From Herminiimonas fonticola (GTDB lineage: Bacteria; Pseudomonadota; Gammaproteobacteria; Burkholderiales; Burkholderiaceae_D): a stretch of DNA of 64,000 nucleotides. Every line of letters begins with the position of its first letter. The stretch's first letter is position 1. The stretch is from positions 124,001-188,000 of the forward strand of contig NZ_PTLZ01000004.1 in NCBI RefSeq assembly GCF_003293745.1, in the 5' to 3' direction. Positions 1 to 64,000 of this stretch are shown here, piece after piece. The notes beneath the pieces were generated by a model. The model saw only the letters and a list, made by a program, of their open reading frames with translations, ran no database searches and was not told the origin of the DNA. The position numbers were made by a program, and so were the translations under genes.

Positions 1-301
1 GGTCCGTGCAAAAGGTCTGGATACCTTCTGCCCATTCGGCCCTGTTGTGGCAACTGGCATCGACCCGACCACACTGGTCGTCAAAACAATTCTGAATGGC
101 GATATCCGTCAAGACTATCCGATCAGCGACATGCGCTTTTCGGTCCAGCAACTGGTGAGTCTGATTTCCGCCGACATGACGCTGAATCCTGGCGACATCA
201 TCCTGTGCGGCACCTCTGTTGGTGTCGGCTCGATGAAGCCGAACAGCGTCATCGAGATCGAGATTGCCGGTATCGGCAAACTCACAAACGATTTTAAATA
301 A
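1..301 (+). CDS. FAH-family hydrolase, C-terminal part (5' end outside window)
   Basis: This is the last 99 codons of a gene that starts before the window; the open frame runs from base 2 to the TAA at 299-301. The protein contains FCPFGPVVATGID, then GDIRQDYPISDMRFS, and the GTSVGVG turn near the end. These match the C-terminal core of the fumarylacetoacetate hydrolase (FAH) family, which covers fumarylacetoacetases, acylpyruvases and 2-oxo-hept-3-ene-dioate hydratases. The metal-ligand glutamates lie upstream of the window, so the exact substrate cannot be judged. The next gene begins 18 bp downstream on the same strand, which suggests co-transcription. The family call is firm; the reaction is not assigned. 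Confidence 0.8.
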   Translation, partial: VRAKGLDTFCPFGPVVATGIDPTTLVVKTILNGDIRQDYPISDMRFSVQQLVSLISADMTLNPGDIILCGTSVGVGSMKPNSVIEIEIAGIGKLTNDFK

Positions 302-319
302 TAGTCGCGAGGTAAGAGT

Positions 320-1330
320 ATGAAAATTGCAGTTATTGGAGCAGGCGCGATCGGTGGTTACGTTGGCGTAAAACTGGCATTGGCTGGTGAAGACGTTACG
401 TTCATCGTGCGCGGTGCAAACCTGGAAGCCATCAGCAAGAACGGCGCCAAGCTGATCATGCATGATGGTTCCGAGCACGTCGCAAAGAACGTCAAAGCAA
501 CTAACAACTACGATGAAGCGGGTCATCAAGACATCATCGTGTTGGCAATGAAGGCGCATCAACTCGAAGCGATCGCCGACGATCTGCCAAAATTGATCGG
601 TCCTGAAACCGTCATCGTCACCATGCAAAATGGTATTCCGTTCTGGTACTTCCACAAGCATGGCGGCAAACTGGCTGGCACGCGCGTTGAAAGTGTTGAT
701 CCGACCGGCAAGATTACCGCCCAGATCCCTGCTGATCGCGTACTTGGTTGCGTCGTCTACCCAGCATCCGAATTGATCGCACCAGGCGTCATCAAGCACA
801 TTGAAGGTGATCGTTTCCCTATCGGTGAACTCGATGGTTCGATCAGCGAACGTGCAACCCGCGTTTCGGAGTGCTTCACTAAAGCCGGCTTCAAAGCGCC
901 AGTACTGGAAAACATCCGTTCGGAAATGTGGTTGAAATTGTGGGGCAATCTGACCTTCAATCCAATCAGCGCCTTGTCGCATTCGACCTTGCAAGATATT
1001 TGCCAATTCCCGCTGTCGCGTGAGCTGGCTGCAGCAATGATGACGGAAGCGCAAACGGTCGCGAACAAACTTGGTATTGAGTTCCGCGTCACGCTGGACA
1101 AACGTATCGCTGGTGCTGAAAAAGTCGGCAAGCACAAAACATCAATGCTGCAAGACGTTGAAGCCGGTCGCGATCCAGAGATCGACGCATTGGTAGGTTC
1201 GGTGGTTGAGCTTGGTCGTTTGACTGAAACACCAACACCGCATATCAATACGGTCTACGCACTGGTCAAATTGCTGGCGAAAACCATGGATGAAGAATCC
1301 GGTCAGATCAAGCTGCAAAAAATCGCTTAA
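320..1330 (+). CDS. Ketopantoate reductase family (ApbA/PanE) protein
   Basis: The protein has 336 residues, slightly longer than E. coli PanE (about 303). It begins with a Rossmann nucleotide-binding motif, GAGAIGG at residues 7-13, and has the family's catalytic-region signature KLWGNLTFNPISALS near residue 210. Family members reduce 2-ketopantoate to pantoate with NADPH, but many paralogues next to catabolic genes act on other 2-oxoacids. Here the neighbour is an FAH-family hydrolase 18 bp upstream, so a catabolic 2-hydroxyacid/2-oxoacid role is as likely as pantothenate synthesis. The start is the ATG at 320, with GAGGT at 309-313 as ribosome binding site. A strong terminator follows at 1344-1380. 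Confidence 0.8.
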   Translation: MKIAVIGAGAIGGYVGVKLALAGEDVTFIVRGANLEAISKNGAKLIMHDGSEHVAKNVKATNNYDEAGHQDIIVLAMKAHQLEAIADDLPKLIGPETVIVTMQNGIPFWYFHKHGGKLAGTRVESVDPTGKITAQIPADRVLGCVVYPASELIAPGVIKHIEGDRFPIGELDGSISERATRVSECFTKAGFKAPVLENIRSEMWLKLWGNLTFNPISALSHSTLQDICQFPLSRELAAAMMTEAQTVANKLGIEFRVTLDKRIAGAEKVGKHKTSMLQDVEAGRDPEIDALVGSVVELGRLTETPTPHINTVYALVKLLAKTMDEESGQIKLQKIA

Positions 1331-1343
1331 TTCAGTAAAGACG

Positions 1344-1380
1344 AAAAGCCCATGAAATTGTTTTCATGGGCTTTTTTTTT
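1344..1380 (+). terminator. Rho-independent terminator after the ketopantoate reductase-like gene
   Basis: A 12-bp inverted repeat (AAGCCCATGAAA paired with TTTCATGGGCTT, 3-4 nt loop) is followed by a run of nine T. It separates the first two genes from the oxalate region. Confidence 0.9.
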
Positions 1381-1757
1381 GAAATATTTTTGAATTCAGG
1401 GAATTCTGAGTGACGTAGCACTAAAGCCTGTTGATAAATTTTCATTTTTTATATTGAGGACTACGTATAAATACGTATGTCAATTTAGGCAAAGTTTTTC
1501 CCAATTTGCCTTGCAAGGATGGCACACTCACACAAAGCGGAAGAAATACGCAATATATAAGTAGCTGATGTTTCAGATTTGAGAAGATAAGTTGTTCGAT
1601 GATAGCCGCATATAAAAATTGGCACGTCGCAGCGATTTGATCGTTGAGTTGGCAAATACGAGAAATGGAGCTCGTAAATGCAGCGCAATAACTCTAAAAA
1701 AGTTACTCAAATGAAATGTAAAACATGCGATCAAGCAGTGGCCGGAGTCTCGTAAAC

Positions 1758-1771
1758 TTGACGCCGGTCAA
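1758..1771 (+). promoter_or_regulatory. Crp/Fnr-type operator upstream of tctC
   Basis: The site reads TTGACGCCGGTCAA, a palindrome of TTGAC and GTCAA half-sites with a 4-bp spacer. It matches sites at 6211, 9950 and 11906. A possible -10 (TATCTT, 1797-1802) is centred 35 bp downstream, close to the 33 bp of the other three. The rest of the 1381-1928 gap holds no gene I can support. The regulator call is inferred from the shared motif and the nearby Crp/Fnr gene. Confidence 0.65.
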
Positions 1772-1835
1772 GAGAATTTTCAAAGAAAGGCCACACTATC
1801 TTTGAAAATAAAAGTAACTATAAGTTATGTTTGAA

Positions 1836-1857
1836 GGCATCGTAGTCGCACGATGCC
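1836..1857 (+). other. Hairpin in the tctC leader
   Basis: GGCATCGT and ACGATGCC form a perfect 8-bp stem with a 6-nt loop, about 70 bp before the tctC start. There is no T run, so it is not a simple terminator; it may stabilise the leader. Confidence 0.45.
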
Positions 1858-1928
1858 AGTGCTCACAAGGCATCTCGACGCGGCAGTAGTAAAAAAGTAG
1901 TCAAAATTATTATTAATAGGAGACAGCA

Positions 1929-2954
1929 ATGATCAAGGAATTCTTTTCGCACTCAAGCGGTATCGCAAAGGCAACCGCCGGCGCATTTGCAGCAGTCGCT
2001 CTGACTGCAACCCCAGCCTTTGCAGCATGGGAACCAACCAAACCAGTCGAATTCGTCGTACCAGCAGGTACCGGCGGTGGCGCTGATCAAATGGCACGTC
2101 TGATTCAAGGCGTCATCATCAAAAACAAATTGATGAAAGAGCCGCTGATCGTCGTTAACCGTTCGGGCGGTGCAGGTGCTGAAGGCTTCCTGGACGTTAA
2201 AGGTTCCAAAGGCGACCCACACAAAATCATCATCACACTGTCGAACTTGTTCACCACGCCTATGGCAACTGGTGTTCCATTCAACTGGAAAGAAATGACT
2301 CCAGTTGCAATGTTGGCACTGGATCAATTCGTTCTGTGGACGAATGCTGAAAAGCCATACAAATCGGCGAAAGAGTATATCGATGCTGTTAAAGCTGCAG
2401 GCCCAGGCAAAATGAAAATGGGCGGCACAGGCTCCAAGCAGGAAGATCAAATCATTACTGCTGGCCTGGAAAAAGCTACTGGTACCAAGTTCATCTACAT
2501 TCCATACAAAGGCGGCGGTGAAGTTGCTGTTCAATTGGTTGGTAATCACATCGATTCGACAGTGAATAACCCGATTGAAGCGGTTTCGCAATGGCGTGCT
2601 GGTAAATTGAAAGCGCAATGCGTATTCGATGACCAACGTATGCCATACAAAGCGAAAATCACCGAAACCCTGTCTTGGAACGACATTCCAACTTGTAAAG
2701 AAGCGGGTATCCCAACCGACTACACCATGTTGCGCGGCATCTTCATGCCAGCAGGTGTAACTGCTGACCAATTGGCTTTCTACGTTGATCTGTTCACAAA
2801 AGTTCGTGCAACAGCTGAGTGGAAAGACTATATGGAAAAAGGCGCTTTCAATACAAGCTTCAAAACTGGTAATGACTTCAAAACATGGCTGGAAGCTGCA
2901 GAGAAGCAACACGCTACTCTGATGCAAGAAGCCGGTTTCATGGCCAAGAAGTAA
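1929..2954 (+). CDS. tctC: Tripartite tricarboxylate transporter, periplasmic binding protein (TctC/Bug family)
   Basis: The protein has 341 residues with a clear Sec signal peptide: a positive start, the hydrophobic stretch AGAFAAVALTATPAFA and cleavage after FA near residue 32. The mature part has the Bug-family features VEFVVPAGTGGGADQMAR, the IYIPYKGGGEVAVQLVGNHID region and a long C-terminal lobe. It captures an organic acid in the periplasm and delivers it to TctA/TctB. The gene lies upstream of tctB and tctA and next to the oxalate genes, so oxalate is a plausible but unproven ligand. The ATG at 1929 follows AGGAGA at 1919-1924. A Crp/Fnr-type operator sits 158 bp upstream of the start codon. 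Confidence 0.92.
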   Translation: MIKEFFSHSSGIAKATAGAFAAVALTATPAFAAWEPTKPVEFVVPAGTGGGADQMARLIQGVIIKNKLMKEPLIVVNRSGGAGAEGFLDVKGSKGDPHKIIITLSNLFTTPMATGVPFNWKEMTPVAMLALDQFVLWTNAEKPYKSAKEYIDAVKAAGPGKMKMGGTGSKQEDQIITAGLEKATGTKFIYIPYKGGGEVAVQLVGNHIDSTVNNPIEAVSQWRAGKLKAQCVFDDQRMPYKAKITETLSWNDIPTCKEAGIPTDYTMLRGIFMPAGVTADQLAFYVDLFTKVRATAEWKDYMEKGAFNTSFKTGNDFKTWLEAAEKQHATLMQEAGFMAKK

Positions 2955-2987
2955 TAGACTAATCCGGGGTACATAAGAAGAGAGGCT

Positions 2988-3012
2988 GCGCTATCGACTA
3001 GTTCGATAGCGC
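2988..3012 (+). other. Intercistronic hairpin between tctC and tctB
   Basis: GCGCTATCGA and TCGATAGCGC form a perfect 10-bp stem with a 5-nt loop and no T run. Such structures often sit after binding-protein genes and protect the upstream mRNA, giving more binding protein than membrane subunits. That role is inferred here. Confidence 0.6.
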
Positions 3013-3064
3013 CAGTCAGCTCGCGCGCCCCAACTCATGTAAAAAATTTTCAGGAGCATTCCTC

Positions 3065-3586
3065 ATGGATCAGAATTCGGAATCCGGCGATGGCGTTCGC
3101 ACTGGCGTAGCCACCAATATCGTAGATGCGGTAGTTGCCGCCATCTTATTGGCGCTGGGTCTTACAGTTGTTATAGCAAGCTGGAAGTTGGGCGCAACGT
3201 GGACCAGCGATGGCCCAGGTTCAGGCTACTTCCCATTCGGTATTGGTGTGTTGATTTGTATCTCAGGAGCGGGCACTTTGTGCATGTCCCTGTTTGGCAA
3301 AAACAAGAACACTGAAGTTTTCGTTGATCGTGAACAGTTCACACGTGTGATGCAAGTTTTCATTCCTGCATTGGTGTATGTTGGCGCGATCGAGATCTTC
3401 GGTATCTATATTTCGTCGGCTGTCTACATCACGTTATTCATGATTCTGCTGGGTAAATTTTCGCCAATCAAGGCGATTATTGCCGGTCTTGCCGTCAATG
3501 TCGTGTTCTTCTCGATGTTTGAAGTCTGGTTCAAAGTCCCCCTGTTTAAAGGGTCGATCGATCTTTTGAGCTTCCTCGGTTATTAA
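3065..3586 (+). CDS. tctB: Tripartite tricarboxylate transporter, small membrane subunit TctB
   Basis: The protein has 173 residues, the usual size for TctB. After a polar N-terminus of about 20 residues there are four hydrophobic segments: around VVAAILLALGLTVVIAS, FGIGVLICISGAG, VFIPALVYVGAIEIFGIYI, and IIAGLAVNVVFFSMFEVWF. The GSGYFPFGIG motif after the first segment is typical of TctB. It is the poorly conserved small partner of TctA in the inner membrane. The gene lies between tctC and tctA. AGGAGC at 3052-3057 serves the ATG at 3065. Confidence 0.88.
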   Translation: MDQNSESGDGVRTGVATNIVDAVVAAILLALGLTVVIASWKLGATWTSDGPGSGYFPFGIGVLICISGAGTLCMSLFGKNKNTEVFVDREQFTRVMQVFIPALVYVGAIEIFGIYISSAVYITLFMILLGKFSPIKAIIAGLAVNVVFFSMFEVWFKVPLFKGSIDLLSFLGY

Positions 3587-3664
3587 GAATTGCAGAGCGA
3601 ATCGCAAGATCGCGCATGTTAGTTCTCACCGAGTCAGATTGGAATTCAAGGAGTTTTAAGTAAA

Positions 3665-5194
3665 ATGGACGAAATTAATTCATTATTTCACGGGTTCGCG
3701 GTCATCTTGACCCCAATGAATCTGTTGTTGATGGTCATCGGTATCACCTTGGGTGTGCTGATCGGCGTGTTGCCTGGTTTGGGTGGCGCAAACGGCGTGG
3801 CGATTCTGTTGCCACTTACCTTCACGATGTCGCCGACTTCAGCGATTATCATGTTGTCTTGTCTCTACTGGGGTGCATTGTTCGGGGGCGCGATTACGTC
3901 TATCCTGTTCAATATTCCAGGTGAGCCGTGGTCAGTTGCGACCACGTTTGACGGCTATCCAATGGCGCAAAAAGGTGAGGCTGGTGCAGCATTGACCGGT
4001 GCTTTCACTTCGTCGTTTATCGGCGCGTTTATTGCAGTTGTCATGATCACCTTCCTGGCACCATTGGTTGCTAAATTCGCGTTGCGTTTCGGCGCTCCAG
4101 AATTCTTCTCGGTTTATCTGCTCACCTTCTGTAGTTTCGTCGGTATGGGTAAAGGTTCGCCGCTGAAAATTCTTGCTTCAATGGCACTCGGTTTTGCGCT
4201 GGCATCAGTCGGTATGGATACGGTTACCGGTCAATTGCGTATGACCTTTGGTTTCGAAGAGTTGATGCGTGGTTTCGACTTCCTGATTGCAGTTATCGGT
4301 CTGTTCGGTATCGGTGAAATTCTGTTGTCGATGGAAGAAGGCCTGGCTTTCTCCGGTAAATCGGCAAAAATCGATCCAAAAATCGTGTTTGCAACCTGGA
4401 AAAAACTGCCGCAGTACTGGGTCACTTCCCTGCGTAGTGCCGTGGTTGGTATCTGGATGGGTGTTACTCCAGGTGGTGCAACACCTGCATCGTTCATGTC
4501 CTACGGTCTGGCCAAGAAGATGTCCAAGAACGGTTCGAAGTTCGGCACGGGTGAACTCGAAGGCGTGGTTGCTCCTGAAACTGCAGCGCATGCTGCTGGT
4601 ACCGCAGCGCTGCTGCCTATGCTGGCTCTGGGTATCCCAGGTTCGCCAACAGCGGCTGTTCTGCTCGGCGGTCTGCTGATCTGGGGTTTGCAACCTGGTC
4701 CATTGCTGTTCACTGAACAACATGACTTCGTTTGGGGCCTGATCGCTAGTATGTATCTGGGTAACCTGGTTGGTTTGGCAGTTGTTTTGACTACCGTTCC
4801 ATTGTTTGCTTCGATCCTGCGCATTCCGTTCTCGATCATTGCACCAGTTATTGTCGTGATTTGCGCTATTGGTGCTTACACCGTCGGCAATGCAATGTTC
4901 GATATCTGGTTGATGTTGGTATTCGGTGCAGTTGGCTACGTGTTCAAGAAACTGGACTACCCGCTGGCTCCGCTGGTTCTGGCATTGGTTCTTGGTCGTA
5001 ATGCAGAAGATTCGTTCCGCCAAGCGATGTTGTCATCGCAAGGTGATGTGTCGGTAATGTTCTCGAACGGTTTGGTTGGTTCGATCACTGCTCTGGCACT
5101 GATTATGTTGTTCTGGCCTCTGATCTCGAAAGTGATCGCGCTGGTTCGTCCTCCTAAAAAGGATGAATTCGCTGAACACCGCGAAGCAGAATAA
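3665..5194 (+). CDS. tctA: Tripartite tricarboxylate transporter, large permease subunit TctA
   Basis: The protein has 509 residues and is almost entirely hydrophobic, consistent with about 12 membrane segments. It has the TctA signatures: GVLIGVLPGLGGANGVAILLP near residue 30, the ITSILFNIPGEP region near residue 80, and a second copy of the glycine-rich pattern (LALGIPGSPTAAVLLGGLLIWGLQPGP) near residue 320. It forms the proton- or sodium-coupled translocation channel fed by TctC. AAGGAG lies about 12 bp before the ATG at 3665, a slightly long spacing. A strong terminator at 5266 closes the tctCBA operon. No other oxalate transporter, such as an OxlT-like protein, is seen in the window. Confidence 0.93.
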   Translation: MDEINSLFHGFAVILTPMNLLLMVIGITLGVLIGVLPGLGGANGVAILLPLTFTMSPTSAIIMLSCLYWGALFGGAITSILFNIPGEPWSVATTFDGYPMAQKGEAGAALTGAFTSSFIGAFIAVVMITFLAPLVAKFALRFGAPEFFSVYLLTFCSFVGMGKGSPLKILASMALGFALASVGMDTVTGQLRMTFGFEELMRGFDFLIAVIGLFGIGEILLSMEEGLAFSGKSAKIDPKIVFATWKKLPQYWVTSLRSAVVGIWMGVTPGGATPASFMSYGLAKKMSKNGSKFGTGELEGVVAPETAAHAAGTAALLPMLALGIPGSPTAAVLLGGLLIWGLQPGPLLFTEQHDFVWGLIASMYLGNLVGLAVVLTTVPLFASILRIPFSIIAPVIVVICAIGAYTVGNAMFDIWLMLVFGAVGYVFKKLDYPLAPLVLALVLGRNAEDSFRQAMLSSQGDVSVMFSNGLVGSITALALIMLFWPLISKVIALVRPPKKDEFAEHREAE

Positions 5195-5265
5195 TTGATG
5201 TAATTCGATCATGACGCTCTTGAGTGGGCGTCTAAAGATCTGGTTTTAATAACAGATTTGATCTT

Positions 5266-5302
5266 ATGCCCCGTAAGGTTTGCACCTTGCGGGGCATTTT
5301 CA
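5266..5302 (+). terminator. Rho-independent terminator of tctCBA
   Basis: ATGCCCCGTAAGGT pairs with ACCTTGCGGGGCAT (one G-U pair, 4-nt loop) and is followed by TTTTC. I see nothing further in 5303-5540. Confidence 0.85.
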
Positions 5303-5540
5303 TTTCTGAAACTTCAATACAAAGTTGGCTGATGAATTGGCAGACGAGTATGAGTTCTCAACGTTGTTGTTGAGGATGTGTATGGGAGCGAAACGAGAAA
5401 GTGGGTTGTTCTATACTCGATGAGCAAAATCGAGTAGGAATGACTTAAAGCGGCAGTAAATACAGGATACGTACTTGTTTCAAGTGGGATTGGGCGTTTC
5501 GCAAACGCTAATCTTTAAGGCCGATCTCTTTTGGGTAAGG

Positions 5541-6149
5541 TCAGATCTTCCCTTGATGCTTCAATCGACTTAACGTTTCCGGTGATAAATTGAGATAGGA
5601 CGCTAATTCTTTTTTTGGAATGCGATCAAAGAGATCTTGATGTTTGCGTATGAAGCGTTGTACGCGGCCTGGCGCATCCAGCAAATGCAGTGTAATAGTG
5701 TGGGCCATGATTTCACTCATCAGATGCATCACGTCATATTCAAATGCTTGTTTGACATGCTCATGTTTTTCCATGAATGCAATCCATTGCAGCAAAGGTA
5801 ATTTCACGACGCGCGCTTTGGTTACGCAGATAATGCTGTAAGGAGTCGGTGTTTTAAGGCGCCATGCGGCATAACTGGTTTCCATGCTGCGTTCATCTGC
5901 AAAGCGTAGAATCATTTCCTTGGCTTGTTGGTTGGTAACCACTCGCTTCAAGATGCCGTCAAGAATGAAGTATTGCTCCATTTCATGTACGCCTTGATGC
6001 AGCAAAAAATCGCCTTTGGGGCAATCCACCACGACTAGATGTGGTTCCAGCTCAGCCCATTCGCTATCTGTCATTTCTTTTAAGACAACATTTTGCTTGA
6101 GCTGAACGCGAATTACATTTCGTTCTGGATGGTTATCAACAGTCGGCAT
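5541..6149 (-). CDS. Crp/Fnr-family transcriptional regulator, likely regulator of the oxalate genes
   Basis: The protein has 202 residues, short for the family. Residues about 20-125 form the cNMP-binding-like beta barrel (PKGDFLLHQG at 45-54, YFILDGILKRV at 60-70), then a dimerisation helix and a C-terminal helix-turn-helix (RIPKKELASYLNLSPETLSRLKHQ, about 176-199). The recognition helix carries E191-x-x-S194-R195, the pattern by which E. coli Fnr (E209, S212, R213) reads TTGA half-sites. It has only two cysteines, C43 and C108, and no N-terminal cluster, so it is not an oxygen-sensing Fnr of the [4Fe-4S] type. The gene is divergent from oxc. The TTGACCGGGGTCAA site lies 62 bp upstream of its own start, so it could control both genes. 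The signal it senses is unknown. Confidence 0.85.
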   Translation of the reverse strand: MPTVDNHPERNVIRVQLKQNVVLKEMTDSEWAELEPHLVVVDCPKGDFLLHQGVHEMEQYFILDGILKRVVTNQQAKEMILRFADERSMETSYAAWRLKTPTPYSIICVTKARVVKLPLLQWIAFMEKHEHVKQAFEYDVMHLMSEIMAHTITLHLLDAPGRVQRFIRKHQDLFDRIPKKELASYLNLSPETLSRLKHQGKI

Positions 6150-6210
6150 TTACAAGGGAAAAGATATAAGAGACAGAAGGGTGAGTGGGGCTAATATCAT
6201 GCGATGAAAA

Positions 6211-6224
6211 TTGACCGGGGTCAA
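6211..6224 (+). promoter_or_regulatory. Crp/Fnr-type operator of the oxc promoter
   Basis: A perfect TTGAC-CGGG-GTCAA palindrome. The -10 TATGAT at 6248-6253 is centred 33 bp downstream, which puts the site at about -41.5 from a start near 6259. This is the class II position used by Fnr-type activators. There is no good -35 box, as expected for an activator-dependent promoter. Confidence 0.75.
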
Positions 6225-6294
6225 TGATAGAAGCGCGGACAGATCGATATGATACGCCCACTTGAATAGGCATGCGCAAAAGCGTATGACTAAG

Positions 6295-6335
6295 GGTATC
6301 TCTAAAAATCATCCCATCTGATTTTTAGAGGTGCC
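6295..6335 (+). other. Conserved hairpin in the oxc leader
   Basis: CTCTAAAAATCA (6300-6311) pairs with TGATTTTTAGAG (6319-6330). The stem extends outward to about 16-17 bp with GGTAT/GTGCC, using two G-U pairs. A sister structure lies at 10034-10073 before frc2, with a compensating base change. It has no T run and lies 84 bp before the oxc start codon. Role unknown. Confidence 0.6.
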
Positions 6336-6419
6336 TTGCAAGTAATAATGGCCGTCAAAAGTGCGGCATTGAATGGCACTGAGCAACGTTGCTCGACCTT
6401 AATCGAAAGAGAATTCATC

Positions 6420-8135
6420 ATGAGTAATGCGACAGCAGCAGTAATACCAGAAGGCGTAGAGCTGACCGACGGTTTCCATCTTTTAATGGAATCGCTGGAA
6501 ATGAACGGCATCACCAACATCTACGGTTTGCTCGGTATTCCAGTTACGGAAATCGGCCGTATGTGGCAAGCACGTGGTAACAAGTTCTTCAGCTTCCGCA
6601 ACGAACAAAATGCAGGTTATGCAGCATCGGTTGCTGGTTACTTGACCAAAAAACCTGGCGTTTGCGTGACCGTTTCCGCTCCAGGTTTCTTGAATGGTTT
6701 GACCGCACTGGCTAACGCCACCACAAACTGCTTCCCAATGATCTTGATCTCGGGTTCGTCCGAGCGTGAAATCGTCGATCTGCAACAAGGTGATTACGAA
6801 GAGATGGATCAGTTGAACATCGCTCGTCCACATTGCAAAGCTTCTTTCCGTATCAACCGTACTGAAGACATCGGCGTTGCTGTTGTCCGCGCTATCCGCA
6901 CAGCATTGTCGGGTCGTCCAGGCGGCGTGTATCTGGACATCCCAGCACGTCTGTTCAGCACAGTAATGAGCGCAGAAGAAGGCGCGAAAACTCTGTTCGT
7001 TCCAGTTGATCCAGCTCCAGAACAAATCCCAGGCCCATCGGCTGTTGCTCGCGCTGTTGAATTGATCAAAGGCGCTAAAAAGCCATTGATCTTACTCGGC
7101 AAAGGCGCTGCATACGCACAATGCGACGCAGACATCAAAGCACTGATCGAAGAAACCGGTATTCCATTCACACCGATGTCGATGGCAAAAGGTCTGGTCT
7201 CCGATACACATCCACAATGTGCAGCTGCTGCTCGTTCGATGGTATTGCAAGAGTCCGACGTTGTTGTTCTGATTGGCGCTCGTCTGAACTGGTTGCTGGC
7301 GCACGGCAAAGGCAAAACCTGGGGCGTTGCGAAGAAATTCGTGCAAATCGACATCCAGGCTAACGAAATGGACAGCAACGTACCTATCGCTGCACCATTG
7401 GTTGGTGACGTCGCTTCGTGCGTCAACGCATTGCGCGCTGGCCTGAAAGGCATGACCAAGCCAACCGAATGGATGGGCGCTATCGCTGAACGCGTTACGA
7501 CCACCAAAGGCAAACTGGCTAGCAAATTGACCGCAGCAACTCCGGTTATGAACTACTTCAACTCGCTCGGTGCAATCCGTGATGTATTGAAAAACTACCC
7601 AGACATCACTCTGGTTAACGAAGGTGCAAACACCCTCGATAACGCACGTATGGTCATCGACCAATACTTGCCACGTAAACGTGTAGACACGGGTACATGG
7701 GGCGTTATGGGTATCGGTATGGGTTCGGCTGTTGCTGCAGCTGTTGAAACAGGCAAGCCAGTCGTTGCAATTTGCGGCGATAGCGCATTCGGTTTCAGCG
7801 CAATGGAATACGAAACAATCACCCGTTACAACCTGCCAGTAACTGTGATCATCATGAACAACGGTGGTATCTACCGCGGTGACGAAGCAAATCCAGAACA
7901 CCAATTCTCGTGCATGTTGTTCAACCCGAACACCAAGTACGATCAATTCAGCGTTGCTCTGGGTGGCGAAGGCGTTCGCGCTGAAACTCCAGAACAACTG
8001 GCTAAAGCGTTGGAAGCTTCCCTGAAATCGGGCAAGCCAACCATCATCGATGCAATCATCGATCCAGCAGCTGGTGTTGAATCGGGTCGTATCGGTAACC
8101 TGAACATCGTTTCGACGATCGGTAAAAAGAAGTAA
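6420..8135 (+). CDS. oxc: Oxalyl-CoA decarboxylase
   Basis: The protein has 571 residues (O. formigenes Oxc has 568). It is a thiamine-diphosphate enzyme that decarboxylates oxalyl-CoA to formyl-CoA and CO2. The order is N-terminal PYR domain with the catalytic glutamate in [12 protein letters not shown] (E62), the Oxc-type motif GDYEEMDQ (Y126, E127) near the active site, a central domain, and the C-terminal PP domain with the ThDP/Mg motif starting at [13 protein letters not shown] and ending in NN. The ATG at 6420 is chosen over an in-frame TTG 84 bp upstream because it follows GAAAGAGA and gives the family's usual N-terminus. Expression probably depends on the operator at 6211. Two hairpins follow the stop. 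Confidence 0.95.
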
Positions 8136-8145
8136 TACTGGGTGA

Positions 8146-8206
8146 GATCATGACGCCAGTCATGATCAAACTTGGTGGCACGATCGAGTAGTTTTCGGTC
8201 GTGCCA
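8146..8206 (+). terminator. Two consecutive hairpins after oxc
   Basis: GATCATGAC/GTCATGATC (8146-8167, 4-nt loop) and TGGCACGATCGA/TCGGTCGTGCCA (8176-8206, one G-U pair) are strong stems but neither has a T run. They may be an end-processing site or a Rho-assisted terminator. Confidence 0.5.
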
Positions 8207-8211
8207 TGTAC

Positions 8212-8241
8212 TTGACACTGTTCAGGCTGCGGCACTAGACT
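8212..8241 (+). promoter_or_regulatory. Possible sigma-70 promoter for frc
   Basis: A consensus -35 TTGACA (8212-8217) is followed after 18 bp by a weak -10 TAGACT (8236-8241). No TTGAY-N4-GTCAA site lies here, so this copy of frc may be controlled differently from oxc and frc2. Confidence 0.4.
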
Positions 8242-8298
8242 AGCGTGTTCAGAACTCCAAGCTGTATTGGAATATAGTCATGTAAAAATGGCGCAATT

Positions 8299-8327
8299 CC
8301 ACCAAGATTTTTCTGGGTGGTTTTTTT
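8299..8327 (+). terminator. Terminator-like hairpin inside the oxc-frc spacer
   Basis: CCACC and GGTGG pair, with AGA/TCT continuing the stem, and are followed by seven T. The hairpin lies between the candidate frc promoter and frc itself. It may simply end oxc transcription or act as a leader attenuator. Confidence 0.6.
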
Positions 8328-8329
8328 AC

Positions 8330-8361
8330 TTCCTGAAGCCCAAGTATGTTGGTTTCAGGAA
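8330..8361 (+). other. Hairpin just upstream of the frc ribosome binding site
   Basis: TTCCTGAA pairs with TTCAGGAA, with an inner CCAA/TTGG stem. It directly follows the terminator-like hairpin and ends about 20 nt before AAGGAAA, the frc ribosome binding site. Confidence 0.5.
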
Positions 8362-8396
8362 TCAAGTTAAACGATTGATAAGGAAATCTACCGATC

Positions 8397-9656
8397 ATGA
8401 GTCAAAATTTACCATTAGCAGGTATTAAGATTATCGATTTCACACACGTACAAGCTGGTCCAGCATGTACACAGTTGCTGGCATGGTTCGGCGCTGATGT
8501 GATCAAAGTTGAACGTCCAGGTTCCGGCGACGTGACACGTAGCCAGTTGCGCGACATCCCTGATGCCGATGCTCTGTACTTCACAATGCTGAACAGCAAC
8601 AAGCGTTCGCTGACTCTGGATACCAAAACTCCAGCAGGTAAAGAAGTTCTGGAAAAAATGATCAAAGAATCCGACGTTATGGTTGAGAACTTTGGTCCTG
8701 GCGCTTTGGATCGTATGGGCTTTTCTTGGGCGCGTATCCAAGAACTGAACCCAGGCATGATCTTGGCATCGGTTAAAGGTTTCTCCGATGGTCACCACTA
8801 CGAAGACTTGAAAGTCTACGAAAACGTCGCACAATGCGCCGGCGGTGCTGCTTCGACAACCGGTTTCTGGGACGGCCCACCAACTGTTTCTGCAGCTGCT
8901 TTGGGTGATTCCAACACAGGTATGCATTTGGCAATCGGTATCTTGACAGCCATCATGGGTCGTCAAAAAACTGGCAAAGGCCAAAAAGTTGCTGTTTCGA
9001 TGCAAGATGCTGTTTTGAATCTGTGCCGCGTCAAACTGCGCGATCAACAACGTTTGGACAAACTGGGCTTCCTGAAAGAATACCCACAATACCCACACGG
9101 CACATTCACCGACGTCGTGCCACGTGGTGGTAACGCAGGTGGTGGCGGTCAACCAGGTTGGGTTCTGAAATGTAAAGGTTGGGAAACCGACCCTAACGCG
9201 TACATCTACTTCACCGTGCAAGATCACGCATGGCCACCAATCTGTAAAGCATTGGGCCGTGAAGAGTGGATCGATGATCCTGCGTACAACACACCTGACG
9301 CACGCCAAGACAAGATTTTCGATATTTTCGCGACTATCGAAGAATGGCTGAAAGACAAAACCAAGTTCGAAGCAGTTGATTACTTGCGTAAATTTGACAT
9401 CCCATGCGCACCAGTACTGTCGATGAAAGAATTGGCAAATGACGAATCCCTGCGTAAGAGCGGTTCTATCGTTGAAGTTGAGCACAAAGGCCGTGGTGAC
9501 AAATACCTGACCGTTGGTAGCCCAATCAAATTCTCCGACATGACACCAAACATCGTTGCTTCCCCATTGTTGGGTGAGCACACAGATGAAGTTTTGGCTG
9601 GCTTGGGTTATACCAAAGAGCAAATCGCTGCATTGCACACCGCAAAAGCAGTGTAA
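8397..9656 (+). CDS. frc: Formyl-CoA:oxalate CoA-transferase (copy 1)
   Basis: The protein has 419 residues (O. formigenes Frc has 428). It is a class III CoA-transferase that moves CoA from formyl-CoA to oxalate, giving oxalyl-CoA for Oxc and free formate. It starts with the family's [28 protein letters not shown]. The catalytic aspartate lies in [14 protein letters not shown] (D171; D169 in O. formigenes). The glycine loop that closes over the active site is GGGGQP at 248-253. AAGGAAA lies before the ATG at 8397. It lies downstream of oxc but is separated from it by 261 bp holding hairpins and a candidate promoter. It is closely similar to the second copy at 10335. Confidence 0.93.
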
Positions 9657-9685
9657 TAAAACAGCGAGTTGTATCAGCTTGTAAG

Positions 9686-9715
9686 AAACGGCGCCTTAGG
9701 GTGCCGTTTTTTTTT
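9686..9715 (+). terminator. Rho-independent terminator of frc copy 1
   Basis: AAACGGC pairs with GCCGTTT, with a GC-rich inner part, and is followed by a long T run. Confidence 0.88.
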
Positions 9716-9936
9716 CGTCTCGTTTTCTGTTGATGCGGCATGCAGAGGCTATGCGACAGGGCTGGATGCAGGGTGGGTGGCAGGTGCTATAGTGGCAAAC
9801 CTAACAGTCGCAGAACCTGGTTGCAGATATGTAGAAGAGTGCACGATATTATTTTGCTGCCTGTGTGCAATTGCTGCTCTGCAGCAGTCATTCGAATGCG
9901 CGGCAGAGGGGAAGTCTGTTGCCGGCAAGAGAGAGG

Positions 9937-10009
9937 CATGCGATGAAAATTGACCGGGGTCAATGATGGAAGCGCAGGCTGATCGATATGATACGGCCAC
10001 TTGAATAGG
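9937..10009 (+). promoter_or_regulatory. Second copy of the oxc-type promoter, upstream of frc copy 2
   Basis: These 73 bp match 6198-6270 with only five differences, including 31 identical bases around the operator. The operator TTGACCGGGGTCAA is at 9950-9963 and the -10 TATGAT at 9987-9992, with the same 33-bp centre spacing as at oxc. The predicted start is near 9998, giving a leader of more than 330 nt. Confidence 0.75.
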
Positions 10010-10033
10010 TGTGCGTAACAAGGCATATTTAAG

Positions 10034-10073
10034 GGTGGCTTTAAAAATCCTGGATCTGATTTTTAAAGATGCC
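10034..10073 (+). other. Conserved hairpin in the frc copy 2 leader
   Basis: CTTTAAAAATC (10039-10049) pairs with GATTTTTAAAG (10058-10068). Compared with the oxc leader, one C-G pair of the stem is replaced by T-A, with both strands changed, while the loop differs freely. Both hairpins are followed by a conserved TGCCTTGCAAGTAA. The next 200 bases up to 10281 show no gene I can support. Confidence 0.6.
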
Positions 10074-10281
10074 TTGCAAGTAAGAAGGTCAGTAAAACAC
10101 GGTATTACTCCGGTATGGGTAGATGAAAATTGCCGATCATGGTTGACCGCGACACGCTGCAAAGAGCGCGCGGGTTGATCAGGAAAGCGTGCAGCATCTG
10201 CAGAGATCAGCATCTGAATTGTTTGGATGTATGCACCCAATACCATGACTCAAACCATGCACAGATTTTTAGTTAAACATG

Positions 10282-10314
10282 GCGCGAACGGGCATTTGTC
10301 TGCTCGCGTTTTTT
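10282..10314 (+). terminator. Terminator-like hairpin just before frc copy 2
   Basis: GCGCGA/TCGCG closes an imperfect stem followed by six T, ending only about 10 nt before the AGGAG of frc2. In this position it is more likely an attenuator than the end of an upstream gene, because no gene lies upstream in this transcript. Confidence 0.5.
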
Positions 10315-10334
10315 GTACACGATAGGAGTAGTTG

Positions 10335-11585
10335 ATGAGTAAGGCATTAAGTGGCTATCGCATTCTTGATTTCACACACGTGCAATCAGGTCCGACATGT
10401 ACCCAGTTGCTGGCATGGTTTGGTGCAGATGTAATCAAGGTCGAACGTGCAGGCGAAGGTGATGCCACACGTGGTCAATTGCGTGACATTCCGGAAGCAG
10501 ACAGTCTCTACTTCACGATGCTCAACCACAACAAACGTTCGATTACGCTCGACACTAAAAACCCAAAAGGGAAGCAAGTGCTCGAAACCTTGATCAAGGA
10601 ATGCGACGTACTGGTAGAGAACTTCGCACCTGGCGCGCTGGATCGCATGGGCTTCACATGGGAACGTATCAACGAACTCAACCCGAAAATGGTCGTGGCA
10701 TCGGTCAAAGGTTTTGGTCCTGGCCCATACGAGCACTGCAAAGTGTATGAAAACGTCGCGCAATGCGCTGGCGGCTCTGCCTCGACGACAGGTTTTGATG
10801 ATGGCCCGCCAATGGTCACCGGCGCGCAAATCGGCGATAGCGGTACCGGCTTGCACCTTGCGCTCGGCATTCTCGCTGCATTGTTGCAGCGTCAGACAAG
10901 TGGTCGTGGCCAAAAAGTTTTGGCGCCTATGCAAGATGCCGTGTTGAATCTGTGCCGCGTCAAGCTGCGCGATCAGCAGCGTCTGGAACGCACCGGCGTC
11001 ATGAAGGAATATCCACAATACCCGGATACTCCTTTTGGTGATTCCGTGCCACGCGCAGGCAATGCTTCCGGTGGTGGTCAGCCTGGTTCCATCCTGAAAT
11101 GCAAAGGCTGGGAAACAGATCCAAACGCATACATTTACTTCGTCAATCAAGGTGCCGTCTGGGATTCAGTCTGCAAGGTAATTGGCAAAGAGGAGTGGCT
11201 TGCTGATCCGTCGTTTGCAACGCCTGCATTGCGTGTGAATCATATGAAAAACATCTTCGCTGCTGTCGAAGAATGGACCAAGACCAAAACCAAGTTCGAG
11301 GCAATGGACATTCTCAACAAGTTCGATATCCCTTGCGGTCCGATCTTGTCGATGAAAGAAATCGCTGAAGAGCAATCGTTGCGCGACACCGGTACGATCG
11401 TTGAAGTTGATCATCCAGTGCGCGGCAAATATCTGACAGTCGGTAACCCGATTAAATTGTCGGACAGCCCAACCGATGTGACGCGTTCGCCATTACTCGG
11501 CGAGCATACTGAAGAAGTGCTGGGTCAACTTGGTTACAGCGCAGAGCAAATTGCTGACTTGCGTAAAGACGGTGTGATTTCGTAA
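10335..11585 (+). CDS. Formyl-CoA:oxalate CoA-transferase (copy 2)
   Basis: The protein has 416 residues and is very similar to copy 1 along its whole length. It keeps the active-site aspartate ([16 protein letters not shown]) and the glycine loop ([10 protein letters not shown]), with one glycine replaced by serine relative to copy 1. It is therefore expected to be an active class III CoA-transferase, but could prefer another acyl donor or acceptor. The ATG at 10335 is chosen over a TTG one codon earlier because AGGAG at 10324-10328 is well spaced. It has its own oxc-type promoter, a long leader and a strong terminator, so it is a single-gene unit. The DNA of the two copies differs widely at third positions, which argues against very recent duplication. 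Confidence 0.88.
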
Positions 11586-11614
11586 AAGAAGCAGAATCTG
11601 CGACAAGTGTTTCT

Positions 11615-11646
11615 AAAGCCCCTACCTGAAAAGGTGGGGGCTTTTT
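11615..11646 (+). terminator. Rho-independent terminator of frc copy 2
   Basis: AAAGCCCC-ACCT pairs with AGGT-GGGGGCTTT around a GAAA loop and is followed by T5. The bases from 11647 to 11905 hold no gene I can support. Confidence 0.88.
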
Positions 11647-11905
11647 ATTTGTCGATACTCATTGCATGGCGAGAACGGGCTGCGTGAAAGTAATTCCTCT
11701 CCAATGCATATGCTTAATTCAGCTAGAGTGCGAAGCGCGCCTCTAATAGGCAGTATCAAGGATTTGGGATAGCATTGCAGACGGACATCAAGATGCGCGC
11801 CAAATGAGAATGATTCTTTTTACCGAGGAATTGCGGGTAGAAGACGGATTTTGTAATTGTTTTAGGTTATCCAATACGCATATGTACTAAAGATCATGTG
11901 GAAAA

Positions 11906-11948
11906 TTGATCTCGGTCAATGCTGAAAGTGGGGGCGCGTCGATAAGAT
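11906..11948 (+). promoter_or_regulatory. Crp/Fnr-type operator and promoter of the orphan binding-protein gene
   Basis: The operator TTGATCTCGGTCAA (11906-11919) has one Fnr-like TTGAT and one GTCAA half-site. The -10 TAAGAT (11943-11948) is centred exactly 33 bp downstream, as at oxc and frc2, giving a predicted start near 11954. Confidence 0.7.
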
Positions 11949-12017
11949 ACGCGCACCTGAAGAAGTCTAAGTTATGCTAAAAAAAGCATATATATAGTTT
12001 TTCTGAGGAGGCGATTG

Positions 12018-13160
12018 ATGGTTAAGGGGTGGAGACAAGTACTGCCGGCTGTTTTGTTAATGGCAGGTGTATTTCAAGTAGCTAATGCTGAGGACGGCGT
12101 AACTGAGAGCTCGATCTTGATAGGCCAAACCATCGGTCTTACCGGCACGGTTGCCGGGACGGTAAAAGAAATGAATGAAGGCGCGCATGCTTACATAGCG
12201 GCGGTCAACAAGCAAGGTGGCGTGAACGGCCGCAAGATTGAAATACGTACGCTGGATGACCAGTACCTGCCGGAGAAGGCGCTAGCCAATGCCCGTACAC
12301 TGATCGAGAAGGATAAAGTTTTCGCATTGTTTCAAAGTCGCGGTACGCCGCACACCATTGCGATACTGCCGGAGTTAGCGGCCGCTAAAGTGCCTTTGAT
12401 AGCGCCTAGCACCGGGGCAGAAAGTTTGCACACACCAGTCAATCGCTGGGTATTTAATGTGCGAGCCAAGTATCAGGATGAAGTAGTCAAGGCGATTGAG
12501 CATTTCAATACGCTGGGATTTAAAAACATCGGTTTGCTGACGTACGAGAAAGACGATGCATTAGGGCTCGATGGGCTCAACGGATTTAATAAAGGCATGG
12601 CCGAGTACAAACTGAAGCCGGCCTTTATTGAGATTTTTCCGCGTATCAAACCGAATGTGAATGAGGTTGCGCTCAAACTGATAAACGCAAACCCGGATGC
12701 GCTGGTGATTGTGAGTTCGGGCTCGAATACGGTAGATGTGATCAAGGCGATTCGCGCGCATGGTGGCAGGATGCAAATCATGACGCTGTCGAATAATTCG
12801 TCTAAGGAATTTATCAAAGACTTGGGTTCGGATGCAGCAGGCTTGATTTTGTCGCAAGTAACGCCGCCACCGAATTTGTCGTCTAGTGGTTTGGGTAAAG
12901 AGTTTCAGGCTGCAGCCAAGACCATAGGTGCAACGGTTTCTTACGCAGGGCTGGAAGGTTATTTGTCCGCGAAAGTCATGGTTGAGGGTTTGCGCCGTGC
13001 AGGACGTAATTTGACGCGCGACAGTTTCATGCGCGGGCTGGAATCGATGCAGAGAGTGGATATGGGTGGTTTGTCTGTCACCTACAGCGACAAGGATCAC
13101 ACGGGCAGCAATTTTGTTGAGCTGACCCTGGTAAGCAAAGATGGGCGATATGTACGTTAA
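12018..13160 (+). CDS. ABC-type branched-chain amino acid/amide substrate-binding protein (orphan)
   Basis: The protein has 380 residues. A signal peptide (hydrophobic core VLPAVLLMAGVFQVANA) is cleaved before EDGV. The mature part is a periplasmic type I binding fold of the LivJ/HAAT family: ILIGQTIGLTGTVAG near the start, IRTLDDQYLPEKALANARTLIEKDKVFALFQSRGTP, and PLIAPSTGAESLHTP. The ATG at 12018 follows GAGGAG at 12005-12010; a TTG one codon earlier is less likely. No permease or ATPase genes lie nearby. It has an operator and -10 arranged as at oxc, so it probably belongs to the oxalate regulon. It could serve a transporter encoded elsewhere or act as a sensor input. Its ligand is unknown. 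Confidence 0.85.
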   Translation: MVKGWRQVLPAVLLMAGVFQVANAEDGVTESSILIGQTIGLTGTVAGTVKEMNEGAHAYIAAVNKQGGVNGRKIEIRTLDDQYLPEKALANARTLIEKDKVFALFQSRGTPHTIAILPELAAAKVPLIAPSTGAESLHTPVNRWVFNVRAKYQDEVVKAIEHFNTLGFKNIGLLTYEKDDALGLDGLNGFNKGMAEYKLKPAFIEIFPRIKPNVNEVALKLINANPDALVIVSSGSNTVDVIKAIRAHGGRMQIMTLSNNSSKEFIKDLGSDAAGLILSQVTPPPNLSSSGLGKEFQAAAKTIGATVSYAGLEGYLSAKVMVEGLRRAGRNLTRDSFMRGLESMQRVDMGGLSVTYSDKDHTGSNFVELTLVSKDGRYVR

Positions 13161-13242
13161 ATTGCCGGTCGATAGTAGATATTGGTAATAGGTATAAGCA
13201 AGAGATACAGGTAGCAAGCAGTGCAGAGGTTGGTAGTGAATT

Positions 13243-13272
13243 GATCGCAGAGAAATTCAAGTCTCTGCGATC
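13243..13272 (+). other. Hairpin between the binding-protein gene and the formate dehydrogenase operon
   Basis: GATCGCAGAGA and TCTCTGCGATC form a perfect 11-bp stem with an 8-nt loop and no T run. It may end or process the upstream transcript. I could not find a convincing promoter for the dehydrogenase genes in 13161-13344. Confidence 0.5.
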
Positions 13273-13344
13273 TGTAATGCATAAAGCGCACGTTGATAAA
13301 ACCCGGATAACGGTCCGGTGTTTGTAAGTTGATTAGGAACTATC

Positions 13345-15048
13345 ATGAACCACAAAGTCATCCCAATTGCAGTGCAAGAAGTTGTAAATACGAAAGAGCG
13401 CAAACGTCAGGCGCCTAAAGGTCGTCGCGTTGATCCAATTGCGCTGGAAGAGGTGCGCGCTTTATTGGGAGATGAGTCCCGTCAGGCTGATTTGCTGATT
13501 GAACATCTGCACAAGATCCAGGATAAATTCGGTTCTTTGGCTTCCAGCCATCTGGCAGCGCTGGCGCAAGAAATGCGTTTGGCACAAACTGAAGTCTACG
13601 AAGTTGCCAGCTTCTATCACCACTTCGATATCGTTAAAGAAGGTGAAGAAGCGCCACAGGCATTGACCGTTCGCGTCTGCGACGGCTTGTCGTGCGAAAT
13701 GGCTGGTGCACGTGACTTGCTGGCTAAACTGCCAAAAATTTTGGGCAAAGAAGTGCGCGTCATTGCGGCACCTTGCGTTGGTCGTTGCGAGCAAGCTCCA
13801 GTTGCCGTCGTCGGTCAAAATCCGGTGATTCATGCAACCTGCGAAGCAGTACAAGCAACGGTTGAAAGCAAACAAATCACGCAAGCACCTGGCGACATCG
13901 TCAACTTCGCTGGCTATCAAAGTGCTGGTGGTTACGATCTGTTGAAGAAGTGTGTTTCCGGTGAGCGTGATGTTGAATCCGTCATCAAGACAATGGAAGA
14001 TTCCGGTCTGCGCGGTCTGGGTGGTGCAGGTTTCCCATCCGGTCGCAAATGGCGCATCGTACGCGGCGAAAAAGGCCCGCGTTTGATGGCAGTCAATATC
14101 GATGAAGGCGAACCAGGTACATTCAAGGATCGCGTCTATCTCGAGAAAGATCCACATCGTTTTCTCGAAGGCATGCTGATTGCAGCATGGGCTGTCGACA
14201 TTCAAACAATTTATATTTACCTGCGTGACGAATACCACGGTTGTCGCACGATGCTGGAAGCGGAATTGGCGAAACTGAAAGCCAATCCGCCTATCGCCAA
14301 CATGCCGGAAATTTTCCTGCGTCGCGGTGCCGGCGCTTACATCTGCGGTGAAGAATCCGCGATGATTGAATCGATCGAAGGCAAACGCGGCATGCCACGT
14401 TTGCGTCCACCTTACGTGGCGCAAGTTGGTTTGTTCGGCCGTCCTACGCTGGAACACAACTTTGAAACGCTGTACTGGGTACGCGACATTCTGGAAAAAG
14501 GCGGCGACTGGTTTACATCGCATGGTCGTCACGGTCGCAAAGGTTTGCGTTCGTATTCGGTTTCCGGTCGTGTCAAAAATCCTGGCGTCAAACTGGCACC
14601 AGCCGGCATCACGATTCAGGAATTGATCGACGAACATTGTGGCGGTATGCTGGAAGGTCAAACCTTCTACGGCTATCTGCCAGGTGGTGCATCGGGCGGT
14701 ATCTTGCCGGCTACGATGAACGACATTCCACTCGATTTCGATACCTTGCAACCATACGGATGCTTCATCGGTTCCGCAGCTGTCATTGTGATGTCGGATA
14801 AAGACACAGCAGTTCAAGCAGCGCGCAACATGATGGACTTCTTCAAGCATGAGTCCTGCGGTCAATGCACACCATGCCGCGTCGGCACTGCTAAAGCAGC
14901 AGAATTGATCAAGAAACCGAAATGGGATATTGGTTTGCTGGAAGATCTCTCGTTGGTCATGCGCGACTCGTCGATTTGTGGTTTGGGTCAGGCTGCGCCT
15001 AACCCTATCGACTGTGTCGTCAAGTACTTCCCGCATGAGTTGGCTTAA
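13345..15048 (+). CDS. NAD-dependent formate dehydrogenase, fused gamma-beta (NuoE-NuoF-like) subunit
   Basis: The protein has 567 residues and joins two modules that are separate subunits (FdsG and FdsB) in Cupriavidus necator. Residues about 30-175 are NuoE-like with a [2Fe-2S] ligand set C112, C117, C144, C148. Residues about 190-560 are NuoF-like: the FMN/NADH-binding glycine motif GLRGLGGAGFPSG (221-233), GAGAYICGEESA (328-339), and a [4Fe-4S] set C505, C508, C511 with C545. It passes electrons from formate oxidation to NAD+. The ATG at 13345 starts the frame; the alpha-subunit gene begins 31 bp after the stop. It serves to burn the formate released by Frc. Confidence 0.92.
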   Translation: MNHKVIPIAVQEVVNTKERKRQAPKGRRVDPIALEEVRALLGDESRQADLLIEHLHKIQDKFGSLASSHLAALAQEMRLAQTEVYEVASFYHHFDIVKEGEEAPQALTVRVCDGLSCEMAGARDLLAKLPKILGKEVRVIAAPCVGRCEQAPVAVVGQNPVIHATCEAVQATVESKQITQAPGDIVNFAGYQSAGGYDLLKKCVSGERDVESVIKTMEDSGLRGLGGAGFPSGRKWRIVRGEKGPRLMAVNIDEGEPGTFKDRVYLEKDPHRFLEGMLIAAWAVDIQTIYIYLRDEYHGCRTMLEAELAKLKANPPIANMPEIFLRRGAGAYICGEESAMIESIEGKRGMPRLRPPYVAQVGLFGRPTLEHNFETLYWVRDILEKGGDWFTSHGRHGRKGLRSYSVSGRVKNPGVKLAPAGITIQELIDEHCGGMLEGQTFYGYLPGGASGGILPATMNDIPLDFDTLQPYGCFIGSAAVIVMSDKDTAVQAARNMMDFFKHESCGQCTPCRVGTAKAAELIKKPKWDIGLLEDLSLVMRDSSICGLGQAAPNPIDCVVKYFPHELA

Positions 15049-15079
15049 GCACGTAGCCCCGGATTAAGGTGAAAAGATA

Positions 15080-17926
15080 ATGAACGCAATTACCAGAAAC
15101 GAAATGGCACAACTCGAAGTGCCGACAGTCACTTTCGAATTAAACGGTCGTGAAGTAACCGGCCGCGCAACCGATACGCTGTTGACCATCGCCAAGCGCG
15201 AAGGCATCGAGATCCCGCATCTTTGCTACAAAGAAGGCATGGACACTGCAGGTAACTGCCGTGCATGCGTCGTCGAAATCAATGGCGAACGCGTCCTGGC
15301 TCCTTCATGCTGTCGCAATCCGACTAACGGTATGAAGGTCAATACCGAAAGCGAACGCGCAGTGAAATCGCAAAAACTGGTATTGGAACTGTTGCAGTCC
15401 GATATGCCTGAAGCTGACTATACGCGCCACAATGAAGTGGACGAATGGGCTGCGAAATTGGAAGTCGGCAAGCCACGTTTTGCTCCACGCGAAAGAGTCC
15501 GTCAAGACACTTCGCACCCAGCGATCACCGTCAACCTCGATGCATGTATTCAATGTACCCGTTGCTTGCGCGCTTGCCGTGATGAACAAGTCAATGACGT
15601 TATCGGTCTCGCATTCCGCGGCGATCACGCAAAAATCGTATTCGACATGGACGACCCTATGGGCGCGTCGACTTGCGTCGCTTGCGGCGAATGCGTACAG
15701 GCTTGCCCAACCGGCGCCTTGATGCCGGCACGTGATGTGGCGATGAGTGTCCCTGATAAAAAAGTGGATTCCGTTTGCCCATATTGCGGCGTTGGTTGCC
15801 AGTTGACCTACAACATCAAAGACAACAAGATTCTTTACGTTGAAGGCCGCGACGGTCCAGCTAACCACGAACGTCTGTGCGTTAAAGGTCGTTACGGTTT
15901 CGATTACGCAAACCATCCACATCGTTTGACCAAGCCATTGATTCGTCGTGCAGATGCACCGAAACGTGGTGACTTCGTGATGGATCCGGATCGCGTGATG
16001 GAAGTCTTCCGCGAAGCAAGCTGGGAAGAAGCACTGGAAGTGGCTGCAGGCAACTTCGTCAAGATTCGCGATACCCACGGCAAACGTTCACTGGCCGGTT
16101 TCGGTTCAGCAAAAGGCAGTAACGAAGAAGCCTACCTGTTCCAAAAACTGGTGCGTACCGGTTTCGGTAGCAACAACGTCGATCACTGCACACGCTTGTG
16201 TCACGCATCGTCGGTTGTCGCGCTGCTCGAAGGTATCGGTTCGGGCGCAGTGTCGAATCCAGTGATGGACGTGACGAAGGCGGAAGTCATCGTCATCATC
16301 GGCGCTAACCCGACCGTCAACCATCCGGTTGCTGCTACCTGGATCAAGAATGCCGTTCGTAACGGTTCGAAGCTGATCGTTTGCGATCCACGCCGTTCGG
16401 AAATGGCGCGCATTGCACATCGCTTCCTGCAATTCAAGGCGGATACCGACGTTGCAATGTTGAACGCAATGATGAACGTTATCGTCACCGAAGGTCTGGT
16501 CGATAAAGACTTCATCGAAAGCCGTACTATCGGTTACGAAGAACTGCGCAAAAACGTTGAAGGCTACACACCAGAACTGATGGCGCCTATCTGCGGTATC
16601 GATGCAGAAACGCTGCGTTATGTTGCGCGTTTGTACGCGAAATCCAAAGGTTCGATCATCTTGTGGGGCATGGGCGTGTCACAACACGTACACGGTACCG
16701 ACAATGCACGCTGCCTGATCGCATTGGCATTGATGACTGGTCAAATCGGTCGTCCTGGCACCGGCTTGCATCCATTGCGCGGTCAAAACAACGTGCAAGG
16801 TGCATCAGATGCTGGTTTGATCCCTATGGTGTATCCGGATTACCAAAGTGTTACCGATCCAAAAATCCGCGCCAGCTTCGCAAAAGCCTGGAATATGGAA
16901 CCGGAACTGCTTGATGATCAACCAGGTTTGACCGTGGTTGAAATCATGCACGCGATCACCGATGGCAAAATTCGCGGTTTGTATGTCCAGGGTGAAAACC
17001 CTGCGATGTCGGATCCTGATGCCAACCACGCACGTGAAGCGCTGGCTGCATTGGATCACCTGGTTGTGCAGGATATCTTCTTGACCGAAACCGCTTACCT
17101 GGCAGACGTGATCTTGCCGGCAAGTGCATTCCCAGAGAAAAACGGTACCTTCACCAACACCGATCGTATCGTTCAAATGGGTCGTCAAGCGATCAACCCA
17201 CCGGGCGACGCTAAGCAAGATTTGTGGATCATTCAGCAAATGGGTCAACGCCTTGGTTGCGACTGGAACTACAAACACGTGTCAGAAGTGTTCGACGAAA
17301 TGCGCCACACAATGCCTAGCATTGCCGGTATTACCTGGGAACGTCTGGAACGTGAAGATGCAGTTACCTACCCTTGCCTGAAAGAAGGCGATCCAGGTGA
17401 CCCAGTCGTGTTCATGGAAGAATTCCCGCGTGAGAGTGGTCGTGCACGCTTCGTACCTGCTGACATCATTCCTGCGAATGAACGTCCAGATGCTGAATAC
17501 CCTATGGTTCTGATCACGGGTCGTCAGCTGGAACACTGGCATACAGGCAGTATGACGCGTCGTGCAACCGTACTCGATTCGATCGAACCAGATCCAATCG
17601 CGTTGATCCATCCGCTGGATCTGGTTGCCATGGGTGGCAAGCCTGGCGATTTGATCACACTGGAATCGCGGCGCGGTAAAGTTACTTTGTATGCGCGCGC
17701 GGATGACAGCTCGCCACGTGGTGCTGTATTCGTACCGTTCTGCTACTACGAAGCGGCGATTAACCGTTTGACGAACTCTGCTCTTGATCCGTTCGGCAAG
17801 ATCCCAGAGTTTAAATACTGCGCAATCCGCATCTCGATGGGCGGTACGGCTCCAGTACAAACCAGCTACGGCGGTGGTCAGGCTTTGATCAATCTGACGA
17901 ACAGCATGGCAGCGGCTAACAACTAA
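15080..17926 (+). CDS. NAD-dependent formate dehydrogenase, molybdenum-containing alpha subunit
   Basis: The protein has 948 residues. Domain order: N-terminal [2Fe-2S] ferredoxin (C49, C60, C63, C78), a His/Cys region, a two-cluster [4Fe-4S] ferredoxin (CIQCTRCLRAC near 156; CVACGECVQAC near 199), a third cluster motif CPYCGVGC at 233-240, then the bis-MGD oxidoreductase core. The metal ligand is a cysteine: CTRLCH places C374 where E. coli FdhF has selenocysteine, followed by the catalytic H375. This is the cytoplasmic, oxygen-tolerant FdsA type that converts formate and NAD+ to CO2 and NADH together with the fused beta subunit. AAGGTG precedes the ATG at 15080. A terminator follows at 17958. 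Confidence 0.94.
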   Translation: MNAITRNEMAQLEVPTVTFELNGREVTGRATDTLLTIAKREGIEIPHLCYKEGMDTAGNCRACVVEINGERVLAPSCCRNPTNGMKVNTESERAVKSQKLVLELLQSDMPEADYTRHNEVDEWAAKLEVGKPRFAPRERVRQDTSHPAITVNLDACIQCTRCLRACRDEQVNDVIGLAFRGDHAKIVFDMDDPMGASTCVACGECVQACPTGALMPARDVAMSVPDKKVDSVCPYCGVGCQLTYNIKDNKILYVEGRDGPANHERLCVKGRYGFDYANHPHRLTKPLIRRADAPKRGDFVMDPDRVMEVFREASWEEALEVAAGNFVKIRDTHGKRSLAGFGSAKGSNEEAYLFQKLVRTGFGSNNVDHCTRLCHASSVVALLEGIGSGAVSNPVMDVTKAEVIVIIGANPTVNHPVAATWIKNAVRNGSKLIVCDPRRSEMARIAHRFLQFKADTDVAMLNAMMNVIVTEGLVDKDFIESRTIGYEELRKNVEGYTPELMAPICGIDAETLRYVARLYAKSKGSIILWGMGVSQHVHGTDNARCLIALALMTGQIGRPGTGLHPLRGQNNVQGASDAGLIPMVYPDYQSVTDPKIRASFAKAWNMEPELLDDQPGLTVVEIMHAITDGKIRGLYVQGENPAMSDPDANHAREALAALDHLVVQDIFLTETAYLADVILPASAFPEKNGTFTNTDRIVQMGRQAINPPGDAKQDLWIIQQMGQRLGCDWNYKHVSEVFDEMRHTMPSIAGITWERLEREDAVTYPCLKEGDPGDPVVFMEEFPRESGRARFVPADIIPANERPDAEYPMVLITGRQLEHWHTGSMTRRATVLDSIEPDPIALIHPLDLVAMGGKPGDLITLESRRGKVTLYARADDSSPRGAVFVPFCYYEAAINRLTNSALDPFGKIPEFKYCAIRISMGGTAPVQTSYGGGQALINLTNSMAAANN

Positions 17927-17957
17927 GACGATTCAGTCTTTAGTCGTTCGTAGCTAA

Positions 17958-17999
17958 AAAAAACCGGCACTTGCTCTTGCAGCATGTGCCGGTTTTTAT
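17958..17999 (+). terminator. Rho-independent terminator of the formate dehydrogenase genes
   Basis: AAACCGGCAC pairs with GTGCCGGTTT across a 15-nt loop and is followed by further T. Confidence 0.88.
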
Positions 18000-18128
18000 T
18001 TTTGCCTTCAGCTTTGCATCGGGATCAGCCGTGTGATGGCATAATTGCGGCATGTTTTATATCACTCGTTTTCGCGAGTCAGAGACAAGCAGTTTCTCGC
18101 TGATTTTTCCCTATCCATTTTCCCAGAC

Positions 18129-18965
18129 ATGACTGTTCGTCCGACCTTATCCAATGCAGTACGCAAGCTCACGCATGATGTCGAAGTCATGGATGAGCGC
18201 GGCCGTACATCGACGATTTCGATTCCGGCTGAGCAGCCGTTGACGATCTATGTGGATAAGCGTGAGCTGGTGACATTGATGACTTTGGGCGGCGCGCCTG
18301 AAGCATTGACACTTGGCTATCTGCGCAATCAGCGCTTCATTAAAAACATCGAAGATGTTTTATCTGTGCAAGTCGATTGGGATGTTGATGCGGTTGCGGT
18401 GGTGACGCGTAACGGGATTGAAAATATAGAAGAGCGTACGGCCAAGCGCACAGTGACGACAGGTGGCGGTGAGGGTACCGTGTTTGGCGGCCTGATGGAT
18501 GAAGTCGATGCGATATCCTTGCCGACGGATGCGCTGATGACGCAATCCACGTTATATAAAGTCATCGATACCATACGTACCCATCGTTCGGTGTACAAGC
18601 AAGCCGGCTCGGTGCATGGTTGCGCCTTGTTTTCCGCCGATGGCGAATTGATTCATTTTGTTGAAGATGTCGGCCGTCACAATGCAGTCGATGCGATCGC
18701 CGGCAAGATGTGGTTCGATGGCATGCGTGGCGAAGACAAGATTTTTTATACCACCGGTCGCTTGACGTCTGAGATGGTGATGAAGGGCGCGCAAATGGGT
18801 ATCCCATTCTTGCTGTCGCGTTCGGGCGCAACGCAGATGGGTCATATGGTGGCTGAGCGTTTGAACATGTCCCTGATCGCGCGTTGCAGCGGCAAACACT
18901 TTTTATTGCTGAGCGGTGTGGATCGCATCATTTTTGATGATGTGGTGACTGCGGCAGTTCAGTAA
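18129..18965 (+). CDS. FdhD/FdsC-family formate dehydrogenase maturation protein
   Basis: The protein has 278 residues, equal to E. coli FdhD (277). The family fold is recognised from the N-terminal strand region, KQAGSVHGCALFSADGELIHFVEDVGRHNAVDAIAG, the GRLTSEMV stretch and the FLLSRSGATQMG region that binds the molybdenum cofactor. In E. coli FdhD a C-x-x-C loop (C121, C124) carries sulphur from IscS to the cofactor. Here the corresponding stretch reads TVTTGGGEGTVFGG, with no cysteine. It may therefore act as an FdsC-like chaperone rather than a sulphur carrier. The ATG at 18129 is preferred over an in-frame TTG at 18045; no clear ribosome binding site is visible. It has a terminator between it and the dehydrogenase genes. 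Confidence 0.88.
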   Translation: MTVRPTLSNAVRKLTHDVEVMDERGRTSTISIPAEQPLTIYVDKRELVTLMTLGGAPEALTLGYLRNQRFIKNIEDVLSVQVDWDVDAVAVVTRNGIENIEERTAKRTVTTGGGEGTVFGGLMDEVDAISLPTDALMTQSTLYKVIDTIRTHRSVYKQAGSVHGCALFSADGELIHFVEDVGRHNAVDAIAGKMWFDGMRGEDKIFYTTGRLTSEMVMKGAQMGIPFLLSRSGATQMGHMVAERLNMSLIARCSGKHFLLLSGVDRIIFDDVVTAAVQ

Positions 18966-18984
18966 TTTCAGCAGCTATTTATTT

Positions 18985-20313
18985 TTAAGCTGTATGTTTG
19001 TCTGGATTGGCTGACATTGATATCGCACCGTTATTCTTGCGCGATGTCATTCCCGTAAAGGCGAAATCCACTTCCGGGTGCAGGCCCGAAATAATATCTG
19101 CAATCGCACGTCCCGAACCGCAACCCATGGTCCAGCCCAGTGAACCATGTCCGGTATTCAAGAATAGATTACTGAATTTTGTCTTGCCTATGTAGGGTAC
19201 ATTGGACGGCGTCAGCGGACGCAAACCAGCCCAATAGGCGGGACTTTCATAGTCGCAGGCATCGGGAAATAATTCACGGGTGCGACGTGTAATTGCCGCG
19301 CAACGTGTAGCATTCAATTCCCGCGTATAGCCGTTGAATTCACAAGTGCCTGCCACGCGCAGCTTGTCGCCCAAACGTGATAACACCAGTTTGTAGCCGT
19401 CGTCTATCAGCGAGACGGTAGGCGCCAGCTCGGGATTCAAAATCGGATAAGTCGCCGAATAACCTTTGCCCGGATAGATCATCAGGTCTATGCCCAAAGG
19501 CTTTAGTATCGGCACAGAAAAACTTCCCATCGCCATCACGAATGCATCGGCATGCAGGGTTTGATGAAAGCCTTGTGCATCAATGACTTCTACTGCTGTG
19601 ATGCGTGCACTGGCACCACTGCCCTCCGTAATCAGGCGAGTTACCGTTGTGTTGAACTGGAAATTTACGCCGCGTTCTTGTGCTTTACTGGCCAGCGCAG
19701 TGGTGAATTTGTAGATGTCGCCGGATTCATCGGTCTCGGTAAAATCTGCGCCGACGATTTGCCTGCGCATTTGCGCCAGGGCAGGTTCCAGTTTGACAGC
19801 TTCATCGGCTGTCATCGGGACACGCGGACAACCGAGATCGCGCATGATCGCGGCGGATGCCAGTGATTCGTCAAAGTCTTTTTGATCGGTATAAAAGTGC
19901 AGGATGCCGCGCGTCAGGCAGTCGTAATCGATATCGACTTCGGCACGTACGGCTTGCAAAGTCTGGCGACTGTATTCAGCGATGGCAACAATCTGGTGAA
20001 TGTTATGAGCCGTGCGTGCCGGCGTACATTCGCGCAGAAAATTCATGCCCCATTTCCACTGCAACCATTCAGCCCGGAAGCGATACAGCAAGGGCGCATC
20101 TTCTTTGCCCAGCGATTTTAAAATCGTCATAGGTGCTGTTTTATTCGCCCATGGCGTGGCATGTGATACCGAAATCTGACAGCCATTGGCGAAACTGGTT
20201 TCTAGTGCGGCGCCAGGTTGGCGGTCGATAACGGTAACGTCGTGACCAGCCTTGTTGAGGAACCAGGCGGATGCCGTACCGATGATGCCCGAACCCAAAA
20301 CGATGACTTTCAT
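18985..20313 (-). CDS. dadA: D-amino acid dehydrogenase, FAD-dependent
   Basis: The protein has 442 residues (E. coli DadA has 432). It opens with the FAD-binding VLGSGIIGTASAWFLNKAGHDVTVID and keeps the DadA-type ETSFANGCQISVSHATPWANK segment that follows it. The C-terminal GHGSLGWTMGCGSGRAIADIISG closes the FAD site. It oxidises D-alanine and other D-amino acids at the membrane face and passes electrons to the respiratory chain. It is convergent with fdhD (20 bp between stops) and has no alr/dadX neighbour here. Its start at 20313 faces a 351-bp spacer. Confidence 0.92.
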   Translation of the reverse strand: MKVIVLGSGIIGTASAWFLNKAGHDVTVIDRQPGAALETSFANGCQISVSHATPWANKTAPMTILKSLGKEDAPLLYRFRAEWLQWKWGMNFLRECTPARTAHNIHQIVAIAEYSRQTLQAVRAEVDIDYDCLTRGILHFYTDQKDFDESLASAAIMRDLGCPRVPMTADEAVKLEPALAQMRRQIVGADFTETDESGDIYKFTTALASKAQERGVNFQFNTTVTRLITEGSGASARITAVEVIDAQGFHQTLHADAFVMAMGSFSVPILKPLGIDLMIYPGKGYSATYPILNPELAPTVSLIDDGYKLVLSRLGDKLRVAGTCEFNGYTRELNATRCAAITRRTRELFPDACDYESPAYWAGLRPLTPSNVPYIGKTKFSNLFLNTGHGSLGWTMGCGSGRAIADIISGLHPEVDFAFTGMTSRKNNGAISMSANPDKHTA

Positions 20314-20664
20314 GACGCAATCAATCCCGAGATATTTCCGTAAATGCCAGTAGTTGAAGGCTGCAGATAAGGATGGTCTGCTGTGCGTTCAGCTTGAGCT
20401 AGAACAATACGATGTAAGGCTGGAAATTGCCTATGACGACTGTCAAGAATCGCGATAAAGCGCGCGACTTTATTTTTCCTAACGATTTTTTGTCGTCAAA
20501 AACGAGGACTTTTAACCTTCAATCCATTATCTATAACTAATGATTGTTATTAAATACTTTAACTATACCTAATCATTTTTAGCCCTTACGATGCACTTGA
20601 AGTCTGCAAAAGGTATCGCGGACTGGTTTCCGCAATGACGTGCACATACCCAAGGAGAAGTGCA
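20314..20664. other. Divergent spacer between dadA and the 109-residue gene
   Basis: No gene is supported here. Bases about 20510-20580 are strongly AT-rich and probably hold one or both divergent promoters. I could not assign boxes with confidence. AAGGAGAAG at 20652-20660 is the ribosome binding site of the following gene. Confidence 0.4.
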
Positions 20665-20994
20665 ATGGTCGAACTTGAACAATGTCCAATAGGCAACGCA
20701 ATTGAATGCCACTTGGCTGCTTATAATGCAGCGTTTTACGAACTCGGCTTGAGCTGGCACTGGGACAGCGATGTATTCCATGTGCTGCAAAGTCTGCCGT
20801 GCGAACGTGACCGCATCAAAAAATACATGGAAACGCATCAGTCGCATTTGCTGAAAGTGTATGACGCTGATTTTCTGATCGACGCGATTCAAACGACCAA
20901 GACCCGTTGCTTCGAAACCTTGACCGAGAACGGTGCGAAAAAAGCCGCTAAGGTCAATTGGGCAGAATTCCAGCGTGCAGAAGTAGGCGTTTGA
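20665..20994 (+). CDS. Uncharacterised small cytoplasmic protein, 109 residues
   Basis: I do not recognise a family. The protein is soluble, acidic in its first half and rich in aromatic residues, with no signal peptide or membrane segment. Conspicuous are a histidine/cysteine-rich N-terminal half (C7, C15, H16, H32, a second C in LPCERD) and MVELEQCPIGNAIECHLAAYN at the start. Helices are predicted by eye through most of its length. The ATG at 20665 is strongly supported by AAGGAGAAG six bases upstream; a longer in-frame start at 20635 would cover that site. It is a single-gene unit that ends at a bidirectional terminator. The clear translation signal makes a real gene likely. Confidence 0.75.
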   Translation: MVELEQCPIGNAIECHLAAYNAAFYELGLSWHWDSDVFHVLQSLPCERDRIKKYMETHQSHLLKVYDADFLIDAIQTTKTRCFETLTENGAKKAAKVNWAEFQRAEVGV

Positions 20995-21093
20995 GCTACA
21001 TCTCCTCAGTGACAGTAGCGAAAATCACTGTCATTTCTTTCTGCTGAAGTTTATTTTGTGCGATTTAGCGCATGCAAGCAGTAAGATAATAAT

Positions 21094-21130
21094 AAAAAAG
21101 CCGCTCTCAAATAATGAGAGCGGCTTTTTT
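21094..21130. terminator. Bidirectional terminator between the 109-residue gene and ubiH
   Basis: AAAAAGCCGCTCTC and GAGAGCGGCTTTTTT form a perfect stem with a 7-nt loop, with T runs on both strands. Confidence 0.88.
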
Positions 21131-21155
21131 GTTGGGCGTTTGAATATGCTTGCTG

Positions 21156-21185
21156 CTATCGTCTGAAAATTTTTTCAGACGATAG
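21156..21185. other. Perfect 14-bp palindrome abutting the ubiH-like stop
   Basis: CTATCGTCTGAAAA and TTTTCAGACGATAG form a 14-bp stem with a 2-nt loop. It lies directly after the stop codon of the minus-strand gene and before the bidirectional terminator. It probably protects or ends the ubiH transcript. Confidence 0.55.
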
Positions 21186-22325
21186 TCAGGAGCGTCGTCC
21201 AAACATCATCTGCTCTGCCAATAGTTTTTTCGCTGGTTTTATGCCATCGACCAAACCTAATGACAAGCCCAGCAAGGCTTGCGAGATTCCACCCGCAGGC
21301 GCGCTCGCAAAAATTCTCGCCATGATGTCAGTCAAATGGATGGTTACATTGCGATCCGATACACGAGTTGCGGAAAACTCTTGCAGCGCGGCTGGTTCCA
21401 TTCTTTTTGCCAGCAATCTTGCCAATACGCTGGCGTCACGCAAACCAAGATTCAGGCCTTGGCCAGCGACCGGATGCAGGGTCTGTGCGGCGTTACCGAT
21501 AGCAACGGTTCTGCTTGATGATGCGGCTTGCGCATTTAAACCCAACGGAAAAGTATTGCGTTGTGTCGTCGCGGTAAAACGTCCCAGGCGCGTACCGAAT
21601 GCAGTGCCTAGTTCTTCTAAAAAGCCTGCATCGTTCAATGCCAGCAAGCGTTGTGCGGTATCTGCTTTTACACACCACACCAGCGCGTAACCATCTTCTT
21701 GCGGCAACAGTGCCAAAGGACCTTCATCGGTAAAGCGCTCGTATGCGCGATGCGGAATCGGTGCACTGGTCGTGACATGAGCGACGATTGCGGTTTGGCC
21801 GTAATCGCGGTGCATGGATTTTTTTACTTGCTCTGTAAAAATCCCGCCTTCTGCCTGCACCACGATTTTTGCAGTGATGGCTGCGCGATCGGCAAATGCG
21901 AGCGTGACCGCGGTATCATTCTCGATCAGATCATTCACGCTTGCCGGACGTATCAGGCTAATGCCCATGTTCGATGCATGCGCATTCAATGCAGCGACTA
22001 TTGCTCCATAGCGCGTGACGTAGCCCAGTGCCGGTAAATCGTATTCTTCACGCTCTATCATTGTGCGGCCGAAATGGCCGCGACGTGACACGTGAATTTG
22101 ATTGATTTGCGTTGCTGCAATAGGCCAGGAATTGATGGCTTCAAAAATCTGGCGGCTGCCATAAGACAAGGCGATAGCACGCGGGTCGCGCGAGGTTTGT
22201 TCAATTGTTTTTGCATCGATCAAGGCGATGCGTTCAGGCTTGACACCTTGCTTGACCAGCAATGCGGCAAGCGTCAATCCGACCGGGCCTGCGCCGCAGA
22301 TGGCGATGTCGAAATCGGTTTGCAT
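21186..22325 (-). CDS. UbiH/Coq6-family FAD-dependent monooxygenase, ubiquinone biosynthesis
   Basis: The protein has 379 residues. It has the three FAD-hydroxylase signatures: FDIAICGAGPVGLTLAALL at the start, the DG-type NADPH/FAD motif replaced here by AEGGIFTEQ near residue 175, and GNAAQTLHPVAGQGLNLGLRDASVLA near residue 300. These enzymes hydroxylate the aromatic ring of ubiquinone precursors (UbiH, UbiF, UbiI types); which position is not decided by sequence alone. The frame extends 70 codons upstream, but the ATG at 22325 gives the family N-terminus and lies 5 bp after the pepP stop, so it is chosen. It is the last gene of the amgK-murU-pepP run. Confidence 0.88.
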   Translation of the reverse strand: MQTDFDIAICGAGPVGLTLAALLVKQGVKPERIALIDAKTIEQTSRDPRAIALSYGSRQIFEAINSWPIAATQINQIHVSRRGHFGRTMIEREEYDLPALGYVTRYGAIVAALNAHASNMGISLIRPASVNDLIENDTAVTLAFADRAAITAKIVVQAEGGIFTEQVKKSMHRDYGQTAIVAHVTTSAPIPHRAYERFTDEGPLALLPQEDGYALVWCVKADTAQRLLALNDAGFLEELGTAFGTRLGRFTATTQRNTFPLGLNAQAASSSRTVAIGNAAQTLHPVAGQGLNLGLRDASVLARLLAKRMEPAALQEFSATRVSDRNVTIHLTDIMARIFASAPAGGISQALLGLSLGLVDGIKPAKKLLAEQMMFGRRS

Positions 22326-22330
22326 ATTGC

Positions 22331-23665
22331 TTAATCGTGCTTCATCAAGGCTTCGATGTCGGCGACCGTTTTCGGCGCTGCTACACTCAGGATGTGGCAG
22401 CCATCGGCGGTAACCAGCGCATCGTCTTCTATGCGTATGCCGATATTCCAGTATTGCTCGGGAACGCCTTCTGCAGGGCGAACATAGATGCCTGGCTCGA
22501 CCGTCAGTACCATGCCGGCTTGCAAGGTACGCCAAGGTTTTTCTGCTCCGTTTGGTGCCGCATCGCGATATTCGCCGACATCGTGTACATCCATGCCCAG
22601 CCAGTGGCCGGTGCGGTGCATGTAGAACTGACTGTAGGCACGATTCTCGAGGACGTCACTTAATGATCCAACCTTGTTTTTGTCTAGCAGGCCGGTATCC
22701 AGCATGCCTTGCGCGAGCACTTTGACGGCAGCATCGTGGCCATCCATGAAACGTTTGCCTGGTCGTGTTTCCGCTATCGCTGCATATTGCGATGCGAGCA
22801 CGATTTCATACAATTCTTTTTGCGGGCCGGAAAATTTCCCGTTGACGGGAAAGGCGCGCGTGATGTCGGATGCGTAGCTATCCAGTTCGCAACCGGCATC
22901 AATCAGCACCAGATCGCCATCCTTCAACTCGGCATCGCTGGCGCGGTAGTGCAAGACGCAGGCATTTGCGCCGGTCGCGACGATGGAGCCGTATGCCGGG
23001 AATTGCGAACCGTTGTTGCGGAATTCGTGCAGGATTTCTGCTTCCAGATGATACTCGCGCAACCCAGGGCGAGCGATGCGCATGGCGCGTCTGTGCGCTG
23101 CGGCCGCGATATCAGCCGAGCGCTGCATGATGTCTATTTCGCCGGCGTCTTTGTGCAAGCGCATTTCATCCAGCAATACTTGTACATCGTAGGCGGCGCT
23201 TGGTGGCGTGACGCCGGCACGCGCTTGTGAGCGTACGGTTTGCAGCCAGCGCTGCATTTGTGCATCAAGCTTGCTGTCGCTGCCTAGTGCGTAAAACAAG
23301 CCTTGGGCATTGGCCATCAGCTTGGGCAATTCTGTATCGATTGCTTCAATCGGGTAAGCCGCATCAAAACCGAAAGTGCTGCGTGCGGCTTCCGGGCCGT
23401 AACGAAAGCCATCCCAGATTTCGCGTTCCAGATTTTTCTCGCGACAAAACAGTATGGATAGATTTTTCTCGCCAGCGAGTAAAACGATCACCGCTTCCGG
23501 TTCGGTAAAGCCCGACAAGTAATAAAAATAACTGTCGTGACGATATGGGTAATCGGCATCGCGATTGCGCATGACTTCTGGTGCGGTCGGGATGATGGCA
23601 ATGCCGCCGCCTTTGGCCTGCATTTGAGCGATCAGTGATGCGCGTCGTGCAGCATAGGTTTTCAT
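22331..23665 (-). CDS. pepP: Xaa-Pro aminopeptidase, M24B family
   Basis: The protein has 444 residues, as in E. coli PepP (441). It releases N-terminal residues that precede proline. The N-terminal domain has the YPYRHDSYFYYLSGF motif. The C-terminal pita-bread domain has all dinuclear metal ligands: two aspartates in VLIDAGCELDSYASDITR, the histidine in HRTGHWLGMDVHDVG, and two glutamates in LTVEPGIYV and GIRIEDD. It lies one base after murU and 5 bp before the ubiH-like gene. The pepP-ubiH pairing is common in proteobacteria. Confidence 0.93.
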   Translation of the reverse strand: MKTYAARRASLIAQMQAKGGGIAIIPTAPEVMRNRDADYPYRHDSYFYYLSGFTEPEAVIVLLAGEKNLSILFCREKNLEREIWDGFRYGPEAARSTFGFDAAYPIEAIDTELPKLMANAQGLFYALGSDSKLDAQMQRWLQTVRSQARAGVTPPSAAYDVQVLLDEMRLHKDAGEIDIMQRSADIAAAAHRRAMRIARPGLREYHLEAEILHEFRNNGSQFPAYGSIVATGANACVLHYRASDAELKDGDLVLIDAGCELDSYASDITRAFPVNGKFSGPQKELYEIVLASQYAAIAETRPGKRFMDGHDAAVKVLAQGMLDTGLLDKNKVGSLSDVLENRAYSQFYMHRTGHWLGMDVHDVGEYRDAAPNGAEKPWRTLQAGMVLTVEPGIYVRPAEGVPEQYWNIGIRIEDDALVTADGCHILSVAAPKTVADIEALMKHD

Positions 23666-23666
23666 T

Positions 23667-24377
23667 TTATTTTCCTGTCAAGGGTGCGTTCAGTTCAGCA
23701 AGGCGTTCTGCGGTACCGACGTCGGTCCAGTCACCACGATACAGCTCGCCGCCGACTTGGCCGTGTGCTGCATATTCACGCAATAGCGGGGCCAGTTTGG
23801 CAGATTCGCCGGCAATGATCGCATCGAACATCGAAGGGCGATAAACGCCTATGCCGGAAAAGGTCAGGCGCGGTTCGCCTTCGTTGATAATGGAAAAACT
23901 GTTCAACGCAAAATCGCCTTGCGGATGGTGTGCAGGATTTTTGACCAGATATAACCACGCGACGTCGCGCTTATCCAGCGGATGAGGATGGCCCCAGACA
24001 TCATTATCTTCCAGCACGCCCTTTACCTGCTCAAAGTTAAAGTGGGGACAGTAGATGTCGGCCGCAAGCGCTAGAAAAGGTTCTTCGCCCAGCAGGTGCC
24101 GCGCTTTCGCAATGCCGCCTGCGGTTTCCAGTGCAGTGCCTTCTGCCGAGTAGGAAATACTGGCGCCAAACTGTTTGCCGTTACCTAGCGCTTCCTCAAT
24201 CATGTTACCGAGATGGGCGTGGTTAATGACAATGTCCTTGATGCCTGCGCGTACCAGATTCAGGATGTGCCAGACGATCAATGGGCGACCGCGCACTTTC
24301 AATAAGGGCTTGGGGCAGGTATCGGTTAACGGGCGCATTCTTTCACCGCGTCCGGCAGCGAAAATCATCGCTTTCAT
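23667..24377 (-). CDS. murU: N-acetylmuramate alpha-1-phosphate uridylyltransferase
   Basis: The protein has 236 residues and is a nucleotidyltransferase with the signature AAGRGERMRPLTDTCPKPLL at residues 7-26. It lacks a hexapeptide acyltransferase tail. With AmgK it forms the Pseudomonas-type peptidoglycan recycling bypass that makes UDP-MurNAc directly and gives intrinsic resistance to fosfomycin. The assignment rests on the order amgK-murU next to divergent lptD, which is the P. putida arrangement. A generic mannose-1-phosphate guanylyltransferase is the main alternative. It lies 81 bp after amgK and one base before pepP. Confidence 0.85.
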   Translation of the reverse strand: MKAMIFAAGRGERMRPLTDTCPKPLLKVRGRPLIVWHILNLVRAGIKDIVINHAHLGNMIEEALGNGKQFGASISYSAEGTALETAGGIAKARHLLGEEPFLALAADIYCPHFNFEQVKGVLEDNDVWGHPHPLDKRDVAWLYLVKNPAHHPQGDFALNSFSIINEGEPRLTFSGIGVYRPSMFDAIIAGESAKLAPLLREYAAHGQVGGELYRGDWTDVGTAERLAELNAPLTGK

Positions 24378-24458
24378 GGTTGTCGCATTCTTTGTTTGAT
24401 GAATAAATTTCTTGCCTGCGGCCTAATTAAAAATCGCAAGGTATTTGCTTTGAGTCGA

Positions 24459-25496
24459 TTAAAACGTATAGCCGACTTGTGGTGCTTTATCTTCCAGCTC
24501 ATCCAGTAATTTTACGAGTGGCGCCAGTTCCTTGTATCGGTGCGCCGCCTTGCGTGTGTACTCCATGACGAGCGGTAGATCTTTCAGGTAAGCGTCCTTG
24601 CCGTCGCGGTGATACAGGCGCGCAAAAATGCCGAGCACTTTCAGATGGCGCTGCAGCCCCATGTATTCGAAATCGCGATAGAAGGAATCGATGTCGGGAT
24701 TGACTGGCAGGCCGGCGCGTCTGGCGCGTTCCCAATAGCGAATCGCCCAGTCGAGTACGATTTCTTCGTCCCATTGGATGTAGGCATCGCGTAGTAGTGA
24801 AGCCAGATCGTAGGTGATAGGCCCGTAAACAGCATCCTGAAAATCGAGGATGCCAGGATTGCCGTTTTGCAGCACCATCAGATTGCGCGAATGGTAGTCT
24901 CTATGTACATAGACTTGCGCTTGTGCGAGATTGTTTGCGAGCAGCGTATCGAACACCTTGTTCAGCGTCGCCGTTTGTTTCTCGGTCATGGTCAGGCCCA
25001 GGTGCTTGCCGATATACCATTCCGGAAACAGCATCAGTTCGCGCAGTAGCAGAGCACGGTCGTATTCCGGCAAGACTGCTGGTGCGCTATGGATCTGAAT
25101 TTGCACCAAAGCATCAATCGCATCGATGTAGAGTTTGTGCGCATTGTCCGGATTTAACAATTGCAGATAAGTAGTCGATCCCAGATCCGATAATAATAAA
25201 AACCCTGATTCAATATCCTGTGCCAGAATGTTTGGCACCGAAACCCCGGTGGCGCCAAACACGTCGGCGACATGGATGAACGGGCGCACGTCTTCTTGCG
25301 GTGGCGGAGCATCCATAACGATGTAACTGCCGCCATTGACGCCGTCAATGCGGAAATAGCGCCGAAAACTGGCATCGGAAGACGCCGATCTGAGCGACGT
25401 TAGCTGAAGTTCTGGTGCCGACAAGGATGCCAGCCATTTTTGAAGTGCGGTCAGACGTGAATCGCCGGAGGAATCAGATGCAGTATGTAAAGACAT
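24459..25496 (-). CDS. amgK: Anomeric MurNAc/GlcNAc kinase
   Basis: The protein has 345 residues of the aminoglycoside phosphotransferase/choline kinase fold. The catalytic loop is HRDYHSRNLM (H198-D200, N205) and the metal motif DFQDAVYGP starts at 218. AmgK phosphorylates C1 of MurNAc recovered from the cell wall; MurU then adds UMP. The start is the ATG at 25496, about 20 bp from the region of the divergent lptD promoter. Context (murU next, lptD divergent) separates it from unrelated phosphotransferases of the same fold. Confidence 0.85.
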   Translation of the reverse strand: MSLHTASDSSGDSRLTALQKWLASLSAPELQLTSLRSASSDASFRRYFRIDGVNGGSYIVMDAPPPQEDVRPFIHVADVFGATGVSVPNILAQDIESGFLLLSDLGSTTYLQLLNPDNAHKLYIDAIDALVQIQIHSAPAVLPEYDRALLLRELMLFPEWYIGKHLGLTMTEKQTATLNKVFDTLLANNLAQAQVYVHRDYHSRNLMVLQNGNPGILDFQDAVYGPITYDLASLLRDAYIQWDEEIVLDWAIRYWERARRAGLPVNPDIDSFYRDFEYMGLQRHLKVLGIFARLYHRDGKDAYLKDLPLVMEYTRKAAHRYKELAPLVKLLDELEDKAPQVGYTF

Positions 25497-25538
25497 GAAG
25501 CGAGCCTAGGAATTCGGTTTGTGGGTAGTGAGTTCCCA

Positions 25539-25544
25539 TATAAT
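25539..25544 (+). promoter_or_regulatory. -10 element of the lptD promoter
   Basis: A consensus TATAAT lies in the short amgK-lptD divergent spacer. No good -35 is seen at normal spacing. Transcription from it would begin near 25551, which makes any lptD start upstream of that point impossible and supports the ATG at 25597. Confidence 0.5.
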
Positions 25545-25596
25545 AAGGGATTACATTCGAAAAATCGCCAGAGATGGTATCCAAAACTTTATTTTC

Positions 25597-27822
25597 ATGA
25601 CCTGGCATTTCTCTTCCCGTTCTTCTCAACGCTCTCGTGCCAAGATGACCGCCGTGTTCGCGGCTGTCTTTACGTCGACGCTCGCTTCCGCACAAATTCC
25701 TGTCAAGCCGGCGAAAGGAAAGTCGACAGAAGCAGCTGAAACGCAGGTCAGCTCAGAGCAGATGACAGGCCGTCCGGATCGTGAAATTGTGCTGGATCGC
25801 GATGTGGAAATCATTCGTGGCGAAACGAAGCTCAATGCGGATCATGCAACTTACTGGATAGAAGAAGACGAAGTCGAAGCCAGTGGCAATGTCAAGATGG
25901 ACCGTTTTGGCGACCGCTACACAGGCGACAAGATGCGCTTCAAGATCGATGAAGGTCAAGGCTATGTCTTGAATCCGACCTATCACATGAAGTCAAATAA
26001 TGCGCAAGGCAAGGCTGAACGCATTGATTTTGAAGCTGAAGACAGGGCGCTCATCACGCAAGGCACCTACAGTACCTGCGAAGGCCCGGATCCTGATTGG
26101 TACTTGAAGTCGAATACCATGCATCTCGACAGTGGACGGGATGTCGGTACCGCAGGTACTACCTTGATTTACTTCAAGGGCGTGCCGATTATCGGGACGC
26201 CGTACATGTCCTTTCCATTGTCCGATGCGCGGAAATCCGGGGTTCTGTTGCCGAGCATGGGTACCACCAGCACCGGTGGCTTTGAGGTTTCGGTACCTTA
26301 CTATTTCAACATCGCGCCGAATCGCGACTTGACGCTGACACCAACATATATCGAGCGTCGCGGCATGCAATTGGGTGCGGATGCGCGTTATCTGGATAGT
26401 AATTACGCTGGCGAAACCAAGATTGAGTATTTAGCCAACGATGCAGAGACGCAAACGAATCGTTATTCGTACGCATCGATACACAATCAACACTTTACGC
26501 CGCAGGCGTCGTTTGGCTGGAATGTCAAAGGCGCGTCGGACGATAATTATCCTAGCGATTTTTCACGGAATCTGGCGACGAGTACAGAGCGTTTGTTGTT
26601 GCGTGACCTGTATTTTAATTACGCAGGTAATTTCTGGAATGCGACAGCACGCGCATCCAATTATCAAGTGTTGCAGGATCCGTTATCACCAATTGCACGG
26701 CCATATGATCGTTTGCCGCAATTTACTTTGCAAGGTGGACGGCAGGATGTAAATGGCTTCGACTGGAATGCAGTCGGCGAGGTGACGCGTTTCTGGCATC
26801 CGGATCTGGTGCGTGGTGAACGCTATGTGATTAACCCTAGTGTTTCTTATCCTATTGTTCGCCCTAGTTATTTCCTGACGCCCAAGGTGTCAATGAACGC
26901 GACTACTTACAATGTTCAAGATCCGGCGACCAACGTCAACTCAAACTACAATCGTGTGTTGCCGACATTCTCGCTGGATAGCGGCTTGATCTTTGAACGC
27001 GAGGCCAGTATTTTTGGTGATGCGGCGACGCAGACATTGGAGCCGCGCTTGTTTTACGTGCGCACTCCTTATAAGGATCAGAGTCAATTCCCTGTATTTG
27101 ATAGCGCATTAGCTGATTTGAGTTTTTCGCAAATATTCAGTGAAAACCGTTTCATCGGCAACGACCGTATCAGCGATGCGAACCAGCTGACGTTTGCTAT
27201 GGTCTCACGCTATATCGAATCTACCGGCGCTGAACGCTTGCGCGTCGCAGTTGCGCAAAGATTGTATTTCGATGATCAGCGCGTATGTTTGCCGGCGAGT
27301 GGCCAAAGTTCTTGCTTGCCCAGCAACGACAGCAGTTCTGACTGGTTGGCGTCGGGTACCTTGCGTGTGTCGGACTCTCTCAGTACCGAAGCCAACTTGC
27401 AGTACAGTGCGACGGAGAAAAGTGTCAGTCGCGCCAATGCCGGTGTGAGTTGGCGGCCGGAACCGAAAAAAGTATTGAATCTGACCTATCGCCGTGACGT
27501 GCCGAATGAATTGAAGCAAGTTGATGTATCAGGGCAGTGGCCGATTGCTGACCGCTGGTATGGGGTTGGCCGCGTTAACTATTCCCTGTCAGATAGCAAG
27601 GTATCAGAAGGTTTGCTCGGCTTGGAATACAAGGCGGATTGCTGGATTTTCCGTGTTGTGGGACAAAGAATCCCGACAGCAACCGGCAAATCTACTTCAT
27701 CGCTCTTTTTCCAGCTTGAACTCAGTGGTTTGACTAAGCTGGGCTCCGATCCGATGGAAGCATTGCGCACCAGCATTCCTGGTTATCAAGTCATCAATAA
27801 ACCTTCTAACGTCACTTATTAA
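25597..27822 (+). CDS. lptD: LPS assembly outer membrane protein LptD
   Basis: The protein has 741 residues. A signal peptide (core MTAVFAAVFTSTLASA) is followed by an LptA-like jellyroll (about 70-190: RDVEIIRGETKLNADHATYW, VEASGNVKMDRFGDRYTGD) and a large beta barrel. With LptE it inserts lipopolysaccharide into the outer leaflet. E. coli LptD has four cysteines forming two disulphides; here I see one in TYSTCEGPDPDW and one in YKADCWIFRVV, plus two in an extracellular loop (CLPASGQSSC). The core inter-domain disulphide is thus still possible. The frame opens at 25519, but the ATG at 25597 is chosen for its signal peptide and the promoter position. It heads lptD-surA-pdxA-rsmA. Confidence 0.93.
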   Translation: MTWHFSSRSSQRSRAKMTAVFAAVFTSTLASAQIPVKPAKGKSTEAAETQVSSEQMTGRPDREIVLDRDVEIIRGETKLNADHATYWIEEDEVEASGNVKMDRFGDRYTGDKMRFKIDEGQGYVLNPTYHMKSNNAQGKAERIDFEAEDRALITQGTYSTCEGPDPDWYLKSNTMHLDSGRDVGTAGTTLIYFKGVPIIGTPYMSFPLSDARKSGVLLPSMGTTSTGGFEVSVPYYFNIAPNRDLTLTPTYIERRGMQLGADARYLDSNYAGETKIEYLANDAETQTNRYSYASIHNQHFTPQASFGWNVKGASDDNYPSDFSRNLATSTERLLLRDLYFNYAGNFWNATARASNYQVLQDPLSPIARPYDRLPQFTLQGGRQDVNGFDWNAVGEVTRFWHPDLVRGERYVINPSVSYPIVRPSYFLTPKVSMNATTYNVQDPATNVNSNYNRVLPTFSLDSGLIFEREASIFGDAATQTLEPRLFYVRTPYKDQSQFPVFDSALADLSFSQIFSENRFIGNDRISDANQLTFAMVSRYIESTGAERLRVAVAQRLYFDDQRVCLPASGQSSCLPSNDSSSDWLASGTLRVSDSLSTEANLQYSATEKSVSRANAGVSWRPEPKKVLNLTYRRDVPNELKQVDVSGQWPIADRWYGVGRVNYSLSDSKVSEGLLGLEYKADCWIFRVVGQRIPTATGKSTSSLFFQLELSGLTKLGSDPMEALRTSIPGYQVINKPSNVTY

Positions 27823-27839
27823 GTTTGCACGTAAAAATC

Positions 27840-29258
27840 ATGAATATTTTTTCTTCTTTGTTTGCCCATCACTACCCAGTTCGATACGCCAAGAATGGAT
27901 TGATTTTGTTAAGTCTGGCTTGTGGTTTGGTTACTGCGGCTAGCGCACAAAACATGACGCCAAACACTGCATCTAAACCTGCGGTGCAACCTCGTCTGGC
28001 GGATGCAATTCTGGTCGTGGTCAACAATGAAGTTATTACACGTTATGAATTTCTCGAACGTCTGAAAGTCATTGAGACTCGCCTTAAAAGCCAGGGCGGT
28101 CAGATGCCGCCGATTCAGCAATTGCAGCGTCAATTGCTGGAGCGCATGATCGTTGAACGTGCGCAGTTGCAGCAGGCTAAAGAATCAGGCATCAAGGTGG
28201 ATGACACATCACTGGATCGCGCCGTTGCACGTATTGCAGATCAGAATAGGTTGACGATGCCTGAGTTCCGCAAGCGTCTGGAAGAGGATGGCATGGTCTA
28301 TTCCCAATTCCGCAACGAGATTCGCAACGAGATGATCTTGCAGCGTTTGCGTGAACGCGAAGTCGATAACAAGATTCAGGTATCGGATGCCGAAATAGAT
28401 GCCTATATGGGCGCGCAAGAGGGTGCGGCTGCGACGACAGCACCGCAGGAATACAACATAGGACAAATCCTGATTCGCGTTCCTGAAAATGCATCGCCAC
28501 AGCAACTTGCCGAAAGCAAGCGACGTGCAGAGGAGGTCATCGCGCAATTGAATGCAGGCGGCGACTTTGCCAAACTGGCCGCTGCCTATTCTGACGGCAC
28601 AGATGGTTTGACCGGTGGCGAATTGGGTTGGCGTAGTCAAGAGCGTCTGCCGCAATTGTTTATTGATGCTGTTGGCAATTTGCAGCAAGGGCAGATTGCT
28701 CCTCTGGTTAAAAGCGGTAACGGTTTTCATGTGTTGAAACTGCTAGGCAAACGTACCCAAAGCGTGATGCGCGCCGGAGCAGCTCCGAGCAACACGGCCG
28801 CAGTGACAACCGTCAAACAAACCCACGCCAGCCACATTTTGATCAAGGTGAACCAGGTCGTTACTGAGGCAGATGCACGTCGCAAGCTCACCGAGTTGAA
28901 GCAGCGTCTTGACAACAAGGCCGCAACATTTGAAGAGTTGGCACGTCTTTACTCGAATGATTTCTCCGCTTCAAAAGGCGGCGACCTTGGCTGGATTTAT
29001 CCTGGCGATACTGTTCCTGAATTTGAGCGCGCAATGGATGCCTTGCCTATCGGTGAAGTCAGCGAGCCTATTCAATCGCCGTTTGGCTATCATTTGATTC
29101 TGGTAAAAGAGCGCAAGGCTGACGATGTTTCACAAGAACGCCAGCGCATGGTTGCGCGTCAGGCCATTCGTGAACAAAAGCAGGAAGAGGCTACGCAGGA
29201 TTGGTTGCGCCAGGTTCGTGATCGCGCCTATGTTGAATACCGGACGGAAGAAAAATAA
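27840..29258 (+). CDS. surA: Periplasmic chaperone/peptidyl-prolyl isomerase SurA
   Basis: The protein has 472 residues. A long signal peptide (core NGLILLSLACGLVTAASA) leads to an N-terminal SurA chaperone domain (from LADAILVVVNNEVITRYEFLERL), followed by two parvulin PPIase domains (about 195-290 and 315-410; SKGGDLGWIYPGDTVPEFERAM lies in the second). It escorts outer membrane proteins, LptD included, across the periplasm. The ATG at 27840 gives the best signal peptide; a TTG at 27825 is less likely. It lies 17 bp after lptD. Confidence 0.93.
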   Translation: MNIFSSLFAHHYPVRYAKNGLILLSLACGLVTAASAQNMTPNTASKPAVQPRLADAILVVVNNEVITRYEFLERLKVIETRLKSQGGQMPPIQQLQRQLLERMIVERAQLQQAKESGIKVDDTSLDRAVARIADQNRLTMPEFRKRLEEDGMVYSQFRNEIRNEMILQRLREREVDNKIQVSDAEIDAYMGAQEGAAATTAPQEYNIGQILIRVPENASPQQLAESKRRAEEVIAQLNAGGDFAKLAAAYSDGTDGLTGGELGWRSQERLPQLFIDAVGNLQQGQIAPLVKSGNGFHVLKLLGKRTQSVMRAGAAPSNTAAVTTVKQTHASHILIKVNQVVTEADARRKLTELKQRLDNKAATFEELARLYSNDFSASKGGDLGWIYPGDTVPEFERAMDALPIGEVSEPIQSPFGYHLILVKERKADDVSQERQRMVARQAIREQKQEEATQDWLRQVRDRAYVEYRTEEK

Positions 29259-29282
29259 TGTCTGCCAAGGTTTGCGCGCACT

Positions 29283-30317
29283 GTGAGTAAGCGACCAACA
29301 ATTGCGATTACGTGTGGTGAGCCGGCGGGTATTGGTCCGGAGATTTCAATTCGTGCTGCATGGGAATTACGTGCAGATGTAAAAAGCGTATTGATAGGCG
29401 ATGCGGCGTTTTTATCCATGATCGCCGCCTCCATCAATCCGGATATTCATTTGTCTGCATTGTCCTTGCAGGCAGTGCGCAATAACGGTTTGCCAGCGTT
29501 CCCGCGCGATCAGATTGCAGTGATCGATTGTCCTCTCGCTGCACACGTTGTTCCTGGCAAGCTGGATGCGCACAATGGCCGTTATGTGCTGCAAACGCTG
29601 GACATTGCGATTGATGGTGCATTGCAGGGCTGGTTTGATGCGATCGTCACTGCGCCGCTGCAAAAAAGCACAATCAATGATGCCGGCGTGCCCTTCACAG
29701 GCCATACCGAATACCTGGCCGATAAAACCGGCACCAAACAAGTTGTGATGATGCTTGCGACGAATGCGACACCACAGCCCTTGCGCGTGGCTTTGGCAAC
29801 GACGCATTTGGCTTTGAAAGATATTGCATCTGCGATTACGTTTGAAAGCCTGTCCGACATCATCGATATCCTGCATGCAGATCTGCAGAAGAAATTCGGC
29901 ATTGCACAGCCGCGCATACTGGTAACTGGCTTGAATCCGCACGCAGGCGAAGGCGGCTATCTGGGACGGGAAGAAATTGACGTCATCACACCGGCATTGC
30001 AGGCAGCACAGGCCAAAGGCTACGATGTAAGCGGCCCCTATCCAGCGGATACACTGTTTCAACAAAAACTGCTGGCCAACGCCGATTGCGTACTTGCGAT
30101 GTACCATGACCAGGGTTTGCCGGTATTAAAGTACGCCAGCTTCGGTTTGGGCGTCAATATCACACTGGGTTTGCCGATTATTCGCACTTCAGTCGATCAC
30201 GGCACTGCGCTTGATCTGGCGGCTGCAGGCCTCGGTCAAGCTGATCATGGCAGCATGCTGGAAGCGATACGCGTTGCCGCACAAATGGCTGCCGCATCGA
30301 GAGCTTCTACCGAATAA
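29283..30317 (+). CDS. pdxA: 4-hydroxythreonine-4-phosphate dehydrogenase
   Basis: The protein has 344 residues (E. coli PdxA has 329). It acts in vitamin B6 synthesis, oxidising 4-phosphohydroxy-L-threonine with NAD+. It begins [23 protein letters not shown] and has the metal-binding histidines in [27 protein letters not shown] and [13 protein letters not shown]. The start is a GTG at 29283; the ATG that overlaps the surA stop at 29258 is in another frame. It is co-directional with surA and rsmA. Confidence 0.93.
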
Positions 30318-30353
30318 ACAAGCACTGATTTTTCAGTTAAAACTACACAATCA

Positions 30354-31121
30354 ATGAAACATATTCCGCGTAAGCGCTTCGGTCAGAATTTTTTGACTGA
30401 CGATGGAGTTTTGCACAACATCATCCTTGCAATCGATCCGCAACCGCAGGATACGATGGTCGAGATAGGTCCAGGCCTTGCTGCGATGACGCGTTTGTTG
30501 TTGCAAGGTGTGGATCAGATGCACGTAGTGGAACTGGATAGAGATCTGGTCGAACGCTTGAAAAAAACCTTCGATCCAAAAAAACTCATCATCCATTCTG
30601 CAGATGCTTTGCAATTCGATTTTTCCAGCATTGCGGTTCCTGCCGGCAGCAAGTTACGTGTAGTCGGCAATTTGCCTTACAACATTTCCAGCCCTTTGTT
30701 GTTTCATCTCGCAGAAATGGCGCCACACGTTCAAGACCAGCATTTCATGCTGCAAAAAGAAGTGGTGGAGCGCATGGTGGCCGAGCCTGGTAGCAAGACT
30801 TACGGTCGCTTGTCGGTGATGTTGCAATGGCGTTACAAAATGGAATTGATGTTTATCGTGCCACCGACTGCCTTCGATCCGCCGCCACGCGTTGAGTCAG
30901 CAATTGTGCGCATGATTCCGCTCGCGAATCCTTTGCATTGCGATCAGGAAAAGCTGGAGCAAGTTGTGCTGAAAGCGTTTTCACAACGGCGCAAGGTGAT
31001 ACGTAATTGCCTGGCAGGAATGTTTGTCGAAAGCGATTTGATCGAAGTCGGCATCGACCCGCAAATGCGCCCGGAAACCATTCCGCTCGCACAATACGTC
31101 GCGCTGGCCAATCGCCTTTAA
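30354..31121 (+). CDS. rsmA: 16S rRNA dimethyladenosine transferase (KsgA)
   Basis: The protein has 255 residues. It dimethylates A1518 and A1519 in the 3' hairpin of 16S rRNA during small-subunit maturation. It opens with RKRFGQNFLTDDGVL, has the SAM motif VEIGPGLAAMTRLLL and the catalytic NLPYNISSPLLFHL near residue 105. It lies 36 bp after pdxA, as in many proteobacteria. Confidence 0.94.
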   Translation: MKHIPRKRFGQNFLTDDGVLHNIILAIDPQPQDTMVEIGPGLAAMTRLLLQGVDQMHVVELDRDLVERLKKTFDPKKLIIHSADALQFDFSSIAVPAGSKLRVVGNLPYNISSPLLFHLAEMAPHVQDQHFMLQKEVVERMVAEPGSKTYGRLSVMLQWRYKMELMFIVPPTAFDPPPRVESAIVRMIPLANPLHCDQEKLEQVVLKAFSQRRKVIRNCLAGMFVESDLIEVGIDPQMRPETIPLAQYVALANRL

Positions 31122-31209
31122 GCTCACTTGGCGTTAACTCGCCTTCGGCAAAAAACGCACGATCAGCATAAAATAAGCACTTCATTCAATTCGTATTGCG
31201 GAGATACCC

Positions 31210-31611
31210 ATGCGCATTCTTCACACCATGCTTCGCGTAGGCGACTTGCAGCGGTCCATCGATTTTTATACCAAGATACTCGGCATGAAAGTGCTGCGTC
31301 AGACTGAAAATCCTGAGTACAAATACACGCTGGCATTTCTGGGTTACGGCAGCAATCCGGATCACGCAGAACTGGAGCTGACCTATAACTATGGCGAGCA
31401 CAGCTATGAAATGGGCACGGCTTATGGTCACATCGCCATTTCAGTCGACGATGCCTACAAGGCGTGTGCCGACGTGAAAAAATCCGGCGGCAATGTGACG
31501 CGTGAAGCTGGGCCAGTCAAGGGCGGCAGCACCGTGATTGCATTCGTTACCGATCCCGACGGTTACAAGATCGAATTCATCGAACGCAAAGACGACGAGC
31601 AGCCACACTAA
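31210..31611 (+). CDS. gloA: Lactoylglutathione lyase (glyoxalase I)
   Basis: The protein has 133 residues. It isomerises the methylglyoxal-glutathione hemithioacetal to S-lactoylglutathione. All four metal ligands fall at the E. coli positions: H5, E56, H74 and E122. The short form without the extra loops of the zinc enzymes points to a nickel-dependent enzyme. The ATG follows GGAGATA. It lies 88 bp after rsmA and probably has its own promoter. Confidence 0.94.
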
Positions 31612-31613
31612 AA

Positions 31614-31641
31614 CCATGAAGGCATGCATATGCCTTCATGG
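31614..31641 (+). terminator. Hairpin after gloA
   Basis: CCATGAAGGCA and TGCCTTCATGG form a perfect 11-bp stem with a 6-nt loop, starting two bases after the stop. There is no T run. Confidence 0.55.
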
Positions 31642-31711
31642 ATGGAAACAAGTTGGATGTACGTCACGAAGTGAAATAATGTGTGAAGCGATGCTGCGAT
31701 GCCAGCATCGT

Positions 31712-32614
31712 TCAAAAGATGGGCAGCGTCTCCGGCGCATGATCGCGCAAGGCTTTTTTCGCAGCTGCAAACTCAGGAAATACCGATTGTACTGTGGCCC
31801 AGAATTGCGGGCTGTGGTTCATCTCGCGCAAATGCGAGAGCTCGTGTGCGATCACGTAGTCTATCAATGGCAAAGCAAAGTGAATCAGGCGCCAGTTCAA
31901 ACGAATTTTCCCATCCGCTGTACAAGAACCCCACTGCGTCATCGCGGATGACAAGGCAAAGGACTGATAACTGACGCCAAGTTTTTCGGCGTAGATAGGC
32001 AGGCGTTCGGCAAAGACACGTTTGGCTTCCAGTTGCAGCCAGCCTTGTACTCTATCCTTCAATTGCTGTTCTGCTGCATCCAGAGGCAGGCATGCGCTTA
32101 ATTCTTTTGATGTCGCATTGTACAGAATGCCGGCGCTCTGCGTTGCCAGTATGCGCAAGGTGATGTCACTGCCGAGGTAGGGCAGGGTGCCGCCGTCGCG
32201 CCATTCCATTTGCGGTTGCAGGCGTCGTGCAGAACGTTCACGTCGCTCATTCAGCTTGGTGAAAATCCAGCGCTGCTTTTCACAAATCGCGTTTTCGATT
32301 TCCGTCAGTGTTACCCATTTCGGCGCAGTGATACGCAAGCCGTCATCATCGATCATGAAGCCGATAGAACGACGCTTCGAGCGCACCAGCGTGTAATCCA
32401 GAGTGTGTTCGCCTACATGCACGCGACGCTTGCCTGTCGGTACAGGCTTGGCGACATCGGTGCTTGGAGGTGCGCTTGGCGGTAGCGATGATCCAGGCGA
32501 ATGCTTAGGCGCGGGGTGATCTATTTTCGGTTGTGATGAAAAATCGGACGAAAAGAAATCAAGCTGCAGCGCAAGCTGTTGCGGATCAGGCGATGTGTGA
32601 CGAAGCAGCTTCAA
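31712..32614 (-). CDS. YgjP-like (DUF45/SprT-type) metallopeptidase
   Basis: The protein has 300 residues. The first about 80 are proline- and serine-rich and look disordered. The DUF45 domain follows (from HVGEHTLDYTLVRSKRRS) and ends with the zinc motif HELSHLREMNHSPQFW, preceded by QWGSCTADGKIRLNWRLIHF. These gluzincin-like proteins are presumed metal-dependent proteases; substrates are mostly unknown. The start used is a TTG at 32614, 15 bp after the plsC stop; the true start is uncertain because no ATG precedes the domain. It is the last gene of the miaB-to-plsC strand run. A second DUF45 gene is at 57906. Confidence 0.8.
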   Translation of the reverse strand: MKLLRHTSPDPQQLALQLDFFSSDFSSQPKIDHPAPKHSPGSSLPPSAPPSTDVAKPVPTGKRRVHVGEHTLDYTLVRSKRRSIGFMIDDDGLRITAPKWVTLTEIENAICEKQRWIFTKLNERRERSARRLQPQMEWRDGGTLPYLGSDITLRILATQSAGILYNATSKELSACLPLDAAEQQLKDRVQGWLQLEAKRVFAERLPIYAEKLGVSYQSFALSSAMTQWGSCTADGKIRLNWRLIHFALPLIDYVIAHELSHLREMNHSPQFWATVQSVFPEFAAAKKALRDHAPETLPIF

Positions 32615-32629
32615 GGATGTGCGGGGCCG

Positions 32630-33385
32630 TTAAGGTTTTTGCGACGACTGGTCGCGATAGTCATCGGGTGAAATCACACGCATTTCCGATTCTATCCAAT
32701 TTTCGACTTGCTGCATCAGATCAACGGCATTCAATCCTTCCGGCGAAATCGGCTTGCCGATAGATACAGTGACCAATCCCGGGTGCTTGATGAAGGAATT
32801 TTTCGGCCAGCATTTACCTGGATTCAAGGCGATAGGCACGACAACGGTATTGGTTTCTACCGCAAGACGTGCGCCGCCACCCTTGTATCGACCGCCCTGC
32901 CCGACAGGGGTGCGTGTGCCTTCCGGGAACATGATGATCCATTGACCATCTGCCAAACGTCTTCTGCCTTGCACGACGACTTGTGCAAACGCATCCTTGC
33001 CGCTGCTGCGATCGATAGGGATCATGCGCAACAAACCAAGCGCCCAACCGAAAAAAGGAACGTAGAGTAACTCCTTCTTGAACACGAATACCAGTGGCCG
33101 TGTCATTTTGCACAGCAGGAAAATGGTTTCCCATGCAGACTGATGTTTCGCTAACAAAATCACAGGTTGATCAGGCAGATTTTCGTAACCTTTGATTTCA
33201 TAACGAATACCGCACAATACTTTTGCCAGCCAGATGATGAAGACGTTCCAACGCGAGGTAATGAAATACCGTTTGTTATATGACAAAGGCGCCGCCAGAA
33301 AACAGACAGGTGCCCATATCAAGGTAGCGACCAGCATTGCCAGTGCAAATAACAGCGAACGCAAAAACAAAATGGCACGTGACAT
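32630..33385 (-). CDS. plsC: 1-acyl-sn-glycerol-3-phosphate acyltransferase
   Basis: The protein has 251 residues with a hydrophobic N-terminal anchor (residues 4-34). It acylates lysophosphatidic acid to phosphatidic acid in the inner membrane. The acceptor motif is KHQSAWET (H81, with E86 in place of the usual aspartate of H-x4-D), and the glycerol-phosphate motif is FPEGTR at 153-158. It follows gmhB with a 53-bp spacer in the glyQ-glyS-gmhB-plsC order usual in betaproteobacteria. Confidence 0.9.
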   Translation of the reverse strand: MSRAILFLRSLLFALAMLVATLIWAPVCFLAAPLSYNKRYFITSRWNVFIIWLAKVLCGIRYEIKGYENLPDQPVILLAKHQSAWETIFLLCKMTRPLVFVFKKELLYVPFFGWALGLLRMIPIDRSSGKDAFAQVVVQGRRRLADGQWIIMFPEGTRTPVGQGGRYKGGGARLAVETNTVVVPIALNPGKCWPKNSFIKHPGLVTVSIGKPISPEGLNAVDLMQQVENWIESEMRVISPDDYRDQSSQKP

Positions 33386-33438
33386 TACAACTCCAGATTA
33401 AGTGCAAGACTAAAGGTAGCTATTTAGGGTGAGGCTAT

Positions 33439-33996
33439 TCAAACAGCGTAATTGTGCGCGGGCGTTTTCAATAAATGATCGACGACGGCGGCAAGATTGG
33501 GGTAGCTGGTGGTGCCTGGCGGCAGTCCACCTTTTGCCAGGGTCTTTTCGCCTTTGCCAGTCAAGACCAGATAGGGCGCGCAACCGACCACAAAGCCCGC
33601 CTGCAGATCGCGTAGCGAGTCGCCTATCATCGGCAAGCCCCTCAGGCTGACATCGAAGCGCTTGGCTATCGTGTGCAACATGCCTGGCTGTGGTTTGCGG
33701 CAATCGCAACTATCGTCGGCGGCATGCGGGCAAAAGAATACTGCATCGATTTCTGCTCCCACCGATTGTGCTGCTGCATGCATCTTTTGGTGAATTGCAT
33801 TCAACGCCATGATGTTAAACATGCCGCGCGCGATGCCTGATTGGTTGGTCGCGACGACCACACGATAGTCAGCTTGATTCAAACGTGCAATCGCTTCCAG
33901 CGAACCGGGAATCGGAATCCATTCATCGGGTGTTTTGATGAAGGTCTCCGAGTCCTGATTAATGACGCCATCTCTATCAAGAATAATCAGTTTCAT
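33439..33996 (-). CDS. gmhB: D-glycero-beta-D-manno-heptose-1,7-bisphosphate 7-phosphatase
   Basis: The protein has 185 residues. It is a HAD-superfamily phosphatase of ADP-heptose synthesis for the LPS core. The nucleophile motif is LDRDGVIN at residues 5-12 (using the start at 33996), and the zinc-binding cysteines lie in CPHAADDSCDCRKP. The frame extends nine codons further upstream to an ATG at 34023; the shorter start gives the standard N-terminus but both are possible. It lies 40 bp or less after glyS. Confidence 0.9.
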   Translation of the reverse strand: MKLIILDRDGVINQDSETFIKTPDEWIPIPGSLEAIARLNQADYRVVVATNQSGIARGMFNIMALNAIHQKMHAAAQSVGAEIDAVFFCPHAADDSCDCRKPQPGMLHTIAKRFDVSLRGLPMIGDSLRDLQAGFVVGCAPYLVLTGKGEKTLAKGGLPPGTTSYPNLAAVVDHLLKTPAHNYAV

Positions 33997-34035
33997 CGGC
34001 TCGGCTTTCGGGATGGATGGCATGAGAGACTTTGA

Positions 34036-36150
34036 TCAGTTCGCTAATCTTGACAGGTCGGCCACCTGGTTCATGGCTTGATGCAAGGTAGCGAGCAGGC
34101 CTAGACGATTATTGCGCAGCGCAGGATCTTCGGCATTCACCATCACGCCGTCGAAGAAGGCATCGACCGGTGTTTTCAATGCCGCCAATACCTGCAGCGA
34201 AGCACCGTAATCGCCGCGAGCGAATGCAGCATCTGCTTGCGGCTTGACGGTGATCAGTGTTTGATTCAATGCGACTTCCGCTGCTTCTGTCAGCAGTGCT
34301 GCATCAACTTTCGCTGCAACTTCGCCTTCGACTTTTTTGAGGATATTGCCGACGCGTTTGTTGGCTGCGGCAAGCGCTGGCGCTTCCGGCAATGCGGCAA
34401 ATGCGCGTACTGCAGCGAGGCGGCTGGCAATGTCAGCCAGACGTTGCGGTTGCAAGGCGAGTACGGCATCGATTTCCTGCGCGCTATAACCTTGTTCGCG
34501 CAATGCGTTGGCGAGGCGATCGAAGATAAATGTCAGCAAGGCAGTGCGATGGTCATCGTTTAGTGCATTGAATGGTTTTTCTGCGGCGGCGATCAATTCA
34601 TTGATGCCGATATCGAGTTTGCTTTCGATCAGCATCCGAATCACACCGAGTGCATGACGACGCAAGGCAAACGGATCTTTGTCGCCGGTTGGAACTTGTC
34701 CGATACTGAACAAGCCAACCAGGGTTTCCAGTTTGTCTGCCAGCGCGACTACCATGCCGACTGAATTTCGCGGCAATGTGTCGCCTGCAAAACGTGGTTT
34801 GTAGTGATCTTCAATCGCATCGGCGACGTCTGTTGCCAGGCCGTCATGCAGGGCGTAGTAACGGCCCATGATGCCTTGCAGTTCAGGGAATTCACCTACC
34901 ATGTCTGTCAGCAGATCGGCCTTGGCCAATTGTGCTGCGACGTCGGCTTGTTGCGGATCGACGCCGAGCTTGGTCGCGATCGCTTGTGCAATCGCGCGTA
35001 CGCGTGCAATGCGTTCGCCTTGTGTGCCGAGCTTGTTGTGATAAACGACTTTATCCAGACTGCTTACGCGCGAGGCCAAAGTCTTTTTGCGATCTTGATC
35101 GAAGAAGAATTTTGCATCGGCCAAACGCGGACGTACGACGCGTTCGTTGCCGCCGATGACAGTGCTGGCGTCGGCTGGACGAATATTCGAAACGATCAGA
35201 AACTTGTTACTCAAATTGCCTACGCTATCGAGCAGCGGGAAGTATTTTTGATTCGCCTTCATCGTCAGGATCAGACATTCCTGAGGCACTTCAAGGAATG
35301 TTTCTTCAAACTGACCGATCAAGACATTTGGACGCTCGACCAGGCCGGTGACTTCATCCAGCAAGTCTTCATCTTGAATCGGTGTCAGATTGCTGCCGGC
35401 TTCACTGGCTGCTGCAGCAAGTTGGCGCACGATTTCTGCGCGACGTTCTGCGAAGCTGGCGATCACTGCACCTTCGCTGACGAGTTGCTTGGCATAGCTG
35501 TCTGCGTCACGGATATACAGCGGATCGAGGCCGGCTTCAAAGCGATGGCCGCGTGTGATGTTGCCGGCGCTCAGGCCCAGTACAGAAACAGGTACGACGT
35601 CAGCGCCATACAGTGCGACCAGACCGTGCGCAGGGCGTACGAAGTTGACCGTGCTCCAGCCATCGGCCAGTTGATAGCCCATGACTTTAGGAATAGGCAG
35701 CTTGCCCAAGGTATCGTCCATGGCTTTTTGCAAGCCGTCCGGCAATGTAACGCCGGTGACGATGCTGTTGAAAAACAAGACCTCGGCTTTGCCGTCGGAT
35801 TCGCGCTTCAAATCCGCGACTGCAGATTCGTTTGCGCCCAAGGCGGCCAGTTTCTTCAGCAGGGCCGGCGTTGCCTTGCCATCTGCAGTCAAGCCTACGC
35901 TTGCCGGCATCAGTTTTTGCATGACTTGCTTGTCATCCGCCTGCACGAGCACGTGCGTCAGATGCACGGCAAGTCGACGCGGTGAAGCGAAGTGCGTCAA
36001 GACACTACCATCGGAAAGCAGACCTTGTGCTTTCAACGATGCTTGCAGATTTTGTGCAAAAGCATCGCCGATTTTCTTCAATGCCTTTGGCGGCAATTCT
36101 TCGACGAAGAGTTCGACTAATAAATTTTTGTTATCCATGCTGTTGCTCAT
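34036..36150 (-). CDS. glyS: Glycyl-tRNA synthetase beta subunit
   Basis: The protein has 704 residues, near the E. coli beta subunit (689). It starts with [19 protein letters not shown] and includes the TRGHRFEAG motif, the HD-like part in the middle and a C-terminal anticodon-binding (DALR-like) domain. It forms the alpha2-beta2 synthetase with GlyQ. Its ATG overlaps the glyQ stop as ATGA, which implies translational coupling. Confidence 0.95.
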
Positions 36151-37064
36151 GCTGTTTCTTTTTCGATTTGAGCCAGCACTTCGGCGGCATGTTCAGGTTT
36201 GGCCATAGGGAAGCCGAGGCGGGCACGGCTGTCAAAATAGCTCTTGGCGACGCTGCGCGCCAGATTACGAATGCGGCCAATATAGGCAGCACGTTCAGTG
36301 ACGGAAATCGCGCCGCGCGCATCCAGCAAGTTGAATGTGTGCGCAGCTTTCAATACCTGTTCGTAAGCTGGCAATGCCAGTTTGTTCTCGATCAGATTGA
36401 GTGCCTGTTTTTCATGTGCAGTGAAAGCGACGAACAGGAAATCGGCATCGCTGTGTTCGAAGTTATAAGTTGATTGCTCGATCTCGTTTTGCTTGTAGAC
36501 GTCGCCGTAAGACAAGCCTTCTGTCCATTTCAAATCGTAGACGTTGTCGACACCTTGCAGATACATCGCGAGGCGTTCCAGGCCGTAAGTGATTTCACCG
36601 GTGATTGGTTTGCAATTGATGCCGCCGACTTGCTGGAAGTAAGTGAACTGTGTGACTTCCATACCGTTGAGCCAGACTTCCCAACCTAGGCCCCATGCGC
36701 CCAGAGTCGGGTTTTCCCAATCGTCTTCAACGAAGCGAATATCGTTTTGCTTGAGGTCGAAACCGAGTGCTTCCAGCGAGCCCAGGTACAGTTCAAGGAT
36801 ATTCGCCGGTGCCGGTTTCAATACGACCTGGAATTGATAGTAGTGCTGCAGGCGATTCGGATTCTCGCCATAACGACCATCTTTAGGACGGCGTGATGGC
36901 TGCACGTAGGCCGCTTTCCAAGGTTCAGGGCCAATGGCGCGCAGGAAGGTCGCAGTGTGCGAAGTGCCGGCGCCGACTTCCATATCGTAGGGTTGCAGCA
37001 GCGCGCAACCTTGCGCGTCCCAGTACTTTTGCAGCGTGAGAATGATTTGTTGAAATGTGAGCAT
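36147..37064 (-). CDS. glyQ: Glycyl-tRNA synthetase alpha subunit
   Basis: The protein has 305 residues, the same as E. coli GlyQ within a few residues. It carries the class II catalytic core, with [18 protein letters not shown] at the start, [28 protein letters not shown], and a C-terminal helical part. It overlaps glyS by 4 bp. The run continues from lnt with a 71-bp spacer. Confidence 0.95.
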
Positions 37065-37135
37065 CTTGTTTGAATTTTTGCATTACCCGGGGCGGGTAAG
37101 GGCAGGTTTGCCAAAACCCCAGATTTTACCGGGTT

Positions 37136-38692
37136 TTAGGGGTGATTAGTGTTTCTGCGCGTCAGATACCAGGCAGCGATCAGCAGCGCAAAAGCCAGCA
37201 ATACGATGAATGCATTGCCGACGAAAACATACGGCGTGATGCCGCTGTAACCTTGCGCCGATGCAGTTAACACGCCGCGCTCAAAAGGTTTGAGTTGCGC
37301 GACGACCTTGCCGGTCGGATCTATGACGGCGGTGGTGCCGGTATTCGTGGAGCGCAACATGGTGCGGCCGGTTTCTATGGCGCGCATTTGCGAGATCTGC
37401 AAGTGCTGCGGCAAGGCGATCGAATCGCCAAACCATGCAATGTTGGAAACGTTCAGTAGCATGGTCGCTACCGGTTTGCCAGCGGCATCAGCGGCACGCA
37501 ATTGGTTGGCAATTTCTTCGCCGAACAAATCTTCATAACAAATATTCGGCAAGACGGATTGATCCTTGACGGCGAAAGGCGCTTGCAATCCGGCGCCGCG
37601 CGTGAAGTCGCCGAGCGGGATATGCATCATGTCGACAAACCAGCGAAAGCCGAAAGGGATGAATTCGCCGAATGGCACCAGATGATGTTTGTCGTAGCGA
37701 TACAGCTTGGGTATGGCGCGGCTGGCGGTTGTCGGCGCAATGCCGATCACGCTATTCGCATATTGCTGCGGTCCGTCGCTGACGGCGATACCGATGGCCA
37801 AATGACTGTTGGATGCGGTCGCAAACTCAGCCAGGCGCGGCAAATAATCTGTCGGTAATTGATGCGCCAGGAGCGGCAATGCGGTTTCCGGGGTGGCGAT
37901 CAAATCAGCCGGCGCGGCGCGCATCATGTCTTCGTACAGCGTGAGCGTTACATCGGTCTGTTCATCGTCGAACTTGATTTCCTGCGGCACGTTACCTTGC
38001 AACAGACGCACTGAAATCGGTTCACCATGTGGTGTCGTCCAGTTGATGGATTTCAAACCAAAACCGGTGGCGAGTATGGCGACAATCAGGATGACTGCAG
38101 ATTTTTTCGTTGGCAGTAAAACCAGGCAAGCGGCCAGCACCGCGGCCAGCCATCCCAATCCATACACGCCTATCAGCGGCGCATAACCGGCGAGCGGACT
38201 GCCGGTGTGTGCATAGCCGGACACTACCCACGGCAAGCCGGTTAATACCCAGCCGCGCAACCATTCTGACAGCAACCATAGCGAGGGAAAGACCAGCAAC
38301 AGCAAGATAGTTCTGGATGCGTGTAGTCGCTGCTGGAACCACGCACCAACGCCAGTAGCCGCAGCGAAAAACGCACCCAGCAACAGCGCCAATAATGCCA
38401 CTGCTAAGGCCGCCATCGGTGCCGGCATGCCGCCGTATTGATGCATGCTGATGTAGAGCCAATACACGCCGCACGCAGACCAGCCGAAACCGTAGGCCCA
38501 GCCTGTCAATGTGGCGGATTTGATGGAAGGTGCCTGCAATATCAAATGAAACAGCAGCGCGAGCGTGATGATTTGCAGTGGCCACCAGCCTACAGGGGCG
38601 AATGCAAAAACATTCAGCGCGCCGGCGAACAAGGCAATCACTGTTGCCTGTGTCGGAGCAAAACGAAGAGAGAGAAGAGTGCTCACGCGCAT
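37136..38692 (-). CDS. lnt: Apolipoprotein N-acyltransferase
   Basis: The protein has 518 residues. Six to seven N-terminal membrane segments (residues about 15-212) are followed by a periplasmic nitrilase domain and a C-terminal membrane segment. The catalytic triad falls at E269 (TPET), K335 (YDKHHLVPFGEF) and C385 (NICYED), within two residues of the E. coli positions (267, 335, 387). It adds the third acyl chain to lipoproteins. It lies 45 bp after corC in the conserved miaB-phoH-ybeY-corC-lnt order. Confidence 0.95.
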   Translation of the reverse strand: MRVSTLLSLRFAPTQATVIALFAGALNVFAFAPVGWWPLQIITLALLFHLILQAPSIKSATLTGWAYGFGWSACGVYWLYISMHQYGGMPAPMAALAVALLALLLGAFFAAATGVGAWFQQRLHASRTILLLLVFPSLWLLSEWLRGWVLTGLPWVVSGYAHTGSPLAGYAPLIGVYGLGWLAAVLAACLVLLPTKKSAVILIVAILATGFGLKSINWTTPHGEPISVRLLQGNVPQEIKFDDEQTDVTLTLYEDMMRAAPADLIATPETALPLLAHQLPTDYLPRLAEFATASNSHLAIGIAVSDGPQQYANSVIGIAPTTASRAIPKLYRYDKHHLVPFGEFIPFGFRWFVDMMHIPLGDFTRGAGLQAPFAVKDQSVLPNICYEDLFGEEIANQLRAADAAGKPVATMLLNVSNIAWFGDSIALPQHLQISQMRAIETGRTMLRSTNTGTTAVIDPTGKVVAQLKPFERGVLTASAQGYSGITPYVFVGNAFIVLLAFALLIAAWYLTRRNTNHP

Positions 38693-38737
38693 GAGCAGAA
38701 AATGACGAGAATAGAAAGTGTCACGCGCGTCACGAGG

Positions 38738-39628
38738 TCAACTATCAAGGGTTTCATCAGCAGTCGTCGCCGGCAGTTTTTCTACCAGCAAGACGTGGAT
38801 CTGGCGTGCATCGGCGCGCAGTACTTCAAAGCGCAAATTGCCTATGTCGACGATCTCGCCCTTGTGCGGCATGCGAGCCAGATGATTGGTGACGAAGCCG
38901 CCTAGCGTATCGACGTCAGCACTGAAGATTTCAGTGCCCAGCTCTTCGTTGAACTGGGTGATTTCAGTCAGTGCTTTGACGCGCCAGCGTGGCCCATGTT
39001 CACCGGCTTTGATGGCGAGGATATTGTCCTCTTCTTCATCGAAATCGTATTCGTCTTCGATGTCGCCGACGATTTGTTCCAACACATCTTCGATCGTGAT
39101 CAGGCCGGCTACGCCGCCGTATTCATCGACCACGACAGCCATGTGATTGTGTTTGGCGCGAAATTCACTGAGCAGCACGTTCAGGCGTTTTGATTCTGGA
39201 ATGAAGACAGCGCTGCGCAGCATCTGACGTACATCGAAGGATTCTTCCGCGTAATAGCGCAGCAAATCCTTGGCCATCAAAATGCCGACCACATTGTCGC
39301 GTTCGCCGTCGACGGCAGGAAAGCGCGAATGTGCTGTCTCCAGCACCATAGGCATCCATTCCGCAATTGGCTTACTGATATCGACCACATCCATCTGCGC
39401 ACGCGGCACCATGATGTCGCGCGCCGACAATTCGGAAACCTGAAAAACGCCTTCTATCATCGCCAATGCATCAGCGTCGATCAGATGCCGCTCATGGGCA
39501 TCCTGCAGGATGGTCAGCAGCTCGGCGCGGCTGTCCGGTTCGGGCGCGATCAGCGCAGTCAGGCGTTCGAACAGCGAGCGATGCGGTTTGGCATCGCCGG
39601 ATTTATCTTGGGGGGGAATGTCTTGCAT
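38738..39628 (-). CDS. corC: CorC/HlyC-family CBS-domain protein
   Basis: The protein has 296 residues (E. coli CorC has 292). It has two CBS domains (about 55-180; RDIMVPRAQMDVVDI and VVDEYGGVAGLITIEDVLEQIVGDIEDEYD) and a C-terminal CorC/HlyC domain. Unlike larger CNNM proteins it has no membrane segment. The family is linked to magnesium/cobalt efflux and, in this operon, to LPS/lipoprotein handling with Lnt. The ATG at 39628 is chosen; an in-frame TTG 11 codons upstream is less likely. Confidence 0.9.
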   Translation of the reverse strand: MQDIPPQDKSGDAKPHRSLFERLTALIAPEPDSRAELLTILQDAHERHLIDADALAMIEGVFQVSELSARDIMVPRAQMDVVDISKPIAEWMPMVLETAHSRFPAVDGERDNVVGILMAKDLLRYYAEESFDVRQMLRSAVFIPESKRLNVLLSEFRAKHNHMAVVVDEYGGVAGLITIEDVLEQIVGDIEDEYDFDEEEDNILAIKAGEHGPRWRVKALTEITQFNEELGTEIFSADVDTLGGFVTNHLARMPHKGEIVDIGNLRFEVLRADARQIHVLLVEKLPATTADETLDS

Positions 39629-39770
39629 AAGGCGAAAAGCCGTTGCGGGTGGTGGTTTCAACAGGGTTCAGGATACAACAAATATTCAAGATTCCAAAAA
39701 TGTGAGCGATCACAGGCTGGTTTTACTCTGGCCTGCGCGTGAATGGCTCACATGACAAGGGCTCACACGA

Positions 39771-40241
39771 TCATGATTCGATATAGGGGTTGGGAAAGCC
39801 GAGTGCGGCCAGCATTTCAATTTCCAGCGTTTCCATTTCTTCTGCCTCCTCGTCCGATTCGTGATCGTAACCTTGCGCATGCAGCACGCCGTGGATTACC
39901 AGATGCGCGGCGTGAAATTCCAGGGATTTATTCTGTTCCGCGGCTTCGCGCTGCAAGACGTCGGTGCACAGGATGATGTCTGCCTGAGTCGCATCATTTT
40001 CATCGAAGATGTCGTCTTCGTCCTCGTTATAGGCGAAGGTCAATACATTCGTTGCGTAATCCTTGCCGCGAAAATTGCGATTCAAGGTTTTCCCCTCGTC
40101 GGCATCGACGAAGCGCAAAGTGATTTGTGCCGGTGCCAGCAGAGCGGCTTTTACCCAGCGGCGCAATAGCGGGCGAGTAAGGATTTCCTGCAGACGCGGG
40201 TCTGGATACTGCACGGATAGAGAAAGTTTATTTTGCTGCAT
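39771..40241 (-). CDS. ybeY: Endoribonuclease YbeY
   Basis: The protein has 156 residues. It matures the 3' end of 16S rRNA and takes part in ribosome quality control. The zinc site is complete: [11 protein letters not shown] with H117, H121 and H127. An acidic insert ([13 protein letters not shown], 72-84) lies before the active site. The frame is open 46 codons further upstream inside phoH, but the ATG at 40241 gives the family N-terminus and overlaps the phoH stop by 14 bp. Confidence 0.93.
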
Positions 40242-41280
40242 TTTTAATCGCTGTTTTGGAAGGTGCACGTTTCTTCGGTTGTTTGGTTTCATCGTAGGCA
40301 TCGACGATGCGAGCCACGAGTGGATGACGCACCACGTCGGCGCTGCTGAAGCGCGTGAAAGCCAGCCCGCGGACTTCACCGAGTACGTCGATTGCTTCGA
40401 CCAGGCCGCTCTTTTGATTTTGCTGTAAATCGATTTGTGTAATGTCGCCGGTGATGACGGCTTTACTGCCGAAACCGATACGCGTCAAAAACATCTTCAT
40501 TTGTTCAGGCGTGGTGTTTTGCGCCTCATCCAGAATCACGAAAGCGTGATTCAGCGTGCGGCCGCGCATATAGGCCAAGGGCGCAATTTCGATTGCCTGT
40601 TTTTCAAACATTTTTTGCGTGCGGTCGTAGCCGAGCAAGTCATACAGCGCGTCGTACAAAGGACGCAGATACGGATCGATTTTTTGCGACAAGTCGCCGG
40701 GTAAAAAGCCCAGGCGTTCGCCGGCTTCTACTGCAGGACGCGTCAGGATGATGCGCTTGACGGCATCGCGCTCCAGCGCATCGACGGCGCACGCCACGGC
40801 CAAATACGTTTTGCCAGTGCCGGCGGGACCAACACCAAACGTGATGTCGTGATCCATGATCGCCTTCAGATACTGCAACTGATGCGGCGTACGGCCGCGC
40901 AAATCGTGGCGGCGAGTTTTTAAAACAGGCGCATCGGTAACGGATACTACGGCTTTATTTTTTGTCGTTTTCTTTGCTGCAGGAATAATCAGCTCAGGTT
41001 CTGCCAGGGCGGCACGCTGTTCAACCAATGCGAGTTGTACTTCTTCCAGCGGCACGATTTTGTCTGCCTGCCGATAAAACTGATCCAGAATCTCGACTGC
41101 ACGCGCACCATTGTCACCGCTGACTATGAATTTTTCGCCACGGCGAAAAATCGTGACGTCCAGTGCGGCGGAAATTTGCCGCAGGTTTTCATCCATAGGG
41201 CCGCACAGATGCGCGAGGCGCTTGTTATCCAGCGGTTCGGGGACGAAGTACAAAGGTTGCACGACAGTTTTTGTTTTCAA
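40228..41280 (-). CDS. ybeZ: PhoH-family ATPase (YbeZ)
   Basis: The protein has about 350 residues. A KH-like N-terminal part ([18 protein letters not shown]) is followed by a P-loop ATPase: Walker A GPAGTGKT, Walker B ILDEAQN. It partners YbeY in rRNA metabolism. The start is uncertain. No ATG lies before the domain, and the TTG at 41280 (giving [11 protein letters not shown]) is the best candidate downstream of the miaB stop at 41321. A longer frame would overlap miaB. Confidence 0.9.
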
Positions 41281-41320
41281 TTTTGGCTGAGTAAGTTTGG
41301 CGTGATTTGAATATGAAAAG

Positions 41321-42673
41321 TTATTGCTTGACGATGATTTCGCCACGCAATGTGTAGGCGTGCGATTGCGTGATGTTGACGTCAACCATCTGGCCTATCA
41401 GGCTATTGCCTTGTGGTCCTGAAGCAAAATTGACGACGCGGTTGTTTTCGGTACGGCCTTGCAATTCATTCTCATCTTTTTTGGATGGACCTTCCACCAG
41501 GATGCGCTGTACGGTACCCACCATTTCATTGCTGTAACGACGCGTGTTTTGATCGATCACGGCTTGCAGTCTTTGCAGGCGCTGGAGCTTGACCTCGTGC
41601 GGCGTGTCGTCTTCCAGATTGGCGGCCGGCGTGCCGGGACGCGGACTGAAAATAAAGCTGTAGCTGTTGTCGTAACCGATATCGTTTATCAATTTCATCA
41701 TTGCTTCAAAATCGGCATCGGTTTCGCCAGGGAAGCCCACGATGAAATCGGACGAAATCGAAATATTCGGACGCACTGCGCGCAGACGACGCAGTATCGA
41801 TTTGTATTCGAGCGAGGTGTAGCCGCGCTTCATTGCTGCCAGGATGCGATCCGAGCCGTGTTGCGCAGGCAGGTACAAATGATCGACCAGCTTCGGCACT
41901 TTGGCGTAAGTATCGATCAGACGTTGCGTAAATTCTTTTGGATGGCTGGTAACGAAGCGTATGCGTTCTATGCCTTCCATCTCGGCGATATATTCGATCA
42001 GCAAGGCGAAGTCGGCGATTTCGCCATCGCTTGAATCACGGCTCATTTTGCCGCGATAGGCATTGACGTTCTGTCCCAAGAGCGTGATTTCCTTCACGCC
42101 TTGTGCTTCGAGGCCGGCGACTTCTGCCAGCACGTCGTCAAAGTTGCGCGAGACTTCTTCACCGCGTGTATAAGGCACGACGCAGTAGCTGCAATACTTG
42201 CTGCAACCTTCCATGATCGATACAAACGCGCTTGCGCCTTCTACCTTGGCGGGCGGCATGTGATCGAACTTTTCAATTTCTGGAAAACTGATGTCGACTT
42301 GTGAATGGCCAGTCGAACGGCGCTGCTTGAGCATGTCTGGCAAGCGATGCAGGGTTTGCGGGCCGAACACCAGATCGACATAAGGTGCACGCTTGACGAT
42401 TGCATCGCCTTCCTGCGACGCGACGCAACCGCCCACACCTATCATCAGGTCGGGTTTGAGCAACTTCAATTCACGCAGACGGCCGAGGTCGGAGAAAACT
42501 TTTTCCTGCGCTTTTTCACGCACTGAACAAGTGTTGAGCAGGATGACATCTGCATCTTCCGGCGTGTCGGTTTTGATCAAGCCATCGGACGCGTTGAGGA
42601 CGTCAGCCATCTTGTCCGAGTCGTACTCGTTCATCTGGCAACCGAAGGTCTTGATGTATATCTTTTTTTGCAT
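41321..42673 (-). CDS. miaB: tRNA-2-methylthio-N6-dimethylallyladenosine synthase
   Basis: The protein has 450 residues. It is a radical SAM methylthiotransferase that modifies i6A37 in tRNAs. The N-terminal UPF0004 domain has C12, C49 and C83 for the auxiliary [4Fe-4S] cluster; the radical SAM motif is CSKYCSYC (C157, C161, C164). A TRAM domain ends the protein. It heads the miaB-ybeZ-ybeY-corC-lnt run. Its substrate is made by MiaA, encoded at 59705. Confidence 0.95.
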
Positions 42674-42701
42674 GACTTGCTTAATTTTTTACTTAATTAA
42701 T

Positions 42702-43064
42702 TTACTGAAACTTTGAAACGGGCGCAGGTAGCGCCGCGGGCACAACAGGTTTAGGCGGCGCTTGTTTGGCCTCTTCTTCCGTCAATATCCACACGCGATC
42801 TATTTCACCACTTGCAATCTCGGTGTAATTCACAGGCAATTTGCTGCCGCGCAGCGCAGCCGGCATGTCTATCGTGTTGTTCTGATTCCAGATGCGGGCG
42901 CCGGCAGTCAGCGTGCGTGTTTTGTCATTGATGATGATCGCCGGAGCAACGGCCGGCGTCATCACGCCACGTTTTGCACCGGCCGGAAACGGTCGTTCAA
43001 ACGCCTGTGCCGAGAAGCTCGTCACGGCGAAGGCAACACTGATCAGCAAAATTCTTGTCCGCAT
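42702..43064 (-). CDS. Conserved exported protein of unknown function, 120 residues
   Basis: I cannot name a family function. A signal peptide is evident (MRTRILLISVAFAVTSFSAQA, cleaved before FERP). The mature part is about 99 residues and begins with a basic, proline-rich segment, then GARIWNQNNTIDMPAALRGSKLPVNYT, with no cysteine. The C-terminus is a proline/alanine-rich tail (PPKPVVPAALPAPV). A short beta-rich periplasmic protein is likely. It lies 28 bp upstream of miaB on the same strand and may be co-transcribed with it. Confidence 0.75.
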   Translation of the reverse strand: MRTRILLISVAFAVTSFSAQAFERPFPAGAKRGVMTPAVAPAIIINDKTRTLTAGARIWNQNNTIDMPAALRGSKLPVNYTEIASGEIDRVWILTEEEAKQAPPKPVVPAALPAPVSKFQ

Positions 43065-43329
43065 GGCAGGTTTCCATTATGGGTAAAAGAGGTGTTGCGG
43101 CAAAACGGCATGCGCAGAATGCGTGAAAATGATTTCCGACGGCAGATGGCAAAACTGCATGCAAACCAGCCTGAGTCGACGCGAAATGATGCGCATCCGG
43201 GTCATGCATTTTTCAATGCACAAGGAGCGTCATCATATCATGGCGGTGATGCCGGATAAGAATGGACGGACGTGAGTGAAGTGCGCTGATGATGAGGAGA
43301 TGTTGCTGCGCACGAGCAATGATGAAGCA

Positions 43330-43358
43330 GGCTGCAGGTCGTGTGTCGACCTGCAGCC
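43330..43358 (-). terminator. Hairpin after gdhA
   Basis: GGCTGCAGGTCG and CGACCTGCAGCC form a perfect 12-bp stem with a 5-nt loop just past the gdhA stop. No T run follows on the minus strand. The rest of 43065-43329 shows no gene I can support. Confidence 0.5.
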
Positions 43359-43364
43359 GTAAGC

Positions 43365-44708
43365 TTAAATTACGCCTTGCGCCAGCATTGCGTCGGCAAC
43401 CTTGACGAAGCCGGCCACATTTGCGCCATTGACGTAGCTGACGCTGCCGTCAGCGCGGCGACCATGACGCAGGCAGGCGTCGTGGATATTGCACATGATC
43501 GAATGCAGACGGGTATCGACTTCGTCGCGCGACCATGAGAAACGCATGGCGTTTTGTCCCATTTCCAGTCCCGAGGTGGCTACACCGCCGGCGTTGCTGG
43601 CCTTGCCCGGCGCATACAGGACGCCACTGCTTTCGAAAATCCGCACGGCTTCTATCGTGGTTGGCATGTTCGCGCCTTCCGCCACGCAGATCACGCCGTT
43701 CTTGACCAGTGCATTGGCTGCATCGACGTCCAGTTCGTTTTGTGTTGCGCAAGGCAATGCAACATCAACCGGCACGTGCCATGGACTCATGCCGGCGTGG
43801 AATTCGACACCGGTACGTTGTGCGTAGTCGCTGACGCGGCCGTACAGATGGTTTTTGACTTCCATCAGGATGGCCAGTTTTTCCGGTTTGAAACCGTCGT
43901 TATCAACGATGGTGCCGCTGGAATCGGACACGGTGACTACTTTCGCGCCCAGCGACATCGCTTTTTCAACCGCGAACTGAGCGACATTGCCCGAGCCGGA
44001 TACGCTGACGCGCATGCCGTCGAAGCTGAGCCCTTTTTGCTTCAGCATTTGCTCGGCAAAATAGACGGTGCCGTAACCGGTCGCTTCCGGACGCATCAGC
44101 GAACCGCCGAAGCTCAGGCCCTTGCCGGTGAAGACGCAGTCGGAGCGATTACTGAGTTTTTTCATCATGCCGGCCATGAAGCCTACTTCGCGCCCACCCA
44201 CGCCGATATCGCCGGCAGGCACGTCGGTATCGGAACCGATATGACGGAACAGTTCGCTGGTGAAGGCCTGGCAGAAACGCATGACTTCGCCCGGGCTCTT
44301 GCCTTTCGGATCGAAGTCGGCGCCGCCCTTGCCGCCGCCCATAGGCAGCGTGGTCAGTGCGTTCTTGAAGGTTTGCTCGAAGGCCAGGAATTTCAGGATC
44401 GACAGATTCACCGATGGGTGGAAGCGGATACCGCCCTTGTACGGACCGATCGCCGAATTTTGCTGGATGCGGTAGCCGCGATTGACTTGTACGTTGCCGT
44501 GATCGTCAACCCACGATACCCGGAATATGATGATGCGCTCTGGTTCGACCAATCTATCCAGCAAGCCGTGTTCGGCATATTGAGGATGTTGTTCGATGAA
44601 AGGCCACAGGCTTTCCATGACTTCCGTGACGGCTTGTAAAAATTCGGGCTGGCCAGGATTGCGTTCAGAGACGTGGGCCAAAAAATCGTGAAGAGATTGG
44701 TATTTCAT
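43365..44708 (-). CDS. gdhA: NADP-specific glutamate dehydrogenase
   Basis: The protein has 447 residues, as in E. coli GdhA. It aminates 2-oxoglutarate with ammonia and NADPH. The active-site region is LTTLPMGGGKGGADFDPKGKSPGEVMRF near residue 115-145, and the coenzyme domain has SGSGNVAQFAVEKAMSLGAKVV near 235. The length and N-terminus fit the hexameric small class. It is divergent from dps. Confidence 0.94.
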   Translation of the reverse strand: MKYQSLHDFLAHVSERNPGQPEFLQAVTEVMESLWPFIEQHPQYAEHGLLDRLVEPERIIIFRVSWVDDHGNVQVNRGYRIQQNSAIGPYKGGIRFHPSVNLSILKFLAFEQTFKNALTTLPMGGGKGGADFDPKGKSPGEVMRFCQAFTSELFRHIGSDTDVPAGDIGVGGREVGFMAGMMKKLSNRSDCVFTGKGLSFGGSLMRPEATGYGTVYFAEQMLKQKGLSFDGMRVSVSGSGNVAQFAVEKAMSLGAKVVTVSDSSGTIVDNDGFKPEKLAILMEVKNHLYGRVSDYAQRTGVEFHAGMSPWHVPVDVALPCATQNELDVDAANALVKNGVICVAEGANMPTTIEAVRIFESSGVLYAPGKASNAGGVATSGLEMGQNAMRFSWSRDEVDTRLHSIMCNIHDACLRHGRRADGSVSYVNGANVAGFVKVADAMLAQGVI

Positions 44709-45010
44709 TGGAACCTTAAATTAGTGCGCAAAAATTGCATCCGGTATTTTGCACCAAAATGGAACGTTTTTTACGATTTCTTAACATTTCAATACCGAAA
44801 AACCCGTGCGGTATGAGCTTGCTAGAGGAGTTTAAATGCTGAGGAAATAGATGATGCGGATTGTCGCCATCCAGATGCTGGTGATCATTTTTTACGCCGA
44901 ATTCAAGAGGGAGAGTTTTAATCGGGCGAGCATGCTCGATGATCACCCGGCACATATTGCAGAAAATCAAAGTATGATCATGCATACAAACCAACTTTTC
45001 GGAGCGCTAC
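44709..45010. other. Divergent spacer between gdhA and dps
   Basis: This should hold both promoters. I could not place convincing -35/-10 pairs. A 92-codon frame on the minus strand (44716-44994) has no ribosome binding site or protein-like composition and is not called. Confidence 0.4.
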
Positions 45011-45517
45011 ATGGCCACTAAAAAACCAAGTCCATCAACTCAAGTCACCAAGATCGACATCGGTATTTCTGAAAAAGACCGCGCCAAGATCGTACAAGGC
45101 CTGTCCGGTCTGCTGGCTGACAGCTATACGCTTTATCTGATGACCCACAATTTCCACTGGAACGTCAAAGGACCGATGTTCACCAGTCTGCACACCATGT
45201 TCATGGCTCAATACACAGAGCAATGGAATGCGCTGGATCTGATTGCTGAACGTATTCGCGCCCTGGGTTATCCGGCGCCAGGTACTTACAAGGAATTCGT
45301 CAAGCTGGCATCCATCAAGGAAATCGACGGCGTGCCAAAAGCGATGGACATGGTTCGTCATCTGGTCAATGCGCATGAAGCGACCGCCCGCACTGCGCGC
45401 GCCTTGTTTGATATCGTCGACAAGGCCAACGATGAGCCGACCGCCGATTTGCTGACGCAACGCCTGGACGTGCATGAAAAAACTGCGTGGATGTTGCGTA
45501 GCCTGCTGGAAGAATAA
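45011..45517 (+). CDS. dps: Dps-family ferritin-like DNA-protection protein
   Basis: The protein has 168 residues. It forms a dodecamer that oxidises and stores iron and shields DNA under starvation or peroxide stress. The inter-subunit ferroxidase site lies in [13 protein letters not shown] (H46, H50) and [16 protein letters not shown] (D75, E79). A lysine-containing N-terminal tail ([14 protein letters not shown]) could bind DNA. GGAGCG precedes the ATG at 45011. It is followed by a bidirectional terminator. Confidence 0.92.
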
Positions 45518-45547
45518 TACCCGCGCGGAGCTATCCGCTCTATGCAA

Positions 45548-45587
45548 AAAATCCCTTGAGAGCCTGAATTCTCAAGGGATTTTTTTA
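45548..45587. terminator. Bidirectional terminator between dps and the UspA gene
   Basis: ATCCCTTGAGA and TCTCAAGGGAT form an 11-bp stem with an 8-nt loop, followed by T7 on the plus strand and preceded by A6. Confidence 0.88.
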
Positions 45588-45629
45588 TTACTTGATGCCG
45601 CGCGCCGATTTTTCAGATTGTTAATGCTG

Positions 45630-46073
45630 TCAGCGAAATACCAGTACCGGTAGGGTCGAATGCGCCAATACCTTTTGCGTTTCGCTGCCGACAAACAGCT
45701 TGTTCAAACCTTTGCGTCCATGCGAGGCCATGAAAATCACATCGCAATTATTCTGTTCTGCTGCGCGCACGATTTCTTCATACGGACTGAAAGACAGGGC
45801 GACTGCAGTCTTGCATGTCACGCCCTGAGCGCGGGCAAGCACCGCTGCCTTGTCAACATTATGCTGTGCGATTTCCTGCGCTTTCTCGTCATAGGCAACC
45901 GAGTCCATTGGAAATACGCCTGTTCCTTCAACCAGTGCCGAGTACACATACGGCTCGGCGACGCAGAGCGTGACGAGCTCGCCGTTCATGGCTTTGGCAA
46001 ACTCTATCGCGGCATTGATGGCTTTGTCGGATAAGGGCGAGCCGTCTGTTGGTACGAGGATTTTCTTGAACAT
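45630..46073 (-). CDS. Universal stress protein, UspA family
   Basis: The protein has 147 residues and one Usp domain. The ATP-binding motif G-x2-G-x9-G-S is present at the C-terminus (SHGRKGLNKLFVGSETQKVL), so it belongs to the ATP-binding, FLJ/MJ0577-like branch. It starts FKKILVPTDGSPLSDKAINAA. CAGGAGA lies just before the ATG at 46073. It lies just outside the genomic island. Confidence 0.93.
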   Translation of the reverse strand: MFKKILVPTDGSPLSDKAINAAIEFAKAMNGELVTLCVAEPYVYSALVEGTGVFPMDSVAYDEKAQEIAQHNVDKAAVLARAQGVTCKTAVALSFSPYEEIVRAAEQNNCDVIFMASHGRKGLNKLFVGSETQKVLAHSTLPVLVFR

Positions 46074-46212
46074 GGTTTTCTCCTGTGATTGGAAAACGTG
46101 TGATTACCTGACCATGATATGCCTGCGCGCCCGGGCGCGAACTTGTTCCAGATCAAAAAACGGCTGCTTAGGCAGTCAGCGCTGCCTCAAGTGCAGAGGG
46201 GGTACTGAAATG

Positions 46213-46344
46213 CTGCAGTACGGAAATACGTCGGGCAACAAAAAACCCGCGCTCTCGTGAGAGGAACGCGGGTTTATGCATTTCTTGTTCTTGGTGGTGA
46301 TAGGTGGATTTGAACCACCGACCCCAGCATTATGAGTGCTGTGC
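46213..46344. repeat. attL: left 132-bp direct repeat of the tRNA-Met island
   Basis: These 132 bp are identical to 59373-59504. The repeat holds the tRNA terminator hairpin and the 3' 53 nt of a tRNA-Met gene. Identity breaks at the same base on each side, so the two copies mark the ends of an inserted element with a period of 13,160 bp. Confidence 0.92.
46292..46344 (-). pseudogene. 3' fragment of tRNA-Met left by island insertion
   Basis: It contains the anticodon arm, T arm, acceptor 3' strand and encoded CCA, but lacks the first 24 nt. After 46344 the sequence is island DNA. It cannot fold into a complete tRNA. Confidence 0.9.
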
Positions 46345-46451
46345 CATAGCGTGTGAGCGATTGAAATAATCCATTTAAATCAATAGCTTGCGCGGAACGC
46401 TCCGCTTTCCCAGTATGTTTGCTCAACTCTATATCAACTGGCTGATTATAG

Positions 46452-47540
46452 ATGGGTGAAACAGTGGCTAATATTACTGAGCGTAAGGGTAAGTATCACG
46501 TCCGTGTTTATCGAAAAGAAGGTGCCGTGTGTAAGTCTTTCATATTACGGAAGGACGCACTGGCTTGGGCAAGACAGGTTGAATCAGACATTCAATCGGG
46601 TCGGTGGCGCCCCCCAAGCGCAAATAACGCAATGACGTTAAAAGAAGCTCTGAACCGGTACAGCGCCGACGTGACGGTCGCTAAAAAGGGTGCGGCACAA
46701 GAGACTTACGTTATCCAGGCAATCATCAGAGATCGCTTGTCAGCGTCCCCTTTGCTATCTATTAAGCCTGTGGACATTGCTTCACTACGTGACAGGTGGC
46801 TTGCAACACTCGCTCCCGCCACAGTACGTCGGCGTTTGGCTATCCTTTCACATTGCTTTGAAATCGCACACAAAGAGTGGGCGATTGAAGTCACCAACCC
46901 ATTGCTTTCGATTCGAAAGCCTACTGTCAGTAACGGGCGTAATCGCCGCTTGCTGCCAGGCGAACTGGAGGCGGTACTCAAAACATCAAAAAGCGCGGAG
47001 TTGTCGCCGATCGCCCACTTGGCGGTAGAGACCGCCATGCGTCTTTCCGAGATAATCCAACTTCAATGGTGTGACGTGAGTTTGGCGAAACGTTTTATCT
47101 CATTGAAAGATACGAAAAATGGAACCGGTCGTGTTGTTCCATTGAGTCCAGAGGCAGTGGCAATTTTGCAGCGGCTGCAACCACGATCTGAGGGCGCTTT
47201 ATTTAGATCAAATGGGGCTGTGATTAGTAAAGCTTGGCGAAGGGCGCTGACGGGCGCATACAGCCTTTATAAAAGGCAATGTGTTGAGTCCGGTAGTGCG
47301 CTACTAGCTGGATATTTGAGCGATCTGCACTTTCATGATTTGCGACACGAAGCAACGAGCAGATTGTTTGAAAGAGGAGTATTTGGCACGATGGAGGTGG
47401 CGTCAATTACTGGTCACAAAACGCTACAGATGCTCTCACGTTACACCCATCTCAATGCCACTCTTCTAGCTGAGAGATTGGCACACTCTTCGAATCAAAG
47501 TGCAGTTGTTGCAGACGCCGTTAGGAAAGGAGATGTGTGA
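46452..47540 (+). CDS. Tyrosine recombinase (phage-type integrase)
   Basis: The protein has 362 residues. An N-terminal arm-binding part and a SAM-like core-binding domain (about 60-150) lead to the catalytic domain, with R197 (ETAMRLSEI), K222 region, H295-x-x-R298 (HDLRHEATS), H322 (ITGHKT) and the nucleophile Y331 (SRYTHL). It is the expected enzyme for inserting the island into the tRNA-Met gene: it lies 108 bp inside attL and points into the island. The start is the ATG at 46452. A small gene overlaps its stop. Confidence 0.92.
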   Translation: MGETVANITERKGKYHVRVYRKEGAVCKSFILRKDALAWARQVESDIQSGRWRPPSANNAMTLKEALNRYSADVTVAKKGAAQETYVIQAIIRDRLSASPLLSIKPVDIASLRDRWLATLAPATVRRRLAILSHCFEIAHKEWAIEVTNPLLSIRKPTVSNGRNRRLLPGELEAVLKTSKSAELSPIAHLAVETAMRLSEIIQLQWCDVSLAKRFISLKDTKNGTGRVVPLSPEAVAILQRLQPRSEGALFRSNGAVISKAWRRALTGAYSLYKRQCVESGSALLAGYLSDLHFHDLRHEATSRLFERGVFGTMEVASITGHKTLQMLSRYTHLNATLLAERLAHSSNQSAVVADAVRKGDV

Positions 47541-47740
47541 TGTGGGACATGATTTTAACGATCTCAAAGGATCGTCAGCATTACGCCAAAATATCGTTAC
47601 AGCGTGACTATGATGTCGCCGTCGCACAGGCAAGGGATTTCGTAAGACGTTTTCCGGAGTCAGAAGGTTTCAGGGTGACACTATATCGATATCGGAACGA
47701 TGGGGAGCCTATTGCATTCCAGGATATCGCTAAGGTTTAG
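47540..47740 (+). CDS. Uncharacterised 66-residue protein coupled to the integrase
   Basis: I do not recognise a family. The ATG at 47540 shares a base with the integrase TGA, and AGGAAAGGAG lies just upstream, so translation coupled to the integrase is likely. The protein is soluble and basic with a mixed alpha/beta pattern (ILTISKDRQHYAKISLQ, then AVAQARDFVRRF). It has no clear helix-turn-helix of the excisionase type. The coupling suggests a role in recombination or control of the element, but this is only context. Confidence 0.6.
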   Translation: MWDMILTISKDRQHYAKISLQRDYDVAVAQARDFVRRFPESEGFRVTLYRYRNDGEPIAFQDIAKV

Positions 47741-47796
47741 TCGTGACGATGGGAGCCGTGTGAAGCATGCTGGCTGATAGCCCGTTCGCTATCGGC

Positions 47797-48915
47797 CTAT
47801 TCAGGGATTCTTGGGCGCTTATCGCTCGATAACCCCAAGAGAATTCTCTTGATCCAGTTTGGATTGGCGTATTCGTGTCGCGCAATGATGGTGTTTAAAT
47901 GTTGGACAAACTTGTGAGCATCAGCGAAATAATTTGGATACGCTTCTTTCAGGCTGCTTAGTGAGTGTGTTGATACCAAGGCGACAATAACCTCAGGATT
48001 GTTTGCACTACTTCGTTCCTTTTGCAAATATTCGTCCAGCGCATTAGTGTATTCAGGAATGCCAAAGAAGTCATACCGAAGAGTTTTTTCGCGTGTATCG
48101 ATAGATATCAAGTAATAACCTTCTACCCATTTAATACCTTCCTCATCCAGGATGCGAAGAGATGTATTGTAAGCCTCGAACTTGTCGAGAACGGCCAGCT
48201 TTCTTGCTAGGCGAGCTACTTCGGCACAGCTCTCCATGTGGGATTCATCATTGATAACGACACCATCCAGTTCCGAGAATGCTTCACCTGCGGCTGAGAA
48301 AAAATTCAACCAATCCGGCCTGCCATCATCATTTTTTAATGCCTGCTTTGTGAATAAATCAATGATTTCTACAGCGGTTGCCCAAGCATGCTGTACTTCG
48401 GTGCGCAGCTGGATTTCTATAACGAAAGCAGTATTCCCCTGTTCTCCAGGAAACTTGCCGATCATATGAACGCCGCGGTATCCATCTTTCTTCGGCGTTT
48501 GAATATAGTCACGTTCACGATATATTCCACGCGTTTTAAGAGCGCGTCGCACTTTGTTAACATGACGCAAAGACCTAAGCACAACTCGGCATCCTCCGAC
48601 ATCTTGCATATTTTGAAGTAGCATGCCGGACTCACGGTTCAGCTTGGCAATTATCGATGGCGTACGCTTTAATCTTTTAGCGATAATCGCTGCTTTGTCC
48701 TTTTGAGTCACGACAGCTAGTTCAGAAACAGCATGGTCGAGCGGGGTAATATGGCACGCGCGCCAATACGACAACGCCTTGAGCGCTTCGAGATGCGCAT
48801 CAGGGTTGTCGATAGAAATACTGGTTTTTTTAAGAGTCTCTCCTGCTCGCCCGACAGCCGTTTTGGAATAGATGGAGCTTGATTTCTCGATTATTTTTTC
48901 CGCAGCTTTTTTCAT
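47797..48915 (-). CDS. RelA/SpoT-domain protein (small alarmone synthetase/toxSAS-like)
   Basis: The protein has 372 residues. An N-terminal helical part (1-65) leads to a RelA/SpoT nucleotidyltransferase domain (about 70-215): KRLKRTPSIIAKL, MQDVGGCRVV, the GYRGVHMIG motif and EIQLRTEVQHAWA, which is the synthetase core. There is no HD hydrolase domain and no TGS/ACT region, so it is a single-domain type. A C-terminal extension of about 150 residues has no assigned function. Such proteins make (p)ppGpp/(p)ppApp or, as toxSAS toxins, pyrophosphorylate tRNA in phage defence. The ATG at 48915 is chosen over an adjacent TTG. It is divergent from the GIY-YIG-like gene. Confidence 0.85.
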   Translation of the reverse strand: MKKAAEKIIEKSSSIYSKTAVGRAGETLKKTSISIDNPDAHLEALKALSYWRACHITPLDHAVSELAVVTQKDKAAIIAKRLKRTPSIIAKLNRESGMLLQNMQDVGGCRVVLRSLRHVNKVRRALKTRGIYRERDYIQTPKKDGYRGVHMIGKFPGEQGNTAFVIEIQLRTEVQHAWATAVEIIDLFTKQALKNDDGRPDWLNFFSAAGEAFSELDGVVINDESHMESCAEVARLARKLAVLDKFEAYNTSLRILDEEGIKWVEGYYLISIDTREKTLRYDFFGIPEYTNALDEYLQKERSSANNPEVIVALVSTHSLSSLKEAYPNYFADAHKFVQHLNTIIARHEYANPNWIKRILLGLSSDKRPRIPE

Positions 48916-49039
48916 CAATCAGACAATTTTTGAATTAGGCGTTCATTCTAACAAGATCGGGCTGGCCGATTAAAATTGCACGTAGCGAACTTGATCAAAT
49001 CAATTGATTTTTTCTAATCAAAATATAAAAGAAGAGTAA

Positions 49040-49741
49040 ATGAAAACCTTGCCCATCGAGTTCGAACCAACGGCCTCATTCTGCTATAAGTTCGCTCGGT
49101 ATCACATGCTCCCAGAACTCGCATTAGAACCTGAAGCGACTTCCGGCGAGCCATTCAAACTAAACCTGGTGATTAACAGAGTCATCGCTAGATATTTCTC
49201 AGAACAGGAATTAAACCTTAGCTATCCAGCTCGTGATGCAGAGGGAAAAATGCATCAGGTCGGGAGTGCGTTGAGATTTTTCGCCTCGCATAGAGCCAAG
49301 ATTGGACCAGAATCTCCGTTTGTGTGGTTGGGGCAGTCGGGAATGTATCGTCTCAAATCCGATGTAGAGTTCACGCAGGAGGCGGTTGCAGATGAAGATG
49401 AGGCAATCGAAGAACAGGTTGATATAGAACATCGTGGCTGGCTTTACGCTTTTTCATTCCCCGCAATTAAAAAAACTGTTGATCCATTTCCTATAAAAAT
49501 CGGGTTCACTGGTGCCGCCGATGTCGAAACGCGTGTCTTTGGACAGTGCAAGGGTTCTGGTTTTTTTGAAAAACCAGAAATTCTCGGACGTTGGCAAGTA
49601 ACACGAGTTACCCAGATAGAAAGCGCTGTTCATGCTGTTCTTAAGGCTAGAGGTCGTTGGATAGAAGATGCACCGGGATGTGAGTGGTTTACGACAACTG
49701 TGAGCGAAGTGCAGTCAATTGTTGAGTTTATTGAGACGTAG
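49040..49741 (+). CDS. T5orf172/GIY-YIG-like nuclease-domain protein
   Basis: The protein has 233 residues. The N-terminal about 110 residues look helical and may form a winged helix (SALRFFASHRAKIGPESPFVWL...GMYRL). An acidic linker (118-130) follows. The C-terminal domain matches the T5orf172 branch of GIY-YIG: GWLYAFSF (133-140), IKIGFTGAADVETRV (152-166) with R165, an E...H pair (E194, H198) and EWF at 215-217. GIY-YIG enzymes cut DNA at mobile or restriction loci; activity here is not proven. GAAGAG precedes the ATG at 49040. A terminator follows at 49871. It lies 124 bp from the divergent RelA/SpoT gene. Confidence 0.7.
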   Translation: MKTLPIEFEPTASFCYKFARYHMLPELALEPEATSGEPFKLNLVINRVIARYFSEQELNLSYPARDAEGKMHQVGSALRFFASHRAKIGPESPFVWLGQSGMYRLKSDVEFTQEAVADEDEAIEEQVDIEHRGWLYAFSFPAIKKTVDPFPIKIGFTGAADVETRVFGQCKGSGFFEKPEILGRWQVTRVTQIESAVHAVLKARGRWIEDAPGCEWFTTTVSEVQSIVEFIET

Positions 49742-49870
49742 TCGCGGTCACTTGAATTGGACTATCAGTGGCATCAGTACGTATTGTTCAAAAGGGTGGA
49801 CTACCAGACCTGGCAATTAATTTTGCGTAGGGTTGTGCGCTTTCCAATATAGAGCCGATGATACCTTCAC

Positions 49871-49908
49871 AAAAAGCCTGCTTCCATAACGGACGCGGGC
49901 TTTTTGTT
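49871..49908 (+). terminator. Rho-independent terminator after the GIY-YIG-like gene
   Basis: AAAAAGCCTGC pairs with GCGGGCTTTTT (one G-U pair, 13-nt loop) with T run and a T-rich tail. Confidence 0.8.
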
Positions 49909-50395
49909 TGCTCAATCATGAAGATGCGAAGGGCAATCGTAATAAGGGACGTCGAGGTCAGCGCAATAGCTTTTTTAAGGTAATTTGCAGGTTATTTTTT
50001 CGTCAGAAATCGACACAAAATCAGGTTGTATAAGAATGCATCGTAAGTATCTGATTTGTATGAAAAAACATCGATAATTTGTGACGAGTAGTGTAGTACG
50101 GGAAGCCGACCAATTTGGAGGTTTTTCTCGTCACATTCTAAGCACACGAAGTCCTAGGAATATAAGGTTTCATTAGTAGGCTATGAGTCCGTCATTCCAG
50201 GTTTGCCAAGACATATCCTTATACAAACGACCCATCTCCATCCAAGCTCTGACGCATACCTTTCGGACATATGTAGTCGCTAAGCGACGCCTGAATTCAG
50301 TCTCGCTTTGGCAAAAAATCCCCCATAAAAATCTTTTTAAGTTCGTAACCTACTGAATTAAAAGAGATTTTTTCATCGAAAATTGCCAACACAAA
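49909..50395. other. Island spacer without a supported gene
   Basis: This AT-rich stretch of about 490 bp has no frame with a ribosome binding site or protein-like composition. It probably carries the promoter of the 286-residue gene. Confidence 0.4.
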
Positions 50396-50439
50396 GCCTA
50401 AATTCGCTTAGTAGCATATGGCGGCTGCCAAATTTAGGC
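50396..50439 (+). promoter_or_regulatory. Inverted repeat upstream of the 286-residue gene
   Basis: GCCTAAATT (50396-50404) and AATTTAGGC (50431-50439) form a 9-bp inverted repeat with a 26-bp spacer, ending 20 bp before the AGGAGG ribosome binding site. It could be an operator or a translational hairpin. Confidence 0.45.
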
Positions 50440-50469
50440 AGTTGCGCACGCCAACTACAGGAGGGTTAT

Positions 50470-51330
50470 ATGACACACGAAAATATCAACGAATTGAAGC
50501 CGGTGAATGGGATGGCTAACGCCAGCACAGCAAATAATAGTTTTATCGGCGCCGCCACCCCGCTGCTTAGCAAGGTAAGGAGTAAGACAAACGGCGCGCT
50601 GGAAGAGGTTCTGGACACGATGGTCAATAAGCGTTCGAGTTCTACAAAAAAACTGTGGGATTACACAGCCATTCGCTCGTTTGTATGCGCTATTAACTTG
50701 GTGATGAACGAGCGTGGTTTGAGACCCCCCCGCTTCCGAGAGTTGCGGAAGGTGCCATTCAAGCGTAGACCAGCTTCTTTTTCAACCGTAAAAGTTCCCG
50801 GCGTGCCTAATCCATCCTTGCTTACGCCAGAACAAGAGCTGTTGAGTTCAGATCGAAAAATGATTGATCTTCACTGGTTGTATGCACAAGGAAAGCGCGA
50901 CAGGGTAAAGGATCGGACTTACCGTGATCTCTTTGATCAGCCTGAATTTGATTTTGAACTTGCAGCTGAATTCCTGGCTAATGATTGGACATCGGAAGCA
51001 CGAGTCAACTCAATTTTTAAACTTACCGATGTAGAGCAATGGCAATTGGCGTCGCTTGTTTCTAATTCAATACAGAAACAGTGGCAGAAGATCGACGACC
51101 AGGCACTTAATGTCGATAGAATTTTGCGCAATCATGCGTTGATCCGTCCACAACTTGCTGCCGATGTTAAAGACTTCAAATACTTGTGGGTTGCCAATGA
51201 AATTGCTGGTGGCACTTCGCAATCATTGGTGGCGAGGGTCTTGGGATGGCAGAAGGGAGAGCCTCCGCTTTCTGCTTCAACGATCTCAGCCAAGCTGAAG
51301 AAAATGAAAAGATGGACTGTGGCTAGGTAA
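50470..51330 (+). CDS. Uncharacterised island protein, 286 residues
   Basis: I do not recognise a family. The ATG at 50470 follows a perfect AGGAGG at 50459-50464, which is preferred to an in-frame start at 50383. There is no signal peptide or membrane segment. The N-terminal 45 residues are low in charge and Asn/Ala/Thr-rich. The middle is basic (RKVPFKRRPASFS). The C-terminus GTSQSLVARVLGWQKGEPPLSASTISAKLKKMKRW resembles a helix-turn-helix plus wing of a DNA-binding protein. A role in transcription or replication control of the island is possible but only inferred. It stands alone between two gene-free spacers. Confidence 0.65.
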   Translation: MTHENINELKPVNGMANASTANNSFIGAATPLLSKVRSKTNGALEEVLDTMVNKRSSSTKKLWDYTAIRSFVCAINLVMNERGLRPPRFRELRKVPFKRRPASFSTVKVPGVPNPSLLTPEQELLSSDRKMIDLHWLYAQGKRDRVKDRTYRDLFDQPEFDFELAAEFLANDWTSEARVNSIFKLTDVEQWQLASLVSNSIQKQWQKIDDQALNVDRILRNHALIRPQLAADVKDFKYLWVANEIAGGTSQSLVARVLGWQKGEPPLSASTISAKLKKMKRWTVAR

Positions 51331-51436
51331 TTCCTAGTGTCGGCTGCTGCTGGCCGAAACAATTCGTATGTGGGCCTATATAACTAATTGATATCTATGA
51401 ATAAAGGCTCACTCCGTGCTTATTTCTGTGGCTATA

Positions 51437-51492
51437 GGTTTATAAGTTAATAGGTTTGTAGGTTTATACGTTTTTAAGTTAATACGTTTATA
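51437..51492 (+). repeat. Seven in-register tandem octamers
   Basis: The 56 bp divide exactly into seven 8-bp units: GGTTTATA, AGTTAATA, GGTTTGTA, GGTTTATA, CGTTTTTA, AGTTAATA, CGTTTATA (consensus NGTTTATA). A weaker eighth unit TGGCTATA precedes. It lies 400 bp upstream of hsdM and after the 286-residue gene. No protein is encoded. Confidence 0.85.
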
Positions 51493-51497
51493 TTTTT

Positions 51498-51532
51498 AGG
51501 CGACCTGCGGCGCTAGGCGACTAGCGTCGCCT
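51498..51532. repeat. Nested palindromes after the octamer array
   Basis: AGGCGAC-TAGC-GTCGCCT (51515-51532) is a perfect 7-bp stem-loop; it overlaps CGCTAG-GCGA-CTAGCG (51511-51526). A further direct AGGCGAC copy lies at 51498-51504. These could be alternative cruciforms or protein sites. Confidence 0.6.
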
Positions 51533-51652
51533 CAACACCAATTTACTTTAATTTTCAAATCTATAGCGGAATGGAAGCAGTTTCGGAAATTAGATAACTA
51601 AATTGTAAGGACGTTTGTATCCATGCCGGCTCCCGCGCTCTGCGCGTTTGCC

Positions 51653-51739
51653 GGCTAATTTAATTGCGGTCGCGAAAAGACATTCAGCCAGGATTAGACC
51701 CCCTTGCCTTAACTTAACAAAGCAGTAGGCTAATTTAAT
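51653..51739. repeat. Direct 12-mer repeat and flanking inverted repeats upstream of hsdM
   Basis: GGCTAATTTAAT occurs at 51653-51664 and 51728-51739. The first copy overlaps a GCCGGC pair (51625 and 51650); the second lies between GTAGGC (51725) and GCCTAC (51742). No supported gene lies in 51331-51899. Confidence 0.6.
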
Positions 51740-51899
51740 CTGCCTACGCAGGGCGGTCATTGATCGTCTTACCCGCGCCTAGCGAGTGCGCAAAACGGGA
51801 GTTCCGACGGTTGTGATGAGCGATGGATAGTTCCGACACTTCGAGCATTGCCCCTATAATCTCCTCACGAAAATCAATCAAGACTGGCAAAGCACTTAC

Positions 51900-53624
51900 A
51901 TGACGCAGAAACTCACGCTTCAACAACTCGAATCTTATCTTTGGACAGCCGCCGATATCCTGCGCGGCAATATGGATGCATCGGAGTTCAAGGACTACAT
52001 CTTCGGAATGATGTTCCTGAAGCGCCTGTCAGACAGTTTCGATGAAGAGCAGGAAAAGGTCATCGCCCACTACGTCGGCATAGGTAAATCGAAGGCTGAA
52101 GCTGAAAAGCTAGCGCAGGATGAAGATGAGTATGACCAGACTTTCTTTGTGCCGGAACGGGCGCGCTGGAACACGCTCAAGGATCTGAAGCACGATATCG
52201 GCGCCGAACTGAATAAAGCCACCGAAGCGATTGAAGAACACAACACCAGCCTGGAAGGCGTGCTGGTCTCGATCGACTTCAACATCAAGAACAAGCTGTC
52301 CGACAAGAAGCTCGGCGATCTGCTCTCGCACTTCAGCAAGCACCGGTTGCGTAATGTTGATTTTGAATCGACCGATCTGCTTGGTACTGCTTACGAATAC
52401 CTGATCAAGATGTTTGCCGACTCCGCCGGTAAAAAAGGCGGTGAATTCTATACGCCGAGCGAAGTCGTGCAACTGCTGGTTGCCTTGCTCAAACCCCACG
52501 CCGGCATGCGCATATACGACCCTACAGTAGGCTCAGGCGGCATGCTGGTGCAAACCCGTAACTACCTAGTCAGTCACGGCGAGAACGCAGCCAACCTCTC
52601 GCTATACGGTCAGGAAATGAATTTGAATACCTGGGCGATCTGCAAGATGAACATGTTCCTTCACGGGGTGTTCAACGCCGACATACGCAAGGGCGATACC
52701 TTGCGCGAGCCGCAGCACGTCGAACATGGCGAGTTGATGCACTTTGATCGCGTGATCGCCAACCCGCCGTTCAGTCTGGCAGCGTGGGGCAAAGAAGAGG
52801 CTGACAACGATGGCTTTGGTCGCTTCCCTTACGGCACGCCACCCAAGGATTCTGGCGACTTGGCTTTCGTGCAGCACATGATTGCGTCGCTGAATAACGA
52901 TGGCATGATGGGCGTGGTCATGCCGCACGGCGTGTTGTTTCGCGGCTCCAGCGAGAAGGAAATCCGCAAAGGCATCTTGAACGACGACTTGTTGGAAGCC
53001 GTGATCGGCTTGCCTGCAGCATTGTTCTACGGCACGGGCATCCCTGCCAGTCTGCTCATCATCAACAAGAACAAGCCGAAAGAACGCAAAGGTAGAGTCC
53101 TCTTTATCAATGGCGAACTCGATTATGCAGAAGGCAAGAACCAGAACAGCCTGCGCGCCGAGGACATTGCCAAGATTGTTGCCACCTTCGAGCAATACGC
53201 TGGCATCAAGCGCTATGCCAAGGTAGTGACGCTGGCAGAGATCGCTGAGAACGACTACAACCTGAACATACGCCGCTACGCCGACACCTCGCCGCCGCCG
53301 GAAATTTTCGACGTGCGCGCATTGCTGCATGGCGGTGTGCCGGTGCGTGAAGTGCATGACGATTACATACAGGAAGAGATCCTGCGAGGCTTTGACGTGA
53401 CGGTAGTGTTCGTCAAACGCGATGCCGATTATTACGATTTCAAGCCGGAAATCACCAGCAAGGAAGTGATCCATGCACATCTGCCGTCCGACAACCCGGC
53501 GTTGATCGCGCAGTTTGAACGTTGGTGGGATAAGTACAGCGTGTCCTTGCATGAGCTGGATGTGCAAGTCGCGCAAGCGGAAGTAGTGATGAAGGGATAT
53601 TTGGCGGAGTTGGGGTATGAGTAA
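51900..53624 (+). CDS. hsdM: Type I restriction-modification system, DNA methyltransferase subunit
   Basis: The protein has 574 residues. It has the HsdM N-terminal helical domain ([37 protein letters not shown]) and an N6-adenine methyltransferase core with SAM motif DPTVGSGGM at 207-215 and catalytic NPPF at 288-291. It methylates adenines in the bipartite target chosen by HsdS and is needed for restriction by HsdR. The ATG at 51900 has only a weak ribosome binding site. It overlaps hsdS by 8 bp and heads the operon hsdM-hsdS-hsdR-DUF45. Confidence 0.95.
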
Positions 53625-54819
53625 TGCAATTCCAAAAGGATGGTCAGAATACCGACAAGGGGACGTAGCCGAATTCTCAAATGGACGTGCTTACAAACTA
53701 ACGGAATGGGAAAAACAAGGTACGCCAGTCATTCGACTTCAAAACCTTACTGGTTCCGGCAAGGATTATTACTATTCAAACTTGGAATTGCCTGAGCGTC
53801 AATATTGCGATTTTGGTGATTTACTTTATATGTGGTCTGCAACTTTTGGTGCGCATATCTGGAAAGGCCCAAAAGCGATCTATCACTACCATATTTGGAA
53901 AGTAACTTGTGATGAAGTAAATATTACTAAGCCTTATCTTTACCAGTTACTTAAGCAAAAAACTGAAGAGTGGATGAGCAAGTCGAACGGCATGGGAATT
54001 TTACATGTCACCAAGGGAAGCATGGAGGACATGCTATTACTGCTTCCCCCGCGTCCTGAACAACAAAAAATCGCAGCCACCCTCACCGCCGTTGATGACG
54101 TAATCGAATCCACCCAGGCGCAAATCAACAAGCTGAAAGACTTGAAGACCGGCATGATGCAAGAGTTGCTCACAAAGGGGATTGGTCACACGGAATTCAA
54201 GGATAGCGAAGTTGGACGTTTGCCAAAAGCTTGGAACGTTATCAGTTTGGAGGATATTACACTTGAGCATAAGCAAGGGTATTACTCTAAGGATGCATAC
54301 ACTTCAATTGGTGCTTATGTTGTACGTATTACTGACTTGAGCAATCCATATATTACATTTGAAGGCATGCCCAGAATGGTTATGTCTGAAGTTGATTTCA
54401 ATGCGTACAAGATTATTAAGGGTGATTTTTTATTTGCTAGGAGCGGTGCGATTGGGCGGTATGGAATTTTTGATTCCGATAACGAAGCAGTGTTTGCTTC
54501 TTATCTAATTCGTTTCCGTTTTAATCAGGACATGGCTTTAAATAAATTTGTGGGTTATTGCTACGAATCCGATTATTGCCAATTTCAGTTGCGTGCTATT
54601 ACGCAAGGAAGTTCAAACGTTAATATCAATGCTCAAAACATTAAAGGTCTTCTGATACCTCTACCTTCATTGCCAGAACAAGAAAAAATCGTCGCTCAGA
54701 TTTCAAGCTTGGACGCAACTTTAATCGCGAACACAAAAAAAATGAATGCGCTTCAGTCAACTAAGAAGGCACTCATGCAAGACCTCTTAACTGGCAAAGT
54801 CCGCGTCAAGGTGAACTGA
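53617..54819 (+). CDS. hsdS: Type I restriction-modification system, specificity subunit
   Basis: The protein has 400 residues. Two target recognition domains are each followed by a conserved helix-forming repeat: [21 protein letters not shown]... near 145-190, and [21 protein letters not shown]... near 345-395, ending in [14 protein letters not shown]. The first domain gives one half and the second the other half of the split DNA target. Both copies look intact. The coding sequence of the domains is more AT-rich than hsdM and hsdR, which is normal for exchanged specificity domains. It starts 8 bp before the hsdM stop and ends 3 bp before hsdR. Confidence 0.95.
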
Positions 54820-54822
54820 CTC

Positions 54823-57800
54823 ATGACCAACGATGAATACGACAAAGTCGAACTGCCTGCGCTGCAGCAACTGCAACAGCTAGGCTGGACGTATTTGCCC
54901 GGCGCACAGTTCGCGCCGTCGCCAACTGGCGAGCGCACGTACTTCCGCGAAGTGGTGCTGGAAAAGCGCCTAGCTGCCGCTATGCAACGCATCAACCCGT
55001 GGATCAGTGACGAGAACTTGCGCAAGGTGGTGCGTGAAACTACACATCCGGTCACAGCGACGCTGATGGAAGCCAACCAGAACCTGTGGCAGAACATCGT
55101 GCATTACCAGTCGGTCGAACAGGATCTGGGTAAGGGGCGCAAAGGGCAGACGGTACGCCTCATCGATTTTGACAATATCGCCAATAACGAATTCCTGTGC
55201 GTCAACCAGTTCAAGATTGAAGGCATCAATGAGTCGATCATTCCTGACATCGTGCTATTCGTTAATGGATTACCGCTGGCGGTGATTGAGGCGAAGTCGC
55301 CTTACGTTACCAACCCGATGGAAAATGGCATCAACCAGCTTCGTCGCTATGCCAACCGACGCGCTCCGCATGAAGATGAAGGCGTTGAGAGATTGTTTTG
55401 GTATAACCAGTTGATGGTGTGTACGCATCGCGATCAGGCTCGCGTTGGAACGATCAGCTCCAAGGTTGAGCATTACCTGGAGTGGAAGGACGCTTACCCA
55501 TTCACAGAGGCACAAGTCGCTGCAGCGGTGAATGGCGATACATTGCAGTTGACAGTGGATACTGGCACTCATCAGAAGCAGCTTGGCGTAGCTGAACAAG
55601 CAGTGCCGTATGACGCTATCCTGAATAATCCTGTGGTGGCTAATTCGCAGCAGATTTTGCTTGCTGGCTTGTTCAGTCATGCCAACTTCCTGGATGTGAT
55701 TCAGAACTTCACTTTGTACGAGCCAGTCGATGGACGTGTGATCAAGAAAATTGCGCGTTACCAGCAGTTTCGCGCAGTGCATAAAACCATACATCGTCTC
55801 AAGACGGGTACCACCAAGAAAGACAAAGGCGGCATCATCTGGCACACGCAAGGCTCAGGCAAGTCGTTGACGATGGTGATGCTGGCCATCAAGATGCGGC
55901 GCGATCCGGCATTGCGTGACTACAAGCTGGTATTTGTTACAGATCGCACCCAACTCGACTCCCAACTCACTGCACAGTTTGAAAGAGCGCAGGGCGAAAC
56001 GGTCTATCACGCCAAGTCAGTCGCACACTTGAAGGAATTGCTAGCGCGCGATAGCGCCGATCTGGTTACGGCGATGGTCCAGAAATTCCAGGAGTCTGAG
56101 GATGACTTTGACTTCCCTGAGCTGAATACATCCGAGAAGATTATCGTGCTGGCTGATGAAGCGCACCGCACACAATATGGCACGCTTGGCGTGGCGATCA
56201 ATGCCGGCTTGCCTAATGCACCTAAGATTGCCTTCACAGGCACGCCGCTGATTACGTCGCAAAAGACTAGTCATGAGTTCGGCACCTATATCGATACCTA
56301 TACGATCGAAGAAGCCGTGGCTGACGGTGCGACCTGCCAGATTCTGTATGAGGGGCGGGAGGCGAAGACTAAAGTCACTGGCGACTCGCTGGACAAGCTC
56401 TTTGATGAATATTTTGCCGATCGCAGTGCGGAAGACAAGGCAGCAATCAAGAAGAAATACGGTACTGAACAAGCCGTGCTGGAAGCGCCTCAGCGCATCC
56501 GTTGGGTGTGTATCGATCTGCTCAAGCATTACCGTGAACATATCCAGCCTAACGGCTTCAAAGCGATGATTGTTACGTCTTCGCGTCGTGCAGCGGTGTT
56601 GTACAAGCAGGCGATAGATGAGCTGGAGGGGCCGGAGACGGCTGTCATCATTTCGGGCATGCATAACGACGATGCTTTTTTTGCGCCCTATACCGATAGC
56701 CTAGTGCAGAAGCAGCAGATCGACAATTTCAAGAAACCAATCGTTGATCAGCCCTTGTCGATCATCGTCGTCAAGGACATGCTGCTGACCGGCTTCGATG
56801 CACCGGTTTGCCAGGTGATGTACCTCGATCGCAAGTTGAAAGAGCATTCATTGCTTCAGGCGATCGCGCGGGTCAATCGAACCGCTTCAGGGAAGGCGCG
56901 AGGCTACATCGTTGATTACTTCGGCTTGAGCGATTATCTGACGGAAGCCTTGGACATGTTCTCGAAGGAGGACGTGGCCGGCGCGTTGCAAGACCTGAAG
57001 GATGAAATTCCGAAGCTGAAAGCGATGCACACTCGCGTGATGGGGCATTTCAAAGGCATCGATATTGATAATCTGGATGCTTGCATCCTGGCGCTGAAGG
57101 ATGAAGACAAGCGCCAACACTTCGAGATCGATTTCAAGAAGTTTGCGAAGCAGATGGATATCGTCATGCCGGACGCCGGTGCTAAGCCCTTCCTGCCTGA
57201 TCTGAAGGCGCTAGGCAAGATCAATCAAGGTGCGCGCAATCTATACCGCGACGCGCAACTGGATTTAGCCGGCGTGGGGGAGAAAGTGCGCGCCCTGATT
57301 GAAGAGCATATTCGCGCCACTGGTGTCGATCCTAAAATTCCGCCGATTGACTTGCTAGCAGTCGATTATAAGAAGAAGCTCCAGGAGCATAAGTCTGACG
57401 AATCCAAGGCGTCAGAAATCGAGAATGCGATCAAGCATCATATCGACATCAATCTTGCGGAAGACGAGGAGTACTACAAGTCGCTCAGTGCCAAGTTGAA
57501 TGAAATCCTGCTCAAGAAATCAGAGCATTGGGATGAGCTGGTACAGCTTCTATTGAATTTTCGCGACACCATCGAATCTGATCGCAAGCAGGCAGCCGAT
57601 AACCTGGGTCTGAATGATACGGAGTTTGCGTTCCATAACATTCTGGTGGCGGAAGTGTCGCTGCTTACTGGTAACGAATCACTCGGCGAGTTGATTCACG
57701 ATGAGATCGTCCAAGTAACAAAAGCATTGGTTGAGATGATGGATGAAGCAACTGTCATCGTCGATTTTTTCAAGAAGCCAGATGAGGTCAAACGGGTCAA

Positions 57801-57906
57801 AAAGAACATCAAGCGCGCAATCGTTGCATCCAGTTTCAACGATGACAAGCTGTACGGTGTTCTGACAGAGCGATTCATGGCCTTGGCACAGGTGAAATTC
57901 AAGTAA
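54823..57906 (+). CDS. hsdR: Type I restriction-modification system, endonuclease/translocase subunit
   Basis: The protein has 1027 residues. The N-terminal nuclease domain has the PD-(D/E)xK pattern D142...E156-A-K158 (PDIVLFVNGLPLAVIEAK). The SF2 motor follows: Walker A GSGKS at 344-348, DEAH at 445-448, then the second RecA lobe (DMLLTGFDAPVCQVMYLD, QAIARVNRTASGK). A C-terminal helical region contacts the methylase complex. It cleaves unmethylated DNA after translocation. It is intact and appears in the operon straight after hsdS; its TAA shares a base with the next ATG. Confidence 0.95.
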   Translation: MTNDEYDKVELPALQQLQQLGWTYLPGAQFAPSPTGERTYFREVVLEKRLAAAMQRINPWISDENLRKVVRETTHPVTATLMEANQNLWQNIVHYQSVEQDLGKGRKGQTVRLIDFDNIANNEFLCVNQFKIEGINESIIPDIVLFVNGLPLAVIEAKSPYVTNPMENGINQLRRYANRRAPHEDEGVERLFWYNQLMVCTHRDQARVGTISSKVEHYLEWKDAYPFTEAQVAAAVNGDTLQLTVDTGTHQKQLGVAEQAVPYDAILNNPVVANSQQILLAGLFSHANFLDVIQNFTLYEPVDGRVIKKIARYQQFRAVHKTIHRLKTGTTKKDKGGIIWHTQGSGKSLTMVMLAIKMRRDPALRDYKLVFVTDRTQLDSQLTAQFERAQGETVYHAKSVAHLKELLARDSADLVTAMVQKFQESEDDFDFPELNTSEKIIVLADEAHRTQYGTLGVAINAGLPNAPKIAFTGTPLITSQKTSHEFGTYIDTYTIEEAVADGATCQILYEGREAKTKVTGDSLDKLFDEYFADRSAEDKAAIKKKYGTEQAVLEAPQRIRWVCIDLLKHYREHIQPNGFKAMIVTSSRRAAVLYKQAIDELEGPETAVIISGMHNDDAFFAPYTDSLVQKQQIDNFKKPIVDQPLSIIVVKDMLLTGFDAPVCQVMYLDRKLKEHSLLQAIARVNRTASGKARGYIVDYFGLSDYLTEALDMFSKEDVAGALQDLKDEIPKLKAMHTRVMGHFKGIDIDNLDACILALKDEDKRQHFEIDFKKFAKQMDIVMPDAGAKPFLPDLKALGKINQGARNLYRDAQLDLAGVGEKVRALIEEHIRATGVDPKIPPIDLLAVDYKKKLQEHKSDESKASEIENAIKHHIDINLAEDEEYYKSLSAKLNEILLKKSEHWDELVQLLLNFRDTIESDRKQAADNLGLNDTEFAFHNILVAEVSLLTGNESLGELIHDEIVQVTKALVEMMDEATVIVDFFKKPDEVKRVKKNIKRAIVASSFNDDKLYGVLTERFMALAQVKFK

Positions 57907-58613
57907 TGATCGCGCCTGAGTATGTACAGGGGCGTGGCTTCGTTGCTGAAGTCATTCGTACCCCACGAACTAAATCCGCCCGCATTCAAGTGGATGAATC
58001 GGCGGTGTCGATTATCGTCCCCCTTGCGTTGCCTGATACACGCATCAGGAAGCTTCTGACTGAGAAAACGCGCTGGATCAAAGAAAAGCTGTACCTGCAT
58101 CAGCAGGAGGCTCCAGTTAGCAGCAAGGAGTTTGTCAGTGGGGAAGCCTTTCCCTACCTGGGTCGCAACTATCGCCTGAAGCTGGAGTCCGGTGCCTTCC
58201 AACCGGTTAAGCTGAAGCAGGGTCGCCTAGTTGTGACGCTGCCGGCAGACGCTGTTACGCCGGAGCTGGTCAAGAATGCTTTGATACGTTGGTATCGCTA
58301 CCAAGCGCAACAGCGGTTTGCGGAAAAGGTACAGCGCTATGCCAAAGTAATCGGTGTGAAGCCAACTGAGGTGGGTATCAAGACATTCAAATCCCGCTGG
58401 GGTAGCTGCAACGTACGCGGTGAAATCCTATTCCACTGGAAGGTCATTCTTGCGCCGCACCGTGTGGTGGATTACGTCGTGATTCATGAACTGTGTCACT
58501 TAAAACACCATGACCATTCGGCTGCATTTTGGAAATCAGTTGAACGATTGATGCCTGATTATCTGGAATGTAAGGAATGGCTAAGGGTGGAAGGCGCAAA
58601 GTTTGATATTTAG
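57906..58613 (+). CDS. YgjP-like (DUF45) metallopeptidase in the type I RM operon
   Basis: The protein has 235 residues, mostly the DUF45 domain. The zinc motif is HELCHLKHHDHSAAFW, preceded by RWGSCNVRGEILFHWKVILAPHRVVDYVV. Its ATG at 57906 shares a base with the hsdR stop, so translation is coupled. DUF45 genes often travel with type I restriction operons; a role in HsdR turnover has been suggested by such context but is not shown here. It differs from the chromosomal copy at 31712 in lacking the disordered N-terminus. Confidence 0.85.
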   Translation: MIAPEYVQGRGFVAEVIRTPRTKSARIQVDESAVSIIVPLALPDTRIRKLLTEKTRWIKEKLYLHQQEAPVSSKEFVSGEAFPYLGRNYRLKLESGAFQPVKLKQGRLVVTLPADAVTPELVKNALIRWYRYQAQQRFAEKVQRYAKVIGVKPTEVGIKTFKSRWGSCNVRGEILFHWKVILAPHRVVDYVVIHELCHLKHHDHSAAFWKSVERLMPDYLECKEWLRVEGAKFDI

Positions 58614-58649
58614 CATTTGCTAAGTTGTTTTAGCGCATAGGCTTTTAGG

Positions 58650-59069
58650 TTATTGGCCAAGAATAATTTTGATGCCGGCAGACAGCGCCTGTTCAACCAG
58701 ACCCCTGGCGACATCCTTAGCCCCGGATGTTACGGCGCTTGAAAGCTGCTCGCCGATTGGAGCTGTTCCTGAGACTGAATCCGGAATAGATCGAAGTACC
58801 GCCAGTCCTTTCTGAGTAAGTACAGCTCCTTGGCATATGCCATGACTGTACCCATGTGTACGGATGTATCCTTCCTGAGTGAGCCAAATGAGTGTGTGGA
58901 AGATTGGTTCCCAGTCCGAATCCTGCCAAGTAGGAATTCCTCCAAGATCAGAGGTAATCGAAAAGTGATCCGGCCCCAAATCCATAGGGGAGGGAAAGTC
59001 CTCGTAAAGTAAGGTGAAAATCTTTGAGACGGCGTCGTTAAAGATTTTTATGTTTTCGGAATTGCTCAT
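58650..59069 (-). CDS. Uncharacterised island protein, 139 residues
   Basis: I do not recognise a family. The middle reads like a winged-helix domain: FHTLIWLTQEGYIRTHGYS then GAVLTQKGLAVLRSIPD, the pattern of helix, recognition turn and wing. A C-terminal amphipathic helix region (GEQLSSAVTSGAKDVARGLVEQALSAGIKIILG) could mediate oligomers or membrane contact. The ATG at 59069 lacks a strong ribosome binding site. It is convergent with the hsd operon, 37 bp from the DUF45 stop. Confidence 0.6.
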   Translation of the reverse strand: MSNSENIKIFNDAVSKIFTLLYEDFPSPMDLGPDHFSITSDLGGIPTWQDSDWEPIFHTLIWLTQEGYIRTHGYSHGICQGAVLTQKGLAVLRSIPDSVSGTAPIGEQLSSAVTSGAKDVARGLVEQALSAGIKIILGQ

Positions 59070-59372
59070 TGTGGATGCGCCGTGAATTGGACGGTTGTAA
59101 TGGAAGCCCGCTAATGCGTAGCTATAAAGGCGCCGTTGGGCTTGGTTTTAGTGTTCCGATTTGGTGAAGGGCGCTGCTTCATTGGGAGGTCGTCTTGTGC
59201 CGCGTCACGTTGTAGATTATCTGGCAATTTGATAACCAAATACGGTGTTTCGCCACCATAACTCCTGCCTCAGGCGATTTATTTTGGTAGATAATCTGCA
59301 AATGGGCGAAAGTTTGCTCAACTCTGTCTCAAGTGACGGGGTAAAAAGTGGGTTGATTTTACATATTTGGGT

Positions 59373-59504
59373 CTGCAGTACGGAAATACGTCGGGCAACA
59401 AAAAACCCGCGCTCTCGTGAGAGGAACGCGGGTTTATGCATTTCTTGTTCTTGGTGGTGATAGGTGGATTTGAACCACCGACCCCAGCATTATGAGTGCT
59501 GTGC
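59373..59504. repeat. attR: right 132-bp direct repeat of the tRNA-Met island
   Basis: These bases are identical to 46213-46344. Here the repeat continues into the 5' part of the tRNA, so this end carries the complete gene. Confidence 0.92.
59400..59436 (-). terminator. Terminator of tRNA-Met
   Basis: On the minus strand AACCCGCG pairs with CGCGGGTT and is followed by T6; it starts 16 nt after the tRNA 3' end. An identical copy lies at 46240-46276 in attL. Confidence 0.85.
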
Positions 59505-59528
59505 TCTAACCAACTGAGCTATATCACC
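59452..59528 (-). tRNA. tRNA-Met (anticodon CAU), complete, with encoded CCA
   Basis: The 77-nt gene folds as a cloverleaf: acceptor GGTGATA/TATCACC, D arm GCTC/GAGC, anticodon arm CAGCA-CTCATAA-TGCTG with CAT, and T arm GGTGG-TTCAAAT-CCACC, ending ACCA. The elongator methionine tRNA fits; an isoleucine tRNA with lysidine at C34 has the same anticodon and cannot be excluded from this alone. The last 53 nt lie within the 132-bp island repeat. Confidence 0.9.
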
Positions 59529-59704
59529 AAACAGCCGAAAATTATGACGTTTTCGGCTGGCTAAGTCAATATGAAATTGCGGTAAGGGATGATTTATCCC
59601 TTGAATTCAGCTGATTTTTTGCTGACTTGATGGGTGAAAATCATTGTGCATTTGTAATGACTGAACTTGCTCGGGGATGACGCAGATGCAGACTCTAGCG
59701 GGAT

Positions 59705-60655
59705 TTACGGCTGATTTGCGCTGGTAATTTTGTGCAAAATGCTGCTTGGAGTGTCGGGTGCCAGACAGTCAATGACGTGGCGGTCCGGCATGCTGCGCAG
59801 CCAGGTCAGTTGCCGTTTGGCTAACTGGCGGGTAGCGACGATGCCTTTTTCGCGTAATTCAGCCAGGCCGTAGTCGCCGTCCAGATATTCCCAGCTTTGG
59901 CGATAGCCGACGCAACGCATGGAAGGCAGGCCAAGATGCAGGTCGCCTCGTGCGCGTAGCGCTTTAACTTCATTGATCAAGCCGCCGTCTTGCAGCATGG
60001 CGTCGAAGCGCGTTGCTATGCGCGCGTGCAAGACGCTGCGATCAGACGGTTCCAGTGCAATCGGCAGTAGATTGAAGGGCAATTCACTTTTCGGTGCTTG
60101 TGCCAACAATGCGGACATCGGCTGGCCGGTGAGCGCGATGATTTCCAGGGCGCGTTGTATGCGTTGCGAGTCGTTTGGTTTCAGGCGGGCGGCGGTAATA
60201 GGGTCCAGCTTTGCCAGCTTTGCATGCATGGCTGGCGAACCGATAAGTGCAGCTTCTGCATCCAGTTCTGCGCGCAATGCGGTATCAGCCTGCGGCAGCG
60301 CATCGAGTCCATCTTTTAAACCTTTGAAATACAGCATGGTGCCGCCGACCAGCAGGGGCAATTTGCCGCGCGCAATAATTTCTGCGGAAAGACGCAGTGC
60401 ATCTTCGCGGAACTGCATGACTGAATACGATTCCAGCGGGTCGAGAATGTCGATCAGATGATGCGGTACGCTTGCACGTTCATCGTCCGTTGGTTTGGCT
60501 GTACCAATATTCATCTCGCGATAAACCAGAGCGGAATCGACGGAAATGATTTCAGAAGGAATCCGTTCGGCGATCGCCAGTGCGGCGGCAGTTTTACCAG
60601 ACGCGGTTGGTCCCATGATGGAAACCACCAGCGGTTTAGCGATGAGGGTGCTCAT
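59705..60655 (-). CDS. miaA: tRNA dimethylallyltransferase
   Basis: The protein has 316 residues (E. coli MiaA also 316). It adds the isopentenyl group to A37 of tRNAs that read codons starting with U. The P-loop is GPTASGKTA near residue 15; the [16 protein letters not shown] motif follows. MiaB, encoded at 41321, then methylthiolates the product. It follows mutL by 60 bp, as in the E. coli amiB-mutL-miaA-hfq order; hfq is not found next, since the tRNA-Met gene and island follow. Confidence 0.95.
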
Positions 60656-60715
60656 GCGTTCTCGGCTTGCAGAATAAGTGTGATGAAACCGATGGTTGTC
60701 ACGTATGTAGTCACT

Positions 60716-62554
60716 TCAGCGACCGCGCTCGAACAGTTTGTCCAGATCCGATAAACCGAGTTGTACCCAGGTCGGCCGGCCGTGATTGCATTGATCTGCG
60801 CGCTCGGTTGCTTCCATCTGTCGCAGCAGCGCATTCATTTCCGGCACGGTTAATGTGCGATTGGCGCGCACCGCGGTATGACAAGCCAGCGTGCCCAGCA
60901 ATTCATTGCGTCGTTCCAGCAGTACGCGTGAAGCACCGAATTCACGCACGTCGCGCAATACATCGCGCGCCAGGCTTTGTGCGTCTGCATTTTTAAGCAA
61001 GGCCGGTACGGCGCGTACAGCGAGTGTGGTGGGCGACAAGGCAGCGATATCGAAACCTAGTGACTGCAGAATATCCTTGCTGTCTTCCGCCGTACCGACT
61101 TCCACGCCATCGGCATAGAAGGTGACCGGAATCAGCAGCGGCTGCACCTGCATCGCATTGTCGTCGAGCGCGTGCTTCAGTTGCTCGTACAAAATGCGTT
61201 CGTGCGCCGCATGCATATCGACCAGCACCAAGCCCTTGGTGTTTTGCGCCAGGATAAAAATCCCATGCAGCTGCGCCAGTGCAAAACCGAGCGGGAATTC
61301 ATCGTCCGACATGGTTTGCGCAGCCGCATGAACATTCATTGACGACTGTGAAAACGGTGCAGCGCTATCGTTGGATGCCGGGTCGCTGTTAAAGAGCGCG
61401 CCGTAATTCGCCGCGTTTTGCGCCACGCCATAAGGCGTATTGAATTGCGGCGCGAATGTGGTTTGCTGTTGTTCGCGTAACCATGGCAATGCGCTGGATG
61501 GCGCTGGTGTCGGCGAAGGTACGGCACCGAATGCAGTTGCCGAGGTTTGCGCCAGCGCGCGGCTGACAGCGTGGAATACAAATTGATGCACTGCGCGACT
61601 ATCGCGGAAGCGGACTTCGATCTTCGACGGGTGCACGTTCACATCGACCAAGGCTGGATCGAGATCGAGACTGATGACATACGATGGATAACGGTCGCCG
61701 TGCAAGACATCCTGATAGGCGGAACGCACCGCATGCATCAACAGTTTGTCGCGCACGAAGCGACCATTCACGTAAAAATATTGTGCATCGCCGCGTGCCT
61801 TGGACGCGGTCGGCAAGCCAATAAAGCCATGCAGATGTAAAGGGCCGGCGGTTTCTTCCAGTGGCAGACGTGCTCCGGAGAATTCATGGCCGAGAATATG
61901 CGCACTGCGTTTAGCGATATCGTTGATCGCCCAGTGATCGATGGTCTTGCCGTTATGCGTCAGCGAAAACGAAACATCAGGGCGCGATAGCGCAATGCGG
62001 CGCACGACTTCTGCGCAATGACCGAATTCGGTTTGTTCGGTTTTTAAGAATTTGCGGCGTGCCGGCGTGTTGAAATACAGATCCAGCACATCGACTGTGG
62101 TGCCAGGTGCGCCTGATGACGGCGCGACTGTGCTTTTTTGATCCAGATTTTGCACGCCTGTGATTTCCCACGCGTGCGCCGCATCGGCGGTGCGCGAGGT
62201 CAGGGTCAACTGTGCGACCGATGCGATTGACGCCAGCGCTTCACCGCGAAAACCCAAGGTCGCGACATTTTCCAGCTCGGTCAGCGAATTGATCTTTGAT
62301 GTGGCGTGGCGCGCCAAAGCCAGGGGCAATTGTTCTGGCGAAATGCCACGTCCATTGTCGGTAATGGCGATGCGTTTGACGCCACCTTGTTCCAGCCGCA
62401 CACTGATTTGCGTGGCACCTGCGTCCAAGGCGTTTTCCAGCAATTCCTTGACGACAGCAGATGGACGTTCTACCACCTCGCCGGCGGCGATTTGCGAAAT
62501 GAGTTGGTCGGAGAGTGGCTGTATGGGCCGGGCTGGCTGAACGGTTGCGTGCAT
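60716..62554 (-). CDS. mutL: DNA mismatch repair protein MutL
   Basis: The protein has 612 residues. The N-terminal GHKL ATPase has KELLENALDAGATQI, DNGRGI and GFRGEALASIASV. The C-terminal dimerisation domain carries VDMHAAHERILYE, which fits the endonuclease motif DQHA-x2-E-x4-E with Met for Gln, and a CNHGRPT motif near the end. It is therefore probably a nicking MutL, unlike E. coli MutL, which depends on MutH. A variable linker joins the domains (about 340-420). Confidence 0.93.
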   Translation of the reverse strand: MHATVQPARPIQPLSDQLISQIAAGEVVERPSAVVKELLENALDAGATQISVRLEQGGVKRIAITDNGRGISPEQLPLALARHATSKINSLTELENVATLGFRGEALASIASVAQLTLTSRTADAAHAWEITGVQNLDQKSTVAPSSGAPGTTVDVLDLYFNTPARRKFLKTEQTEFGHCAEVVRRIALSRPDVSFSLTHNGKTIDHWAINDIAKRSAHILGHEFSGARLPLEETAGPLHLHGFIGLPTASKARGDAQYFYVNGRFVRDKLLMHAVRSAYQDVLHGDRYPSYVISLDLDPALVDVNVHPSKIEVRFRDSRAVHQFVFHAVSRALAQTSATAFGAVPSPTPAPSSALPWLREQQQTTFAPQFNTPYGVAQNAANYGALFNSDPASNDSAAPFSQSSMNVHAAAQTMSDDEFPLGFALAQLHGIFILAQNTKGLVLVDMHAAHERILYEQLKHALDDNAMQVQPLLIPVTFYADGVEVGTAEDSKDILQSLGFDIAALSPTTLAVRAVPALLKNADAQSLARDVLRDVREFGASRVLLERRNELLGTLACHTAVRANRTLTVPEMNALLRQMEATERADQCNHGRPTWVQLGLSDLDKLFERGR

Positions 62555-62686
62555 CTGCAGATTATAACGTCGCCAGCCTGCAAACGGCAGTGAACCGATG
62601 CGTAATCAGACTGTCAGTTTGCATGAGCGGTGAGCACAATTACGAATGAGCAGTGGTGTATCATGCTGCCGCTACCAAGGAGAATT

Positions 62687-63340
62687 ATGGATTTCATGCA
62701 GTTTTTCGACATGATTTTGCATGTCGACAAGTATCTCGGTACCTTTATCGCGCAATACGGCGGACTGATTTATCTGGTTTTGTTTGCAATTATTTTTTGT
62801 GAAACAGGGTTGGTGGTTTTTCCATTCCTGCCGGGCGACACCTTGCTTTTCATCGCAGGTGCATTTTGCGCATCAGGCGGCATGAATATCTGGTTATTGC
62901 TGAGTTTGCTGATCGCGGCTGCGATCCTCGGCAATACGGTGAATTACTGGATAGGACGGCGCATAGGTGAAAAAGTATTCACCCATGACTATCGCTGGCT
63001 GGATCGCGATGCCTTGCAAAAAACGCATACTTTTTATGAAAAACATGGCGGTATCACTCTGATATTGGCGCGCTTTCTGCCTATCGTGCGTACGTTTGCG
63101 CCTTTCGTGGCCGGCATCTCGATGATGACCTTCGTGCGTTTTCAGTTCTTCAATGTCACTGGCGCGATTTTGTGGGTGGCCTTGCTGGTGGTGGGTGGCT
63201 ATTTGTTTGGCAACATCCCCATTATTCGGGATCATTTGAATACCATCGTGCTGATAGGCGTAGGTGCCGCAGCTGTGCCGGTTGCGCTTGGGGCTTTGTG
63301 GAAAGTCGCACAACGATTCAGAAAACCAAAAAAGCCGTAA
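62687..63340 (+). CDS. DedA-family membrane protein
   Basis: The protein has 217 residues and several hydrophobic segments. DedA family signatures: FCETGLVVFPFLPGDTLLFIAGAF near residue 35, GNTVNYWIGRRIG near 85, and FLPIVRTFAPFVAGISMMTFVRF near 145. These proteins act in undecaprenyl-phosphate or phospholipid recycling and membrane-potential homeostasis. The ATG at 62687 follows AAGGAG and is preferred to an upstream in-frame start at 62630. It sits on the opposite strand between mutL and the amidase gene, separating a pair that is adjacent in many bacteria. Confidence 0.9.
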   Translation: MDFMQFFDMILHVDKYLGTFIAQYGGLIYLVLFAIIFCETGLVVFPFLPGDTLLFIAGAFCASGGMNIWLLLSLLIAAAILGNTVNYWIGRRIGEKVFTHDYRWLDRDALQKTHTFYEKHGGITLILARFLPIVRTFAPFVAGISMMTFVRFQFFNVTGAILWVALLVVGGYLFGNIPIIRDHLNTIVLIGVGAAAVPVALGALWKVAQRFRKPKKP

Positions 63341-63341
63341 T

Positions 63342-63371
63342 AAAAAAGCCGCGAATTTCGCGGCGTTTTTA
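63342..63371. terminator. Bidirectional terminator between the DedA gene and the amidase gene
   Basis: AAAAAGCCGCGAA and TTCGCGGCGTTTTT form a stem with almost no loop and have runs of A and T on the two sides. Confidence 0.82.
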
Positions 63372-63403
63372 TTTGTCGGTATTTTTATTTGCAGCTGTCG
63401 ACA

Positions 63404-64000
63404 TTACATCATTCTGCTTTTTGCCAGCGGCGGATTTTTCGCAAAGTATTTCCTGATGCCTTGCGCGACCGCATCTGCCATGCGGTCCTGATACGCATCA
63501 TCGTTCAACCTGGATTCTTCTTCCGGATTGGAAATGAATGCCGTCTCGATCAGGATGCTCGGAATATCGGGCGCTTTCAATACCGCAAAACCCGCTTGTT
63601 CTACTGCACCTTTGTGCAGGCGATTGATGCCGCCGATTTCATTCAACACGGCTTTTCCCAACTTCATGCTGTCGTTGATTTGTGCCGTGGTGGAGAGATC
63701 CAGCAGTACGCTGGCCAATTGCTTGTCGTGATTTTTGATATTGGTGCCGCCTATCAAATCGGCGGCATTTTCCTTGTTGGCGAGCCAGCGCGCTGCAGTT
63801 GAGGTGGCACCTTTTTCGGACAAGGCAAATACCGACGAACCGTTGGCAGTGGCCTGTACAAACGCATCCGCATGGATAGAGACGAATAGATCGGCCTGTA
63901 CCTTGCGGGCTTTTTGCACGCGCACCTGCAGCGGTACAAAATAATCGCCATCGCGCGTCAGCATCACGCGCATATTCGGTAGTTGTTCTAGTTTCGCTTT
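63404..64000 (-). CDS. N-acetylmuramoyl-L-alanine amidase, C-terminal part (5' end outside window)
   Basis: The open frame continues past the window edge, giving 198 visible codons. It is the amidase_3 (AmiA/B/C) zinc domain: SIHADAF contributes a metal histidine and LIETAFISNPEEE the catalytic glutamate. The enzyme splits septal peptidoglycan side chains during division. In amidases of this class a regulatory helix covers the site, here probably in the TAARWLANKENAADLIGGTN part. It precedes mutL on the same strand with the DedA gene between, like the E. coli amiB-mutL pair. The N-terminal AMIN region, if any, is not visible. Confidence 0.88.
   Translation of the reverse strand, partial: KAKLEQLPNMRVMLTRDGDYFVPLQVRVQKARKVQADLFVSIHADAFVQATANGSSVFALSEKGATSTAARWLANKENAADLIGGTNIKNHDKQLASVLLDLSTTAQINDSMKLGKAVLNEIGGINRLHKGAVEQAGFAVLKAPDIPSILIETAFISNPEEESRLNDDAYQDRMADAVAQGIRKYFAKNPPLAKSRMM

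Follow-up and report, generated by a model that had tools for sequence, protein, structure and literature searches.

A predicted three-way-junction leader RNA at the start of the oxc and frc2 transcripts of Herminiimonas fonticola, with a possible role as a 5'-end clamp

The genes oxc and frc2 lie on the forward strand of a 64,000-nucleotide stretch of H. fonticola DNA (contig NZ_PTLZ01000004.1, positions 124,001 to 188,000; hereafter the window), with a CRP/FNR-like regulator gene divergent from oxc. The features considered here, with their window positions, are the following.

5541-6149, minus strand: gene for a CRP/FNR-like regulator of 202 aa with a cNMP-binding domain (Pfam PF00027, E 2.8e-07), divergent from oxc
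6211-6224, no strand assigned: palindrome TTGACCGGGGTCAA of the oxc promoter, centred 42.5 bases before the 7th base after the -10 hexamer
6248-6253, plus strand: -10 hexamer TATGAT of oxc; transcription start predicted at 6259/6260 from the spacing
6260-6343, plus strand: three-way-junction leader RNA of oxc, from folds and covariation
6260-6264/6339-6343, plus strand: helix P1 of this leader, ACUUG/CAAGU, from folds
6267-6277/6282-6292, plus strand: helix P2, from folds
6293-6311/6319-6337, plus strand: helix P3, 19 pairs, from folds
6344-6419, plus strand: rest of the oxc leader, with two more small hairpins in folds, then the ribosome-binding site
6420-8135, plus strand: oxc, oxalyl-CoA decarboxylase (TIGR03254, 878.6 bits against a cut-off of 739.4)
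9950-9963, no strand assigned: palindrome TTGACCGGGGTCAA of the frc2 promoter
9987-9992, plus strand: -10 hexamer TATGAT of frc2; predicted transcription start 9999
9999-10081, plus strand: second three-way-junction leader copy, before frc2, from folds and model R1 (90.2 bits, as a member of the training set)
10281-10314, plus strand: terminator-like hairpin of the frc2 leader with its U run, directly 5' of the ribosome-binding site, from sequence and leader comparison
10335-11585, plus strand: frc2, second formyl-CoA transferase (TIGR03253, 716.7 bits against a cut-off of 504.2)
11902-11955 (about), plus strand: third, diverged promoter copy, with TTGATCTCGGTCAA at 11906-11919 and TAAGAT at 11943-11948
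12015: ABC-transporter binding-protein gene (Pfam PF13458), preceded by the third promoter

Bases 6198-6270 and 9937-10009 had been described as differing at five of 73 positions, and a recount by sequence comparison gave the same number. Judging from its sequence, this 73-base block is a promoter, composed of the palindrome TTGACC-NN-GGTCAA, a fixed spacing and the -10 box TATGAT. The distance from the palindrome centre to +1, itself a predicted position, was 42.5 in 36 of the 37 leaders measured. This is close to the geometry of class II activators, the centre falling near -41.5 relative to the predicted +1. As in class II promoters activated by CRP or FNR, a TTGA...TCAA palindrome lies some 42 bases ahead of the predicted start, together with a -10 box and a divergent CRP/FNR-like gene. 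The product of that gene is a candidate binder of these palindromes. Among PDB sequences it matched 3dn7 (E 2.1e-06 over residues 27-197) and DNR (3dkw, E 0.0036 over residues 25-199), and Pfam reported no separate DNA-binding domain in it. A literature search of incomplete coverage gave, among the papers listed, none on this regulator or on its palindrome signal.

Downstream of this promoter, the oxc and frc2 mRNAs appear to open with the same folded RNA, if transcription starts where it is predicted to. The original prediction placed a hairpin behind a diverged spacer in each copy and regarded it as a leader element. Both hairpins are indeed present. The first is longer than had been thought, with 19 pairs and a z-score of -5.5 (none of 200 shuffles as good), and the second, interrupted by an internal loop, has 11 + 5 pairs (z-score -2.7, 2 of 200 shuffles as good). 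The hairpin does not stand alone but is one arm (P3) of a three-way junction; the supposed spacer is itself a second hairpin, P2, which forms the other arm. Also overlooked was a CAAGT that can pair with the ACTTG in the final part of the 73-base block, giving P1, the first base of which is the 7th base after the -10 hexamer. In the folds, few bases of the junction are left unpaired. TGCCTTGCAAGTAA is seen in the sequence 3' of both hairpins, as had been noted. The reported change from C-G to U-A was recovered at pair 47/74 of alignment A1, which is CG in 14 of 16 sequences, UA in one (the frc2 copy of the window) and unpaired in one. RNAalifold on the same alignment placed its three P2 pairs in a register different from that given above. 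The two small hairpins 3' of the oxc junction appeared in the folds of all 13 genus leaders and were not clear in three sister-genus leaders.

Homologous leaders were then compared. L016-L019 and L028-L030 were excluded before the folding step, and the model was built from 16 of the 23 folded leaders, with L009, L015, L022, L023, L025, L026 and L027 left out; of 47 matches, alignment A4 retained those 27 that lay on the sense strand (22 from the genus and 5 others). Further covariation, which had been proposed as a check on the hairpin, was found for P3 and more weakly for P2. In the covariation analysis, 92.7% of cells were paired, as compared to 31-50% with slid partners, and nine pairs had changed on both sides. 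A parsimony test on the oxc tree, covering the 13 oxc copies with one reconstruction per pair, yielded five two-sided pair-keeping events, whereas 200 permutations gave 0.82 on average and 4 at most, and 11 pair-breaking events against 29.3 in the permuted controls. Support for P2 was weaker, with 85.4% of cells paired, two double events and nine breaking events. P1 is invariant among the oxc copies and is thus conserved without covariation of its own. Within the element, paired columns were better conserved than unpaired ones, both in the 13 oxc leaders (0.91 versus 0.75) and in all 22 genus leaders (0.82 versus 0.65). Since the pair-keeping changes exceed those in the permuted controls, we are highly confident that the oxc/frc2 element is a selected, structured leader RNA. 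The earlier proposal of a functional leader RNA is therefore supported in its structural part, its effect on expression aside. Palindromes are common operators, and the inverted repeat could in principle act as DNA, as a second operator, or represent a mobile or REP-like repeat. This is very improbable, as the changes in the arms are compensated, P1 and P2 would stay unexplained, and the element occurs at only two places in the 3.1-Mb genome rather than in the many copies expected of such a repeat. Each of the two sites also gives a weaker match to the model on the opposite strand, as is expected of a long hairpin.

The element precedes oxc in all 13 Herminiimonas and Oxalicibacterium genomes examined, 12 of these 13 oxc leaders having served to train the model, and traces of it are present in one sister genus. 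Five genomes outside the genus were matched at E 0.1 or better in a search of the family. When these loci were inspected by eye, G325 was the sole oxc leader with the promoter described above; the matches in G068, G120, G231 and G384 were not of this kind and were rejected. When 399 genomes were searched at the level of the order with model R1, three weak matches were obtained in genomes other than the present one (E values between 1e-4 and 5e-3, judged by score only); one of them, a bare hairpin, was matched on either strand. No Rfam family was reached at its gathering threshold. At permissive thresholds isrB was matched on the opposite strand with 16.8 bits where 35 are needed, and it was rejected; a second permissive search gave nothing. 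The plasmid collection contained no match to the element, and a literature search, mostly of papers available without subscription, gave no report of it among the matches listed. The leader thus appears to be a small RNA element not described before.

Regarding its function, we tentatively propose, with rather less than even confidence, that P1 serves as a 5'-end clamp that stabilises the mRNA. In this reading, a structured 5' leader would be joined to a promoter of the CRP/FNR-activated type, and this unit is present in two copies, one before oxc and one before frc2. Transcription would start at A6260 and A9999, so that the first five nucleotides, ACUUG, would form the 5' strand of P1, whereas the other strand, CAAGU, would not be available until the long hairpin P3 has been transcribed. 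Once about 90 bases have been made, the transcript would sequester its own 5' end in this helix. The likely effect would be a longer-lived mRNA for genes needed in growth on oxalate, because a base-paired 5' end hinders 5'-end-dependent decay (RppH, RNase E). This rule on 5' ends draws on an account of B. subtilis RppH (PMC3997798) and on one of 5' UTR stem-loops (PMC7509114). P2 and P3 would serve mainly as scaffold; this would account for the way in which the letters of loops and stems drift although the pairing is maintained.

The leader shares with the 5' UTR stem-loops of ompA, papA and similar genes a helix at the mRNA 5' end, here a predicted one, variable loops and a position before a metabolic or abundant gene. 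It differs from these simple stem-loops in being a three-way junction with two copies in one pathway, and in that its 5'-end pairing is predicted and length-dependent. In folds of 90 bases, the first five nucleotides had a mean pairing of at least 0.93 in all 13 oxc leaders. With 95 bases, it was at least 0.90 in 11 of the 13, where at most 3 of 100 shuffles reached as high, and 0.48 and 0.70 in the remaining L012 and L014. At 105 bases, all or part of ACUUG in L007 and L012 paired with a CAAG further downstream, and at 160 bases the pairing dropped to 0.40-0.78 across the 13. Because the predicted pairing varies with the folded length, we lowered our confidence in the clamp slightly. In 95-base folds, a value of at least 0.8 was found for 2 of 10 second copies, for 1 of 3 leaders of the sister genus, for 1 of 9 from other members of the family and for none of the 3 third-promoter leaders. 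In three second copies that have lost CAAGU (L025, L026, L027), the 5' end pairs instead with bases 24-29 (0.46-0.83, depending on length), which speaks for the clamp. Further points against it are that the second promoter of G008 is kept without a junction, that most second copies lack P1, that P1 shows no covariation among the oxc copies, and that the letters of P3 are more constant than a scaffold needs, 9 of its 19 pairs never varying. P3 might instead be a processing site for RNase III, or the leader might be released as a small RNA. The almost uninterrupted duplex of 19 pairs that P3 forms in many oxc leaders would suit such a role, but P3 is interrupted in the frc2 copy of the window and short or absent in three sister-genus leaders, and we consider this quite improbable. 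The two natural leaders of this genome, together with those of relatives at successive degrees of decay, offer a direct test bed for the role of 5'-end pairing. By its predicted role the leader may protect or tune the oxc/frc2 message.

The frc2 leader carries a further feature, the terminator-like hairpin, which is kept in all 11 frc2 leaders examined, with at least six T in eight bases in 9 of the 11. A predicted intrinsic terminator thus lies between promoter and start codon; its distance from the start codon, about 20 bases, is too short for another promoter. A mechanical terminator scan includes this hairpin, its total of 10 against 6.9 expected being not above chance. No U-run terminator was seen in the oxc leaders. 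The idea that P3 pairs with the Shine-Dalgarno sequence was dropped, as by eye this pairing was not conserved in the frc2 copy. Given the conserved hairpin, attenuation or sensing is possible. A regulatory protein or small RNA might bind the leader, or the leader might be part of an attenuator, such that a trans factor alters termination or translation with the frc2 hairpin as the switch. This is rather unlikely, yet would fit the base of P3, where both the letters and the pairing are conserved, and the position of the hairpin with its U run. Against it speak the loss of the U run in 2 of the 11 frc2 leaders, the independent occurrence of hairpin and junction, and the fact that no candidate factor was identified. 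A little less likely still is a regulatory RNA in which the junction responds to a metabolite or a protein of oxalate catabolism and, with the frc2 hairpin, adjusts the output of oxc and frc2 to the flux of oxalate.

Binding of a metabolite by the junction itself, be it oxalate, oxalyl-CoA, formyl-CoA, formate or CoA, with control of oxc and frc2, appears unlikely. The aptamers of the TPP and purine riboswitches are three-way junctions, and like the present leader they lie in the 5' UTRs of metabolic genes and consist of two arms closed by a helix P1. The compact fold, its position before two enzymes of one pathway and the hairpin downstream of the frc2 copy, next to the ribosome-binding site, would suit a riboswitch, and a length-dependent P1 would also fit a switching fold. 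However, unlike those aptamers, the leader has few junction bases and no conserved unpaired core, its unpaired columns being the less conserved ones. It also seems to have no expression platform common to oxc and frc2, and it gave no gathering-level Rfam match. No conserved antiterminator partner of the 5' arm of the hairpin was found in the 11 frc2 leaders, among which L063, L025 and L027 were folded as whole 700-base stretches in which the promoter was not found. Moreover, the hairpin is kept in the frc2 leaders L064, L065 and L066, which lack the junction.

For the bacterial breakdown of oxalate, which is of interest in connection with kidney-stone probiotics, the locus provides two candidates, an RNA element and a CRP/FNR-like regulator. 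The promoter extends beyond the two leaders: the duplication in the original prediction stands for its two copies, but the third, diverged promoter was overlooked. A search with model R1 gave no copy of the leader RNA at this third site. Outside the genus, a pattern search of the 700 bases upstream of 12 oxc loci, taken from 80 named loci, found the palindrome at two. In Duganella and Pseudoduganella, the regulator gene is also divergent to oxc, with the same palindrome adjoining.

The oxalate genes of the window and the elements associated with them are arranged as follows.

6420-8135: oxc, oxalyl-CoA decarboxylase
8397-9656: frc1, formyl-CoA transferase
10281-10314: terminator-like hairpin directly upstream of the frc2 ribosome-binding site
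10335-11585: frc2, second formyl-CoA transferase
11902-11955: third, diverged promoter copy (TTGATCTCGGTCAA, TAAGAT) upstream of the ABC-transporter binding-protein gene
From 12015: ABC-transporter binding-protein gene, downstream of oxc, frc1 and frc2

Also downstream of the three oxalate genes lie apparent subunits of an NAD-type formate dehydrogenase, and a CRP/FNR-like gene is divergent to oxc. Within 8212-8330, frc1 has an apparent promoter of its own (TTGACA, 18 bases, TAGACT), and between this promoter and the gene lies a hairpin that, with its T run, resembles a terminator; by eye, loci L063 and L109 look alike in this respect. Elsewhere, a partial tRNA match at 46302-46361 on the minus strand (positions 7-64 of 71) scores exactly the Rfam gathering value of 29 bits and is either a doubtful tRNA or a remnant of one.

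Direct comparison bore out the original observation that the blocks before oxc and frc2 differ at 5 of 73 positions. Both contain TTGACCGGGGTCAA and a TATGAT -10 box and end with ACTTGAATAGG. The hairpin claimed to follow each block exists in both cases, the first having 19 pairs (z-score -5.5) and the second being interrupted (z-score -2.7). In the own genome (3.1 Mb, 11 contigs), the element was found at two places only, the oxc and frc2 leaders. The hairpin constitutes helix P3 of a predicted three-way junction, the other helices being P1 (ACUUG/CAAGU) and P2. In single folds of 105 bases, P1 was formed exactly as ACUUG/CAAGU beside P3 in 11 of the 13 oxc leaders of the genus (Herminiimonas/Oxalicibacterium); in the other leaders, L007 and L012, ACUUG was paired wholly or partly to a later CAAG. 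RNAalifold, with no structure supplied, recovered P1 in addition to 18 of the 19 P3 pairs, and placed three P2 pairs in a different register. Two further hairpins are present in the oxc leader at 6350-6400, the second of which (TGAGCAACGTTGCTC in the window) has altered letters and retained pairing in relatives such as L005.

The check originally proposed, further covariation in homologous leaders, gave a positive result. By parsimony on the oxc gene tree, double events numbered 5, single events 16 and breaking events 11, versus means of 0.8, 6.4 and 29.3 in 200 within-helix permutations. P3 accounted for 3 of the double and 2 of the breaking events and P2 for 2 and 9, respectively; P1 had none of either kind. 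In an alignment of 16 sequences, 92.7% of the cells were paired, versus 31-50% with slid partners, and both sides had changed in 9 pairs. In the sense rows of a model-fitted alignment of leaders from the genus (22 sequences), which is biased to the structure, 657 of 720 cells were paired.

R1, a search model of the junction RNA, matched at the oxc place in all 13 genus genomes, 12 of whose oxc leaders were included in its training set. Across the family, 18 of 392 genomes matched at E 0.1, and G325 held the sole true oxc leader among the matches outside the genus. Two more leaders from the genus of G325 (G320, G340) were recovered via a promoter search. CAAGT is found past the P3 position in all three of these sister-genus leaders, where P3 itself is short or missing, and ACTTG is retained at the start of two of them. 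Since their predicted 5'-end pairing is unstable (from 0.23 to 0.93 in L176, depending on folded length), it is the letters alone that support P1 there. Genomes G033 and G120 have homologous leader sequences, to which R1 gave only low scores (17.7 and 17.0 bits), and no CAAGT occurs within their first 110 bases.

The second promoter was matched at E 0.001 or better in 10 of the 13 genus genomes, upstream of frc2 in nine and of a thiamine-enzyme-like gene in G001. Nine of the 13 have a sense-strand R1 match to the second copy (E 4.3e-4 or better). This copy has decayed in several genomes: CAAGU is lost in G001, G002, G005 and G011, and G008 has the second promoter with no R1 match remaining. 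In G006 and G012 the promoter upstream of frc2 is more diverged, and R1 has no match there. P1 is predicted as ACUUG/CAAGU in one of ten second copies, that of the window, and the P3 hairpin is retained in most.

The leader RNA has no Rfam match at gathering level, and no leader RNA was reported among the listed literature matches on oxalate genes and the genus. It belongs with the known structured 5' leaders and may be a new regulator. At 90 bases, the first five nucleotides of the 13 oxc leaders had a predicted pairing of 0.93 or more, falling to 0.40-0.78 at 160; at 95 bases it was 0.90 or more in 11 of the 13. Only two of the ten second copies reached 0.8 or more at 95 bases, as did one of three sister-genus leaders and one of nine other leaders, but none of the three third-promoter leaders. 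Base pairing at the 5' end is an established obstacle to decay, as indicated by an excerpt on B. subtilis RppH and the E. coli titles among its references (PMC3997798) and by an excerpt on 5' UTR stem-loops (PMC7509114). Because the 5' end is predicted to be paired and such pairing is known to hinder decay, our best guess is that the oxc leader RNA would act as a 5'-end clamp; for the frc2 leader RNA the same role is a weaker guess. For an aptamer the opposite conservation pattern would be expected, whereas inside the element conservation is higher in paired than in unpaired columns (0.91 vs 0.75, oxc).

The terminator-like hairpin beside the frc2 ribosome-binding site was present in all 11 genomes examined out of the 13. 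In nine of them a stretch of 8 bases contains at least 6 T, and the U run has been lost in L020 and L024. It lies too near the start codon for a second promoter in between, and frc2 may therefore be attenuated. A search for a conserved antiterminator found none. Loci L064, L065 and L066 have this hairpin without an R1 match there; junction and hairpin thus occur apart, and we do not combine them into one switch.

For the promoter, a 161-base query matched 18 of 60 genomes searched (the 13 of the genus, own included, and 5 others), and the promoter block alone matched 31 of 392 family genomes in 14 of 44 genera. The distance from the palindrome centre to the seventh base past the -10 box was 42.5 bases in 36 of the 37 leaders measured and 41.5 in L030; no value was obtained for L182, L187, L190 and L018, and the L185 sequence was too short. 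Upstream of oxc, Duganella aceris and Pseudoduganella umbonata carry the palindrome together with a regulator (73-75% identical) in divergent orientation, with no match to R1 at these loci, and L067, a Rhodocyclaceae MAG locus whose oxc is 85% identical to that of the window, has neither the palindrome (pattern search) nor the RNA. We infer from these loci that the promoter is older than the leader RNA. L067 has so similar an oxc although it is labelled as another family; horizontal transfer or a misbinned contig is possible. The third promoter copy is followed by a small A-loop hairpin, with no match to the leader RNA model. The same palindrome was also seen in L022, L016 and L017 upstream of a gene that resembles thiamine-diphosphate enzymes and, in L022 and L017, is about 25% identical to oxc; this gene is perhaps another member of the regulon.
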